DNA of 54,410 nt from SAR324 cluster bacterium (GTDB taxonomy: Bacteria; SAR324; NAC60-12), in NCBI GenBank assembly GCA_015232315.1, contig JADFZZ010000003.1, positions 286,275 through 340,684 of the forward strand, given 5' to 3'. This document shows positions 1-54,410 of the stretch, piece after piece. Numbering within the stretch: position 1 is the stretch's first letter; each line of letters begins with the position of its first letter. A program made the position numbers and the translations under genes. The notes under the pieces were generated by a model. It ran no database searches and had not been told where the DNA came from. It worked only from the letters and a program-made list of their open reading frames with translations.

Positions 1-2074
1 TAGGTTGGCTGTTGAGTCTAACCGTAAAGGTGGCTGTTCCTCCTGCTTCGGTGGTGTTGGCACTGATGGTTGAGACGGTTAGTCCCGCGGTGTCATTATC
101 GGTGTTGGTCACACTGACACTGCTTGCCGATAGCGTCTTGTATCCGCTGGTATCTGACGTGCTTCCTGAATTGACAGTCACGGAAATGGTATAACTTTGG
201 TTTCCATCAACGATATTGTCATCCACACCTGTGACGGTGATGGTTTGAGTGGCGTTATAGTTTGAGCTGGTGAACGTCAATGTTGACGCCGAAACCGTAC
301 CTTCTGCTGTATTGGAACTGGCAATCGTCAGTACAACATCGGCGGTGGGCTGGCTGTTGAGTTTGACGGTAAATGTAGCGGTTCCACTGGCTTCGGTGGT
401 GTTGCCGCTGATAGTCGAAACGGTGAGTCCCGCGGTGTCATTATCGGTGTTGATAACTGTGACATCACCTGGATTGAGTTTATTGTAATTGGTATCAGTG
501 CTGGTGATGTCATCTAACTCAATCGTATAGGATTGATTGCCATCCTGCACGTTGTCATTAACCCCGGTGACAGTGACTGTTTGACTGGCATTCCAGTTAG
601 TGGTTGTGAAGGTTAATGAAGAAACCGATGGTGTGCCTTCAGTAGTATCCTTGCTGGAAACCGGAATTGTTACTGTTTCGGTTGGCTGTGAATTCAATAC
701 TACCGTAAAAGTGGCGGTTCCACTAGCTTCGGTGGTATTTCCAGAGATGGTACTGACAGTCACTCCCGCAGTATCGTTGTCAGTGTTGGTGACGGTAACA
801 TCATCAGGGTTCAGGCCAGAATAGTTGACATCCTGACTGACCGCGGCCCCAACAATGATTTTATAAGACTGACTGCCATCCTGAACATTATCATCCACTC
901 CGGTTACTGTAACTGTCTGATTAGCATTCCAGTTTGCTGATGTAAAAGTCAGTGAGGTGGGGGATATGGTACCTTCCGTGGAATCATTGCTGGATAAGCC
1001 GATCTGGACATCACTTTCAGGTTGGCTGTTTAGTTTGACAGTAAACGTGGCTGTACCTTTGCCTTCAGTCGTATTTTGACTGATAGCACTGACTGAAAAT
1101 CCTGCCGTTTCATCATCAATATTTTTGACCGCGACTTTTTTTTCAATAAGACTGATGTAGTTAGGATCAACCGTCGAAGAAATTGCGATCGTGATGGTGT
1201 ATGAAACATTTCCATCTTTGACATCGTCATTAACGCCTGTCACTGTGACCAATTGGGGCGCATTGAAATTGACCTGGGTGAACGTCAGCGTTTCAGGCTG
1301 AACAGTTCCTTCGGTTTTATCTGAACTGGCAACTGAAAGTATGACAGTGCTTGCAGGTTCAGATTTCAAGGATACCGAGAATGTCGCTGAACCGCCAGCC
1401 TCTGTGGTGTCTCCAGAAATAGTTGTGACAGTTATTCCCGCATTCACCAGTCCCACACTTTCCAATGTGTTTCCCAGATGATCCATTGCAACTGAAGCTG
1501 AAACGAGCTCAGCCTTACCGCCAGTATTCTGGGTGGTGGCTGCCACAACAGACACTATGGATTTTACAATTTCATTATTTCCGAAAGTTTCAGGATCCAT
1601 GCTGAAATCAATACTTTGGCCATTGGATACTATGGCTTGAGCTGTTTCAGTTGATACTGTAATCCCGTTCGTGGGGTCACCATCTGCATCCATTGTTTGT
1701 AAAAATCGGGCAATATTAATAACTGCTGGATGGGTAGATGAACCATTTTCTACCAGATCTACCGGAGTTACTTCTGATTTTCCGGGTCCCTCTCCAATCA
1801 CAATGTTGCCAATATAAAATTTAACAGGATCTCCCTCAAGAAATCTGAAGGTTCCTGCTGAATCGGTTATTCCTGAAAAAGGATCTGCCTCAAAATTGAT
1901 TCCGCTGACAGCCGCATCCAGAAAAAGACCTGTTTTTATCTCCGGGACTGAACCAATAGGAGCTGTTTCAAGTTCACTTTCCTGGAGTTCCATGCTTCCG
2001 CAGGAAACAACGATCAAAGCAAACATCAATGAAAAAAGTCGGATGAGCGTGTGGATTATTGAAGGCATAGTCAT
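1..2074 (-). CDS. Calx-beta-type repeat surface lipoprotein (C-terminus beyond window)
   Basis: The minus strand is open from an ATG at 2074 (second in-frame ATG at 2068) to the window edge, so at least 691 residues are present and the C-terminus is missing. The N-terminus is a hydrophobic signal ending in a lipobox (IVVSC), which predicts a lipidated, surface or outer-membrane protein. Next comes a roughly 180-residue domain with GITDSAGTFRF and a dyad NGITVSTET, then at least four tandem repeats of about 110-114 residues. Each repeat carries the motifs TTEASGTATFTV, LNSQP, SLTFT..NWNA.QTVTVTGV(D/N)D and NTDNDTAG, the pattern of Calx-beta/cadherin-like adhesion domains. No ribosome binding site is obvious. 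The gene lies 49 bp downstream of the exported protein ending at 2124 and may be co-transcribed with it. Function in adhesion or Ca2+ binding is inferred from the family. Confidence 0.85.
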   Translation of the reverse strand, partial: MTMPSIIHTLIRLFSLMFALIVVSCGSMELQESELETAPIGSVPEIKTGLFLDAAVSGINFEADPFSGITDSAGTFRFLEGDPVKFYIGNIVIGEGPGKSEVTPVDLVENGSSTHPAVINIARFLQTMDADGDPTNGITVSTETAQAIVSNGQSIDFSMDPETFGNNEIVKSIVSVVAATTQNTGGKAELVSASVAMDHLGNTLESVGLVNAGITVTTISGDTTEAGGSATFSVSLKSEPASTVILSVASSDKTEGTVQPETLTFTQVNFNAPQLVTVTGVNDDVKDGNVSYTITIAISSTVDPNYISLIEKKVAVKNIDDETAGFSVSAISQNTTEGKGTATFTVKLNSQPESDVQIGLSSNDSTEGTISPTSLTFTSANWNANQTVTVTGVDDNVQDGSQSYKIIVGAAVSQDVNYSGLNPDDVTVTNTDNDTAGVTVSTISGNTTEASGTATFTVVLNSQPTETVTIPVSSKDTTEGTPSVSSLTFTTTNWNASQTVTVTGVNDNVQDGNQSYTIELDDITSTDTNYNKLNPGDVTVINTDNDTAGLTVSTISGNTTEASGTATFTVKLNSQPTADVVLTIASSNTAEGTVSASTLTFTSSNYNATQTITVTGVDDNIVDGNQSYTISVTVNSGSTSDTSGYKTLSASSVSVTNTDNDTAGLTVSTISANTTEAGGTATFTVRLNSQP

Positions 2075-2123
2075 GATGAGGAAAAGGTTGAATTTAACGA
2101 ACAGAAGATTTCAGGTTTTAAAC

Positions 2124-3131
2124 TCAGAATTTTTTATGCAAGGAAAACATAAAGTTGTCTGAACCATTCCAGGCGATCGCTGTTGACCAGGAGGGATTCC
2201 GGTGCATTTGCTGTGCAGTTGAATCATCAGGAGATGACAACAATAGATAGGCCTCCCAGCCCACAAACAGAAGCGTTGCCAGATCAAGCATCTGAACCGT
2301 GGATTTCAGTCCAGTCATTTTGGACTGATTGCTTTTGTATTTATTTTCATAAAAATCCCGGTTTTCCTGGGTGGTGGCGGCTTCATAATTTCGCTGGAGA
2401 ACTCCATTTTCCTTAGAGAGATCGTTGTATTGAGTTGCTGTTGATTGAGAGGTGAGTCCGGTCATTCCTGCCAGACTGATGGCCGTCACATGCCACCAGA
2501 ATCTTGATCCTGAAGACGCGGAAGGCGTTTCAGGTTCTGCTTGCGGTTGAACAACTGGTTGTGGTTGCTGTTTGGGTTTGGTGGCTTGGGCAACTGATGG
2601 TGGGGGTACAGGTTTCTCATTTGAGACTTCAACTCCGGCTTTGCTGATCAACAATGCAACAAGTTGATCCACCCGATTGTTCAACTCCCGGGTGCCGCAG
2701 TTTTCACAATAATCGCTTTCTACGGTCTTTTTTTCCAGATCCACCAGGGTCAACGTCAACTGGGTATCCCCCCCTTCCCTAAGAATTTGTAGCACAAACA
2801 GGTTTTCCACCTGCAGGATTTCCTGAATCTTGCGGATACACTGTTCTTCTGTGCAGGCCTGTTCCTGTAAGGATTCAAAAGCGGCTTCCTGCGCCTCAAG
2901 AAATTGATTTTGAGAAATCAGGTCAAAATAGGTGGAAAGTTTGGTCAGAAAACTGTTGAAAATAATTTGCTGCTGAACCTGCGAGACTTCACCGAGAACC
3001 GCAACCGGTGAAACCGCGGCTGGTGGCTTGTTCTGCGCCTGACTGACTGACGCAATCGAAAGAATCAGGGCTGTCAGAAGGAATTTTTTTATGGTTCTAA
3101 AATTGATTGAAGCTTGAATGAAAAAAATCAT
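2124..3131 (-). CDS. exported protein with TolB/CsgG-like N-terminal domain
   Basis: 335 residues. An N-terminal signal peptide (KKFLLTALILSIASVSQA, residues about 15-32) predicts export. Residues 40-175 show alternating short strands and helices with VAVLGEV, a Cys pair around ACTEEQC and CENC, and LTLTLVDLEKKTV. I associate this pattern with TolB/CsgG/LpoB-like periplasmic domains, but it is not diagnostic. A Pro/Gln-rich linker follows (residues about 180-215), then a predicted amphipathic or coiled region and a hydrophobic helix (LATLLFVGWEAYLLLSS) near the C-terminus. The gene precedes the Calx-beta lipoprotein on the same strand. Start chosen as the only Met before the signal peptide; no strong ribosome binding site is seen. 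No specific function can be assigned. Confidence 0.75.
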   Translation of the reverse strand: MIFFIQASINFRTIKKFLLTALILSIASVSQAQNKPPAAVSPVAVLGEVSQVQQQIIFNSFLTKLSTYFDLISQNQFLEAQEAAFESLQEQACTEEQCIRKIQEILQVENLFVLQILREGGDTQLTLTLVDLEKKTVESDYCENCGTRELNNRVDQLVALLISKAGVEVSNEKPVPPPSVAQATKPKQQPQPVVQPQAEPETPSASSGSRFWWHVTAISLAGMTGLTSQSTATQYNDLSKENGVLQRNYEAATTQENRDFYENKYKSNQSKMTGLKSTVQMLDLATLLFVGWEAYLLLSSPDDSTAQQMHRNPSWSTAIAWNGSDNFMFSLHKKF

Positions 3132-3429
3132 AGCTCATTTATGGCGGGAGATGCTGAAAATCTTCAAATAATTTTTCAGAGACTATTTATTTTCGAAAAG
3201 TTTACAAGTTTCTTTTACCACAAATTCTTTTTTGAACTTTCTAATTTCAGGGTTGTTTTCCTTGAAATGCGGAACTATAATTGGCCAATTGTGAGTTTTT
3301 CAGATCAAATTCTGAAAAGTTTTATGAGGATTCTCACTATAAAAAACTGTTTTTAACAAGACTGTTGACGAAGGCCACAGGAATCTGTTAGGAACAAAAT
3401 TCAAGAATAACTTTAACCTACAGGTGTTT

Positions 3430-4050
3430 ATGAAATTTTTTATCTATCCCAAGGATGAACCCAAAAAAGAAGATACTTTTCAGGCAAAAGACTTTGAAAT
3501 ATCTCCTGAAGTATTTCTGAAAACCCGAAGAAATTCTCAAAAACCCTATGTCTTTGATTTGAGACCACAAGCTGAGTATAATTCAGACCATCTTCCCGGA
3601 GCGTATTCACTTCCGCTGGAGCATCTTGAAAGTAATATTTATCAAATGCCCTACAACGGAGATATCCTGCTTTATGGCGGGACAGCGGGCGAAACCCTTG
3701 AAGCGGCTAAACTACTGTATGAAAATGGTTTCGACAGTTTTGGCTACACTGAATCGTATGACATACTGAAAGATGCTCTCAAAGCTTCTACTGAGGATGT
3801 CCGGTTGATGGATTTGCCTGAAGAACAGCGTGCTGGAATCATTGAGGATATTCTGGACAACAAGATCCGTCCCGCTCTGGCTTCAGATGGTGGAGGTCTG
3901 AGCGTGCTGAACATTGATGGAAATCAGGTGTTTGTGGAGTATCATGGTGCCTGTGGATCCTGTCCCAGTTCAACATCGGGCACCCTCAAATTCATTGAAA
4001 GCCAGCTCACCATATCGCTCAATCATGATATGCAGGTGATTCCAGCCTGA
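3430..4050 (+). CDS. degenerate rhodanese domain fused to NifU C-terminal domain
   Basis: 206 residues from ATG 3430 (AGG of CAGGTGTTT lies just upstream; an in-frame GTG at 3424 is an alternative). Residues about 20-110 have the rhodanese fold signature (YVFDLRPQAEYNSDHLPGA, then DILLYGGTAGETLEAAKLL). The position of the usual catalytic Cys after the ILLY strand is Gly, so sulfurtransferase chemistry is unlikely. Residues about 130-206 match the NifU C-terminal (Nfu) domain: IRPALASDGGGLSVLNIDG and the Fe-S cluster ligating motif CGSCPSS. Nfu proteins carry or deliver Fe-S clusters in the cytoplasm. The dead rhodanese may act as a docking or sulfur-sensing module; that is inference. No isc or suf genes are adjacent. 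Confidence 0.85.
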   Translation: MKFFIYPKDEPKKEDTFQAKDFEISPEVFLKTRRNSQKPYVFDLRPQAEYNSDHLPGAYSLPLEHLESNIYQMPYNGDILLYGGTAGETLEAAKLLYENGFDSFGYTESYDILKDALKASTEDVRLMDLPEEQRAGIIEDILDNKIRPALASDGGGLSVLNIDGNQVFVEYHGACGSCPSSTSGTLKFIESQLTISLNHDMQVIPA

Positions 4051-4104
4051 TTTGCCTGAGGGACAATCCTGTCCAGGCAACTCTCTACCGTCGAGGAGTA
4101 ATAA

Positions 4105-4142
4105 CCAAGGCGATCGCAGGAAAAAACATACCGGAATTGTTG
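4105..4142 (+). repeat. dispersed short repeat, copy A
   Basis: About 38 bp beginning CCAAGGCGATCGCAGGAAAA and ending CCGGAATTGTTG. It matches 7036-7074 in the same orientation at roughly 80 percent identity with one indel. Both copies lie in non-coding DNA beside a gene start or stop. Confidence 0.5.
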
Positions 4143-4165
4143 TTGTAACAAATTATTCCGAAGAC

Positions 4166-4238
4166 GGTAGCATCGGGTTACGTCCCGATGAAATTACACA
4201 GATTTGTCGCCCTCCCCGGGACGTAACCCGGGGCTACC
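4166..4238. repeat. imperfect inverted repeat (REP-like hairpin)
   Basis: Arms of 22 bp at 4166-4187 and 4217-4238 are reverse complements apart from two mismatches (GGTAGCATCGGGTTACGTCC against the complement of GGACGTAACCCGGGGCTACC). They are separated by 29 bp. The element occupies the 250-bp gap between the NifU-fusion gene and the next gene. Its GC-rich arms stand out from the flanks, and it resembles intergenic palindromic elements rather than a terminator, since no T-run follows. Confidence 0.8.
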
Positions 4239-4304
4239 ATTTCCGGGAGCTTCTTTTCCGGTTTTAGCCTAACCCGTTTGTATAACATCTTTCAGGACAG
4301 TCTT

Positions 4305-4901
4305 ATGAACCGTTTTTCCACCTTGTGTGACTCCTACAATTCCTATCTGACAGATGCTGCAAACTATCATGAAGATTGTGCCAGAATGCTGGATAAACTC
4401 CGTTATATGTTTCTGGCTTATCTGGAATGCGATCAGGATGCGGTGATCTTCCGCTCTGCCAAGCCCGCTGAACAGGGTGCCAAAAATGAGCCGCCCCCAC
4501 CTCCTGTGGTTGGTCCGCAGGCTAAACCTCTCATGAGTTTTGGGGATGGCGGATTCTGGAATGTTTTGCTGGTGATTTTTCTACCTCAATCCACCGAGCC
4601 TCAAAAAAAAGGCACCGTGTGGTTTCGTTTGAATATCAAGAAAAGCAAACTGGATCAGGATTTTTTTACAATTAAAATTATCGCGCCCCCCCTTGACAGC
4701 ACGCCCATTGAAAGGAAAATCTCACAAGATTCATTTGACAAGACAGGGAAGGAACTATGTGACTGGATGTATCATGAGGCTGTGCATCTGTATCAGAATT
4801 CGTTTCAAACCCTGCTTGCGGAAGGAACCCAACGAATCGGTTTTCAGATGCAGGAAATTGAAGAAGCGCTTCCACAAAAACTGGAACACCTCATGTCATA
4901 A
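4305..4901 (+). CDS. hypothetical cytoplasmic protein
   Basis: 198 residues from ATG 4305, chosen because AGGAC lies about 8 bp upstream; an in-frame TTG at 4278 is less likely. The N-terminal third is helical and acidic (NYHEDCARMLDKLRYMFLAYLE). A Pro-rich linker follows (EPPPPPVVGPQAKP, residues about 65-80), then an alpha/beta region and a C-terminal helix (ELCDWMYHEAVHLYQNSFQTL). There is no signal peptide or membrane segment. The HEAVHLYQ string superficially resembles a zinc-protease helix but lacks the HExxH spacing. I do not recognise a family. The stop overlaps the convergent RCC1 gene by 6 bp. Confidence 0.65.
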   Translation: MNRFSTLCDSYNSYLTDAANYHEDCARMLDKLRYMFLAYLECDQDAVIFRSAKPAEQGAKNEPPPPPVVGPQAKPLMSFGDGGFWNVLLVIFLPQSTEPQKKGTVWFRLNIKKSKLDQDFFTIKIIAPPLDSTPIERKISQDSFDKTGKELCDWMYHEAVHLYQNSFQTLLAEGTQRIGFQMQEIEEALPQKLEHLMS

Positions 4902-7010
4902 TCCAGTCACACTGACGGGCGTGTTTTGCTGGCTGGTTTGTCCATTTCCCAACCGCCCCTGAGCGCCTGCTCCCCAGCATTGAATCCCGCCACTGGAAAG
5001 CACCGCACAGGTGTGAGAGTCTCCAGCCTCAACATGAACCGCGGAAGTTATACCTGATACCGTTACCGGGATATTGCTGGAACTGGCGATGCCATCACCC
5101 AATTGACCTGAGGTCCCATCCCCCCAGCATTTGACAAGACTGTCACTGGTTCTGGCACAACTGTGCTTATCTCCCAAAGATAACTGGATGGCATTGGTCA
5201 GGTTCAAAACATCCACTGGACTATTCTGCTGAGTGTTGGCTCCATTTCCCAACTGGCCTGAACTTCCATCTCCCCAGCATTTGACCAAACCTGTCAACAA
5301 CAGCGCGCAACTGTGATTGTTTCCTACCGCGATTTGTTTGCTATCAGGCAGATCGGTCACAGCGACAGGCACGCCTGAAAGACTGGCATTGCCATTTCCC
5401 AGTTGCCCTGATGAACCCTGTCCCCAGCACCTGACAAGTCCGCTACTCAACAAGGCACACGCATGATCAAATCCCGCGGAAATCTGTGATGCGCTGGTAA
5501 TGCCGCTGACTGTCACGGCCGTGGATGAATTGCTTAAATTGCTGTCTCCCAGTTGCCCTGATCCGCCGGCACCCCAGCATTGAACAGAACCTGAAGAGAG
5601 AACGGCGCAAGTATGAGTGCTTCCTCCTGAAATATCAGCCACTCCTGTAACATTGCTAACAGCTACCGGGGTGTATTGAGAAACAGAAAGACCATTCCCC
5701 AATTGTCCATTCCCGCCTTCGCCCCAGCATTTTGCTGTTCCAGAACTGAGTCTGGCACAGGCATGAGATGCTCCTGTTCCGAGGGATGAGGCTGATGTGA
5801 TGTCCAGAACCTGGATGGGCGTTGTGAGAAACGTGGTTCCGCCATATCCCAGTTGTCCGGAACCACTGTTTCCCCAGCATTTGACATAACCCGTGTTCAA
5901 CAGCGCGCAGGAAAAGCTGCTTCCAAGGGATAGGATCGGAAGTTGATAACTGATAGACGCACTGGCCGCGGAAGTCATGTTGTCAGCAGCATCCTTGAAC
6001 CAGGCATAGACCGTGAGGGTGCCATTGCCTGACAGCAGGTATGAAACATCTGTAGAAAATGAAGTTGATTCTGTGGTGCTGACCCATCCGGCAGACGAAC
6101 CCGAAGGAGTCGTTGAGGATGTTGAAATGTAATAGGCCGTTATACCGATATTGTCCGTTGCTGACAGCGTTAGCGTGACTGCCAGATCGGTAGTTGTAGA
6201 ACTGCCTTTATTAATGGAAATAGTCGGATTTGTGGGTGACGTGGTATCGGGAATGTACTGGATATTGTCGGAGGCAACCTTGGAAACATTTCCGGCTGCA
6301 TCACTGAACCATGCATAAACACGCTGGGAACCATTGACATTCAGCGTGTAAGAGATTGTTGTAGAAAAATGAATGGCTGAGGTGACAGATACCCACCCTG
6401 ATTTTGTGATGGCTGGAGTGTCCGGACTTTCAGAAATATAATAACCTGTAACACCCACATCATCACTGGCCGTCAAGGTCAGGGTTACCCGGAGCGAATT
6501 GGTGGTTTCATTACCAGCGTTGATAGACACATAGGGAGTGTTGGGAGCTGTCAGATCAGTACTGACACCCACTCCACCAGCAGTACTGCCCACTGAACTG
6601 CTTCCACCTTCAACCACTGTTACCACCAATTTAGTCCTGTCTTTTTTAGTACTGCTACCTCTATCTGACATTTTGGATTTGATTGAAGGTTCAGTTTTGA
6701 CAACTATTTCATACTCAAAACTCCCAACAACCTGCTTGGTGAGTCGGCAGAGATATTTTCCATTGCAATCCACAACAGGCAGACTGTTTTCCCTCCAGAT
6801 GATGTCATCATAGACCGACTCTGAAGCATCCAGAATATATTCCTGTCCAACTGTGATCGTATCGCCTGGAGAAACACTTAGAACCGCTTTTGGGGGTTCA
6901 TCATTTTCACATCCGGCAACAATCAAAATCAGAATCCATAAACAGATTTTCAACCATGTCCTGTAGCTGACTTTGAATTTTTCTGAAGTCTTTGTTCCTG
7001 GGTGTAGCAT
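4896..7010 (-). CDS. RCC1-repeat (seven-bladed beta-propeller) lipoprotein
   Basis: 704 residues. Start set at ATG 7010 because GTAGGAG lies 5-7 bp upstream; the longer in-frame extension to 7091 runs over repeat DNA and would bury the signal peptide. A hydrophobic signal ends in a lipobox (LIVAGC). A PKD/Ig-like segment follows (residues about 20-120), then two copies of a roughly 95-residue Ig-like module containing NPTISINKGSSTTT or its variant, ATDNIGITAYYIS and VYAWFKDAADN. The C-terminal half holds seven RCC1 units of about 50 residues, each with CWG..xxGQLG (for example VKCWGNSGSGQLGYG and VRCWGQGSSGQLGNG), matching a closed seven-blade propeller. Likely an outer-membrane-anchored extracellular binding protein; the ligand is unknown. 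Confidence 0.88.
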   Translation of the reverse strand: MLHPGTKTSEKFKVSYRTWLKICLWILILIVAGCENDEPPKAVLSVSPGDTITVGQEYILDASESVYDDIIWRENSLPVVDCNGKYLCRLTKQVVGSFEYEIVVKTEPSIKSKMSDRGSSTKKDRTKLVVTVVEGGSSSVGSTAGGVGVSTDLTAPNTPYVSINAGNETTNSLRVTLTLTASDDVGVTGYYISESPDTPAITKSGWVSVTSAIHFSTTISYTLNVNGSQRVYAWFSDAAGNVSKVASDNIQYIPDTTSPTNPTISINKGSSTTTDLAVTLTLSATDNIGITAYYISTSSTTPSGSSAGWVSTTESTSFSTDVSYLLSGNGTLTVYAWFKDAADNMTSAASASISYQLPILSLGSSFSCALLNTGYVKCWGNSGSGQLGYGGTTFLTTPIQVLDITSASSLGTGASHACARLSSGTAKCWGEGGNGQLGNGLSVSQYTPVAVSNVTGVADISGGSTHTCAVLSSGSVQCWGAGGSGQLGDSNLSNSSTAVTVSGITSASQISAGFDHACALLSSGLVRCWGQGSSGQLGNGNASLSGVPVAVTDLPDSKQIAVGNNHSCALLLTGLVKCWGDGSSGQLGNGANTQQNSPVDVLNLTNAIQLSLGDKHSCARTSDSLVKCWGDGTSGQLGDGIASSSNIPVTVSGITSAVHVEAGDSHTCAVLSSGGIQCWGAGAQGRLGNGQTSQQNTPVSVTGL

Positions 7011-7035
7011 GGTCACTCCTACAGAAGTTAATATT

Positions 7036-7074
7036 CCAGGGCGATTGCCGGAAGTATACATACCAGAATTGTTG
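7036..7074 (+). repeat. dispersed short repeat, copy B
   Basis: About 39 bp starting CCAGGGCGATTGCCGGAAGT and ending AGAATTGTTG. It is partner to 4105-4142 and sits just upstream of the chosen start of the RCC1 lipoprotein, which supports treating this stretch as non-coding. Confidence 0.5.
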
Positions 7075-7172
7075 CCATTCCTAAAGAACATAGAGTCAAA
7101 AAGCTGAAATTTGGTTTGTCATCAATTTTCAATTAAGAACCGCAAAGAATAACGGCTCAAAATCAACAGCGT

Positions 7173-8309
7173 CTAACTTTCTGATTCAGCGCGTTTCAAG
7201 TCATGCTGAACGGATTCGTCCAGTGGTTGTGTTATCGGTAAAATATCCTGAATGTCCGCATTGGTGTATTTTTTATGATAGAGACCCACAAAAATTAAAA
7301 ACAGCGATATGATCAACGGCCCATAAAAAATCCCTGTAATTCCAAAGCCTGCCATTCCACCCATGATGCTTAAAAACACCAGCACAGAATTGATCTGGAC
7401 CCTGTTTCCCACAAACCATGCCTTGAACCAGTTTTCAACCAGCAAAGCAATGAGTGAGCAATATATAAACAATCCAATGGATGCGGTATGCTGATCCATG
7501 ATCCACAGATAGATGCAGGCAGGAATGTAAATAATTGAAATTCCCAACAAGGGGATGAAGGCCAGAATCACCATGGCACTGGTCCATAACACAATAGAGT
7601 TGATTCCCGCAAACCAGAAACCGATCCCTGCGCCAATGCCCTGAATCAGGCCGCCGATTCCGTTTCCTGCCAGCGTGACGAAGTTCATCTGATTGAATTT
7701 TTCAATCATCAATTCCTCTTCATCATCCGGCATTGGTGACAATGCCAGAAAAAACTCTTTCACCCGCTGATCTTCTGAAAGCAAGGCATAAATGATCACC
7801 AGCATCAAAGCAAAATGAAGCAGAAAGGTGAACATATTGGAAATCCACGAGTTGAGTGTTCCCAATACAAGCCGTCCCACGTCCTGTGAAAACTTGAGAA
7901 CGAGTTCTTTGATGGATTCAAAATTATAGTCAATTCCTGCCATTCCGATCATTTTTTTCACAATATCCGGTACATAATCCCCGTCAAACATGATTTTTCT
8001 GATCGTTTCCTCATTCATGTATTGATTGATATACTGAAACAGCACAACAGCTTCTTCCGAAAGCTTGATAATCAGGTAGATCGCTGGAATAAGCACCGAT
8101 AGCACAATGATGAAGCACACGATGGCTGAGGCTGTTTTAGGTTTTTTCCAACGGGATTCCAGCGAGGATTTGAGTGGATGAAATACTCCTGTGAGAATTC
8201 CAGCAAACAAAAGGGAATGGGCAAACGGCAATATCATATAACCAATCAGACCGATCAGTATAATATAGCATAAAATAAAAACGGCATTGGAATGATTAGT
8301 ATCTTCCAT
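7173..8309 (-). CDS. AI-2E family (PerM/YdiK-type) membrane permease
   Basis: 378 residues with about eight hydrophobic segments: a pair at residues 10-55, one at 60-85, one near 150-185, and a dense group from 205 to 350. The central soluble part (residues 90-150) is charged, as in the family. The C-terminal block with LAFIPLLGISIIYIPACIYLW and FGITGIFYGPLIISLFLIFVGLY is typical of AI-2E/DUF20 transporters. Members are implicated in autoinducer-2 export or Na+/H+ antiport; the substrate here is unknown. GGAGGATTTAAT directly upstream of ATG 8309 is a good ribosome binding site. Transcribed alone, divergently from the gene at 8640. Confidence 0.9.
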   Translation of the reverse strand: MEDTNHSNAVFILCYIILIGLIGYMILPFAHSLLFAGILTGVFHPLKSSLESRWKKPKTASAIVCFIIVLSVLIPAIYLIIKLSEEAVVLFQYINQYMNEETIRKIMFDGDYVPDIVKKMIGMAGIDYNFESIKELVLKFSQDVGRLVLGTLNSWISNMFTFLLHFALMLVIIYALLSEDQRVKEFFLALSPMPDDEEELMIEKFNQMNFVTLAGNGIGGLIQGIGAGIGFWFAGINSIVLWTSAMVILAFIPLLGISIIYIPACIYLWIMDQHTASIGLFIYCSLIALLVENWFKAWFVGNRVQINSVLVFLSIMGGMAGFGITGIFYGPLIISLFLIFVGLYHKKYTNADIQDILPITQPLDESVQHDLKRAESES

Positions 8310-8639
8310 ATTAAATCCTCCATGATAATTGAACGAGTGACTCTTGTAGAGACGTAATCTCAGACATCCCCGATAAATCGCAAACCGGGCGGAAAATCAA
8401 TGATCAATTTTTTGACCCATGGGCGAAAAATGTGATCAATCCCTCCTGATTGTGTATAACCTCCTGACAACAGTGAGACAAGGATAAATTTTTGTGGAGA
8501 TTGAATTTAAAATTGAGTAACACTCTGTGTGTCGATTCCTGGTTCTAAGGAACGTTCAAAAAATACGCAGAGCTTCGCCTGATGGATAATGCCCCCACGG
8601 AAAGTAGGGCCTTTTACAACAGATTGACTGAATATTCCC
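8310..8639. other. 330-bp divergent intergenic region
   Basis: It lies between the AI-2E permease (minus) and the barrel protein (plus). It contains the permease ribosome binding site near its left edge and should hold both promoters. No convincing -35/-10 pair, hairpin or small gene was found. Confidence 0.5.
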
Positions 8640-9272
8640 ATGTGCCTGAAGAAACTTGTTGTCTCCTTCACCACTATTAAAATCCGGCATCTGTGTCTGT
8701 TGATGATTTGCCAGACCATGATTTTTCCGGAATTGAGGGCTTATGCTCTGGACTGGGTGCCTCAGGAACATGACCGCATGCACCTGTCACTGTATCAGGG
8801 ACAGGCCATCAACAGTGATTTCAAGGATATTTTTTTTAATCCGTGGGATTATCTGGACTCCAGATTATATGTGCTGGCACTGTCCTGGCCTCTGGATGGA
8901 ATGTTGAGACAAATCCATTTTGAATCGGAAGCACAGGTCGCTAAACATTCAGGCCTCCAGAATCACAATGAAACAAACATGGCATTGATTGCCAGACTTC
9001 CTTTTCACTGGAATTCTGGTCAGGCGTCTATTGCTTATGGCCATGGTTTTTCCTATGCGTGGGAAGATTCACAACTGGAATTGGAATACGGACAGTCCAC
9101 CAATAAATTTCTGAGTTACTTTCTGTTGGAAACCACGCTGGGTTTTTATGGGAATTTCCATGATTTTCAAATGTTTTTCCGAATCCATCATCGTTCCGGT
9201 GTTTCGGGAATCTACTGTCGGCCTATCTGCGGATCAAACATTCCGGGATGGGGAATCCGGTTCAATTTATGA
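8640..9272 (+). CDS. small outer-membrane beta-barrel protein, possibly lipid A deacylase (PagL)-like
   Basis: 210 residues. The N-terminal hydrophobic stretch ending PELRAYA (residues about 15-38) is a plausible signal peptide. The rest is rich in alternating aromatic strands (LYVLALSWPLDG, FLSYFLLETTLGFYG, FQMFFRIHHRSG) and ends in an aromatic/hydrophobic C-terminal strand (WGIRFNL), as in barrels. The HHRSG motif in the penultimate strand recalls the catalytic His-x-Ser of PagL/acyloxyacyl hydrolases, and the length suits that family, but the similarity is short. An in-frame TGA lies 15 bp before the ATG, so the start is at or after 8640; no good ribosome binding site is visible. Alternative: an uncharacterised OM protein. 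Confidence 0.6.
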   Translation: MCLKKLVVSFTTIKIRHLCLLMICQTMIFPELRAYALDWVPQEHDRMHLSLYQGQAINSDFKDIFFNPWDYLDSRLYVLALSWPLDGMLRQIHFESEAQVAKHSGLQNHNETNMALIARLPFHWNSGQASIAYGHGFSYAWEDSQLELEYGQSTNKFLSYFLLETTLGFYGNFHDFQMFFRIHHRSGVSGIYCRPICGSNIPGWGIRFNL

Positions 9273-9359
9273 CGAACATTGAACATTGACATTCATGATA
9301 TCTGACGGCAGGATTGAATAAAGTATTCAATATAAATCCAACCTCCAACGAGTAAAACA

Positions 9360-10199
9360 ATGCGAACCATTATAAAAACAGTTAAGGGACAAGCCACTTC
9401 AGACGGGGCTGGCGTTCGGCTGATGCGCAGTATTGGAACGCCTCAATTGAGCGATCTGGATCCTTTTCTCATGCTGGATGAATTCAAATCAGATAACCCC
9501 AATGATTATATCGCGGGTTTTCCACCCCATCCGCATCGTGGCTTTGAGACGGTCACCTATATGCTTGCCGGTTCCATGGAACATCAGGATAATGCCGGCA
9601 ACAAAGGCTTTCTTACGGCTGGAAGTGTGCAATGGATGACGGCTGGCAGAGGAATTGTCCATTCTGAAATGCCCAAACAGGAAAACGGGCTCATGTGGGG
9701 CTTTCAGCTCTGGGTCAATCTGCCGGCAAAGCAGAAAATGACAGCACCACGCTATCAGGACATTCCACCGGAAAATATTCCTGAAATTCATCAGCCGGAT
9801 GGTTGTAAAATCCGTGTGATCGCAGGTCACGCACTGGGCAAAACAGGCCCAGTTGAAGGCATCGTGACGCAACCCTTGTATCTGGATGTTACGATTCCGG
9901 CCAATGGTCAGTTTACCCACGATTTACCTGAAGACCATCAGGCCTTTGTGTATGTTTTTGAAGGGCAGGGGAATATGGGTGTGACCCCTGAAAACAATGG
10001 AACACCGCTTGGCATCTCAACTCTGGGTGTTTTGAGCCAGGGCACAGAATTCAAGGTCAGCACAGACAGTGGGACGCGCTATATCCTGCTGGCGGCCAAG
10101 CCTGTTAAGGAGCCGATTGTGAAATATGGTCCCTTTGTAATGAACACCTTTCAGGAAATTGAACAGGCCGTCCGTGATTATCAACGCGGACTATTTTAG
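9360..10199 (+). CDS. pirin family protein (bicupin)
   Basis: 279 residues, the normal length for bacterial pirins. The N-terminal cupin carries FPPHPHRGFETVTYML and the later HSEMP, which supply the His and Glu ligands that bind one metal ion (usually Fe) in characterised pirins, some of which have quercetin 2,3-dioxygenase activity. The segment SVQWMTAGRGIVHSE is the family hallmark. The C-terminal cupin (residues about 170-279) is more divergent, as usual. Cytosolic. No strong ribosome binding site is seen before ATG 9360. The selenoprotein gene begins 23 bp after the stop, so the two may be co-transcribed, which would fit a redox-stress role; this is inference. Confidence 0.92.
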   Translation: MRTIIKTVKGQATSDGAGVRLMRSIGTPQLSDLDPFLMLDEFKSDNPNDYIAGFPPHPHRGFETVTYMLAGSMEHQDNAGNKGFLTAGSVQWMTAGRGIVHSEMPKQENGLMWGFQLWVNLPAKQKMTAPRYQDIPPENIPEIHQPDGCKIRVIAGHALGKTGPVEGIVTQPLYLDVTIPANGQFTHDLPEDHQAFVYVFEGQGNMGVTPENNGTPLGISTLGVLSQGTEFKVSTDSGTRYILLAAKPVKEPIVKYGPFVMNTFQEIEQAVRDYQRGLF

Positions 10200-10222
10200 T
10201 TGAACTCTCAGCAGGAGGAAAC

Positions 10223-10753
10223 ATGAGCGCCAAACAATTGCAGGAACTGGGAAAATGTACCGTTCTTGATGAACACAATAACAGCATTGTTCTTGGAGAT
10301 GTCTGGAAAAACCAGCGTACTGTTCTGGTTTTTGTCAGGCATTTCGGTTGACTGCTTTGCCGTCGGCAGGTTGCTGACCTTCAGGAGCGAAAACAGGATT
10401 TTGAACAAAAACAGGCAAAACTGGTAGTGATTGGAAATGGTCCCCATTTTTTCATTCAGGGTTTTAGAGAGGATGTGGGCTATGATGGCATCATTTACAC
10501 CGATCCCAGTCTGAAATCGTATCAGGTGTTGAATTTCAAACGGGATCTCAAATCGTTTCTGGGACTTAAATCCGTTAAAGAAAGCCTGCGTGCGCTCACA
10601 ACGGGTCACATGCAGCAAAAAACCCAGGGGGATGCCCTGCAACAGGGGGGTGTTCTGGTGATCAGTCCTCAGGGAACGATTCCCTATCTTCATGTCAATC
10701 AGGAAGCTGGTGACCATGCTCCCATCGAGCAAATCCTCAAAGCCTGCTCATAA
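10223..10753 (+). CDS. selenoprotein: thioredoxin-fold AhpC/TSA_2 (PRXL2-like) protein with in-frame TGA (Sec43)
   Basis: Reading through TGA at 10349-10351 gives 176 residues from ATG 10223, which has an ideal GGAGGAAAC ribosome binding site, to TAA 10753. The TGA is codon 43 within VRHFG-U-LLCRRQV. It replaces the first Cys of the redox CxxC that follows the first beta-strand in AhpC/TSA_2 and PRXL2-type thioredoxin-fold proteins. Reading frame, codon use and domain continue smoothly on both sides (VLVFV before; KLVVIGNG, GDALQQGGVLVISPQG and the C-terminal HAPIEQIL after). Selenocysteine is therefore far more likely than a nonsense mutation. A candidate bacterial SECIS lies at 10368-10380 (AGGT, loop TGCTG, ACCT), with its loop G 22 nt after the TGA. 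Likely a cytosolic peroxidase or redox enzyme. Standard gene callers would report only a truncated product from 10427. Confidence 0.85.
10368..10380 (+). promoter_or_regulatory. candidate bSECIS stem-loop
   Basis: A four-base-pair stem AGGT/ACCT with loop TGCTG lies just downstream of the in-frame TGA. The loop G is within the distance range usual for bacterial SECIS elements. A second small hairpin (TGCC, loop GTC, GGCA) overlaps closer to the TGA. Bacterial SECIS elements are weakly conserved, so this call is tentative. Confidence 0.35.
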
Positions 10754-10760
10754 AAAATAT

Positions 10761-10779
10761 CCCCGGTTTAATTCCGGGG
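10761..10779 (+). terminator. hairpin after selenoprotein gene
   Basis: CCCCGG and CCGGGG form a six-bp GC stem with loop TTTAATT, 8 bp after the stop codon. The downstream sequence lacks a strong T-run, so termination efficiency is uncertain; it could also be a short palindromic repeat. Confidence 0.5.
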
Positions 10780-10799
10780 TCACCTTCACCAAGTAATTC

Positions 10800-13700
10800 A
10801 TGAACCAAAGCTGGCAGAAATACACAACATATCTATTGCCATGGCTGACGTTAGGCTGGATCTTTCTGGCTATGTTCTGGGTGTATCCATCAGAAATGGA
10901 CAGAATATTTGTGTATGAATACACCCGAAATTATCCTCGCGCGATTCATGATTTATCCATTTGGATCGCTCAGGATCCTTCCTCCCGAAAAATGGATATA
11001 CTGGCCCGTTTGTATGTGAAATCCGGCAAATTGCAGAATGCGGAAGATGTTTATCGTGAGGCGGATATTCCGCTGGAGATTCTGGACATGCTACTGACCT
11101 CGTATCGTGCCCGATCGCACTATGAGGATGTCCGACGATTGCTACTGGTCAAACAGGAATTGAGGCCCCTGGACAAAGCTGTCCCCCGTGAACTTACCAT
11201 TTTGTTTCAACAACTGAAGGATTACCCCTCGATGATCGTTCAACTGGAAAAACTGATTGCCCTTGATCCGTCTGATCCCGAACCTTACCGGGAATTGGGC
11301 GATTTGTATTTTCTGACAGAACAGGATGAAAAAGGAATGGCCGCCTATCATAAACGGGCAGAATTATTGAACGAGATGAAAACCTGGCGGGATCTGGCAC
11401 AGGTTTATCTCTACAAGAAAATGACAGAACAGGGGTTGACCCTGATGCAGACCATTGCCGAACAATACAATCATCCCAACCTCTGGAAAGAACTGGGAGA
11501 ACTTTATGCCTATCATGGTTACCCCGAAAAATCGCTTGAGGCCTATCTCCACAGAGCACGTTTGACCAACAGGCTGGAAGACTGGAAACGCGTGATGGAT
11601 GTTTATCTCAATCAGGATAAGAAAGTCGAAGGTCTGGCGCTGTATGAAACTGTCATCAAGCCGCTGGAACAACCCGCGTTGTGGAAAGAACTGGGTGATT
11701 TGTATGTGTATTACGACATGGAGGAAAAAGCCTTTGACGCTTATAAAAAACGGGCTGAACTTCTCGAAACCATAGTGGGCTGGCAGGATCTGGCAAATCT
11801 GTATCTTTATAAACAACGCATTCCGGAAGGCATGGCCATCCATCAACGTCTGACCGAAGCAGAAAATACACCTGACGTATGGAAAACCCTGGGTGATCTT
11901 TATCTGTATTACGGCATGACCGAAGAAGGTCTGGCTTCCTACAGACACCGTGCGGAACTTATGAATTCATTCCAGGGATGGAAAGCTCTGGCACAACAGC
12001 ATTTTGCCCTGAAAAAGATCCCTGAAGGTCTCGCCATTTACCGGGAACAGGCTGAAAAGAACAATGATGCCGCCATCTGGAACGAACTGGCCAGTCTCTA
12101 TGTGTATTACGGAATGGAACAAGAGATGTTCGCGCTCTACACCCAACTGGCTCGTCAGTCGAATACCATTGATGCCTGGAAACAACTGGCACAATTGTAT
12201 TTCCTCAGGAAACAGATTGATGAAGGCTTAAAAATTTATCAACAAACAGCGGAGAGCTTCAAAACTCCGGCCTTATGGAAAGAAACGGCTGATCTGTATT
12301 TTTATTACGACCGCGTGGATGATGGTTTTCTGGCACAGGCCCGTTACACAGAAAGTCAGGACAGCATTGAGGCATGGAAACAACTGGCGCAACTTTACAT
12401 CTATAAAAAACGGGAGAAAGAAGGATTACAGGTTTATTATCTGCTGGCACACAATCATCAGATACCGGCACTATGGAAAGAGGTGGCAAACCTCTATCTG
12501 TATTATGGCTATAAAGAGGAAGGTCTCTCCGCTTATGAACGCTATGTGGCCCTTGAAACCACGCCTGAAACCAGGGAAAATCTTGCCTTGCTGTATCTGG
12601 CGCATGGAAAATCCAGGAAGGGCGTTTCCCTGTATCTGCAATTGGCCCGTGAATTCAATACCCCTGAATTATGGCAGGAACTGGCCAACATCTATTTTTC
12701 AAAAAACATGGAACAATCCGGATTGAAAGCCATGGAAAATGCCAATCAGAAACGTCCCGAGCTGGCAACAACTCTCCGTCTTGCCGCAAGGATGGAATAT
12801 GACAAACAACTGGCTGGTGCGGAAAACTATTTTATTCAGGCCATTTCCCTGTATCCCGAACCACGGAATGGCGAAATGGAATTGATTAAATTTTATCTCA
12901 GGCAAGGCATGCTGGAAAAAGCGCATGACCGCATGTTATCGCTGGAGGAACAGGGGCTTCTGACCGGAGAAGATCAACTGCTGGCGCTGAAAATCTATTT
13001 CTGGGTCAATAATCAGGATGCAGGAACCAGAATGCTTTCCCGGATTCCCGTAGAGCAACTTCCTCCCGAAAATCTGGATCTGTATTACAAACTGGCGGTG
13101 TCCCATGGTCTGTTTGATAAAGCCATCGCCATCCTGGATTATCTGGAACTTCATGCCCCCTCTCCTGAGCTATGGAAAAAACGGGTATTGCTTGTCAGAC
13201 AACGCGGATATCCTGAACAGGCTGTACAAATCATACAAAATCAAATCAGTCACTATGGCGAATCCCTGGAATTGCTGGAAGCGTTGTATGACACCTATGA
13301 TTCCCTGCATGACCCTGAACGGGTTTCTGTGTTGCATCGTATTCTGGTGAATTATCCGGACAATCAGCAATGGATGATCAAAGCACTCAGCATCTACACG
13401 TTTCGGCAGGAATATGGAGAGGGTTTTGAAGTTTTGCGACAACGCTATGAACGGCAGGCAAATAGTGACACACTCAAGGGGATGCTCAAACTGGCCATCA
13501 AGGGCGGATTGGCCGTTGAAGCGCAAACAATTCTGGACCGTGTCCCTGAAGCGCAACAAGACGCGGAAGTGGAGTCCATGGCTGTTGATATTGGCTACCT
13601 GTCGGGTGATCTTCCCTGGGTGACCCGTTGGCTGGAACGCAGATTCGCAAGAACTTCCAACGCGAGTGACCTAGATGCGCTTATTTTGCTTTATCGAACG

Positions 13701-14741
13701 CTCAAGGAACCTCTAAAAGAAATAACGGCCCGTGCCCGACTGGTCAGCATCCGACCCAGCATGGAATATAAAATTGCCTGGGTCCGCGCTTTTGCCGAAT
13801 GGAATTGCAGGGACCTGGCATTGAAATACGCACGGATGCTGGCTCGAAATCCACGAATTTCGGGGAACTCCACAGAGTTGTTGGCGGAATTACTCGAATA
13901 TCTGGGTGATCCTGAGGAAGCCATCAAATTATACAATCAACAGCTCAAACGCGGTGACGTTGCCCCTCAAATTCAGTTGAAACTGGGAACTGTTTTGTAT
14001 GCTCAGGGAAATTACAACAACGCCATCAGGTATCTGGAAAAAGGACTTCAAGCCAATCCGGATGATTTTAGAACGCAATGGATGCTGTTGATCAGTTATC
14101 TGGAATCCGGCCAGGAACCCGGAGATCCAGGACTGCAACAACGGGTGTACGACACCATCCGGTCAGAAAGAAAATTGAGTGATTCCGATCAACTGACAGC
14201 ATTGCGGCTGTTGCTTGTTCAGGAAAACTATCCTGTCTTGTTTGATACCTTTCATGATTTTCTGAAAACATGGCAGAATCCCTCAGATCTGTTTTATTGG
14301 TTTGTGGAGCAACTGCATCAGAAAAACCGTCTCAACTGGCTACTGGAAGACATGGTTCAGAATCAAAAATACTATCCGCCGAAACTGAATTACTATCAGG
14401 GAAGATATGAACTGGAAATCAGACTGGGGCAATCATCAAAAGCATTGATCACACTGGAGCAATGGGTCAAAGCTGAACCAAACAATATCAAGGCTTGGAA
14501 AGATCTGGCTTATAGCGCACTTCAGGCAGGCGACAGAAATAGATCGTTGATGGCCTTTGGACAAGTCAAACGATTGACCCGCAATGTGATGGTCAGTAGC
14601 GTTTTTAAGGCCGCGGAACAACCTGTCGAAGCCAGAGAAATTCAACCGGAAACACCTGTTATTGAGCCACAGACAACCGTTGCTGAATCGCCAAAGATCT
14701 GCCCCATTCCACAGTCTTTCAATCCAATGCTGCCGTTTTAG
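10800..14741 (+). CDS. large membrane-anchored TPR-repeat protein (PelB scaffold-like)
   Basis: 1313 residues. One N-terminal transmembrane helix (WLTLGWIFLAMFWVYP, residues about 15-30) is followed by an almost continuous helical-repeat superstructure, probably in the periplasm. From residue about 150 to 620 a double unit of about 67 residues recurs. One half carries ALWKE(L/V)(G/A)(D/N)LY.YYG and the other AWK.LAQLY..KK..EGL.(I/V)Y, typical of tandem TPRs. A second TPR block occupies residues 620-1290, with a canonical copy near 1070 (LGTVLYAQGNYNNAIRYLEK). The C-terminal tail is Pro/Glu-rich. The beta-barrel gene starts 8 bp after the stop. The pair resembles P. aeruginosa PelB (TM helix, TPRs, C-terminal porin) split into two genes, but no other pel genes are in the window. 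Function is inferred. Confidence 0.85.
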   Translation: MNQSWQKYTTYLLPWLTLGWIFLAMFWVYPSEMDRIFVYEYTRNYPRAIHDLSIWIAQDPSSRKMDILARLYVKSGKLQNAEDVYREADIPLEILDMLLTSYRARSHYEDVRRLLLVKQELRPLDKAVPRELTILFQQLKDYPSMIVQLEKLIALDPSDPEPYRELGDLYFLTEQDEKGMAAYHKRAELLNEMKTWRDLAQVYLYKKMTEQGLTLMQTIAEQYNHPNLWKELGELYAYHGYPEKSLEAYLHRARLTNRLEDWKRVMDVYLNQDKKVEGLALYETVIKPLEQPALWKELGDLYVYYDMEEKAFDAYKKRAELLETIVGWQDLANLYLYKQRIPEGMAIHQRLTEAENTPDVWKTLGDLYLYYGMTEEGLASYRHRAELMNSFQGWKALAQQHFALKKIPEGLAIYREQAEKNNDAAIWNELASLYVYYGMEQEMFALYTQLARQSNTIDAWKQLAQLYFLRKQIDEGLKIYQQTAESFKTPALWKETADLYFYYDRVDDGFLAQARYTESQDSIEAWKQLAQLYIYKKREKEGLQVYYLLAHNHQIPALWKEVANLYLYYGYKEEGLSAYERYVALETTPETRENLALLYLAHGKSRKGVSLYLQLAREFNTPELWQELANIYFSKNMEQSGLKAMENANQKRPELATTLRLAARMEYDKQLAGAENYFIQAISLYPEPRNGEMELIKFYLRQGMLEKAHDRMLSLEEQGLLTGEDQLLALKIYFWVNNQDAGTRMLSRIPVEQLPPENLDLYYKLAVSHGLFDKAIAILDYLELHAPSPELWKKRVLLVRQRGYPEQAVQIIQNQISHYGESLELLEALYDTYDSLHDPERVSVLHRILVNYPDNQQWMIKALSIYTFRQEYGEGFEVLRQRYERQANSDTLKGMLKLAIKGGLAVEAQTILDRVPEAQQDAEVESMAVDIGYLSGDLPWVTRWLERRFARTSNASDLDALILLYRTLKEPLKEITARARLVSIRPSMEYKIAWVRAFAEWNCRDLALKYARMLARNPRISGNSTELLAELLEYLGDPEEAIKLYNQQLKRGDVAPQIQLKLGTVLYAQGNYNNAIRYLEKGLQANPDDFRTQWMLLISYLESGQEPGDPGLQQRVYDTIRSERKLSDSDQLTALRLLLVQENYPVLFDTFHDFLKTWQNPSDLFYWFVEQLHQKNRLNWLLEDMVQNQKYYPPKLNYYQGRYELEIRLGQSSKALITLEQWVKAEPNNIKAWKDLAYSALQAGDRNRSLMAFGQVKRLTRNVMVSSVFKAAEQPVEAREIQPETPVIEPQTTVAESPKICPIPQSFNPMLPF

Positions 14742-14749
14742 GATTCTGC

Positions 14750-15760
14750 ATGAACACCTATTTCAGAATATTTTCATGTTTGTTCATATCCCTGGTCATG
14801 CTTTCACTTCAATGCCTGGCTGAAGAACCATGGGTTGTGTCGGCAGAGGACCGTGCGTTTTATGCGGACTATCTGAATTTGTTGAGAGATCGGGCCAGTT
14901 ATGCCGGGATATCCGCAGAGTTTCTTTCACGTTCCAACGGTGATTATGAAACCAGTTATATGCTGTCTTCCAATTTCCGGGTCCAGCCCAAACTATTTGG
15001 CTTTGTGCGGTTCCATGAATGGTTGTTTGAGGGCGAAAGCGGAATAAAGGCTGACTACCTGAACCATCAGGCAGGGTTTCATCAGGAACTGAAGGGCGCC
15101 CTGTCGATGGAAGTCACCTTCGAACATCAGGGCGTTGTGACAGGAGGCGACTGGGCCGTTATGGATAAGTGGGGTTCGTGGAATATGAAATTTTCTCTGG
15201 CGGCCAATTTGCCATGGAATGACAGCCTGGCCACACGTCAACTGGATGGTTCCTACCACAGATTTTTGTCATCAGCACGCACTGTATTTTTGACGGATTA
15301 TAGCTTTTATCTGGAAGGACGCTACCAACAATTCATGCTGGGTCAGAGCGAAGCGTATGAAGGCACCGAACTCAAAGGGGTGGTCTCGCTTTCCCGTCAA
15401 TGGAGTTGGCGGTATGACGTTCTGCGTCTGGCCTGGGTGCTGGAAACCACAAACACTGAATCTTCAGCGCTACCCATTCCGTTGGTTGATATCCAGAATC
15501 ATTCCATAAGATTAACCGGGGAGCATTCCTGGGGCTTCTGGCAATGGTGGGGATATCCACTCTGGTCTGTTGTCGAAGCGACCTGGACCCGGAAAGTTCT
15601 GCAGGAAACCAATGCGACCAGCCTTTACCTTGAGACTCAATACCGTCAGAATATCTACCACCTGTGGACACTGTCCCTGTCTTATGCGAGCAGTGAAGAG
15701 CTTGTCGGCAACTATTTGGAACGAAGGTTACTGCTTGGCTGGCGCTGGTATTTCAGATAA
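14750..15760 (+). CDS. outer-membrane beta-barrel protein partner of the TPR scaffold
   Basis: 336 residues. A signal peptide (FRIFSCLFISLVMLSLQCLA, residues about 5-24) is followed by repeated amphipathic strands with aromatic girdle residues (FVRFHEWLFEG, SFYLEGRYQQFMLG, WGFWQWWGYPLW, LYLETQYRQ). It ends in RLLLGWRWYFR, a C-terminal strand suited to BAM recognition. A short helical segment (AEDRAFYADYLNLLRDRASYAG) precedes the barrel. The start lies 8 bp after the TPR gene, so the genes are almost certainly one operon. By analogy with PelB this could be the export pore docked to the TPR scaffold. No exact family is recognised. Confidence 0.72.
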   Translation: MNTYFRIFSCLFISLVMLSLQCLAEEPWVVSAEDRAFYADYLNLLRDRASYAGISAEFLSRSNGDYETSYMLSSNFRVQPKLFGFVRFHEWLFEGESGIKADYLNHQAGFHQELKGALSMEVTFEHQGVVTGGDWAVMDKWGSWNMKFSLAANLPWNDSLATRQLDGSYHRFLSSARTVFLTDYSFYLEGRYQQFMLGQSEAYEGTELKGVVSLSRQWSWRYDVLRLAWVLETTNTESSALPIPLVDIQNHSIRLTGEHSWGFWQWWGYPLWSVVEATWTRKVLQETNATSLYLETQYRQNIYHLWTLSLSYASSEELVGNYLERRLLLGWRWYFR

Positions 15761-15852
15761 TTCTGTCCGTTGTTTTTCATTCATCAGGGTGGGTCACATT
15801 AAGTCCCTGACTCTAAGTCATGGAAGATGATTAAAATCTTAACCTTGAATTT

Positions 15853-16014
15853 GGGGTTGGTCACATTTTAGGCCATGTGTCAAAAATTTAATTTTTTGAT
15901 GTTCCACCTGATTTGTGTTTTATTCCGTAGGGGCAGACCTCTGTGTCTGCCACGGATCAGTGCGAACACACAGGCTCACGCCTACCAATTGTGGCAGAAA
16001 ATATGACCAACTCC
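15853..16014. repeat. 162-bp MITE-like element with 23-bp terminal inverted repeats
   Basis: The left end at 15853-15875 starts GGGGTTGGTCACATTTT. The right end at 15992-16014, read on the opposite strand, starts GGAGTTGGTCATATTTT; the two match at 19 of 23 positions. A shorter related string (GGGTGGGTCACATT) occurs at 15787. The left end also matches, at 22 of 23 positions in inverted orientation, the sequence at 23501-23523 beyond hsdR. The ends therefore define either a small non-autonomous element or one boundary of the restriction-modification island. No transposase for these ends is recognisable in the window. Confidence 0.65.
15927..15985. repeat. GTAGGGGC-type palindromic repeat
   Basis: It begins GTAGGGGCAGACC, contains a hairpin with arms GGCAGAC and GTCTGCC (15932-15951), and closes with GGCTCACGCCTAC. 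The GTAGGGGC head is shared with the REP palindromes around the transposase at 19275-19853, so this may be a diverged relative. It lies inside the MITE-like element upstream of hsdM. Confidence 0.5.
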
Positions 16015-16066
16015 TAAAAATTCCTATAACCCGTTCAAAGTATAATTGCGTTTAATCAAAGGAAAC

Positions 16067-17611
16067 ATGGCAAACAATACCAACAACACCGAAAAATTTG
16101 AGGCAACACTTTTTAAGTCTGCCGACAAGCTCCGCAAAAACATGGACGCCGCAGAATACAAGCATATTGTTCTGGGGCTTATTTTTTTGAAATATATCTC
16201 CGATTCCTTTGAGGTGCTTTTCAATAAGCTCACGAAAAATGAAGGAGAATATGCTGGATCTGATCCTGAAGATGTTGACGAATACCGGGCGGAAAACGTG
16301 TTTTTCGTTCCGCAGGATGCCAGGTGGTCATATCTTCATGGTCGTTCCAAACTTCCTTCCGTGGGGAAAGACGTAGACGATGCGATGGAAGCCATTGAAA
16401 AAGAAAACCCGACACTGAAAGGAATCCTTCCCAAAGTCTATTCCCGTCCGAATCTTGATAAAACCGCTCTTGGCGGACTCATTGATCTTATCGGGAATAT
16501 CGCTCTTGGTGATGAAGTTTCCAAGAGTAAGGATATTCTTGGGCGGGTGTATGAGTATTTCCTTGGAGAATTCGCCAATGCCGAAGGAAAGAAAGGCGGA
16601 CAGTTCTACACACCAAAGTCGATTGTACGGATTATGGTTGAAATGATTGAGCCGTACAAAGGGCGGGTGTATGACCCCTGCTGTGGTTCCGGCGGGATGT
16701 TTGTCATGAGTGAAAAATTCATAGAGTCTCATCAGGGGAAAATTGACGATATTTCCATTTACGGACAGGAAAGCAACCAAACCACGTACCGTTTGTGCCG
16801 AATGAATTTGGCGATTCGCGGTCTTGACGGCTCACAGGTGAAATGGAATACGGAAGGTTCGTTTTTGAATGATACCCACAAAGATTTGAAAGCCGATTTT
16901 ATCCTTGCCAATCCTCCTTTCAATGACAGCGACTGGTCGGGTGATTTGCTTCAAACCGATGCCCGCTGGAAATATGGAACGCCTCCTTCCGGGAATGCCA
17001 ACTTTGCCTGGCTTCAGCACATGGTCTATCATCTCTCTCCAAAAGGAGTGATGGCGTGTGTGCTTGCCAATGGTTCGCTTTCTTCGCAGACAAACAGTGA
17101 AGGCGATATTCGGCAATCCTTTATTGAAAATGATCTGATTGATTGTATTGTCGCCCTTCCCAAACAGCTTTTTTACAATACCGGAATTCCCGCCTGTATT
17201 TGGTTTTTATCACGGAAACGATCTGGAAACGGTGATCGTAAACGAACCGGTGAAATTCTTTTCATTGATGCCTCGGAAACCGGGTTCATGATTGACCGGA
17301 CTCATCGAGAATTTACGGAAGTCGATATACAGAAAATTGCCGGAACCTATCATGAGTGGCGACAAAAAGACGGGAAATATGAGGATATAAAAGGGTTCTG
17401 TAAATCGGCTGGAATCGAGGAAGTGAAAAAGCATAATTATATTCTCACGCCCGGGCGGTATGTCGGGATAGAAGATGAAGAGGATGACGGAATTTTGTTT
17501 GAGGATAAGATTGCGGAATTGACAGGAAAATTGAGAGAGCAGATGGATCAGGAAATAAGCCTCAATGCGGAAATTGAGAAACAGTTGGGGAATATTGGGA
17601 TTACTTTATAA
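16067..17611 (+). CDS. hsdM: type I restriction-modification DNA methyltransferase subunit HsdM
   Basis: 514 residues from ATG 16067 with AAAGGAAAC upstream; an in-frame TTG at 16046 is rejected. The N-terminal helical HsdM_N domain ([20 protein letters not shown]) precedes the N6-adenine methylase core. The AdoMet-binding motif [11 protein letters not shown], is near residue 203 and the catalytic motif IV, NPPF, is near 281. The C-terminus has a coiled-coil ([23 protein letters not shown]) expected to contact HsdS. With HsdS it methylates the recognition site; with HsdR it forms the restriction complex. It is the first gene of the island. A TATAAT at 16041-16046 might serve as its -10, without a clear -35. 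Confidence 0.95.
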
Positions 17612-17628
17612 TCTTTTAGGAATTTTAT

Positions 17629-17980
17629 ATGAAAAAAGACGATAAACAACTTTCGATAAGAAATTCTACAACAGAGTTTCTTATATTCACTTCAGAAGCC
17701 GGAGAAAATACCATAGAAGTGCGAATCCATGATAACAACGTATGGTTGACACAAAAACTCATAGCAAAGCTCTTTGAAGTTCAAATTCCAACCATCAATG
17801 AACATTTGAAAAATATTTTTTCGTCAAATGAGCTTACAGAAAAAGCAACTATTAGGAAATTCCTAATAGTTCAAAAAGAGGGACAAATTTGAAAAGTATC
17901 GTCCCATTCAGGATCGACTCTATGAGTCGGATTTTGACCGTGTGGTCAAGGGGTTGGAGTTTAATAATAAAGGAAAATAG
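17629..17980 (+). pseudogene. rhuM-family gene remnant (internal deletion and frameshift)
   Basis: The N-terminal part (17629-17892, 87 codons) matches RhuM-family proteins often carried with type I restriction systems: IEVRIHDNNVWLTQKLIAKL followed by INEHLKNIF. It stops at TGA 17890-17892 after KEGQI. Immediately after, in another frame, the sequence encodes KYRPIQDRLYESDFDRVVKG up to TAG 17980, which looks like a RhuM C-terminus. The central DNA-binding and Fic-like portion of a normal protein of about 330 residues is missing. The cassette sits between hsdM and hsdS and has decayed while its neighbours look intact. Family assignment rests on recalled motifs. Confidence 0.75.
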
Positions 17981-17981
17981 T

Positions 17982-19175
17982 ATGGAAGAAGAAATTATTA
18001 CATTGGATGGTTGGCGTGAGGGATACCTAAAAGATATTGCTAATATTTTAATGGGACAATCTCCAAAAGGTGATACATGCAATTCATTTAAAAACGGACT
18101 CCCACTATTGAATGGACCTACAGAATTTACAGATAATCATCCAATACCAACTCAATTTACTATTGACCCAAAAAAAATAGCTCAAAAGGGAGACTTGCTA
18201 TTTTGTGTTAGAGGATCAACCACTGGGAAAATGAATTGGGCTGACCAACAGTATGCCATAGGTAGAGGAATTGCCGCATTAAAACATAAAAAAGGTGATG
18301 AATATCAATCTTATTTAAGAGCAGTTGTTGAATACAAGTTATCAAAACTATTAATTTCTGCAACAGGATCAACTTTTCCCAATATAAGTAGGGATCAGCT
18401 TTTACTGATGGAAATTCTTCTCCCCCCTCTCCCCGAACAAAAAGCCATTGCCTCCGTTCTTTCCTCCCTTGATGACAAAATAGAACTGCTCCGAGAACAA
18501 AACAAAACACTGGAAGCATTGGCACAGACACTTTTTAAGCGGTGGTTTGTTGATTTCAATTTCCCTGATGAGAATGGGGAGCCGTATAAAGACTCCGGCG
18601 GGAAAATGATTGAGAGTGAACTTGGGGAGATTCCTGAGGGATGGAGAGTTTATGAGCTTGGAGAAATATCAAAACTAATTGCAGGAGGTGATAGACCCAA
18701 GAATACAACAATTAATAAAACTGAAACAAATTGTATTCCAGTTTATTCAAATGGTATTTCTAATGATGGATTATATGGGTATACAGATAAGCCAAAGATA
18801 AATGAAGAGAGTGTTACAGTTTCAGCAAGAGGTACAATTGGTTATATTTGTTTAAGACTAGAACCATATGTACCAATTGTAAGACTTATCTCTATCATTC
18901 CTATTAAAAATTATCTATCTACCAAGTATCTATTTCTATGGCTAAAAAATCAGAACATTAGTAGTACAGGTACAACCCAACAACAGTTAACTATACCAGA
19001 TTTTTCTACTTCAAAAATAATAATCTCAGAATGTATTGTTATGGATAAATTTACGATCTTACTGGACTCGTTATATAAAAAAATATCATCTAATAATTTT
19101 CAAATTCAAACTCTCTCCATCCTCCGTGATACCTTACTTCCAAAATTGATGAAGGGAGAGGTGCGGGTATGGTAG
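17982..19175 (+). CDS. hsdS: type I restriction-modification specificity subunit HsdS
   Basis: 397 residues from ATG 17982 (AAAGGAAA upstream, 1 bp after the rhuM remnant). Two target-recognition domains, residues about 8-148 and 215-375, each end in a conserved coiled-coil region. The central one contains PPLPEQKAIASVLSSLDDKI (about 147-166) followed by LAQTLFKRWFVDF. The C-terminal one ends ILRDTLLPKLMKGEVRVW. The recognition domains are markedly AT-richer than hsdM and hsdR, as is common where TRDs are exchanged. The TAG stop at 19173-19175 lies inside a 28-bp REP palindrome, so the REP element inserted at, or created, the present C-terminus. DNA specificity cannot be predicted. Confidence 0.93.
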   Translation: MEEEIITLDGWREGYLKDIANILMGQSPKGDTCNSFKNGLPLLNGPTEFTDNHPIPTQFTIDPKKIAQKGDLLFCVRGSTTGKMNWADQQYAIGRGIAALKHKKGDEYQSYLRAVVEYKLSKLLISATGSTFPNISRDQLLLMEILLPPLPEQKAIASVLSSLDDKIELLREQNKTLEALAQTLFKRWFVDFNFPDENGEPYKDSGGKMIESELGEIPEGWRVYELGEISKLIAGGDRPKNTTINKTETNCIPVYSNGISNDGLYGYTDKPKINEESVTVSARGTIGYICLRLEPYVPIVRLISIIPIKNYLSTKYLFLWLKNQNISSTGTTQQQLTIPDFSTSKIIISECIVMDKFTILLDSLYKKISSNNFQIQTLSILRDTLLPKLMKGEVRVW

Positions 19176-19232
19176 GGGCGGTTCGCGAACCGCCCCTACG
19201 GGCACCGGAATATGATAACGAACCGCCCCTAC
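19172..19232. repeat. REP palindrome (full, 19172-19199) plus half site (19219-19232)
   Basis: 19172-19199 is a perfect 28-bp palindrome whose half is GTAGGGGCGGTTCG. A 14-bp half copy, CGAACCGCCCCTAC, follows at 19219-19232. They sit immediately upstream of the REP-associated transposase gene, the usual arrangement for RAYT elements and their substrate hairpins. The hsdS stop codon lies within the first copy. Confidence 0.9.
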
Positions 19233-19274
19233 GGACACGTTCATGGACATAACAGACATTCATCAACGGCATCT

Positions 19275-19853
19275 ATGATGAAATACGATCCCGCAAAACA
19301 TCATCGCCGGTCGATTCGGTTGAAGGGGTATGATTATACGCAAAACGGGGCGTATTTTGTGACGATCTGTGTTCAGAACAGGGAATGCTTGTTTGGAAAA
19401 ATTGTGGATGAGGCAATGCGGTTGAATGAGGCAGGTCAGATTGTCGCGGATACGTGGGAATGGTTGGCATCGCAATATGACCATGTGGATTTGGACAATT
19501 GGGTGGTGATGCCCAATCATCTTCACGGAATCATTGTTTTGACAGATGATGGTGATAATGGCGATGACGGTAGGGGCGGTTCGTGCGTTGTAGGGGCGGT
19601 TCGCGAACCGCCCCTACAAAACGATCATCCGAAAAAACGTAAACCCCTCGGGCGTTTGATCGGTGCATTCAAAACGGTATCCACCAAACGCATCAATGCC
19701 TGGCGTCAAACCCCGGGAAATCGATTATGGCAACGCAATTATTATGAACATATCATTCGCAATGAAGCCTCCCTAAATCAAATACAGGAATATATCCTGA
19801 ACAATCCCCGTATCTGGACAGAGGACTCTCTATTTGTCAAGGAATCCCCATGA
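19275..19853 (+). CDS. REP-associated tyrosine transposase (RAYT, Y1_Tnp/HUH)
   Basis: 192 residues from ATG 19275. Upstream in-frame ATG 19212 would place REP sequence in the N-terminus, and family members typically start close to [19 protein letters not shown]. The strand [11 protein letters not shown], the HUH-type metal motif in [13 protein letters not shown] (about residues 76-88) and the candidate catalytic Tyr in [19 protein letters not shown] (near 155) identify a RAYT, a domesticated relative of IS200/IS605 TnpA thought to nick and move REP hairpins. Residues about 99-115 ([15 protein letters not shown]) are encoded by REP sequence inserted in frame. The stop overlaps hsdR by 4 bp (ATGA), so translation of hsdR may be coupled to it. 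Confidence 0.92.
19570..19617. repeat. REP half site and full REP palindrome inside the RAYT coding sequence
   Basis: A 14-bp half copy, GTAGGGGCGGTTCG, lies at 19570-19583 and a full 28-bp perfect palindrome of the same sequence at 19590-19617, separated by 6 bp. The 48-bp block is a multiple of three and keeps the transposase frame open. It falls in a loop just after the HUH motif. Confidence 0.92.
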
Positions 19854-22800
19854 CCGCTCTTTACGAATCCGACATCGAACAATACCTTGTCGAACTCCTC
19901 GAATCACAGGGGTATTCTTATCTTTCCCCGGAAGATCAAGAAACCGAACGACCAAACCTCTCCGAAGTGGTTCTCAAAAACCGCTTACGGGAAGCTGTTC
20001 AAACTCTCAATCCGTCCATCCCCGCCGATGCTCGGGAACAGGCAATCCGTCAGTTTCTCAACCTCCCCAGCCAAAACCTCATGGATAATAATGAGGCGGT
20101 TCATTTGATGCTTACCGAAGGTATCCGTGTGGAGTATATGAAAGACGGAGAGGTGAAATACGATGAAGTAAAACTCATTGATTTTGAAGAACCCGCAAAC
20201 AATGAATTTCTCGTCTGCAATCAGTTCACGGTCATTGAAAACAATGTAAATAAACGCCCGGATGTGGTGATTCTTATTAACGGTATCCCGCTTGTGGTGA
20301 TTGAACTCAAGAATCCTGCCGATGAAAACGCCACCGTTCACAAAGCCTATACCCAGCTTCAAAACTATAAAAAAGCCATTCCTTCCCTGTTTTACTATAA
20401 CAGCATTCTCGTCGCTTCTGACGGACTTGATGCCAAAACGGGAACTGTTTCATCGGATTGGTCACGGTTTCTTGCCTGGAAATCAGTGGATGGCGTGAAA
20501 GAAGACGGCACCACCGTTCCACAGCTTGAGACCCTCACCAAAGGGATGCTCAAAAAAGAGGTACTTCTTGATCTTATCCGGCAGTTCATCGTATTTGAAA
20601 AATCAAAAAAAGAAGATGCCAAAACGGGATTAACCACCGTCACAACGATAAAAAAAATTGCGGCGTACCATCAATACTTTGCCGTCAACAAAGCAGTGGA
20701 ATCCACGCTTCGCGCTACGGATATTTCCGCAATATGCGTTCAAGAAAATCCTGCGGTTTATGGTCAACCCAGCGTGGAAAGTCAGCCAAGAGGAGATCGT
20801 AAAGCGGGAGTAATCTGGCATACGCAAGGATCGGGAAAATCGCTTTCTATGGTTTTTTACTCTGGAAAAGTGGTTATTACCCTCAATAATCCCACCATTG
20901 TTATAATAACCGACCGCAATGACTTGGACGATCAGCTTTTTGATACTTTTGCCAACTGTAAACAACTGCTCCGCCAAGATCCCGTGCAGGCGGAAAACAG
21001 AGACCATCTTAAAAAACTTCTCTCCGTTGCTGGTGGCGGAATCGTTTTCACCACCATTCAAAAATTCTCTCCTGATGACGGAAGTGTTACCTTTGACTGC
21101 TTATCGGAACGGGAAAATATCGTGGTTGTTGCGGATGAAGCCCATCGGAGCCAATACGGATTCGGAGCAAAAACCATTTATGATAAAGTAGGAAACGGAG
21201 CCAGGACCGCTTACGGGTTTGCCAAATATTTACGGGATGCTGTTCCGAATGCTTCATTCATCGGGTTTACGGGAACACCGATTGAAAAAGAAGACGCTTC
21301 CACCCCGGCGGTTTTCGGGAATTACATTGATATTTACGACATTGCCCAGGCAGTCGAAGACGGGGCGACCGTTCGGATTTATTATGAATCCCGTCTTGCC
21401 AAAGTTCATTTGAAGGAAGAGGAAAAAGCAAAACTGGATGAGGAAGTCGAATCTATAACCGAAGGGGAAGAAAGCACCGCCAAAGAAAAAGCAAAAACAA
21501 AATGGACTCAAGCAGAAGCGATTGTCGGTCACAAAGAACGGATTAAGTCCGTTGCTTGTGATATTGTCGATCATTTTGAAAAACGGCAGGAAGCCTTTGA
21601 AGGAAAGGCGATGATCGTCACCATGAGTCGAAGGATCGCGGTTGAATTGTATGATGAAATAAAGGCGTTACGACCTGGTTGGCATAATGAGGATAAGAAA
21701 AAAGGAATGATAAAAGTGGTGATGACTTCTTCCTCTTCTGACCCTGAAAACTGGCAAATACACCATACCACCAAGCAAGACCGCAAAGACATTGGCGACC
21801 GACTCAAAGATGTGAATGATCCACTCAAACTCGTCATTGTTCGTGATATGTGGCTGACCGGTTTTGATGCTCCGTGTCTCCATACCCTCTATGTGGATAA
21901 ACCGATGCGTGGTCACAATCTCATGCAGGCGATTGCACGAGTGAATCGGGTGTATAAAGATAAGCCGGGTGGACTCATTGTTGATTATATTGGGATTGCA
22001 TCAGACTTAAAGAAAGCTTTATCGGTGTATTCCGCAAGCGGTGGTCAAGGAACACCAACACTTGATCAGGATGAAGCCGTTGCAACCATGCTTGAGAAAT
22101 TTGAGATTGTCGATCAAATGTTTGGTGGTTTTGAGTATCAAAAATATTTCACTGCTGATACTTCCACAAAACTTACGATTATTTTGGAAGCACAGGAGTT
22201 TATTCTTGGACTCCAGGATGGGAAAAATAGATTTACCAAACAAGTTTCCTTGCTTTCAAAGGCGTTTGCGCTTTCGGTTCCTCATAAAAAAGCAATGGAA
22301 ATTAAAGATGAGGTTGGATTCTTCCAAGCAATCAAAGCTCGTCTCACAAAATTTGAACCGAGTGGATCAGGAAAGTCAGACGCAGAAATTGAAACGGCCA
22401 TCCGTCAAATTGTCGATAAAGCGGTTGTGTCTGATGGAATCGTTGATGTATTTGATGCGGCTGGGATCAAAAAACCTGATATTTCTATTCTCTCCGATGA
22501 GTTTTTGGAAGAGGTCAAAGGAATGGAACGCAAGAATCTTGCGCTGGAACTCCTGAAAAAAATTCTCAATGATGAGATAAAAGCAAAGGCGAAGAAAAAC
22601 CATATTCAGAGTAAAAAACTTTCCGAAATGCTCGAAAATGCCATTAAAAAATACCAAAACAATCTTCTGACTGCGGCACAAGTCATTGACGAACTGATCA
22701 AGCTGGCAAAAGATATTGCGAAGGCAAATAAACGGGGAGAAGAATTTGGCCTGAGTGAAGACGAACTCGCTTTTTATGATGCACTGGCAAACAATGAAAG

Positions 22801-23038
22801 TGCCAAAGAAATTTTAGGTGATAAACAACTCCGAGATATTGCCAGGATTCTCGTTGAGAAAGTGAAGACCAATACTTCAATTGATTGGACTATCAAAGAA
22901 ACGGTACGAGCCAGGCTTCGTGTCATTGTTCGTCGAATTCTTCGGCAATATGGGTATCCACCGGATCAGCAACTGATTGCCACGGAAAATATTTTGAAGC
23001 AGGCGGAGTTGCTGGCGGATGAGTGGGTGGTGGAGTGA
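19850..23038 (+). CDS. hsdR: type I restriction enzyme endonuclease/translocase subunit HsdR
   Basis: 1062 residues. ATG 19850 overlaps the RAYT stop; AAGGAATCCCC upstream is a usable ribosome binding site. The N-terminal nuclease domain has the PD-(D/E)xK motif VVIELKNP (about residues 148-155) and a following QLQNYKK. The SF2 helicase/translocase core has Walker A HTQGSGKS (near 323), the [11 protein letters not shown] motif, the DEAH box [10 protein letters not shown] (near 428) and [11 protein letters not shown], with later motifs [16 protein letters not shown] and [13 protein letters not shown]. The C-terminal helical region (residues 780-1062) binds the methylase core. The length is normal and the frame intact. 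With HsdM and HsdS it cuts unmethylated foreign DNA after ATP-driven translocation. Confidence 0.95.
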
Positions 23039-23228
23039 GGGGTGAAAATATAAATTTAGCTAACGAGGTCAAAACGCGACACCTTTCAAATCCCGGGTGA
23101 CAGTTTATCATTTCGACGCAGAAAAGATCCGGTTCGCCATGCGTCAAGATCCCTCGTCGCTTGTACCTCACTCTGTCGGGATGACACATGCAAACTGTAA
23201 AGTGCTTTTGACTGCTTTTGAAAAGTGC

Positions 23229-23500
23229 CTAAAATTCCCCAAGAATAATGACTCCTGCGCTAACGGCTTCACCGAAACTTAAAACAGCCAGCCCTCCATG
23301 CCAGGCCGTGGAGAATGCAGGATAGGTTAGGGCAACATACCCTTCAGCTTGTAGTTCTGCATCCTCTATTTCAGAGAAAAGATCCGCATTTCCATCGATT
23401 CTCCAGGCTGAACCGATCTGCCAAAATCCATCAACTTCGATTCCGGCACCCTGGCTTTGGGTATGGGGTTCGAATGCTGTGTAAAGCGGAATTACAAGGG
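23229..23500 (-). pseudogene. C-terminal remnant of an exported or outer-membrane protein
   Basis: The minus strand encodes about 90 residues from TLVIPLYTAF to GVIILGEF and a TAA stop at 23229-23231. Strand-like segments (GIEVDGFWQIGSAWRIDG, LQAEGYVALTYPAFS) look like part of a beta-rich outer-membrane protein. There is no plausible start: upstream the frame runs straight into the 23-bp boundary repeat (23501-23523) and then into the Hsp70 coding region in another frame. I read this as the tail of a gene cut by insertion at the boundary. The stretch 23039-23228 between hsdR and this remnant shows nothing recognisable. Confidence 0.5.
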
Positions 23501-23523
23501 TGGCCGAAAATGTGACCAACCCC
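23501..23523. repeat. right boundary inverted repeat of the restriction-modification island
   Basis: On the minus strand it starts GGGGTTGGTCACATTTT and matches 15853-15875 at 22 of 23 positions in inverted orientation, bracketing 7671 bp. The outside flanks are GAATTT on the left and GAATTG on the right, a possible short target duplication. Confidence 0.7.
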
Positions 23524-23532
23524 GAATTGCTG

Positions 23533-25371
23533 TTATTCCCCCTCTTTTCTGAGATGAAATTCCAATTTCCAGTTTCCGTTGTGGTCCACCGCGTCACACC
23601 AGATTTCCAGGGAACCAAGTTCGGTTAAAACCACTCTGAGTGTGACGGGTATGACCGTTCCAGAAGCCTGAGCGGTTTCCTCACGAGATAGCGTTGTTTC
23701 GATGATGGCCAGTTCTTCAAGCGAACTGCGTGCGTCTTCAATCAGACTGCCAGCCTGATCTTCAGGGCGAGTTCTTGAAATATAAAAGGGAAATTCGACC
23801 ATTTCGCCAACCACCAGACCAAACTCAATACCGGGAATATCCAGAGCTGTTCCTTCTTCCATACCGGCTGGAGCCACACACAAACCATTCAACACGGGCG
23901 GCATTCCGGGAATGGCAGGAAGTGATGATTCCACCCCCAGATAATAGGCGAAGGTGGTGGCGCTACGGACTCTCACCCCTTTGCCGGAACGTGCCTGTCC
24001 ATAGTATGCGGCGCCCAGCGCAACAGCCAGATCAGGATCTGTCGCCTTCAATACTTTTATTTCAGGACTTCCTTCTTCTTTCAGCCATTGATTCAGCACA
24101 TTCTGGATTCGCTCACAAAAAGCTGTGGCATGTGTCACACCCCCATTGAACAAAATCACACTGGGATGGACAAAGGATTTGCCCTCCAGTTTGCTGTTCA
24201 GACTATGATCCGGTGCGATCTGCCTCAGACTTTCCCTGAGAAAATGAGCCAGATGTTTCAAAATGGCAGGGTCCGACGCATAATTGAGTCCTACGGTACG
24301 CAACCCTGTTTTTCTTGGTTCTTGAGGAATATCACTGGCCGAGCATGGCGCAAAGAAACCTTCCAGCAGGACTTCCATCATTTCTTTACGGGTGAGTCTT
24401 GTCTGAAGTGTACCGCCCATGAGCTGACTACCGCGTCCCGGCAAAACAACCGGAACCTCGGCAAGGGAGGCGTCTCCCAATAATTTTTCTTTGGCATGTC
24501 GGCAACTGTGCGCCAGCGACAGCCATTGAGATTGATTGATGGTTTTTCCTTCTTTTTCAAATTTTAATTGAATGGTTCTTGCCAGCGCCAGATCCATGTT
24601 ATCGCCGCCCAGCAAAATATGGTTTCCAACCGCGATTCTGGTTAACTGCAATTCGCCCTTGACTTCTTCAACCGCGATCAAACTGAAATCGGTGGTTCCT
24701 CCACCGATATCACAGACCAGCACCACATCACCAACACTCACTTCTTTGCGCCAATCCGGAGTATGGGAGATCCAGGCATAAAAGGCGGCAACAGGTTCTT
24801 CCAGCAAAACCACCTGAGGCAGTCCTGCCATTTTTGCGGCTTCCAGCGTCAAATCTCGCGCAACAGCATCGAACGATGCCGGCACAGTGAGGATGAGTTC
24901 TTCCTGCTCCAGAGGTTCTTGGGGATGCGCCAGATTCCACTCTTGTTTGAGATGGGTCAGCAGACAGGAAGATGCTTCAACCGCTGAATATTTCGGAACA
25001 TCGGCCGGTGCGGTCAACGGCAGGTTTTTGAGTTTTCCGCTGGAGGTGGAGAGCCATGATTTTGCGGAACTGATCAGCCTTCCTGGAAGTTTTTCGCCCT
25101 GTTTGCGAGCCCATTCTCCGGCAATCAGTTCAGGAGTTGCGTCCCATGCGAGCTGATACACATGATTTTCTGCTTCGGCTTCTGTGGGAATATATTCGAA
25201 GGAGGGCAAGGTCTTGCGGGGAGCCTGCATTCCCTGATCAATAATCTGGGAAATCTGAAAGGGTTCAGGTTTTTCCGCTGTCTCATTTTGAGGCAGACTG
25301 GCCAAGGCGCAGTTGGTGGTTCCTAGGTCAATGCCAATAAAATGTCTGGATGATGTTTCTTGAGTTTTCAT
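23533..25371 (-). CDS. Hsp70 family (DnaK-like) chaperone
   Basis: 612 residues from ATG 25371 with GAAGGACCACT upstream. The actin-like ATPase core is complete: phosphate-1 GIDLGTTNCALASL (residues about 12-25), a connect region VVLLEEPVAAFYAW, phosphate-2 CDIGGGTTDFSL (near 219) and the adenosine motif ILFNGGVTHA. After about residue 470 it departs from DnaK: the substrate-binding beta-domain is short and divergent and there is no typical helical lid or EEVD-like tail. This is the non-canonical Hsp70 class found in several deltaproteobacteria, often next to a DUF3731-containing Hsp70, which is not present here. No dnaJ or grpE is adjacent. Client proteins are unknown. Confidence 0.9.
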   Translation of the reverse strand: MKTQETSSRHFIGIDLGTTNCALASLPQNETAEKPEPFQISQIIDQGMQAPRKTLPSFEYIPTEAEAENHVYQLAWDATPELIAGEWARKQGEKLPGRLISSAKSWLSTSSGKLKNLPLTAPADVPKYSAVEASSCLLTHLKQEWNLAHPQEPLEQEELILTVPASFDAVARDLTLEAAKMAGLPQVVLLEEPVAAFYAWISHTPDWRKEVSVGDVVLVCDIGGGTTDFSLIAVEEVKGELQLTRIAVGNHILLGGDNMDLALARTIQLKFEKEGKTINQSQWLSLAHSCRHAKEKLLGDASLAEVPVVLPGRGSQLMGGTLQTRLTRKEMMEVLLEGFFAPCSASDIPQEPRKTGLRTVGLNYASDPAILKHLAHFLRESLRQIAPDHSLNSKLEGKSFVHPSVILFNGGVTHATAFCERIQNVLNQWLKEEGSPEIKVLKATDPDLAVALGAAYYGQARSGKGVRVRSATTFAYYLGVESSLPAIPGMPPVLNGLCVAPAGMEEGTALDIPGIEFGLVVGEMVEFPFYISRTRPEDQAGSLIEDARSSLEELAIIETTLSREETAQASGTVIPVTLRVVLTELGSLEIWCDAVDHNGNWKLEFHLRKEGE

Positions 25372-25711
25372 AGTGGTCCTTCAATCAATAAAAAATGGTG
25401 TTTATCCAGTCCTTCAGGGGTGTTTCAGTTTTTTAGTGTATGAGATTCAGCCCTTGAACAAATAACATCTGGAATTGAATATTTATAAACATATTAGAAT
25501 ATTACTGCTGAAAATTCATTATTTGCGCAGCAGCTTTTCAACTTAAAAACAGGAATAATGTAAAACAGCCCCGATCAATGACAAGCCAAACTCCGACCCC
25601 ACCTGAAATGTCATTTTTTCATTCAAGGTTTATAAAAGAATGCCGATAACACCAGCATACGGGTCGTCAAGATGACGATCTCATGAATTATAATCGTTAC
25701 TCGGAGGGCAT
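25372..25711. other. 340-bp divergent intergenic region
   Basis: AT-rich sequence between the Hsp70 gene (minus) and the small gene at 25712 (plus). It holds the Hsp70 ribosome binding site and GGAGGGCAT before the small gene. No heat-shock promoter, hairpin or RNA gene could be supported by eye. Confidence 0.5.
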
Positions 25712-25906
25712 ATGGCATGGTTAAATAATTTTTCTGTGGATTCTGATCTGAAAAAACGGGTGCTGACCACGGATTTTGAAGAACGAGTCAACCGGGCTGT
25801 CAACTCATTTTTGCAGCAGGTCGATCAAATGCTGGAAGAAGAAAAATATGAGGGAGTTCATCCTGCGTTGAACACCGTACAAGAGGGTTGGTGGGCGCAT
25901 GCCTGA
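25712..25906 (+). CDS. small hypothetical protein (64 aa)
   Basis: The sequence is short, acidic and mostly helical (DLKKRVLTTDFEERVNRAVN then LQQVDQMLEEEKYEG) and ends WWAHA. It has no signal or membrane segment. A strong ribosome binding site (GGAGGGCAT directly before ATG) argues for translation. The stop is 4 bp from the convergent stop of the histidine kinase. No family recognised. Confidence 0.6.
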   Translation: MAWLNNFSVDSDLKKRVLTTDFEERVNRAVNSFLQQVDQMLEEEKYEGVHPALNTVQEGWWAHA

Positions 25907-25910
25907 GTTC

Positions 25911-27410
25911 TCAACCAGCCATGATTTGAACGGCATTGCCAACTCTGACAATTTCAGGTTTTACAAGGCATCGGGGCAGGTAAATGGTGAATTGAACTCC
26001 CCGATTGGCCGATAGATTTTCTGCGAGGATCCGTCCGTCATGGGCGTCGATGATTTTTTTGCAGATAGCCAGTCCAAGCCCTGTTCCACTCTCCTTTCCC
26101 TCGGTTTTGAAGGACTTGAACAAATGGGGCAGCACATGCTCCGGAATCGGGGTACCATTATCCCTGATCTGAATCATCAATCCATTCTCTTCAAACACAT
26201 CAAATAACACAGTGATTTCGCCATCTTCCTGTTCTCCCAGTTTTTCCCATGAATTTTTGATCAGATTGATCACCACCCGAGTGAGTTTGTTCACATCGCC
26301 ATAAAAACTGAGATTCGGATTGGGCGTGGAAAAATGGATGGGTAAATCCGCGACAAACCCTGTATTGATTTCCAGATGAGAAATAAACGGTTCCAGTTGT
26401 GTTGTGCTGCGTCTCAGATCCGTTTTGCCCTTGGCAAATTCAAGAATATCAGTGGTCAATCCGGTCACGGTCATGGCTGAAATTTTGATACGGCGCACAT
26501 ACATCAGCGATCGTGCGATATCCAGCATGGTGACATGTTCCTTGTCCAGTATTTGCAGAATCAAGCCCACATAGGTCACCACAGAACCATTTGCGTTGCC
26601 AATGTCATGGCCGAATTCCGCCAGTGCGTAACCCAGTTCCACCAATCGTTTTTCCTGTTCTTTCGCCAGTTCCAGATCGCGTATTGTTTGTTCAAGCGTT
26701 TGTTTGGATTCCTCGAGTTCATCAACCTTGCCGGCCAGTTGTTCCTGAACAGTCTGAAACTTGCCCCAGAGATCATGAAGCACCGATACCCGACGTTCCA
26801 GGCCAGTCTGATAGGGAAGCGACCGGGGCAGTGTCAGATCTGACGATTCCTGCTCACGTCGATAGCGGGTGAAAGCCTGACACAATTGATCAATGGGACG
26901 GGTCATTTTACGGGCTTTGATCCACAACACACCGGCAATGGCAAGGGCCGTGATTCCCAGACTAAAAATAAAGGGCGGAAGCCAGTTGGCATAGGCCGCG
27001 GAGGGACTGAATATTTCACGTTTAACTTCGAGCAATCCACGTATCTTGTTGCGACCGACCGGCAACCGGAGGATGATATGGTCATCCACGACCTGGTAAA
27101 TCTGTTTATTTTCTACAGGTTGCGTATCGGCTCCGGCACTGGTGAATTTGACATTCCAGTCCAGATAAAGAATTCGCATCTCACCAAATTCTTCTGATTC
27201 AATGATTTGCTGGATCTCGCGGGTTTTTACATCTTCAGGTGATTCGAGAAGGTCCCCAATTCTTACCGCCAGTGCATTCAGTTCTGTGATGTCTTGCAAC
27301 AGAAGGCTTTCCTGAAGTTCTTCATGCGGAAACCATTGAAGCGCAATTCCATAAACAATCAGAAACAGAATAACGGATGCTCCTGAAAGACGTAGAATTT
27401 TTTTTTGCAT
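25911..27410 (-). CDS. orphan membrane-bound sensor histidine kinase
   Basis: 499 residues from ATG 27410; an in-frame GTG at 27419 is the alternative. TM1 (ILFLIVYGIALQWF) and TM2 (FIFSLGITALAIAGVLWI, about 145-163) flank a periplasmic sensor of about 115 residues. A HAMP-like segment and a long coiled coil (VDELEESKQTLEQTIRDLEL) lead to a phosphoacceptor region with EFGHDIGN (His near 270). The ATPase domain has the N-box NLIKNSWEKLG, G1 DNGTPIPEHV and G2 GTGLGLAICKKIIDAH. The H-box differs from the common HE(L/I)(R/K)NP form, having DI after the His. No response regulator is adjacent, so its partner must be elsewhere. Confidence 0.88.
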   Translation of the reverse strand: MQKKILRLSGASVILFLIVYGIALQWFPHEELQESLLLQDITELNALAVRIGDLLESPEDVKTREIQQIIESEEFGEMRILYLDWNVKFTSAGADTQPVENKQIYQVVDDHIILRLPVGRNKIRGLLEVKREIFSPSAAYANWLPPFIFSLGITALAIAGVLWIKARKMTRPIDQLCQAFTRYRREQESSDLTLPRSLPYQTGLERRVSVLHDLWGKFQTVQEQLAGKVDELEESKQTLEQTIRDLELAKEQEKRLVELGYALAEFGHDIGNANGSVVTYVGLILQILDKEHVTMLDIARSLMYVRRIKISAMTVTGLTTDILEFAKGKTDLRRSTTQLEPFISHLEINTGFVADLPIHFSTPNPNLSFYGDVNKLTRVVINLIKNSWEKLGEQEDGEITVLFDVFEENGLMIQIRDNGTPIPEHVLPHLFKSFKTEGKESGTGLGLAICKKIIDAHDGRILAENLSANRGVQFTIYLPRCLVKPEIVRVGNAVQIMAG

Positions 27411-27860
27411 GAAGGGCACTCTGAATGGACGGATCTGAAGTAATTAAACGCACTGTTTTTTCCCTACATGGATCAGTTAAATATTGCAAGCATCTCCTCA
27501 ACTTAAATCATGCAAAAATTCAAAATTTGCGATCTATGCGGATACTTCATTGCCACAACACGAATATTAACGCCATTATACCTTCGGCCATAGTCATTGT
27601 TTCGCCAATGTCAAATGGTTGCCGATCCTTTGATCAATTCGCCTAATCCTGCCAATTCCAAACTCATATCCACCGTTCCATTGCGCTGTTGCCATGATCC
27701 CCCAGCAGCATGATAACCCAGTGGTGTTTTATGGAAATACATTTTTAAGTATGAATTAAGCGACAGCGACTAATTAGGCCTTGATCTTACCTGTTGTTAC
27801 GTTCTATGGAATACGAGGTCCTTCAATTCAGTCTCCCAACCCCTACTCTTTAGGAGAAAT
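27411..27860. other. 450-bp intergenic region upstream of fbaA
   Basis: It separates the kinase gene (minus) from fbaA (plus). It ends in TAGGAGAAAT, the fbaA ribosome binding site. Short open frames here lack ribosome binding sites and family features. No RNA gene, terminator or riboswitch could be recognised; the length leaves room for a regulated fbaA leader. Confidence 0.5.
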
Positions 27861-28889
27861 ATGCCTGTAGCAGATTATAAAACCTATTGCACAATGTTGG
27901 ATAACGCCAAGAAAAACAAATTTGCCTATCCCGCAATCAACGTCAGTTCCATGATCACGGCCAATGCGGCACTGAAAGCGTTTGCGGATCAGAAAAGTGA
28001 TGGAATCATTCAGGTTTCTACCGGTGGTGGCGAATTTGCTTCCGGTTTGAACAACAAGGACGCAGTGCTTGGTGCCATCGCGCTTGCTCAGCATGTCCAT
28101 TTGGTCGCGGAACGCTACAATGTCAACATTGCTCTGCACACAGACCATTGTCCCCCCAAAAAAGTTGATAAGTTTTTGCGTCCGTTGATTGAGGAAACCG
28201 CAAAACGCCGTGCCAAGGGCTTGCCCAATCTGTTCAATTCCCACATGTTTGACGGTGCGGAACTGCCTCTGGCTGAAAACATGAAAGTGGCAAAGGATCT
28301 GTTGGTGGCATGTGCCAAAAATGAAATCATTCTCGAAGTAGAAGCCGGAGTTGTTGGTGGAGAAGAAGACGGCGTGGATAATTCCGGAACTTCCAAGGAC
28401 AAACTCTATACCAGCCCTGAAGACATGGTTCAGGTCTATGCGGATCTCAACAGTCTGGGACGCTTCATGTTTGCCGCGACATTTGGAAATGTGCATGGTG
28501 TTTATAAACCCGGAAATGTGAAACTCACACCCACCATTCTCCGCGATGGACAAAAGGCTCTGACCGATAAATATGGAAGCAATGCTTCGTTTGATCTGGT
28601 ATTTCATGGCGGAAGCGGATCTCTGCTGTCTGAAATCCATGAAACCCTGCAATATGGTGTGATCAAAATGAATATCGACACCGATACCCAGTATGCGTTC
28701 ACACGACCGATCGTGGAACACATGTTTAAAAATTATGACGGTGTGCTGAAAATTGACGGAGAAGTGGGTGACAAAAAAGCCTATGACCCACGTGGTTATC
28801 TCAAAAAAGCGGAGGAAGGCATGGCCGCTCGCATCAAACAGGCCTGTGACGATCTGAAAAGCACTGGCACCACCTTGTTCGGCAAGTAA
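27861..28889 (+). CDS. fbaA: class II fructose-1,6-bisphosphate aldolase
   Basis: 342 residues, close to the usual 340-360 for the class IIA (FbaA) type. It catalyses reversible cleavage of fructose-1,6-bisphosphate to DHAP and glyceraldehyde-3-phosphate in glycolysis and gluconeogenesis. Zinc-site and catalytic motifs are present: ALHTDHCPP (near residue 93), ILEVEAGVVGGEEDGVDN (near 155), FGNVHGVY (about 211) and FHGGSGS (about 250), then GVIKMNIDTDTQYA. The N-terminus (FAYPAINVSS) is also typical. TAGGAG precedes the ATG by a normal distance. A terminator hairpin follows, so it is probably monocistronic. Confidence 0.97.
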   Translation: MPVADYKTYCTMLDNAKKNKFAYPAINVSSMITANAALKAFADQKSDGIIQVSTGGGEFASGLNNKDAVLGAIALAQHVHLVAERYNVNIALHTDHCPPKKVDKFLRPLIEETAKRRAKGLPNLFNSHMFDGAELPLAENMKVAKDLLVACAKNEIILEVEAGVVGGEEDGVDNSGTSKDKLYTSPEDMVQVYADLNSLGRFMFAATFGNVHGVYKPGNVKLTPTILRDGQKALTDKYGSNASFDLVFHGGSGSLLSEIHETLQYGVIKMNIDTDTQYAFTRPIVEHMFKNYDGVLKIDGEVGDKKAYDPRGYLKKAEEGMAARIKQACDDLKSTGTTLFGK

Positions 28890-28916
28890 CAACCTGTTGT
28901 TTTCTTGTGTAGTTTC

Positions 28917-28955
28917 AAGCCTGTCGCCTTCATGGGGGACAGGCTTTCTTGTTTT
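28917..28955 (+). terminator. rho-independent terminator after fbaA
   Basis: Nine-bp stem AAGCCTGTC/GACAGGCTT (28917-28925 with 28938-28946), 12-nt loop, followed by TCTTGTTTT. It lies 28 bp after the fbaA stop and before the threonine ammonia-lyase start. Confidence 0.85.
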
Positions 28956-28997
28956 ATAATTCAGTCATTCTTCTGCAAAATTCCCGAAAATATTCTT

Positions 28998-30218
28998 ATG
29001 TCTTCCCCAATCCTGAGTTTGAAAGATGTCCGTCAGGCAGAGCAACGGATTCGTCCCTATATTTTGAAATCACCCTGCACTTATTCTCAAAAACTGAGCA
29101 TGGCAACATGCTGTGAATTGTTTTTGAAACTGGAAAACTTTCAGATGACCGGCGCTTACAAACAGCGGGGAGCGTTTAATAAAATACTGAAACTGACTGA
29201 GCAGGAACGTCAGGCCGGAGTGATCACCTCGTCCGCGGGAAATCATGCACAGGGGGTGGCCTATGCCGCCGAAAGAAGCGGGATTCATGCCACCATTGTC
29301 ATGCCGGAAACCACACCTCTGGCAAAAATTCAGGGTACAAAGAAATTCAATCCGGATATTGTTCTGCATGGCAACAGTTACGATGAAGCCTATCTGAAAG
29401 CCCGGGAACTTTGTGAGGCCAATGGTTACACGTTCATCCATCCGTTCAATGATCCGGATGTGATCGCGGGACAGGGAACTGTGGGGCTGGAACTCATTGA
29501 GCAGTGTCCGGACATGGAAACCATCATTGTGCCTATCGGCGGCGGTGGGCTGATCGCCGGTGTTGCGGTCGCAATCAAGGAGTGGAACCCCAAAGTTCAG
29601 ATTATCGGCGTGGAGGCACAGGTGATTCCCGCCATGCAAAAAAGCCTTGAAGCCGGACAGATTGTGGATGTTCCCTATGCCAAAACGATCGCAGACGGCA
29701 TTGCGGTTTCCCGTGTTGGAACCAATACGTTTCCGCTCGTACAAAAATATGTCGATGATATTGTCACCGTCAGTGAGGAAGAAATTGCCAATGCGATTGT
29801 CCTTCTGCTGGAACAGGAAAAAACGCTGGCTGAAGGTGCCGGAGCAGTTGGAATGGCCGCTGTGTACCATCATAAAATTCCCCGAATGAATAACAGAAAA
29901 ACCATTGTGCTGATTTCCGGAGGGAATATTGACAGCAACACCTTATCCACCATTCTCGAACGTGGACTCGCCAAGGCCGGACGGTTGGCCAGTTTTCATG
30001 TTCTTGTTCCGGATCGGCCCGGAATTCTTGCTGAATTATCCAGGGTTATCGCGTCCCGTCGGGCCAATATCCTCCAGATTTCACACAACCGGTCCTATTC
30101 CAAAACATCGCTGGGTGAAGCGGAGGTAGAATTCACCATTGAAACCAGAGGACATGAGCATATTGCGGAAGTTGTTCAGGATCTGGAAAAAGATGGCTTC
30201 ATTGTGCATCTCAAATAG
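28998..30218 (+). CDS. ilvA: threonine ammonia-lyase (threonine dehydratase) with C-terminal ACT domain
   Basis: 406 residues from ATG 28998; a longer in-frame GTG start at 28905 would run through the fbaA terminator and is rejected. It is a PLP fold-type II enzyme that deaminates threonine to 2-oxobutanoate, the first step toward isoleucine. Motifs: the PLP-lysine segment [12 protein letters not shown] (near residue 52), [14 protein letters not shown], and the phosphate-binding loop [10 protein letters not shown] (near 185). The C-terminal 75 residues ([20 protein letters not shown]) form an ACT domain, suggesting allosteric amino-acid control. The short form with a single ACT domain is shared by biosynthetic and catabolic enzymes, so ilvA versus tdcB is not certain. 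The next small gene starts 9 bp after the stop. Confidence 0.93.
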
Positions 30219-30227
30219 AGGAGTTGT

Positions 30228-30419
30228 ATGAAATATCGTGTCTATGTCAAAGAAATCTGGGTTCAGCCCTATATTGTGGAAGCCAACAGTAAGGCACATG
30301 CCAAACGTCTGCTGGAAAATCCGGAAGCCCGTCAAAATCCTCAAATCAAGAAAGACACCACCCGTCCTCAGTATTGGGGAATCATTGGTTCAGAAAAATG
30401 GGATGTGGAGGAGGTTTAA
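30228..30419 (+). CDS. small conserved-looking protein downstream of ilvA (63 aa)
   Basis: AGAGGAGTTGT gives a strong ribosome binding site for ATG 30228, and the gene follows ilvA by 9 bp, so it should be co-translated. The sequence starts KYRVYVKEIWVQPYIVEA, followed by a helix (SKAHAKRLLENP) and a Trp-rich tail (YWGIIGSEKWDVEEV). It looks like a small beta-alpha-beta protein with no signal or membrane segment. No family name is recognised. Confidence 0.7.
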   Translation: MKYRVYVKEIWVQPYIVEANSKAHAKRLLENPEARQNPQIKKDTTRPQYWGIIGSEKWDVEEV

Positions 30420-30551
30420 TCTTTGTCTCTCAGTTTAGTTCCTCACAACGTCTGAATCAGACGGTCTGAAAATTGCTTTTCTCCAGGTATGTATTCTGAA
30501 ATCCCCAGGGCTGTTCATTTCTCCATATTTTGAGCGTCAACCGGATGGTCG

Positions 30552-30613
30552 GCGGGGATTACATGCCCCGCAAACGCCAAACATCGTATTTTTGACGGGC
30601 ACGTAGTCCCGTC
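30552..30613. repeat. pair of REP-like hairpins
   Basis: GCGGGG/CCCCGC (30552-30571, loop ATTACATG) and GACGGG/CCCGTC (30594-30613, loop CACGTAGT) stand 22 bp apart in the 260-bp gap before the prepilin gene. The second resembles the arms of the inverted repeat at 4166-4238. A small hairpin GTCTGA/TCAGAC also occurs near 30450. Confidence 0.65.
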
Positions 30614-30678
30614 CTGCCAGAGAAGTGAATAGCCCTGCTAAAATCCCCACCTATAAGCGACAAGAAAGGAGCCTGAGG

Positions 30679-31077
30679 ATGTTTTTCAAAATCAAACACA
30701 GCGGATTTTCCCTGGTTGAAGTGATGATTGTGGTTGTCATCATCGGAATTCTGGCATCATTGGCATATCCCAGCATGGAGAAATACTTGCTGACATCCCG
30801 GCAGACAGAAGCAAAAACCAACCTGATGGCGGTTTATACGGCACAAAAAATTTTTCATTCGACACAGCGTAAATATGCCGCTGATCTGAAAGAACTTGGC
30901 ATCTCGTTCGATCAGAGTGACTCCGCCATTTACAGTTATTCGATGAAAACAGAAGACAGCGAACAGGCCTATCTGGTCACCGCGACAGGGAACCTCGACA
31001 GCGATGATACGATCGACACGTGGACGGTCGATCACATGAAAAATCTGATCAACACGGTCAACGATGTTCTTGAATAA
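30679..31077 (+). CDS. type IVa-like prepilin
   Basis: 132 residues from ATG 30679 (AAAGGAG 7 bp upstream; the in-frame upstream GTG is rejected because it would lengthen the leader). The short basic leader MFFKIKHSG is followed by the prepilin peptidase site G/F and FSLVEVMIVVVIIGILASLA, with Glu at +5 and a 20-residue hydrophobic helix, as in PilE/PilA and minor pilins. The globular part is small (about 95 residues) and has no Cys pair, so the usual PilE disulfide loop is absent; DLKELGISFD and ATGNLDSDDTIDTW are pilin-like. No assembly genes (pilB/C/D/Q) are nearby. The next lipoprotein gene overlaps its end by 14 bp. Confidence 0.9.
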   Translation: MFFKIKHSGFSLVEVMIVVVIIGILASLAYPSMEKYLLTSRQTEAKTNLMAVYTAQKIFHSTQRKYAADLKELGISFDQSDSAIYSYSMKTEDSEQAYLVTATGNLDSDDTIDTWTVDHMKNLINTVNDVLE

Positions 31078-32509
31078 CCGGCATTTATGCATCCTCCTAT
31101 CGCTGTTGTTTGCCTTGCTCCTTTCCGGTTGTGTTTCCTCACGGGTTTACTATGAACCCGCGGTCTCGCCCCATGCCTTGAAACATGGCAACATTTATGT
31201 GGAACAACTTGTAGGTCAAAATGCCTCATGGTTTCGTGATGTGTTGATCCGGGAACTCTATAAAAACCCGGTATTTTATCCGATGGAAACCTATCCCGGT
31301 CTGGAGGAAAAAGCCGCGATTCTCTCAGGCACGGTGATTGTTTATTCTGTAAGAGATGAAGAACAGACCCACGAAAATAAAAAAGTTGAATTGATACAGA
31401 AAGATATCCCGCCCTCAAAAAACAATGTGGCTAGCCAGATGCGCCAGACCCTGTTTGAGTTTGTGGAAGTGAGCTTTGAAGAACGTGTGATCCACCGCAC
31501 CATTGATCTGGGAATTGAATTTGTGCTACATGACTCCATTTTAGCACAGGAATTGTATCACCAGCAGGAAAATATCAGCTTCCGTCAAAGTTATTCGGGA
31601 GAAGAGGCCATCAAGGACATGCGTTCATCACAGGATGAAATCAAACGTTTGGGAACACTCCTGATTCAACGGTTTCTCGATAAATTATCGCCCGTAGCCA
31701 AACAGACGGTTCTGGTTCTTGAAACAGGCTCAGCGCCAATTCCATGGACATTCAATCTGCTGGACCTCGGACACCCCGGAATTTTGAGTGGAAATCGCTA
31801 TGCGGTCCAGAAGGAATTTTCCAAGGCCATCAAAGCCTGGAATTATATGATTTTTGAACCGTATCCGTTTGAGCAGTCAGAACAGTTTACTTTTTCAGAT
31901 CGGGCGCTGGCCAGTCTTAAACAGGCAAAAATTCCTCGACAGATCCTGGAACCACTGCTTCAGTTACGCAACCAGTCTTTCTCTCTGGTCGATATTGATA
32001 AAATCCTGTTGAAGCTTCTCAGTCCCTTACATTTTAAAACCTACGGCCAGATTATCAAGTATCACAGTCGGGAATCCCAAACAATTCTGGGAAAAAATCT
32101 GGCTTCGGCCCATTATAATCTGGGAATGCTGTATCAATTGCTCAATCAGCTAAAACTGGCCGCCTATCATTTCGCGCAGGCAAATGCCTGGAATCCGCAA
32201 CCCCATTATGCTCAAGCATGGAGCGATGTGAAATATGCCATGGATGATTTTAACAGCCTGGACACAATGGTCCCCCAAACCATTGAGGCCGCAGGAAAAA
32301 ATCCACCACCAGCCAACGCGATCATTCACCCTCAGGAAATGCTGATGCCGGAAGAAGAAGCTTTGCCTGTGGAAAACGCAGGTGCGACCCGACCGAATTT
32401 TGAACCGGAAGAATTGCCTTATCTGCTGGAAGAAACACAACCGGCAATCAATCCGGACGCGATACAGGCGCAACCCGATGATCAGCAGAATCTGCTTGAA
32501 CTGAATTGA
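31064..32509 (+). CDS. lipoprotein with C-terminal TPR-like region
   Basis: 481 residues starting inside the prepilin gene (14-bp overlap), so probably translationally coupled. The signal peptide ends in lipobox LLLSGC (Cys near residue 23). Residues 30-220 form an alpha/beta domain (NIYVEQLVGQNASWFRDVLI, AAILSGTVIVYSV) reminiscent of CsgG/LpoB-type periplasmic domains. A helical part follows, with a TPR-like pair at residues 340-390 (ASAHYNLGMLYQLLNQLKLA). The C-terminal 90 residues are Pro/Glu-rich and probably disordered. Likely anchored to the outer membrane facing the periplasm. Function unknown; the gene order suggests it acts with the prepilin and the FlgT-like protein. Confidence 0.78.
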   Translation: MFLNNRHLCILLSLLFALLLSGCVSSRVYYEPAVSPHALKHGNIYVEQLVGQNASWFRDVLIRELYKNPVFYPMETYPGLEEKAAILSGTVIVYSVRDEEQTHENKKVELIQKDIPPSKNNVASQMRQTLFEFVEVSFEERVIHRTIDLGIEFVLHDSILAQELYHQQENISFRQSYSGEEAIKDMRSSQDEIKRLGTLLIQRFLDKLSPVAKQTVLVLETGSAPIPWTFNLLDLGHPGILSGNRYAVQKEFSKAIKAWNYMIFEPYPFEQSEQFTFSDRALASLKQAKIPRQILEPLLQLRNQSFSLVDIDKILLKLLSPLHFKTYGQIIKYHSRESQTILGKNLASAHYNLGMLYQLLNQLKLAAYHFAQANAWNPQPHYAQAWSDVKYAMDDFNSLDTMVPQTIEAAGKNPPPANAIIHPQEMLMPEEEALPVENAGATRPNFEPEELPYLLEETQPAINPDAIQAQPDDQQNLLELN

Positions 32510-32569
32510 CACTTGACTCAAGGTGTAGGAATTTGCCGCGCATGATCAACCTCAACCAGGAGCAACATT

Positions 32570-33781
32570 ATGAACTGGCTTCAGAAAATTGTTTTATTGC
32601 TATGCCTCATGCTGCCAGGCGCATGGGTGCAAGCCAAAGAAGTCACAGCCACCGGAACAGCCGCCATTTTTGAAGGGAATACCGGCAGCGCTAAAAATCA
32701 GGCCATTCTAAATGCCCAGCGGCAGGCTGTTGAGCAGGGGATCGGAACCTTTATTGATTCTAATACGTTTGCTCAGAACTTTGAGGTGATCAAAGACGAA
32801 ATTCTCACCACCAGTCGGGGGTATATCACTCGTTATGAAGTGATTCAGGAAGGCGCGTCGGCGGATGGAACAAACTATGAAGTGACAATCCGCGCGGATG
32901 TCTCGGATGAAAAAATTCAGGATCAACTCAAAACACTGCGGATCCTCCATCAAAAAATGGGCAACAAACGCATCATGGTGATTTATCAATCCGCCGATCC
33001 CAATGCCTTACCCCGTGATAACAGTGGGGTCCAAAGCACCCTTTCCATCATTCGGGATCAGTTCAATCAGGCAGGTTTCAGAGTGTTCAATGAACAGGTG
33101 ATGGGGGAGGTGTATCAGGCCATCGAACGGGCCGCTATCGTAGATCGGCCCGCGGAGTCACTGATTGCGCTGGCGTTGGATCAGCATGCGGAAATCCTGG
33201 TTCGTCTGGAAATGATCGCCGGAAAACGAGGACAGAAAGGTGGAATGTTTTATGCGGCCAAAGTCATGGTACGTATGCAAGTGTATGATGCCAGCAACGG
33301 ACGTCAGATCGCGGATGTGACCAAAGAAGACAAGCAGTTGTCCTCTTATGCGCCAGGCCCTTATGACTGGTTGGAAATGCTCAGTAAGGCCGGAAAACGT
33401 GCCGGAGCAGAAGCCTCCAAGGAAGCGATTGAACGTATTTCTGAATTTTATCAGTCAGTGGGAGACACCGGCTTTGCTTATCTGATTGTGTTCAGAAATT
33501 ATACCGCCGAAGAGGAAGACAAGATTCTGGATTATCTCGAAAACACTGAGGGTTTCAAGGATCTGACAGAGTTGAAAAACTCTTTGGGATATTTGGAACT
33601 GGAATTATTTTCTTCAGAAAGCAAAAGTCGCTTGCGCCGTAAAATCCGCAGAGATCTGAAAACCGAGGGCATTGGCGCATTGGCGCAGGATGCGACCGGC
33701 AACCGGATGATTTTTGTCAATCCCGCGGCCATGCCACCAGAAGAAGAATCCTCAAAAATCATTGAGGATGACGCCGAGTGA
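32570..33781 (+). CDS. exported FlgT/LPP20-like protein
   Basis: 403 residues. Signal peptide WLQKIVLLLCLMLPGAWVQA, cleaved near residue 22. The N-terminal domain with KNQAILNAQRQAVEQGIGTF and a following strand (YEVTIRADVSDEKI) is the pattern of FlgT N-terminal/LPP20 domains. FlgT forms the H-ring around the sheathed Vibrio motor. The middle part (residues 120-290) resembles a CsgG/TolB-type fold (KRIMVIYQSADPN, DQHAEILVRLEMIAGKRG). CAACCAGGAGCAACATT gives the ribosome binding site. The stop overlaps mtaB by 4 bp. No flagellar genes are in the window, so a non-flagellar envelope role is possible. Confidence 0.72.
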   Translation: MNWLQKIVLLLCLMLPGAWVQAKEVTATGTAAIFEGNTGSAKNQAILNAQRQAVEQGIGTFIDSNTFAQNFEVIKDEILTTSRGYITRYEVIQEGASADGTNYEVTIRADVSDEKIQDQLKTLRILHQKMGNKRIMVIYQSADPNALPRDNSGVQSTLSIIRDQFNQAGFRVFNEQVMGEVYQAIERAAIVDRPAESLIALALDQHAEILVRLEMIAGKRGQKGGMFYAAKVMVRMQVYDASNGRQIADVTKEDKQLSSYAPGPYDWLEMLSKAGKRAGAEASKEAIERISEFYQSVGDTGFAYLIVFRNYTAEEEDKILDYLENTEGFKDLTELKNSLGYLELELFSSESKSRLRRKIRRDLKTEGIGALAQDATGNRMIFVNPAAMPPEEESSKIIEDDAE

Positions 33782-35106
33782 GTTCAACAAACCTGTCCCG
33801 TCGTACAGTGGCATTCCAGACCATGGGATGCCGCCTGAATCAGGCCGAAACCAACCTCATCACCAAATCCCTTCAAGCCCGGGGCTATGAGATCGTCACT
33901 TCTGAAGAGGACGACGCGGAGGTCTATATCCTCAATACCTGCACGGTCACACAGCATTCTGACGCAAAAAACAGGCAGATGATCCGGTCGGTACATCGGA
34001 ATCATCCTGACGCGCTGATTGCCGTCATTGGCTGTTATGCCCAGATGTCCGCACAGGAAATCGCGGAAATAGAGGGTGTAAAACTGGTTCTGGGTAATGA
34101 AAACAAACTTCAGATTGCTGATTTTCTGGATGAAGCCCGGGTTTCTGAAACGCCACTGGTGATTACTCCCAAAATTGTAAAAACAGCCTTCACCTTGCCG
34201 GTCATGGACTGGCTCAATCCACATCAAACCCGGGAACATCTCAAAATCCAGGATGGCTGTGATTTCATGTGTTCCTTCTGCATCATTCCCTTTGCCCGGG
34301 GCCGTTCCCGTTCGCGGGAATTTGACAATTGCCTGGAAGAAGCCCGGGCGCTGGTTCAGGCCGGTGCGAAAGAACTGGTTTTGACAGGCGTGAATGTCGG
34401 CACGTATGGCATCCATTCCAAAACATTGATCCACATGCTGGATGCGTTGAATCAACTGGATGGACTGGAACGCATCCGCATCAGTTCTATTGAACCCACC
34501 ACAGTGGAGCCACTGATTCTTCAATACATGGCTGACCCGGGACATAAACTGGTGCCTTACCTGCATCTGCCGTTGCAATCCGGCTCCAATGAAATACTGG
34601 AATGGATGAAACGCCGCTATACCCGGGAGATGTTCAGGGAAGACGTATTGCGGGCTGTCGAACAAGTGCCGGATCTGTGCGTTGGAACAGATGTCATGGT
34701 TGGTTTTCCCGGAGAAACTGACGAACATTTTGATCAGACCTGGCAATTGCTGGATTCTTTGCCTGTGCATTATTTCCATGTGTTTCCCTATTCAGAGCGT
34801 GAAGGAACTCCGGCTGTGAGAATGGCCGGGAAAGTTACTCCACAGGAAAAACAGCGCCGCAGTGAAGTTTTGAGAAAATTGAGCCAATGGAAACGCCGGG
34901 AGTTTTATGGTAAAGCACTCAAGCAAATTCGTTATGTGTTGTTTGAAGCACCCAAAGGTTCCCGAATCGATGGTTTGACAGACAATTACATTCGGGTGTC
35001 TGTCGAAGGCGAAGCGGTCGGACAATATCACAATCAGGTCCTTCCTGTGTTCCTCAGTGAATTGCGGGAAGACATGATTTCAGGGGAGATCAGGACAGGG
35101 GATTAA
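33778..35106 (+). CDS. mtaB: tRNA (N6-threonylcarbamoyladenosine-37 C2) methylthiotransferase MtaB
   Basis: 442 residues from GTG 33778, overlapping the preceding stop by 4 bp. It converts t6A37 to ms2t6A37 in ANN-decoding tRNAs. The N-terminal UPF0004 domain has three cluster Cys: TMGCRLNQAET, ILNTCTVTQHSD and VIGCYAQMSAQE. The radical SAM domain has CDFMCSFC (near residue 160) followed by PFARGRSRSRE, a family signature. Later motifs are LTGVNVGTYG, RISSIEPTTVEP and HLPLQSGS. The C-terminal TRAM domain spans about 375-440. The order of cluster motifs and the sequence FARGRSRSR favour MtaB over MiaB or RimO. Confidence 0.94.
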   Translation: MSSTNLSRRTVAFQTMGCRLNQAETNLITKSLQARGYEIVTSEEDDAEVYILNTCTVTQHSDAKNRQMIRSVHRNHPDALIAVIGCYAQMSAQEIAEIEGVKLVLGNENKLQIADFLDEARVSETPLVITPKIVKTAFTLPVMDWLNPHQTREHLKIQDGCDFMCSFCIIPFARGRSRSREFDNCLEEARALVQAGAKELVLTGVNVGTYGIHSKTLIHMLDALNQLDGLERIRISSIEPTTVEPLILQYMADPGHKLVPYLHLPLQSGSNEILEWMKRRYTREMFREDVLRAVEQVPDLCVGTDVMVGFPGETDEHFDQTWQLLDSLPVHYFHVFPYSEREGTPAVRMAGKVTPQEKQRRSEVLRKLSQWKRREFYGKALKQIRYVLFEAPKGSRIDGLTDNYIRVSVEGEAVGQYHNQVLPVFLSELREDMISGEIRTGD

Positions 35107-35144
35107 CCATTGTTTAATCAATTTTTTAACCAAAAAGGAGAATC

Positions 35145-36086
35145 ATGAAAATATTTAACGGTCTGATGGTTTTTATCACACTGTCATTGATCGGTTGCCA
35201 GAAAGATGTGGCCCCCAATATCCAGGTCAACAGCGATCCGGAAATTCTGGCACGTGGACAATACCTTGTGCATCATGTTGCCAGTTGTATTGATTGCCAT
35301 TCCGAACGCAACTGGGACTATTTTTCCGGCCCTCTTGTTGAAGGAACTGAAGGCAAGGGAGGAGAAGTGTTTCCTGAAGAAGCCGGATTTCCCGGAAATC
35401 TCTATGCCGACAACATCACCCCTGCGGGTTTGAAGGGTTGGACTGATGGCGAAATTCACCGGGCTGTCACTGAAGGACGCTCTCAGGATGGACATGCCCT
35501 GTTTCCACTCATGCCCTATCTCTCCTATGGACAGATGGCCACTGAGGATGCTCATGCGATTGTCGCCTATCTCAAAACCTTGCGTCCCATCGAAAACAAT
35601 GTTCCGGAAACCGATCTGAATTTTCCGTTGAACCTGATTGTCCGGACCATGCCCATGAAAGCGAATCCACAACCATTGCCAGAGCGCTCCAATGAAGTAG
35701 AATATGGACGCTATCTGGTTACAATTGCCGCCTGCGCAGATTGTCACACCCAGGCTGACAAAGGTGAAAAACTGCCGGGAATGGATTATGCCGGCGGGTT
35801 TGAATTCAAACTCCCGCGAGGTGGTACCACCTATTCAGCCAACATCACCTCGGATAATGACACAGGTATTGGACTCTGGACCAAAGAGCAGTTCATCGAC
35901 AAATTCAAAAGTTATGACACTCCTGAAGCAAAAATGATTCCGGTACAAGCCGGTGAAAAAAACACCGTAATGCCCTGGACCATGTTTGCCGGGATGACCC
36001 GCGAAGATCTGGGCGCAATCTATGAATACCTCCGTACAATTCCAGTAGTCAGCAATACAGTAACCATTTTTGTTCCTGCAAATTGA
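35145..36086 (+). CDS. dihaem c-type cytochrome lipoprotein
   Basis: 313 residues, with AAAAAGGAGAATC before the ATG. The signal has a lipobox (LSLIGC, Cys near residue 18), so it is membrane-anchored in the periplasm. Two class I cytochrome domains each have a CxxCH haem site: CIDCH (near 49) and CADCH (near 201). Met ligand candidates lie in FPLMPYLSYGQM and NTVMPWTMFAGM. The arrangement resembles the cytochrome subunits of membrane dehydrogenases and c4-like carriers. No dehydrogenase or oxidase gene adjoins it, so its redox partner is unknown. Confidence 0.93.
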   Translation: MKIFNGLMVFITLSLIGCQKDVAPNIQVNSDPEILARGQYLVHHVASCIDCHSERNWDYFSGPLVEGTEGKGGEVFPEEAGFPGNLYADNITPAGLKGWTDGEIHRAVTEGRSQDGHALFPLMPYLSYGQMATEDAHAIVAYLKTLRPIENNVPETDLNFPLNLIVRTMPMKANPQPLPERSNEVEYGRYLVTIAACADCHTQADKGEKLPGMDYAGGFEFKLPRGGTTYSANITSDNDTGIGLWTKEQFIDKFKSYDTPEAKMIPVQAGEKNTVMPWTMFAGMTREDLGAIYEYLRTIPVVSNTVTIFVPAN

Positions 36087-36180
36087 TGGGATCAGGCCCT
36101 CAAAATTCCAAAGTTCTTATGCTTGATATTTTGTAGTGTGAACCTCGGATTATTGTAAATAACCTCTCGCCTGTCATCTG

Positions 36181-36219
36181 CCCTGAATCATGACTCAAAC
36201 CAAAGTCATGGATTCAGGG
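36181..36219 (+). repeat. strong hairpin after the cytochrome gene
   Basis: CCCTGAATCATGACT (36181-36195) pairs with AGTCATGGATTCAGGG (36204-36219), a 15-bp stem with one bulged base and an 8-nt loop. No T-run follows. It may act as an mRNA 3' end or be a palindromic repeat. The surrounding 36087-36474 gap otherwise holds only the repeat at 36303. Confidence 0.65.
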
Positions 36220-36302
36220 GCATCAATACAAAAACCTTTCAGCTTCAGTGTCTGCGCTATTTCTGAAACACTGTTTTTGGGGTTGTTTGAAGCCTTGATT
36301 TC

Positions 36303-36440
36303 GTAAGCGTTCAGTCGTCAGCCATCAGTTTTCAGGAATTCTCAAGGCATGGAAGCCAAACGATATTTTCTGCTATTGAGTCATAATGCTTCTGAAGCGT
36401 ATAAACATTGAAAGCTGAATACTGAAAGCTGAACGCTTAC
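36303..36440. repeat. GTAAGCGTTCAG-ended repeat, long copy (138 bp)
   Basis: It starts GTAAGCGTTCAG and ends with the exact complement CTGAACGCTTAC. The first 80 bp (TCAGGAATTCTCAAG, GGAAGCCAAACGATATTTTC) match the inverted copy at 48377-48454 closely; about 55-60 bp near its right end are extra. Terminal inverted repeats of 12 bp and the absence of coding capacity suggest a MITE-like element. Confidence 0.85.
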
Positions 36441-36474
36441 TTGATTTCAAACCTGTTAATGCAAGGAGAACAAT

Positions 36475-37236
36475 ATGAATATTCAATGGATTGTCGCATC
36501 GGATATTGATGGAACCCTGACTGGGGATCGTGAGGCACTCAACAGTCTGGGACATCAGATCAGCTTGTTGAGAAAAAAGGGGGAACTGCGACTGTTTTTG
36601 GTAACAGGACGTCGATTGGATCAGGTGCTGGAGGGTTTTCAGACTGAGGGCATTCCTGAATCAGACGCCATCATTTCACAGGTGGGCACAGAAATTTTTA
36701 TGCCACCTTACTCCAGAACAATGTCCCCCATGCCTGAATGGGAAACAAAGTTGCGTTCACAATTTTCCAGAGCTCAGGCTGTCTCATTTCTGGAGGGCAT
36801 TGAAGGACTGGAAATGCAACCCGATGTGTTCAATACACCGCTGAAAGTCAGTGCCTATCTGGATAAAGCTCCCGATCCGGATAAAGCCGCGGCCAAGATT
36901 CAGGAACGGGTTCTGGCCTTTGGAACCGGGTATCAGGTGATCTGGTCCAGCGGTCGTGATCTGGATATTTTGCCGTCTGATTCCGGCAAAGGAAAAGCGA
37001 TATGGTTTTTAATGGAACATCTCAAATTGACTCAGGCTCAATTGGTTGTCGCCGGAGATACCGGAAATGACTGTTCCATGTTTGCGGAAATGAGATCAGG
37101 AGTGGTTGTCTGCAATGCGACACCTGAACTTAAACAATTTGTAAAATCTCACCCGTCTCTCTCCATTTATCAGGCCCGCGAGAAATACGCCGCAGGAGTG
37201 GCAGAAGGTCTGCGTCATTTCGGTGTGATTCAATAA
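36475..37236 (+). CDS. HAD-superfamily sucrose-phosphatase-like hydrolase
   Basis: 253 residues, with CAAGGAGAACAAT before the ATG. HAD motifs: I, ASDIDGTLTGD with nucleophile Asp near residue 10; II, LFLVTGRRLDQV (Thr near 43); III/IV, SGKGKAIWFLM and VVAGDTGNDCSMF. The string SSGRDLDILPSDSGKGKA matches the sucrose-6F-phosphate phosphohydrolase (S6PP) branch, as does the Cap C2 insert in the middle. It may therefore release sucrose or a related sugar from its phosphate, but no sucrose-phosphate synthase is adjacent. Cytosolic. Confidence 0.85.
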   Translation: MNIQWIVASDIDGTLTGDREALNSLGHQISLLRKKGELRLFLVTGRRLDQVLEGFQTEGIPESDAIISQVGTEIFMPPYSRTMSPMPEWETKLRSQFSRAQAVSFLEGIEGLEMQPDVFNTPLKVSAYLDKAPDPDKAAAKIQERVLAFGTGYQVIWSSGRDLDILPSDSGKGKAIWFLMEHLKLTQAQLVVAGDTGNDCSMFAEMRSGVVVCNATPELKQFVKSHPSLSIYQAREKYAAGVAEGLRHFGVIQ

Positions 37237-37301
37237 TACACAACGGCACTGTCAATCGAAGCAATCAACTGGTATTGTTTTCGCCGACGAGGCCTCCTTT
37301 C

Positions 37302-37667
37302 TTATCCACCGGAGCGTTTGACGGTATAGCCCAATTTGGTCAGTTCGTTCATGAGTGAATCCCGGTGATCGCCTTGAATCTCGATCACGCCGGCTTTGAG
37401 GGTCCCACCTGTTCCACATTTTTGTTTCAGTTGGGTTGCCAATTTTTTAAGAGCAGTCTCCTCCAGAGGAATACCGGTAATCACTGTCACGCCGGAACCT
37501 TTACGTCCCTTGGTTTCGCGACCTACCCGTACAATGCCATCATTGGGAATGCCTGCTTTTTTCTGCTGGCAACGACATTGTGCCAAGGGTTTACCACACG
37601 TGGGACACCCCTTGCCAAACTCAGTGGAATAAACAAGGCCCTCATTCCTGTTATCTTTAGATTTCAT
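37302..37667 (-). CDS. yciH: SUI1/eIF1-like translation factor YciH
   Basis: 121 residues. The N-terminal part carries CPTCGKPLAQCRCQ, a possible zinc-binding patch common in bacterial and archaeal homologues. The C-terminal SUI1 domain has the hallmark KGRKGSGVTVITGIP, LKQKCGTGGTLKAGVIEIQG and a final KLGYTVKRSGG. YciH-type proteins bind the 30S P-site region and can discriminate initiation complexes. Its start lies 8 bp from the end of an IS982-like remnant, so the promoter region may derive from that element. Confidence 0.93.
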   Translation of the reverse strand: MKSKDNRNEGLVYSTEFGKGCPTCGKPLAQCRCQQKKAGIPNDGIVRVGRETKGRKGSGVTVITGIPLEETALKKLATQLKQKCGTGGTLKAGVIEIQGDHRDSLMNELTKLGYTVKRSGG

Positions 37668-37674
37668 TGAGTCC

Positions 37675-37881
37675 TTAATAATATGTGTTTTTTGTAGAAT
37701 TAAAACCCTTGCTGGCTAAATCCGGGGCGACTCGGGCACGATTGCTCCGTTGGGCTTTAGCCATCATGATGAGCATTGAATCAATCAGACGAATATTTTC
37801 AGAAACCAAGACAGAGAGGGGGGGAAGAAGAACCACGCGTTTTAGATTACGAGGCAGGAGCCCCGCAACCAGAAACATCAT
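37675..37881 (-). pseudogene. IS982-family transposase fragment
   Basis: 68 codons on the minus strand encode part of a DDE transposase: NIRLIDSMLIMMAKAQRSN then RVAPDLASKGFNSTKNTYY, stopping just where family members continue with YGVKLH. The IDSMPI-like segment bears the first catalytic Asp. Both ends of the gene are missing and no terminal inverted repeats are recognisable. The fragment is wedged between purQ and yciH. Confidence 0.75.
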
Positions 37882-37896
37882 TATGCGAGACAGCGA

Positions 37897-38697
37897 CTAA
37901 CTCTGAAGATAGCGGTAAGCATTATAAAAAAAGGCCATGCCATCGCCATCTTCCCGGATGTGGGGCAACCGGGTCCAATGCGGATGGTTGGTGTAATGAT
38001 TGAAGGCCTCAGGATGTGGCATGAGTCCCAGGACATTGCCTTGTTTATTGCTGATTGCGGCAATGCCCAACGGGGAACCATTCGGGTTATAAGGAAATTC
38101 TTCCGTTGCCTGATCTTCAGGTGTCGCATATTGCAACGGAATTTGCTGCTCGTTTGTCAGAGTACGGATCAGTTCTTCTGAGGCCTCAATGCGTCCTTCA
38201 CCATGACGAATCGGCAAGTAAACACTTTCCATTCCCCGGGTAAAGACACATGAGGATTTTGAATTGACCTTCAAATTCACCCAGCGGTCTTCAAAACGCC
38301 CATTCCGGTTGTTGGTGAGTGACAATTCCTGCATACCGATGGTCTGTGTTGTTGCCGGAAGTATCCCCATTTTAACCATCACCTGAAAGCCATTGCAGAT
38401 TCCCAACACCAGTTTGCCCGCTTCAATGAATTGAGCGAATTCATCCTGCAGGTACGTGGAATGTTCTGGAAGATACGTGAATTTCAGCCGATTTGCGCCC
38501 AAACGCCCCGCCCCAAGATTGTCGCCATCCAGAAATCCGCCGATGAACACCATAAACTGATAATCAGATAGACGGATTTTTTCATGAATCAATAACGATG
38601 TATGAATCACATCCACTTTGCCGCCAGCTTTTTGACAGCAGTGAGCGGTTTCTTTTTCACAGTTCAGTCCATAGCCTGAAAGAATCAAAGTTTTCAT
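37897..38697 (-). CDS. purQ: phosphoribosylformylglycinamidine synthase glutaminase subunit PurQ
   Basis: 266 residues from ATG 38697; another ATG 9 bp upstream at 38706 is possible, and neither has a clear ribosome binding site. It is a class I glutamine amidotransferase: nucleophile Cys in VLGICNGFQ (near residue 97), with the His and Glu of the triad in GLMPHPEAF. FIGGFLDGDNLGAGR is the PurQ signature. It supplies ammonia to PurL in the fourth step of purine synthesis (FGAR to FGAM). It is translated directly after purL, 17 bp from its stop. Confidence 0.93.
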   Translation of the reverse strand: MKTLILSGYGLNCEKETAHCCQKAGGKVDVIHTSLLIHEKIRLSDYQFMVFIGGFLDGDNLGAGRLGANRLKFTYLPEHSTYLQDEFAQFIEAGKLVLGICNGFQVMVKMGILPATTQTIGMQELSLTNNRNGRFEDRWVNLKVNSKSSCVFTRGMESVYLPIRHGEGRIEASEELIRTLTNEQQIPLQYATPEDQATEEFPYNPNGSPLGIAAISNKQGNVLGLMPHPEAFNHYTNHPHWTRLPHIREDGDGMAFFYNAYRYLQS

Positions 38698-38714
38698 ATA
38701 AACCATTTAAAGTT

Positions 38715-41702
38715 TTACAAATGCTTCAACGGAGCCTGCCAGCTTGTTTTGAAGTTCATGACAGTGTCCTTGATCAAAAGGTCTTTTCCGGAGCGAATGA
38801 TAAATTCCGGTGATTGAGTGACTTGACCGAGCAACACACAAGGATGCGGTTCAAACACTTTTTCAAAAGCGGTTTGATGTTCAGGTGAAATAGTCACCAC
38901 AAAACGGCTGGGGGTTTCGGAAAAGAGAAACTTGTCAGGTCGTAATTTTGAGGCGGCTAATGCCTGCGTCAGATCCAGATTCATTCCCAATCCACCGGAA
39001 AACGCGGTTTCAACCAACGCGACAGCGATCCCCCCATCAGAACAGTCATGACTGGAACGAATCAATTGCTGATCCACCGCATCCGCATGGGATTGATACA
39101 GACTTTTCGCTGAGTTTCCATCAACTTTGGGAACGTTTGCCCCCTGCAAACCCAGATGTTCATAATATTCTGAAGAGCCCAGTTCATCACGTGTAGCACC
39201 CAGCACATACACCAGATCTCCAGCGGATTTAGCATCACTGGTGATCGTTTTCCGCACATCCTCGATCTTGCCGATCGTGGTGAACAACATGGTGGGAGGA
39301 ATGGAGATTTTCAGCGATCCATGGCGGTAATCATTTTTCATGCTGTCTTTACCTGAAATACAAGGAACACCATACAGCGTGGTCAGGTCATACAGTGCTT
39401 TGTTGGCTCGCACCAGTTGGGCCATTTTATAGGCACCATCCGGATTATGTTCTGAAACCACCGGGTCGCACCAGCAGAAATTATCGAGTCCGGCAATTTG
39501 TTTGAGCGATCCTCCAACCGCAATGATGTTGCGCACCGCTTCATCAATGGCGCAAGTCATCATGTGATAGGCATCAATATCGCTGTAGCGTGGGCAGATC
39601 CCATTGGCCACCGCCACACCTTCCATGGAATCAAGCAAGGGACGAATCACCGCGGCGTCAGCCGGACCGTCGTTGGCCACACCAATCAACGGCTTGATCA
39701 CACTGCCACCCTGAACTTCATGATCATACTGCCGAATCACTGATTCCTTGCTGCAAATATTCAAGTGCCCCAGCAGAGCATGCAGAACGTCAGTCAGATT
39801 TTCCGGCTGTTCAAATGGAGGTTCTGTCAGTGACGGAGGAGTCCAGACCGCAGAAAGTTTCATGGGAGGGAGTCCGTCATGCAGAAATTCCATAGCCATG
39901 CAGGCCACCAGTTCGTCATGATACGTAGCGGTCAGAAATCCTGAATCGTTGAACGTGCCGAGCACAGTGGATTCCACATCCATGGATCGGGACAGTTCGA
40001 GAAAGGTCTGGATAAGTTCTTGCGGAACCGCCAGCGTCATACGTTCCTGTGCTTCGGAAATAAAAATCTCCCAGGGCTGGAGTCCCGGATATTTCAAGGG
40101 TGCTTTATCCAGTTCGATACGTGCGCCATTGCTGGACTGTGCCATTTCGCCGACGGAAGAGGATAACCCTCCGGCGCCGTTATCGGTGATACAGCGGTAC
40201 AATCCTAGAGTGCGGGCTTCCAGCAGAAAATCAAACATGCGTTTCTGCACAATGGGATCCCCGATCTGCACGGCTGTGGCCGGAGACGCTTCATTGAGCG
40301 CTTCTGAAGAAAAGGTCGCGCCATGGATTCCGTCTTTCCCGATACGTCCGCCAACCATCACGATCGCGTCGCCGGGGAGCGCTTCTTTTTTATGGGCGGG
40401 TTTGCCCTTGAGGGTCGTCGGCATCAACCCACCTGTTCCGCAAAATACCAGGGGTTTGCCCAGAAAACGTTCATCAAACACAATCGAGCCGTTCACGGTG
40501 GGGATTCCGCTTTTATTGCCGCCATGTTCCACACCGTGGCGAACTCCTTCAAAAATCCGTCGGGGATGCATGAGTTTTGGCGGAATTTCCTTGTCATAAA
40601 CCGGAGACGCGAAACAGAAGACATCTGTATTAAAAATCAGTTCCGCACCAAGTCCTGTTCCAAAAGTATCACGGTTCACACCAACGATTCCTGTAAGCGC
40701 ACCGCCGTAGGGATCCAGTGCTGATGGCGAATTGTGGGTTTCCACTTTCATCACCAGATTCCAGTTTTCATTGAACTTGATGACACCCGCATTGTCAGAA
40801 AACACGGACACACACCAGTCCGCATCGCCCATTTGTTCGCGAATCGCATTGGTTGAACCTTTCACACAGGATTTATACAGCGAATGAATGGTTTCTGTTT
40901 TGCCAGAGGTCGTGTCAGTGTAATGCACCTCGGCATTAAAAATTTTGTGTTTACAATGCTCCGACCAGGTTTGGGCAATGATTTCAAGCTCAACATCGGT
41001 CAGTTCTGTGCCAATCCCGAGACGCTGACGTTCTTCCAGCACTTCAGGACGGTTGAAATGCCCAAGGATTGCCTGTGCTTCCTCTTCAGAAAGCGCCAAA
41101 GTTCGTTCTCTGCTCAGTTTCATGATTTCATCAATTTTGCTGAACGTAAACCGTTCAACCCGAATTGGAGTTTTCAAATCCACCACGGGCAAGGCCATGA
41201 GCCGATGTTTTTCCTGTGCCCATTCCTGTTTGGAAAAAATGAAAGCCTGTTCAATCAGGTTGTTCATGAGCAGTTCGTAGGTGATCCGTTCGACCTGTTC
41301 TCGCGTCAGTCTGCCTGTCACAAAATAACCACAGGAAGAATGGACATGATGTCCTTCAGGCAGTGGTTGCTGAAGCCACAGTTCCAGAGCCTCCTGAGCG
41401 GTGCGGCCTTCATTGTCGGTCACACCGGGACGAAAGCCGATTTCGATATACCAGTCAAACGGAATTTCATCGCCAAAGTATTCGTTCACTCTGCTTTCAT
41501 GCAACACAGGGTCTTTCAGCACAGTTTCACACAACTGTGACACCTTCTCAGGTTCCAGTTGAGCATGATCAAATTTGTAGGCAGAAAGAGTGCGGATAGT
41601 TTCAACGGCATAGCCCAGATCGGTTTGGATCTGTTTTTTGGTTTTAATGCCTTTCGGGTCTGTCAGGGATGAATGGATCAGGAGTTCAATTCGGTGCGTC
41701 AT
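38715..41702 (-). CDS. purL: phosphoribosylformylglycinamidine synthase, PurS-like domain fused to PurL
   Basis: 995 residues from ATG 41702 (an in-frame TTG lies 6 bp further upstream). The first 80 residues (RIELLIHSSLTDPKGIKT, then GYAVETIRTLSAYKFD) resemble a PurS domain. The remainder is the AIR-synthetase-like two-fold PurL core: TWSEHCKHKIF (near 275), VETHNSPSALDPYGGALTGI, DNGAGGLSSSVGEMAQ, ISGKDSMKND and SSHDCSDGGIAVALVE. It lacks the C-terminal glutaminase domain of the 1300-residue enzyme; PurQ is encoded next. It uses ATP and PurQ-derived ammonia to convert FGAR to FGAM. It starts 2 bp after the Dabb gene stop. Confidence 0.94.
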   Translation of the reverse strand: MTHRIELLIHSSLTDPKGIKTKKQIQTDLGYAVETIRTLSAYKFDHAQLEPEKVSQLCETVLKDPVLHESRVNEYFGDEIPFDWYIEIGFRPGVTDNEGRTAQEALELWLQQPLPEGHHVHSSCGYFVTGRLTREQVERITYELLMNNLIEQAFIFSKQEWAQEKHRLMALPVVDLKTPIRVERFTFSKIDEIMKLSRERTLALSEEEAQAILGHFNRPEVLEERQRLGIGTELTDVELEIIAQTWSEHCKHKIFNAEVHYTDTTSGKTETIHSLYKSCVKGSTNAIREQMGDADWCVSVFSDNAGVIKFNENWNLVMKVETHNSPSALDPYGGALTGIVGVNRDTFGTGLGAELIFNTDVFCFASPVYDKEIPPKLMHPRRIFEGVRHGVEHGGNKSGIPTVNGSIVFDERFLGKPLVFCGTGGLMPTTLKGKPAHKKEALPGDAIVMVGGRIGKDGIHGATFSSEALNEASPATAVQIGDPIVQKRMFDFLLEARTLGLYRCITDNGAGGLSSSVGEMAQSSNGARIELDKAPLKYPGLQPWEIFISEAQERMTLAVPQELIQTFLELSRSMDVESTVLGTFNDSGFLTATYHDELVACMAMEFLHDGLPPMKLSAVWTPPSLTEPPFEQPENLTDVLHALLGHLNICSKESVIRQYDHEVQGGSVIKPLIGVANDGPADAAVIRPLLDSMEGVAVANGICPRYSDIDAYHMMTCAIDEAVRNIIAVGGSLKQIAGLDNFCWCDPVVSEHNPDGAYKMAQLVRANKALYDLTTLYGVPCISGKDSMKNDYRHGSLKISIPPTMLFTTIGKIEDVRKTITSDAKSAGDLVYVLGATRDELGSSEYYEHLGLQGANVPKVDGNSAKSLYQSHADAVDQQLIRSSHDCSDGGIAVALVETAFSGGLGMNLDLTQALAASKLRPDKFLFSETPSRFVVTISPEHQTAFEKVFEPHPCVLLGQVTQSPEFIIRSGKDLLIKDTVMNFKTSWQAPLKHL

Positions 41703-41704
41703 AG

Positions 41705-41992
41705 TCAAACTTCGTAGTCAACAACAATAGTATTGGAACAGAGTTCTCTCACCAGAGCCAGAACAGGGAGATGGTTAGGATGTCCCGCATAGACTTGCAG
41801 GCCCTCGCGGTCATCAAAGTGCGTGGTCAGGACCACATCATACGATCGTTCAGAACTTTTGAAATCGGTTCCGACTTCCAGCCAGCGCAAGGTTTCAACG
41901 GCACCATCCAGGCCTTCTAGCGCGGTGAGCAGTTGGTTCATGGTTTCAGAATTTTTTTCCTTGAGTTTAAACATGACAATGTGTTTGACCAT
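41705..41992 (-). CDS. Dabb (stress-responsive A/B barrel) domain protein
   Basis: 95 residues with GAAGGGAACTT before the ATG. The whole protein is one ferredoxin-like dimeric alpha/beta barrel domain: the N-terminal VKHIVMFKLKEK, LRWLEVGTDF, the strand YDVVLTTHFDD, and LQVYAGHPNHLPVLALVREL near the end are family hallmarks. Molecular function of bacterial Dabb proteins is mostly unknown. It is the first gene of an operon with purL and purQ, with 2 bp separating it from purL. Confidence 0.92.
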   Translation of the reverse strand: MVKHIVMFKLKEKNSETMNQLLTALEGLDGAVETLRWLEVGTDFKSSERSYDVVLTTHFDDREGLQVYAGHPNHLPVLALVRELCSNTIVVDYEV

Positions 41993-42163
41993 AAGTTCCC
42001 TTCATGCGGTTCCAAAAAAAGAACACAGCATAAAAACTTCAGTAAAAAAGTCAAAATTCTTTGATAACAATTCTTCATTGTTCATTTTTATCTCTTCTGT
42101 TAGGTTGTGTGTAAGACTTCTGGATTAAGCAAAAAAGACAACTCGAACCACAGAACAGGAATT

Positions 42164-42493
42164 ATGCTGATATTTGACACATTAGCGTTTGCGGAAAGAT
42201 TGGAAAAAGTGAATTTCAGCCATGAACAGGCAAAAGTGCTGACCGAGGAACTCAAGAATATTCTGGATGATAACGTCGCCACCAAACTGGATATTCAGGA
42301 AGTGAAACGGGAAATTCAGGAAGTGAAACGGGAAATTCAGGAAGTGAAACGAGAATTAAAGCTGGACATCAAGGAACTGGAAGTCAAAATGGAAACTCGC
42401 CTGAAAGAACTGGAAATGAGAATGACCATCCGTCTCGGCAGTCTCATGGTAGTGGCCGTTGGGGCCATGGCCACTCTGGTCAAATTGCTTTAG
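42164..42493 (+). CDS. DUF1640-like coiled-coil membrane protein, copy 1
   Basis: 109 residues from ATG 42164 (AGGAATT upstream). The N-terminal conserved part is LIFDTLAFAERLEKVNFSHE with QAKVLTEELKNIL. A coiled coil follows, containing a seven-residue repeat IQEVKRE that occurs three times (42290-42352, a 21-bp DNA repeat), then IKELEVKMETRLKELEMRM. The C-terminal hydrophobic helix (LGSLMVVAVGAMATLVKLL) anchors it in the membrane. Architecture matches DUF1640/CCDC90-type proteins, relatives of the mitochondrial calcium uniporter regulator. Copy 2 follows 38 bp downstream. Confidence 0.82.
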   Translation: MLIFDTLAFAERLEKVNFSHEQAKVLTEELKNILDDNVATKLDIQEVKREIQEVKREIQEVKRELKLDIKELEVKMETRLKELEMRMTIRLGSLMVVAVGAMATLVKLL

Positions 42494-42531
42494 ACAAACA
42501 ACTGAATCGCAGATCGCATCGAAAAGGAATT

Positions 42532-42795
42532 ATGCTGATATTTGACACATTAGCGTTTGCGGAAAGACTGGAAAAAGTGAATTTCAGCCATGAACAGGCA
42601 AAAGTGCTGACGGAGGAACTCAAGAATATCCTGGATGATAACATTGCAACCAAATTGGACATTCAGGAAGTAAAACGGGATATTCAGGAAGTGAAACGAG
42701 ATATCAAAGAACTGGAAATGAGAATGACCATTCGTCTCGGCAGTCTCATGGTAGTGGCCGTTGGGGCCATGGCCACTCTGGTCAAATTACTGTAA
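42532..42795 (+). CDS. DUF1640-like coiled-coil membrane protein, copy 2
   Basis: 87 residues from ATG 42532 (AAAAGGAATT upstream). Nearly identical to copy 1 at both ends in DNA and protein, but the coiled coil is 22 residues shorter: only two IQEVKR heptads remain and the KLDIKELEVKMETRLKE stretch is reduced to IKELEMRM. A recent tandem duplication followed by slippage or deletion in the heptad-encoding repeats explains the difference. The frame is intact and the C-terminal membrane helix retained, so it could form mixed oligomers with copy 1. Confidence 0.8.
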   Translation: MLIFDTLAFAERLEKVNFSHEQAKVLTEELKNILDDNIATKLDIQEVKRDIQEVKRDIKELEMRMTIRLGSLMVVAVGAMATLVKLL

Positions 42796-42877
42796 TCCAA
42801 CTCCAGGTATTCTTCTGACACTAAAAATCCTTCTGCGCTAATTGATCCCATAACGTTACCAACGCCCTCATCCATTT

Positions 42878-42957
42878 GAATATCGAACCGCAGAATATGA
42901 AATACTGAATATCGAAAGAAAAAACTTCAACCTTCGACATTCCTTGTTCGATATTCC
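42878..42957. repeat. GAATATCGAAC inverted repeat
   Basis: Perfect 11-bp inverted repeats, GAATATCGAAC (42878-42888) and GTTCGATATTC (42946-42956), flank an internal direct copy GAATATCGAA (42907-42916) and a near copy TTCGACATTCC (about 42933). It is an intergenic, AT-rich palindromic element between the second DUF1640-like gene and the LOG gene. Confidence 0.75.
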
Positions 42958-42990
42958 ATCCTTATTTTGCCCCATTTCCGTGTGATTGTA

Positions 42991-43896
42991 CTAAAGAACT
43001 GTCGGCAAGGAATGAAGCTTTTCATGATTCAGGATGGTCAGCAATTCCTGCTGAATGGCTTGAACAGCGGTTTCTACAGAATCGTGGTATTCAAAAAGTT
43101 CCAGATCTGAGGGGGCTATGACGCCATGATCCACCATGCGGGGGAGATTGAGAATGTCTTTCCAGAATGCTGTTCCAAATAAAATGACTTTGACCGGATC
43201 GATCTTTCCTGTTTGAATCAGGGTCAGGGTTTCAAACAGTTCGTCCAGACTGCCATAGCCTCCGGGAAAAACGACAATGGCCTTGGCCCGTTTCAGAAAG
43301 TGAAATTTCCGGGTAAAGAAATACTGGAAGTTAAACACAAACTCTTTGCTGATATAAGGATTGGGCTGTTGTTCCGTGGGCAAATGAATGTTCAATCCGA
43401 TGGAGCGTCCGCCTGCGTTCATGGCACCGCGATTTCCAGCTTCCATGATGCCGGGGCCGCCGCCAGAACAGATCATGAACGGAGGTGGACTTCCGGGTTC
43501 CACCAGACTCATCGACCAGCGGGTGAGTTTTTCAGAAAGTTCTTCCGCGTATTTGTAATACACAGCCATTTCAGGGGTGCCCTTGAATTTTTTGGAACCA
43601 ATTCTGGCCGAACCAAAACATAAAACGGTGTGCTTGACTTCTTCCCGCTGAAGAATGATTTCCGCATAAATAGTTTCTGCCAGCACACGAAACCACAGGG
43701 CTTCACGACTGGCGACAAACTGCTCATCCAGGGCTGGAATTGGATGGGGATGAATGGGCTGATTTTCCTGTAGTTTCCGGGATAAATAGGCCGGATACAG
43801 GGATTCCGCAAGGCTTCTGAGTATAGAGGCTTCCGGACTCAGCAAAAACGTTTTGTTGGTGAATGAATAACCATCAATATAATGCGGAACTCCCAT
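42991..43896 (-). CDS. LOG family protein (TIGR00730-type nucleoside-monophosphate phosphoribohydrolase)
   Basis: 301 residues. The Rossmann core has VLCFGSARIGS, ICSGGGPGIMEAGNRGAMNAGG (in two parts) and the active-site motif PGGYGSLDELFETLTLIQTG with its conserved Gly-Gly and Glu. The N-terminal extension of about 100 residues marks the longer (type II) branch of the family. Characterised LOG enzymes hydrolyse cytokinin riboside monophosphates or other nucleoside 5'-monophosphates; older annotations as lysine decarboxylase are not supported. Last gene of the mutM-rsmH-ybeY operon, 2 bp after ybeY. Confidence 0.9.
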   Translation of the reverse strand: MGVPHYIDGYSFTNKTFLLSPEASILRSLAESLYPAYLSRKLQENQPIHPHPIPALDEQFVASREALWFRVLAETIYAEIILQREEVKHTVLCFGSARIGSKKFKGTPEMAVYYKYAEELSEKLTRWSMSLVEPGSPPPFMICSGGGPGIMEAGNRGAMNAGGRSIGLNIHLPTEQQPNPYISKEFVFNFQYFFTRKFHFLKRAKAIVVFPGGYGSLDELFETLTLIQTGKIDPVKVILFGTAFWKDILNLPRMVDHGVIAPSDLELFEYHDSVETAVQAIQQELLTILNHEKLHSLPTVL

Positions 43897-43898
43897 AT

Positions 43899-44354
43899 TT
43901 ATTCTCCCAATTCGCCATAAAGATGGCCCAGTTCAATTTTTACCAGCATCTGCTGTTCAACCAGCAACATGCGTTTTTCTTCCGTTTCTGAAATTTCATG
44001 ATCATAGCCTGCCAGATGCGCGCAACCATGCGCAAGGAGTCGAAACAACTCTGTTTTTTCATCCCAGCCATTTTCAACAGCCTGTTCCCTGACACGGTCC
44101 ATAGAAACAGCGAGTTCTCCAAATTCGCCAGATTCCGGACTGTCCTCCCAATAAGACCAGGACAGAATATCGGTTGGTTTGTTTTTTTGACGGTATTGCT
44201 GATTCAACTCCGCCATTTCCTTGTCATGCGTGAGATAAACAGACAGATGTTGATTGGTATGTTCCAACACTCGCAAAAACAGTCCAAGAGCATGTTTCAT
44301 TTTTTTGGTTGGAACAGGATTTTTGATGCCAGGGGCCAGGTTGATGTCAATCAT
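43899..44354 (-). CDS. ybeY: endoribonuclease YbeY (16S rRNA maturation, ribosome quality control)
   Basis: 151 residues. The zinc-binding motif is LAHGCAHLAGYDHE (HGxxHxxGxDH, near residue 112), with the upstream conserved element LNQQYRQKNKPTDILSW (near 50-66) that defines the family. The C-terminal helix (EKRMLLVEQQMLV) is also typical. YbeY is a single-strand endonuclease needed for 16S 3' end processing. Its start overlaps the rsmH stop by 8 bp. Confidence 0.94.
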   Translation of the reverse strand: MIDINLAPGIKNPVPTKKMKHALGLFLRVLEHTNQHLSVYLTHDKEMAELNQQYRQKNKPTDILSWSYWEDSPESGEFGELAVSMDRVREQAVENGWDEKTELFRLLAHGCAHLAGYDHEISETEEKRMLLVEQQMLVKIELGHLYGELGE

Positions 44355-45318
44355 AAGAAAAAGCGGTTAGATCCGGAAGATGTTCCAGGGTTCGTTCAAA
44401 GATTCGCAGTTTGGCACTTCGGCTTCGAGAATTTAGTTTTTGTTCGACAGCGGATGCGGTCACCGGCTTTTTGGACAATGTTCTGCCAAGCGGTTTTTTA
44501 CCACAAACACAATAAGGCAGAGAAGACGGACACTGGCATGGATTTTCCCAGCTTCTGAAATGGTTTTTCACGATCCGGTCCTCCAACGAATGGAACGAAA
44601 TAATGGCCAGGCGTCCATAAAGATCAAGGTATTTAATCATGGTTCGCAGCAACGATTCCAGTTCGTTGAGTTCCTGATTTACAGCGATCCGCAACGCTTG
44701 AAAGGTAAGGGTTGCCGGATGGAATCCCTTCTTGTGAAATTTTTTTGGAACAGCGGCAGCGGTCAATGCCGCCAAGTGACTGGTGGTGGTGATGGGCGTC
44801 TGTTGACGTTCCTGAACAATGGCTCGGGCAATGCGGCGAGACATGGGTTCCTCACCCCATTGAAAAAAAATTCTGGCGAGTGCCTCTTCACTTAGAGTCC
44901 GCACAAGTTCTGCCGCTGTGATTTTCTGGGTGGAAGGATCCATACGCATATCGAGAGGCCCTTCATATAAAAACGAGAAACCTCGATCTGCTTGATCAAG
45001 TTGGGGAGAAGAGACGCCAATATCAGCAATGATATAGTCAAACAGAACGTCCGGACTTAACAAATCATCCAGATGGGAAAAGGCACAGTGAAGAAGCTGG
45101 ACACGTTGTTCCACGGGCTTCAATGTTTGTGCGGCAGCCTCAAGTGCGGCAGGGTCCCGGTCAGCACCGGTCAGTATTGCTTCTGGAAACGCCTTCAGCA
45201 ATTTCAGGCTGTGTCCAGCTCCGCCAAGAGTACAATCCAGAATCCGATGACAGTTGGTCGGCGCATAACCAACGATTTCATCAGGCAGGACAGACAAATG
45301 AGAATAGGTTTCTGACAA
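44347..45318 (-). CDS. rsmH: 16S rRNA (cytosine1402-N4)-methyltransferase RsmH
   Basis: 323 residues. The start is a TTG at 45318; an in-frame TGA lies 21 bp upstream and no ATG fits the conserved N-terminus (YSHLSVLPDEIV), so a non-ATG start is required. AdoMet motif LDCTLGGAGHSLKLL (near 27), then ADRDPAALE, IIADIGVSSPQLDQADRGFS and the family-specific FHSLEDRIVKNHFR near residue 240. It methylates C1402 in the ribosomal P-site. It lies 18 bp after the TAXI-like gene; no mra/fts cell-division cluster follows. Confidence 0.94.
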   Translation of the reverse strand: MSETYSHLSVLPDEIVGYAPTNCHRILDCTLGGAGHSLKLLKAFPEAILTGADRDPAALEAAAQTLKPVEQRVQLLHCAFSHLDDLLSPDVLFDYIIADIGVSSPQLDQADRGFSFLYEGPLDMRMDPSTQKITAAELVRTLSEEALARIFFQWGEEPMSRRIARAIVQERQQTPITTTSHLAALTAAAVPKKFHKKGFHPATLTFQALRIAVNQELNELESLLRTMIKYLDLYGRLAIISFHSLEDRIVKNHFRSWENPCQCPSSLPYCVCGKKPLGRTLSKKPVTASAVEQKLNSRSRSAKLRIFERTLEHLPDLTAFSYD

Positions 45319-45336
45319 GGGGAACCGATAGGTGAA

Positions 45337-46212
45337 TCACAATTTTAGAAATGTCCGGGCTGCGGGATGATAAGAATAGAAATCCTTGAATTCCGCGTTG
45401 GTTTTGGCATCCAGCAGTCGAAACAGGGGATGTGCCATTAGTCCATTGTTGATAAATATCTGTGTCAACAGTTGTTCCACATCGGCATTCGGAGTGTCTC
45501 CCCGTGTGACCAGAACATGATACACGGCAGGTACCTCCAGAGATTGTGTCATGCGGGGATATGTCTTTTCAGGAATGGTATGAACCAGGCTCCCTTTCAA
45601 TTCCGCTTTGGTTTTTTTTAACAAACTGGAAGGCAATGACAACAACTGAAACTCTGAATGGTCATTCAGGAAGGTGGTGATACCCGTTGTGGGATACGGC
45701 CCGGAAAATACCACAAAATCAGAGGTTGTGACCGCAGGCCACGGGTCTTTGATTGAGGACAGCCATTTCCATTCCAGAGTGCTGAACTGCCCTTTGAGAC
45801 TGTCAGACCAATCGGATGCATTATCATAAATATATAACTGAGAATCCGCTTTGGTCTGAAAACCGGAGTTTGTTCCGATGATCTGTAGCACATTGGGCCA
45901 AAGGACGGTTACTACCTTGATCCGTGGTTTATTGTTTAAAACCTGTGAACTCTGCCCGGCTTCAATCACCGCCCATTTCCCCTGTTTTGACAGCAGTTTT
46001 CTGATTCGTTCCTCCGCAAACACTTCCGGACGATATTCAAGAGCCACCTCATTCTGTCGTCCCGGATGATTCCAGAATCGCTGGAGTTCTCTGGCAAAAT
46101 CACCCGTACCTGTCTGTTCGGGTCCGGCCCATAAAATCCAGGCGGGTGGGGCTCCATGTGTCGGGGATAAAAGTCCACCAATAAAAATAAGAGTCAGAAA
46201 AAATTGTTTCAT
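45337..46212 (-). CDS. periplasmic TAXI-like solute-binding protein
   Basis: 291 residues from ATG 46212 (46221 also possible, 1 bp from the mutM stop). Signal peptide FFLTLIFIGGLLSPTHG, then WILWAGPEQTGTGDFAREL, where TAXI/NMT1-type proteins have their ligand-binding Gly/Thr loop. VVTVLWPNVLQIIG and the C-terminal YSYHPAARTFLKL resemble TAXI-family segments (LHPGAxxYY). No TRAP membrane subunit is adjacent. Divergence is considerable, so the family call is moderate. Its position inside a DNA-repair/ribosome operon is unusual. Confidence 0.6.
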   Translation of the reverse strand: MKQFFLTLIFIGGLLSPTHGAPPAWILWAGPEQTGTGDFARELQRFWNHPGRQNEVALEYRPEVFAEERIRKLLSKQGKWAVIEAGQSSQVLNNKPRIKVVTVLWPNVLQIIGTNSGFQTKADSQLYIYDNASDWSDSLKGQFSTLEWKWLSSIKDPWPAVTTSDFVVFSGPYPTTGITTFLNDHSEFQLLSLPSSLLKKTKAELKGSLVHTIPEKTYPRMTQSLEVPAVYHVLVTRGDTPNADVEQLLTQIFINNGLMAHPLFRLLDAKTNAEFKDFYSYHPAARTFLKL

Positions 46213-46222
46213 GCAATCCATG

Positions 46223-47035
46223 CTACGGTTGACAGGTTGGACAAAAAAAAGTGCTACGCTGTTGCTGAACCATGCGTTGAACCGGAGTGTGGCAGATCCG
46301 ACAAGGCTGATTCGTTTTATCATACACATTCAGAAAATTCTGAAATTCTCCAGTTTTGTCATCAACTCTGCGAAAATCAGAAACAGAAGTGCCATGATGA
46401 TCAATGGAATCCTGCAAGATCCGCCGCATCGCCTCATACATTTTCTGACATTCTTTTTTTGAAATCCGATGGGCTGGACGTTCCGGGTTAAGTCCAGACG
46501 CAAACAGAATTTCAGACGCATAAATGTTTCCAATGCCGGCGATATTCCGCTGGTCCAGCAAAAACACCTTGATCGGCCTGGCTGATTTCTGACATTGCTG
46601 AAACAATTCCAGGGAGGTGAAGGTTTCCGCCAGCGGTTCCGGTCCAAGTTTTTCCAGCTTCTTTTCAGCCTCTTCGGGGGTCAGTAATTCCAGCGTTCCG
46701 AGACATCGGACATCTTCATAAACCAGCAGAGCTTCAGGTTCCAGATAAAACCAGACACGATGATACGGGCCTTGAGCCACATCAGGATGGGTCACCACAA
46801 ATTTTCCTGTCATCCGCAAATGCCCCAGCAAAATGTGCCGGTCCAGTTCAAACAACAGATATTTGGCACGTCGGCGAATCACCCTGATTTGCTGGCCAGC
46901 CAAGGCGTTTGCAAAAACATCAGCCTTCACCGAGAGCGGAGTTTCCCTGAAAACTTTAACCTTCAGAATTCTGGAACTTTCCACCCGTTTGCGCAAACCT
47001 CTGACGACTGTTTCAACTTCTGGTAGTTCAGGCAT
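46223..47035 (-). CDS. mutM: formamidopyrimidine-DNA glycosylase (8-oxoguanine repair)
   Basis: 270 residues. The N-terminus PELPEVETVVRGLRK supplies the catalytic Pro and Glu of the Fpg family. The lesion-recognition loop and H2TH region are present (NIYASEILFASGLNPERPAH). The C-terminal zinc finger has CRICHTPVQRMV and FFCPTCQ. It excises 8-oxoG and nicks the strand by beta/delta elimination. First gene of the minus-strand operon, divergent from the heptosyltransferase. Confidence 0.96.
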   Translation of the reverse strand: MPELPEVETVVRGLRKRVESSRILKVKVFRETPLSVKADVFANALAGQQIRVIRRRAKYLLFELDRHILLGHLRMTGKFVVTHPDVAQGPYHRVWFYLEPEALLVYEDVRCLGTLELLTPEEAEKKLEKLGPEPLAETFTSLELFQQCQKSARPIKVFLLDQRNIAGIGNIYASEILFASGLNPERPAHRISKKECQKMYEAMRRILQDSIDHHGTSVSDFRRVDDKTGEFQNFLNVYDKTNQPCRICHTPVQRMVQQQRSTFFCPTCQP

Positions 47036-47194
47036 GACATGCTTTCACAAATGGGGAAACACGAGGATTGTTGTTTCATCTTGCGACAATCGGGCTCAGT
47101 CGCTAATAACAGGAAAGCACTCATAATCCCGATTTCACATGGATGTTGTCAAGCGGGATGTTTACAAGAACATAAACTCAAAATAAAGACAGGA

Positions 47195-48376
47195 ATGGAA
47201 CCATCGTCATATTCGAATCAGATATTGCATTCTGTTAAAAAATCGCTGGGTCTGGAGGCATCGAAACCACCTCCTGCCAAAATCATCATCCGCACCCCAA
47301 ACTGGCTGGGCGATCTGATGATGTCCACAGCGTTCATCCGTGCGGTGCTGGACACTTATCCCAGAGCCAGAGTCGATTTGATTGTCAGAGCAGGGTTTGA
47401 CAGTCTGCCGTTACCTCAGCGCGGACAAATCATTCCGTTTGACCGGAAGCGTCATGCCCTGGGAATGTTCGGCGAAGAATTCAAAGACAAAGGCTATGAT
47501 CGTTTTTATGTGTTACCGCCCAGTTTTTCTTCAGCGTGGATGGCTTACCACAGCGGAATTCCCGAGCGGATCGGCTATTCCGGACAAATGCGAGGATGGC
47601 TACTGCATCCAGCCAAAAGATATGCGCATCATCCCCGGACAACCCATTTGATTCAGGAATATCTGGCGCTACTGGGTGAATCTTTTTCCATGGCGCAATA
47701 CCGCCCCAATCTGGACATGACAGAAGCATGGATTGAATCACAACTGGCGCCCTTCAAACAAACCTTGCCTGAGCGGTTCATCACGGTTGCGATGGGTGCC
47801 ATTTTTGGTCCGTCAAAACAATGGCCTGTCGAATATTATCGTGAATTGGTTCATGATATTTGTGAGAATCTGAAAATTCCGGTGGTTCTGCTGGGCACGC
47901 CACAAGAACATGTTTATGGAGAGAGTGTCCGGTCATCCCACCCGCTGGTCATCAACTGGTGCGGCAAAACCAACATGGCAGAATTGGTGGCGGTGCTTTC
48001 ACGTTCAGAACTGCTGATAAGCAATGATTCTGGAACCATGCATGTCATGTCGGCCCTCCGCCGTCCGCAAATCGCTATTTTCGGTTCCACGTCTACCGTG
48101 TGGACTGGGCCGGTGAATCCCTATGCGGAAGTGTTGCATCTCCATCTGGCATGTTCTCCCTGTTTCAAGAAAAAATGCCGTTTCGGACATTACAATTGTC
48201 TCAAACAGATTCTGCCGCATGAAGTATTCAATCAGGTCTTTTTATTATTGCAACGCATTGAAATGGAACATTCTTCCGAACTTCAGGGACTTCTCTATCC
48301 ACGCGCTGACGAAACCATGGCCGCACTGGAACATCCGGGTGTGTTTGAAGCGGCACCGGGTGTGACCAAAAAATAA
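47195..48376 (+). CDS. waaF: ADP-heptose:LPS heptosyltransferase (WaaF-like)
   Basis: 393 residues from ATG 47195; the frame is open 52 codons further upstream but that part has no family similarity. It is a GT9 glycosyltransferase with two Rossmann lobes: IIIRTPNWLGDLMMSTAFIR at residues about 31-50, then AMGAIFGPSKQWPVEYYREL and the donor-binding LISNDSGTMHVMSALRRPQI. CSPCFKKKCRFGHYNCL provides the Cys cluster frequent in WaaF. It transfers heptose to inner-core LPS at the cytoplasmic membrane. This supports a Gram-negative envelope with core LPS. A repeat element begins directly after its stop. Confidence 0.92.
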   Translation: MEPSSYSNQILHSVKKSLGLEASKPPPAKIIIRTPNWLGDLMMSTAFIRAVLDTYPRARVDLIVRAGFDSLPLPQRGQIIPFDRKRHALGMFGEEFKDKGYDRFYVLPPSFSSAWMAYHSGIPERIGYSGQMRGWLLHPAKRYAHHPRTTHLIQEYLALLGESFSMAQYRPNLDMTEAWIESQLAPFKQTLPERFITVAMGAIFGPSKQWPVEYYRELVHDICENLKIPVVLLGTPQEHVYGESVRSSHPLVINWCGKTNMAELVAVLSRSELLISNDSGTMHVMSALRRPQIAIFGSTSTVWTGPVNPYAEVLHLHLACSPCFKKKCRFGHYNCLKQILPHEVFNQVFLLLQRIEMEHSSELQGLLYPRADETMAALEHPGVFEAAPGVTKK

Positions 48377-48454
48377 GTAAGCGTTCAGTAGCAGAAAATA
48401 TCATTTGGCTTCCTGTTCTTGAGAATTCCTGATAGCTGACGGCTGAACGCTTAC
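48377..48454. repeat. GTAAGCGTTCAG-ended repeat, short copy (78 bp)
   Basis: It begins GTAAGCGTTCAG immediately after the waaF stop codon and ends CTGAACGCTTAC. Read on the minus strand it aligns with the left 80 bp of 36303-36440 (GGAATTCTCAAG, GGAAGCCAAATGATATTTTC) with few changes. It is 60 bp shorter. Confidence 0.85.
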
Positions 48455-48473
48455 AAAAATAACAGGGATCGGG

Positions 48474-49430
48474 TTAACGCCATTGCAACGGGTTATCGTC
48501 CAGAAGATCCGTAACGTTGCTTCCAAGCTGATTCATTTTTTCAAAGTCATCCTCCTTCAGAACCAGATCCGCTGAGCGAGCGTTAGAGGTCACCTGTTCC
48601 GGATTTCTGGCGCCTGCGATCACACACGAAGCCTCATGATGAAGAATCCACGCCAGCGAAAGTTCACTCAGACTCACCGACCTTGAATCTGCGATGTCCT
48701 TCAATTGGAGCAATGCCTGTTGCACCACTGGGTACACATCCGGTTGAAACAAACGGTGACTTTTCCGATGATCGCCTTTGGCAAACTGTGGAGCCTCTCC
48801 AAATTTTCCGGCAAGAATTCCCTGTGCCAATGGTGAGTAGGCCAGCAACGTCATCTGATGCTGCTGGCAATAAGGCAGAATTTCCTGTTCGGCGTGTCTC
48901 CAGAACAGCGAAAACGGAGGCTGAACACTTTCTATCGGACCAAACTGTCGGGCCTCCTCCATTTGTTGTGCTGAAAAATTGGAAACCCCGATTGCTCTGA
49001 TTTTTCCATCATTTTTTAATTGAACCAGAGCGCGCATGGTTTCTTCGATCGGCACTTTTTTACTGCCAAAGGTCCCGGCAGGCCAATGGATTTGCAGCAG
49101 ATCAATCACATCAGTTTCTAGGTTTTTAAGTGATTGTTCGCAAGATTGAATCACCTGCTCATAACCAAGTTTGTTGGGAAACACCTTGGAAAAATAAATT
49201 ACTTGAGACCGACATTTCCTGAAAGCTTTGGCCAGCGTTCTTTCCGAGTAACCATCGCCATAGATTGGAGCTGTGTCAAAAGTCGTGATGCCTGAATCCA
49301 AAGCGGATTTCAGTGCTTTCTGGATCTGGTTGTCATCAATTCCAGCCCACATGGTTTTTCCCGCTTGCCAGGTTCCCATGATGACCCGTGAAATTTCAAT
49401 AGAGGTTGTTCCTAAAGTTTGATAGCGCAT
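48474..49430 (-). CDS. aldo/keto reductase
   Basis: 318 residues. It is a TIM-barrel NADPH-dependent oxidoreductase. N-terminal RYQTLGTTSIEISRVIMGTW; catalytic Asp and Tyr in FDTAPIYGDGYSE (near residues 51-56), Lys in IYFSKVFPNK (near 83) and His in LLQIHWPAG. GVSNFSAQQME and the C-terminal VIAGARNPEQV (cofactor phosphate binding) complete the family pattern. Substrate unknown. It is convergent with waaF and the short repeat. Confidence 0.93.
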   Translation of the reverse strand: MRYQTLGTTSIEISRVIMGTWQAGKTMWAGIDDNQIQKALKSALDSGITTFDTAPIYGDGYSERTLAKAFRKCRSQVIYFSKVFPNKLGYEQVIQSCEQSLKNLETDVIDLLQIHWPAGTFGSKKVPIEETMRALVQLKNDGKIRAIGVSNFSAQQMEEARQFGPIESVQPPFSLFWRHAEQEILPYCQQHQMTLLAYSPLAQGILAGKFGEAPQFAKGDHRKSHRLFQPDVYPVVQQALLQLKDIADSRSVSLSELSLAWILHHEASCVIAGARNPEQVTSNARSADLVLKEDDFEKMNQLGSNVTDLLDDNPLQWR

Positions 49431-49460
49431 GATTCCTGTCTGGTGAAAGGTTCATATAAA

Positions 49461-49625
49461 TCAATACCGGTAGTTCTTCAGCATGGAGACAAACAGACTT
49501 TTGCCGAAACGTCGGGGTCTCAAAAAGAAGATGTAGCGTTCCGGTTCGTTTTTCAGCACTTCGATAAAGTGTTTGCGGTCCTGAAAAAAACAATGTAGCG
49601 GATCAAGATTACAGAACCAAAACAT
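49461..49625 (-). pseudogene. AAA-ATPase-like (PD-(D/E)xK-associated) N-terminal fragment
   Basis: 54 codons on the minus strand from ATG 49625 to TGA 49461 encode DRKHFIEVLKNEPERYIFFL followed directly by RPRRFGKSLFVSMLKNYRY. This is the Walker A region of the large AAA-ATPase-like/DUF1703 family, whose members normally exceed 500 residues. The rest is missing, with the next gene 30 bp away. Confidence 0.65.
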
Positions 49626-49670
49626 TTTTTATTTCGATCCGGGTTTTCCCGAGCCTTAATAAAAATTATC

Positions 49671-49700
49671 TTGACAGCCTGAGATGTCTTTAACTAAACT
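49671..49700 (+). promoter_or_regulatory. sigma70-type promoter upstream of the leuA leader
   Basis: TTGACA (49671-49676) matches the consensus -35 exactly. TAAACT (49695-49700) is a four-of-six -10 at 18-bp spacing. Transcription would begin near 49707, about 45 nt before the leader peptide start. Confidence 0.65.
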
Positions 49701-49750
49701 CAGCGCAAAATAATTCGTACCAATTCTCAAAATTAATTGATCAGGTTCGT

Positions 49751-49801
49751 ATGTTCAAAAATCTTGCGCTGTTACTCCTTGGACTATCTCAAATAAAATG
49801 A
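49751..49801 (+). CDS. leuL: leucine leader peptide for attenuation of leuA
   Basis: 16 codons, MFKNLALLLLGLSQIK then TGA. Six are Leu (CTT, CTG, TTA, CTC, CTT, CTA), four of them consecutive. This is the composition expected of a leu operon leader, where scarcity of charged tRNA-Leu stalls the ribosome. AGG lies 6 bp before the ATG. It sits between a promoter and a terminator-like hairpin upstream of the leucine biosynthesis gene leuA. Confidence 0.85.
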   Translation: MFKNLALLLLGLSQIK

Positions 49802-49895
49802 GGCACAGGAGCCGCAGTGTGATGTATTTTGAGAATCGCTGTGGGTTTTCCCACAGCTAAAAAAGCCGTGGGGAGTCCCTCACGGCTTTTTTTTT
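49769..49895 (+). promoter_or_regulatory. leuA transcription attenuator
   Basis: Terminator: AAAAGCCGTG (49861-49870) pairs with CACGGCTTTT (49881-49890), followed by T to 49895. Upstream, GCTGTGGG (49838-49845) and CCCACAGC (49850-49857) form a second hairpin. Alternative pairings are visible. The Leu-codon region (CTG 49769-49771, CTCCT 49775-49779) pairs with AGGAG/CAG at 49807-49817. CCGCAG (49812-49817) can instead pair with CTGTGG (49839-49844), freeing CCCACAGCT to pair with AGCCGTGGG (49864-49872) and block the terminator. Stalling at Leu codons would thus favour read-through. The pairing scheme is derived by eye. Confidence 0.78.
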
Positions 49896-49918
49896 GTCCT
49901 TTGGCCAGAGAGGTTGCC

Positions 49919-51631
49919 ATGAAGAAAATGAATTTTGAAAAATACTCGTCCTACCCTGTAGTGGATATGCCAAACCGTCAATGGCCGTCCCGTACCATCA
50001 GGAACGCGCCAATCTGGTGCAGCGTCGATTTGCGTGACGGCAACCAGGCTTTATCAGATCCAATGTCAGTTGCGCAGAAACTTGAGATGTTCCAGTTGTT
50101 GCTGGAATTGGGTTTCAAGGAAATTGAAATCGGATTTCCTTCAGCCGCACAGGTTGAGCATGATTTTTTAAGAAAATTAATTGAAGAAAATAGAATTCCT
50201 GAGGGGGTGACTGTTCAGGCCTTGACCCAGGCAAGAGATCATTTGATTGAAAAAACATTTCAGGCCTTGCGCGGTGCAAAAAAGGCCGTGGTTCATCTTT
50301 ACAACTCCACGTCAGAAGCTCAACGCCGCATGGTGTTCCGCAAAAACAAGGCGGAAATCATTGAAATCGCAGTGCATGGTGCCCAGTTGCTCAAGGATTA
50401 TGCCGCGAAATATTCTGAGGTCGATGTAACCTTTGAATATTCGCCAGAGAGTTTCACCGGAACAGAACTGACTTATGCCCTGGAAGTTTGCGAAGCGGTT
50501 CTGGATGTATGGCGACCAACCCCTGAGAAAAAAGTGATCATCAACTTGCCCGCGACTGTCGAAATGTCCACGGCCAATGTGTATGCCGATCGGGTGGAGT
50601 GGTTCTGTAATAATATTTCAAGAAGAGATTCGATTCTTGTGAGTTTGCATACCCACAATGACCGTGGAACCGGAGTTGCGGCCTCAGAATTGGCATTGAT
50701 GGCCGGAGCTGACCGTGTGGAAGGAACCCTGTTCGGCAATGGAGAACGCACTGGCAATCTGGACATTACCACCATGGCCTTGAATCTGTTTTCACAGGGT
50801 GTGGATCCGCAACTGGACTTCACCAATATCAATCGTGTGGTTGATGTCTATCAGCGTTGTACCGGAATGAGAGTTCATGAACGGCATCCCTATGCGGGGG
50901 ATCTGGTTTACACCGCTTTTTCCGGATCGCATCAGGATGCCATCAGCAAAGGCATGCGTCATTACGCAAAACATCCTTCAACTCACTGGGATGTTCCCTA
51001 TCTGCCGATTGACCCGGCGGACGTTGGCCGAAAATACGAAGCCATCATCCGGATCAACAGTCAGTCTGGTAAGGGGGGGGTGGCTTATATCATGGAAAAT
51101 GAATTTGGTTACAAACTTCCCAGAAACATGCATCCTGAATTTGCAAAAACCATTCAGCGATTCACCGATCAGACTGGTAAGGAAATTTTGCCAGCGGATA
51201 TCATGCAATGTTTCAGGCAGGAATATCTGCGTGAATTTTCCGCGCTTGCCATGAAAAATTGTGAGGTTCAGACATCCTCTCATTCCAAACAGGAAGGACA
51301 CACCCATGTGAATGCGCTGATGACCGTTCATGGCGAAGAATTTCGTTTCTCCGGAGACGGAAATGGTCCCATTGACGCTTTCAGTGAAGGCCTGAGGGCT
51401 TTGATCGGTGTTAAATTTTCAATCAGCAGTTATGAAGAACATGCGCTGGAAGTTGGATCCAAATCACAAGCGGCCGCATATATTCAGGTTGAGACCGCTG
51501 AAAATGATCAGTTTTTTGGTGTGGGCGTAGATCCCAATATCAGTATCGCATCCATCAAGGCACTGTTGAGCGCCTTGAACCGTGCGGAAGCACACCAGGC
51601 ACTGATGATTCAGGTTCGTCAGAAGGCATAA
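49919..51631 (+). CDS. leuA: 2-isopropylmalate synthase (long LeuA type)
   Basis: 570 residues from ATG 49919 with GAGAGG upstream; the longer in-frame extension overlaps the terminator and is rejected. It condenses acetyl-CoA with 2-oxoisovalerate, the first committed step to leucine. The HMGL-like TIM barrel has WCSVDLRDGNQAL (near residue 33; metal-binding Asp) and HTHNDRGTGVAASELALM (near 244; metal His pair) followed by GNGERTGN. The C-terminal LeuA regulatory domain (about 430-570), which binds leucine, is present (QSKAAAYIQVE-like strand and GVDPNISIASIKAL). The length fits the LeuA2 subgroup. Transcription is probably attenuated by the leader upstream. Confidence 0.95.
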   Translation: MKKMNFEKYSSYPVVDMPNRQWPSRTIRNAPIWCSVDLRDGNQALSDPMSVAQKLEMFQLLLELGFKEIEIGFPSAAQVEHDFLRKLIEENRIPEGVTVQALTQARDHLIEKTFQALRGAKKAVVHLYNSTSEAQRRMVFRKNKAEIIEIAVHGAQLLKDYAAKYSEVDVTFEYSPESFTGTELTYALEVCEAVLDVWRPTPEKKVIINLPATVEMSTANVYADRVEWFCNNISRRDSILVSLHTHNDRGTGVAASELALMAGADRVEGTLFGNGERTGNLDITTMALNLFSQGVDPQLDFTNINRVVDVYQRCTGMRVHERHPYAGDLVYTAFSGSHQDAISKGMRHYAKHPSTHWDVPYLPIDPADVGRKYEAIIRINSQSGKGGVAYIMENEFGYKLPRNMHPEFAKTIQRFTDQTGKEILPADIMQCFRQEYLREFSALAMKNCEVQTSSHSKQEGHTHVNALMTVHGEEFRFSGDGNGPIDAFSEGLRALIGVKFSISSYEEHALEVGSKSQAAAYIQVETAENDQFFGVGVDPNISIASIKALLSALNRAEAHQALMIQVRQKA

Positions 51632-51639
51632 CCCCCAAG

Positions 51640-51667
51640 GAACCGTGGTTAAAATGAACCGCGGTTC
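51640..51667 (+). terminator. hairpin between leuA and the stress-protein gene
   Basis: GAACCGTGGTT (51640-51650) pairs fully, with one G-T wobble, with AACCGCGGTTC (51657-51667) around loop AAAATG. There is no T-run, so it may be a weak terminator or a processing site. Confidence 0.5.
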
Positions 51668-51701
51668 AACAGGATATTTTCCACTAATTGCATGAGGCAA
51701 T

Positions 51702-52562
51702 ATGACCAATCGGATTCTGGTACCGCTCGATAATTCCGCAATCAGCCTGGAAGTGGCTCGCTTTGCTGAAGAATATGCTGTCAAACATGAGAAATCCATT
51801 GATTTTCTTCATGTGCACGCCAAAAGAGATCCTGATGCTGAACAATATTTTGAGGAATTTGTAGCACGACAAACCATCAAGGTTTCCCATCAGGTGCTTC
51901 ATCGTTATGGAAAATCATCCAATATTATCTTGAAAACCGCCGAGCAGGAACAATCCAGCATGATCGTGATGGCGTCTCATTCGCACACACTCATAGGACG
52001 CCTGTTGCTGGGTAGTAATACAGATTATCTGCTGCATCATGCGCCCTGTCCGGTTCTGATTTACAAGAAGTTCACTTCTTCTGTACAAAACAGGATATTG
52101 GTGCCGGTCGATTACAGCACCAGCAACATCTGTGTGATTCATTCCGCAGAAGAGTGGGCGGCTCGTGAAAATGCCGAACTGTTTTTTCTATATATCCGTG
52201 AGTCTCAAGAGCCAACCAATCCCCTGTTTGGTATGGATCCCGGAGTGGAAACAATGATGTTTGATCCCAATACAAATGCGAATCATGCTCAAATTGATCA
52301 GAAACTTCATGAAACCCTGACAAATGAGCTTCATCAGTATCTGAATGATATGAAGCTCAATATTCCCTGGAAGGCTACTGTTAAATATGGTATTCCCTAT
52401 CTGCTCATCGTGGAAAGCCAGATTGAAATTCAGGCAAAGCTGGTCATGATGGCCGCACACTCACAAAGTTTTGCGGAAAGAATGTTTCTTGGCGGCACCA
52501 CGGATTATATGGCACATCATTCAGGATGTCCCATTTATGTTTTCAGAGCTCCGCCAAACTGA
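51702..52562 (+). CDS. universal stress protein with two UspA domains
   Basis: 286 residues. Domain 1 (about 1-140) starts NRILVPLDNSAISLEVARFA and has IGRLLLGSNTDYLLHHAPCP. Domain 2 (about 145-286) starts NRILVPVDYSTSN and has AERMFLGGTTDYMAHHSGCP. Domain 1 has a G..G-type ATP-binding loop close to the UspFG class (GxxGxxxxGxx); in domain 2 it is altered (EMLFLGGT-type). Tandem UspA proteins act in cytosolic stress survival by binding ATP or acting as a switch. TGAGGCAAT precedes the ATG. Convergent with the next gene, 5 bp between stops. Confidence 0.93.
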   Translation: MTNRILVPLDNSAISLEVARFAEEYAVKHEKSIDFLHVHAKRDPDAEQYFEEFVARQTIKVSHQVLHRYGKSSNIILKTAEQEQSSMIVMASHSHTLIGRLLLGSNTDYLLHHAPCPVLIYKKFTSSVQNRILVPVDYSTSNICVIHSAEEWAARENAELFFLYIRESQEPTNPLFGMDPGVETMMFDPNTNANHAQIDQKLHETLTNELHQYLNDMKLNIPWKATVKYGIPYLLIVESQIEIQAKLVMMAAHSQSFAERMFLGGTTDYMAHHSGCPIYVFRAPPN

Positions 52563-52567
52563 GTATT

Positions 52568-53413
52568 TCACCTAAAACAGGCAGGAAATCCCTCTCGAAA
52601 GGTAGGAAACTGAAATGGATATTGAATCCGGTTGACCAGAAGCTGATTGGCTATGAGGCGATTTTTGATCAGGGTTGGATCTGGCTGAGGTAATTTACGA
52701 ACGGAAGCCCAGACACTTGACTCCACCCCTGGAAACCACTCCGGATGTTGTGCCAGTTCCACTAACGCCAGAACAGACGGCATGGGGTCCAAATCCACAG
52801 CATTGATCAATTCCGGAGCGTCAGGATCCCGGATCAAAAGACTCAGGATTGACGCAAGATCCCGAACATGGATCCGATGTGTTGGACGTAGTGTTTCCGG
52901 AATCGTCTGTTGATGTATCAAACGTGTTATCAAATTTCTTTCTCTGCCATAAATTCCACCAGGCCGGATCACTTTCAGCTCAAAAAATTCTCTCAATACT
53001 TGTTCTGTCGTCAACCGTAAGGCACCATTGACAGTATCTGCAATAAACGTGGTATTTTCTTCCCAAACGCCTTCCTGATCCGGATACACGCCAGTGGATG
53101 AAATATAAATGATTTTCCGGCAATGAGGTCTTTGCTGATTCATCCAGCGTGCCCATTGTCGTAAACGCGTTGCTTCTGCTTCCGCATCTCTCAGCAACGG
53201 CGGTATGGTGAGCACCAGGGTGACAGGCGTTTCAGGGAGATTTTTCCACAATTCCGGTTGGCTCCAATCAAACAAAACAGACTGAACTGATCCAGAAAGT
53301 TGTGCCCCGGCGACTCTGGTGGTGGCCCATGAATCGGGTCCCCAGTCCCGGATGCGCAGGAGTTCCGTTCCCAGAAATCCGAGCCCCAAAATGCCGATAG
53401 CATTGTTCTTCAT
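52568..53413 (-). CDS. NAD(P)-dependent Rossmann-fold dehydrogenase/epimerase (YeeZ-like)
   Basis: 281 residues from ATG 53413, which places the nucleotide-binding motif GILGLGFLGTELLR at the N-terminus; the open frame upstream is non-coding. KIIYISSTGVYPDQEG carries the SDR Ser and Tyr (Tyr near residue 108) but the usual YxxxK is not clear. VIRPGGIYGRERNLI and HRIHVRDLASILSLLI are typical of atypical/extended SDRs. Most similar in design to YeeZ-type proteins. Substrate unknown. Confidence 0.85.
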   Translation of the reverse strand: MKNNAIGILGLGFLGTELLRIRDWGPDSWATTRVAGAQLSGSVQSVLFDWSQPELWKNLPETPVTLVLTIPPLLRDAEAEATRLRQWARWMNQQRPHCRKIIYISSTGVYPDQEGVWEENTTFIADTVNGALRLTTEQVLREFFELKVIRPGGIYGRERNLITRLIHQQTIPETLRPTHRIHVRDLASILSLLIRDPDAPELINAVDLDPMPSVLALVELAQHPEWFPGVESSVWASVRKLPQPDPTLIKNRLIANQLLVNRIQYPFQFPTFREGFPACFR

Positions 53414-53460
53414 TTGAATACTCAATGTACACCTTTTTACGAAAAACGTGAGCGAGAAAG

Positions 53461-53480
53461 CCCACCGCTGTAGTGGTGGG
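53461..53480. repeat. 20-bp hairpin resembling an IS200/IS605 right end
   Basis: CCCACCGC pairs with GTGGTGGG (8-bp stem, one G-T pair) in the context GAAAGCCCACC...GGTGGGATGAGAGCG. Hairpins of this form are common at the right ends of TnpB-only IS605-type elements. No tnpB is present, so this would be a solo end; it could also be a terminator-like palindrome. Confidence 0.4.
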
Positions 53481-53510
53481 ATGAGAGCGAAACAGTAGAT
53501 GATCCTCAAA

Positions 53511-54347
53511 CGGTTCTGTCGCATCGTTTGGACTAAATATTAGAAGGGCAACAACCCTCTAATGAAATGTAGTTTGATGAAGCTGAAGCATAGAAGATTT
53601 CATCTGAATTTTTTGCGGAATTATCCACCGAATTTATCTGACCTTTTTTGATCATCCTAACGATTTCGATACCGCTAAGGGTGACTCTTGCGGAGTGAAA
53701 AGATTTAAATCCCAAAGTTGCTTTGTAAACGCGTTTTATTCCTCGATGATCCTGCTCGACGATATTGTTGAGATACTTTATCTGACTGATTTCGATATCA
53801 GTTTTCTGTTCCTTATTGAGGTCTTCGATAGCTGCTTTATTAGCTGCACTGCCATCAATAGTGATCTTTTCAGGAACTCCATTGTGTCTGAGTGATTTTT
53901 TGAGAAATCGCTTGGCAGCCTTGGTATCACGATGTTTGGTCAACAGGAAATCTATTTATTTCCTTCTTTGTCAACAGCACGGTAGAGATAACGCCATTCT
54001 CCTTTTACCTTGATATACCTCTCATCCATGCGCCAACTCTTGCCAACAAGCTTCTTCTTTTTACGGAAAGAAGCTTCCAATAAAGGGACAAATTTGATGA
54101 CCCAACGTTGAAGGGTGGCATGATCCAACTCTACCCCACGCTCCTGCATCAACTCTTCGATTTCCCGATGCTCAATGCATACCTTAAATACCAATACACC
54201 GCCTGTAAAATGATTTCTTTGGGGAACTGATAACCTTTGAAGTGTTGGGCTTGGAGCATCGTCGCCTTTATCGATGGTTGCAGGAGGATAAAATGAGTGG
54301 AGAATTTACCAATTCTTTAAAAACTTGCAACAGATGCGACAGAACCG
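53511..54347 (-). mobile_element. IS6-family insertion sequence (decayed)
   Basis: Perfect 15-bp terminal inverted repeats, CGGTTCTGTCGCATC, at 53511-53525 and (complement) 54333-54347. The outer GGTTCTGT plus the internal TGTTGCAAG at the right end match the IS6/IS257-type consensus GGTTCTGTTGCAA. Total length about 836 bp fits IS6. The flanking 8 bp (CCTCAAAC and GTGAGGGT) do not match, so no target duplication is seen. The transposase is frameshifted, so the copy is not autonomous. Confidence 0.85.
53533..54259 (-). pseudogene. IS6-family DDE transposase with two frameshifts
   Basis: Reading from ATG 54259 on the minus strand gives LQAQHFKGYQFPKEIILQAV then a frameshift near 54165. The next frame gives REIEELMQERGVELDHATLQ, WRMDERYIKVKGEWRYLYRA and a stop after DKEGNK (53952). 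After a second frameshift, DFLLTKHRDTKAAKRFLKK and LNNIVEQDHRGIKR follow to the stop at 53533. The DDE residues lie in the DERYIKV, TIDGSAA and VEQDHRGIK segments. Each frameshift fits a single missing base. The sequence at the second does not form a slippery heptamer, so programmed recoding is unlikely. Confidence 0.85.
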
Positions 54348-54410
54348 TGAGGGTTTTCCTTTAAGTCTAACTACCCGGAAATATCATCAGAGCCGGGGGT
54401 ATTGCTGTTG
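54348..54410. other. right edge of window, no feature
   Basis: 63 bp beyond the IS6-family element. No gene, repeat or signal could be supported. Confidence 0.4.

Follow-up and report, generated by a model that had tools for sequence, protein, structure and literature searches.

A predicted UxxC selenoprotein of the SelL/PRXL2-like type in a SAR324 cluster bacterium

The window analysed here, a stretch of 54,410 nucleotides from the genome of a SAR324 cluster bacterium (a draft assembly of 88 contigs), includes a frame of 176 residues that runs through a single in-frame TGA at codon 43 (Table 1). The motif around this codon is FVRHFGULLCRRQ, with U in the place of the TGA. A preliminary description of this DNA had reported a strong ribosome binding site ahead of the gene and had expected ordinary annotation to produce a fragment of 108 residues; both are found, the fragment being exactly what a conventional caller returns. 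The window was also searched for further frames that read through a TGA, and only unconvincing ones turned up. A pirin gene lies upstream, and a TPR-repeat gene is located downstream, at 10800. Behind the gene, a terminator-like hairpin (CCCCGG-loop-CCGGGG, 10761–10779, minus strand) is accompanied by a run of T on the minus strand. An antisense frame of 174 residues (10208–10732, minus strand) covers nearly the whole gene; it was rejected as a candidate, being broken in the closest relatives and having no match in Pfam. Elsewhere in the window, positions 4896–7091 of the minus strand encode a protein of 731 residues with many RCC1 repeats, a type of repeat better known from eukaryotes.

Table 1. 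Positions of the gene, its neighbour and the associated sequence elements in the window.
Feature	Position	Strand	Remarks
Shine-Dalgarno sequence AGGAGG	10213..10218	+	4 nt before ATG 10223; strong; from the sequence
Predicted selenoprotein gene, SelL-related / AhpC-TSA_2 (PRXL2-like)	10223..10753	+	176 aa plus TAA
TGA codon 43, predicted to be read as selenocysteine, first position of UxxC	10349..10351	+	
TGC codon 46, second Cys of UxxC	10358..10360	+	invariant in 25/25 sequences of alignment A4
108-aa fragment with GTG start	10427..10753	+	output of an ORF caller that stops at TGA
Pirin gene	9360..10199	+	23 nt upstream of the predicted selenoprotein gene
bSECIS-like hairpin GTCGGCA-GGT-TGCTGAC	10362..10378	+	a longer fold pairs 10353-10358 with 10384-10389

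Both halves of the frame, on either side of the TGA, belong to one thioredoxin-like domain, and the continuity across the TGA that had been claimed is borne out by three profiles. PF00578 matches residues 13–97, spanning the TGA (33.2 bits against a cut-off of 26), and PF13911 (AhpC-TSA_2) matches residues 52–160 of the read-through protein (60 bits against a cut-off of 27, E = 3.7e-16). NF040769, described as “SelL-related redox protein”, matches almost the entire chain, with residues 10–174 aligned to positions 4–172 of the 173 in the profile when U is read as C (E = 5.3e-33); the score of 114.1 bits is just under the curated cut-off of 120 bits. NF040769 also matches each of the 25 sequences in alignment A4. 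A sequence search of the PDB leads to human prostamide/prostaglandin F synthase PRXL2B (5.1e-16), and U43 and C46 align with its CxxC motif (C44/C47). An AlphaFold model of the predicted selenoprotein, built from 25 sequences, has a pLDDT of 96 and a pTM of 0.91, and its top structural match in the PDB is the C44S/C47S form of PRXL2B (E = 2.3e-14, TM 0.81/0.87); Bcp-type peroxiredoxins and ResA rank next. With PF13911 above its cut-off and a thioredoxin fold in the model, the protein is assigned to the AhpC-TSA_2/PRXL2-like group.

Alignment of the homologues at residue 43, which the preliminary description had proposed as a check, shows solely Sec or Cys at this position. TGA is found at exactly the same column in 12 genomes from nine families, comprising the window genome, three others of its own family at ~50% identity, and one from each of eight further families; Cys is present there in 17 other aligned homologues, with one match (L147), not alignable at the site, kept outside both counts. 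The UxxC motif is common to all 12 TGA cases. The in-frame UGA is aligned with the redox Cys of the homologues, the arrangement by which a bacterial selenoprotein is recognised. SelB scores above its cut-off in 12 of 12 TGA genomes, compared to 10 of the 21 matching genomes tested that lack the TGA form (Fisher p = 0.002); one TGA genome (G082), with an assembly 86% complete, has SelB and gave no match to SelA. In the closest pair, G004/G010, dN/dS (NG86) is ~0.12 before the TGA and ~0.11 after it, values that are rough, with dS > 1. By this sequence-based measure, selection acts on both sides of the TGA in the relatives. A plasmid collection searched for relatives gave no match, and an initial scan of genome contigs for relatives found nothing; the 80 loci from a second contig scan are Cys forms by design, because the scan pattern contained the Cys codon, and give no estimate of frequency. 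In the tree, the Sec forms are clustered without making up one clade, and the best tree has four state changes, two of them forced by well-supported branches, with many forks unresolved. The nearest Cys homologue, from a Deltaproteobacteria MAG (G108, locus L046), is 41% identical, and no SelB over the cut-off was found in that genome. The pattern of the tree is consistent with repeated exchange of Sec and Cys, either direction being possible.

The folding energy of the whole segment gave no significance against synonymous shuffles, and the test was therefore redone for a specific hairpin with the published bSECIS limits, which comprise a loop of 3–9 nt, an upper stem of 4–16 bp, G in the first two loop positions, a distance of 16–37 nt from the UGA, and an energy of −7.5 kcal/mol or lower (PMC13188914). 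As the preliminary description had anticipated, a qualifying hairpin follows the TGA of the window; it consists of a 7-bp stem (10362–10368/10372–10378) and the loop GGU (10369–10371), 17 nt after the TGA, and lies within all of these limits, although its energy, −7.7 kcal/mol, is close to the boundary. Hairpins within the limits are present in 12 of 12 TGA forms and 0 of 17 Cys forms (p = 1.9e-8, a guide rather than an exact value, given shared ancestry), and the combined p from synonymous shuffles is 6e-11 for these related sequences. Taken alone, the window hairpin is weaker, with 5.2% of the synonymous shuffles equally good.

The layout of the hairpin differs between groups of TGA forms. 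Members of the window clade carry GGU or AGGUN as the loop, 16–17 nt after the UGA, and CGTCGGCAGGT is identical in all four genomes, though Arg has six codons; with four sequences and zero double changes, covariation is uninformative in this clade. In seven other TGA forms the stem encloses an AGUU loop, 25 nt after the UGA. In this subgroup, three of the seven stem pairs have changed on both sides in a compensatory manner, with a covariation score higher than in 500 out of 500 shuffles and in all slid controls. The seven homologues with the AGUU layout (L128, L129, L130, L132, L133, L136, and L143) share the invariant codons CAG-TTG, which suggests that the RNA element may fix the protein residues Gln-Leu.

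The machinery for selenocysteine insertion, which had been named as a point to be verified through selA, selB, selC, and selD, is present in the genome in all four parts, each family having been searched one by one. The tRNA-Sec, with the anticodon TCA, scores 62.4 bits against the Rfam cut-off of 47 bits; every weaker match falls short of that cut-off and belongs to an ordinary tRNA for Ser, Leu, Tyr, or Trp. SelA scores 495 bits, SelB 386.6 bits, and SelD 363.3 bits. The SelD locus (L024:1501–2424, corresponding to G000:C28:50700–51623, minus strand) has its own in-frame TGA, in CGUAAK; SelD is apparently itself a selenoprotein, and this is thus a second, independent TGA of the genome that is apparently used as Sec.

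The machinery, the Sec and Cys homologues, and the bSECIS-like hairpin agree with the core claim of the preliminary description, the reading of UGA as Sec in a protein of the AhpC-TSA_2/PRXL2 type, and we consider it very likely that the product of the gene is a selenoprotein of 176 residues with a thioredoxin fold and a UxxC motif, the UGA at codon 43 being decoded as Sec. A TGA that is one base from TGC or TGT, in a draft genome, might also have arisen by accident in what was once a Cys gene, whether as a nonsense mutation, a sequencing error, or a sign of a decaying pseudogene, but the identical TGA in 11 other genomes refutes this in practice; with selection on both sides of the TGA in relatives and SECIS-like hairpins only in TGA forms, an accident is extremely improbable. 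The continuation of the frame beyond the TGA would be expected as well if the UGA were read as some other amino acid, such as Trp in a changed code, or if an ordinary stop were read through. However, homologues without the TGA have Cys only, never Trp, at the site, two relatives of the TGA form terminate their own gene with TGA, and tRNA-Sec, SelA, SelB, and SelD are all encoded in the genome, leaving such a reading with hardly any probability.

It is just as hard to believe that the real product is only the 108-residue downstream fragment or the 174-residue antisense frame. Both frames are mechanically open, yet the fragment is devoid of the active site and of the N-terminal strands of the fold, and in the three relatives nearest to the window gene the antisense frame contains 2, 4, and 12 stops. 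A different kind of proposal, compatible with a selenoprotein, is that the protein and the adjacent pirin form a specific pair in oxidative stress. The closeness of the pirin gene, on the same strand, favours this idea, but we regard it as unlikely, with zero pirin matches within ~1.5 kb of any relative examined (tblastn, E ≤ 1e-5). Relatives of neither the pirin nor the TPR-repeat gene were found by tblastn in the flanks of any homologous locus; the functional partnership that had been proposed is thus not upheld, and the adjacency would be a local arrangement at most. The two genes are possibly co-transcribed in the window.

For the predicted selenoprotein, the decoding step would consist of the binding of SelB to the hairpin and the delivery of Sec-tRNA(Sec) to the UGA, yielding the UxxC protein. 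The preliminary description had placed the TGA at a resolving Cys; the replacement of a Cys of CxxC stands, but the residue concerned is the first one, aligned with C44 of PRXL2B and probably nucleophilic, so that Sec would be attacking rather than resolving. By analogy with PRXL2/SelL-type proteins, the U43 selenolate may attack an oxidised substrate, either a peroxide or a disulfide, C46 would then form a selenenylsulfide with U43, and thioredoxin or a similar reductant would reset the U43/C46 pair. The same analogy makes oxidoreductase or peroxidase activity the most likely class, and a reasonably probable one.

At this locus, a conserved enzyme is cut short by standard gene calling and its active site is lost. 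The analysis adds a well-supported UxxC set in which Sec and Cys forms are intermixed in the tree and matched by the presence or absence of SECIS elements, and which is usable for testing both Sec/Cys exchange and the constraint that a coding-region SECIS imposes on the protein. The general view of selenocysteine biology is unchanged.

The vertebrate SelU family is, alongside PRXL2B, a close known system. Human PRXL2B (9us9, 9usa) is the best match in the PDB by both fold and sequence, but it has Cys where the window protein has Sec, and their identity is 27% or less. The NF040769 family, which NCBI names after SelL, is matched over the full length, whereas the window protein scores below the family cut-off and carries its Sec solely at the first position of the motif. 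In PMC2397514, which cites Shchedrina et al. 2007, SelL is a selenoprotein with a diselenide UxxU motif that occurs in fish, invertebrates, and marine bacteria. Bacterial Prx-like selenoproteins are already on record. Within what the SelL passages of PMC2397514 and PMC3316567 and the NCBIfam name convey, SelL is likewise a peroxiredoxin-like redox protein with Sec in its redox motif, but it has two Sec two residues apart, whereas the window protein, with one TGA and UxxC, differs from SelL proper.

Another catalogued relative is a peroxiredoxin-like selenoprotein of cd02970/PF13911 (Table 1 of PMC13188914; PMC9312934), which shares the domain family and the presence of Sec in a bacterial protein; its motif is UxxS, while all 12 TGA forms here have UxxC. 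The UxxC forms in Table 1 of PMC13188914 fall under PF00578 and PF08534, and the Sec peroxiredoxins of that paper carry TxxU, unlike the window protein. This 2026 table has no entry for a UxxC form of the PF13911 domain as such; a new subfamily is not claimed, because there could be some overlap with its UxxC entries under PF00578 and PF08534. We can tentatively speculate, at somewhat less than even chance, that the sequences represent a bacterial subfamily of SelL/PRXL2-like selenoproteins with a UxxC motif, uncatalogued as such, whose members come from nine or more families and use two SECIS layouts that have shaped the protein; the layout at 25 nt would fix the codons CAG-TTG (Gln-Leu) in seven of seven members, and that at 16–17 nt would accompany Arg replacing the usual Glu after CR. 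As it stands, the window protein is a well-founded addition to a kind of selenoprotein that is already known.
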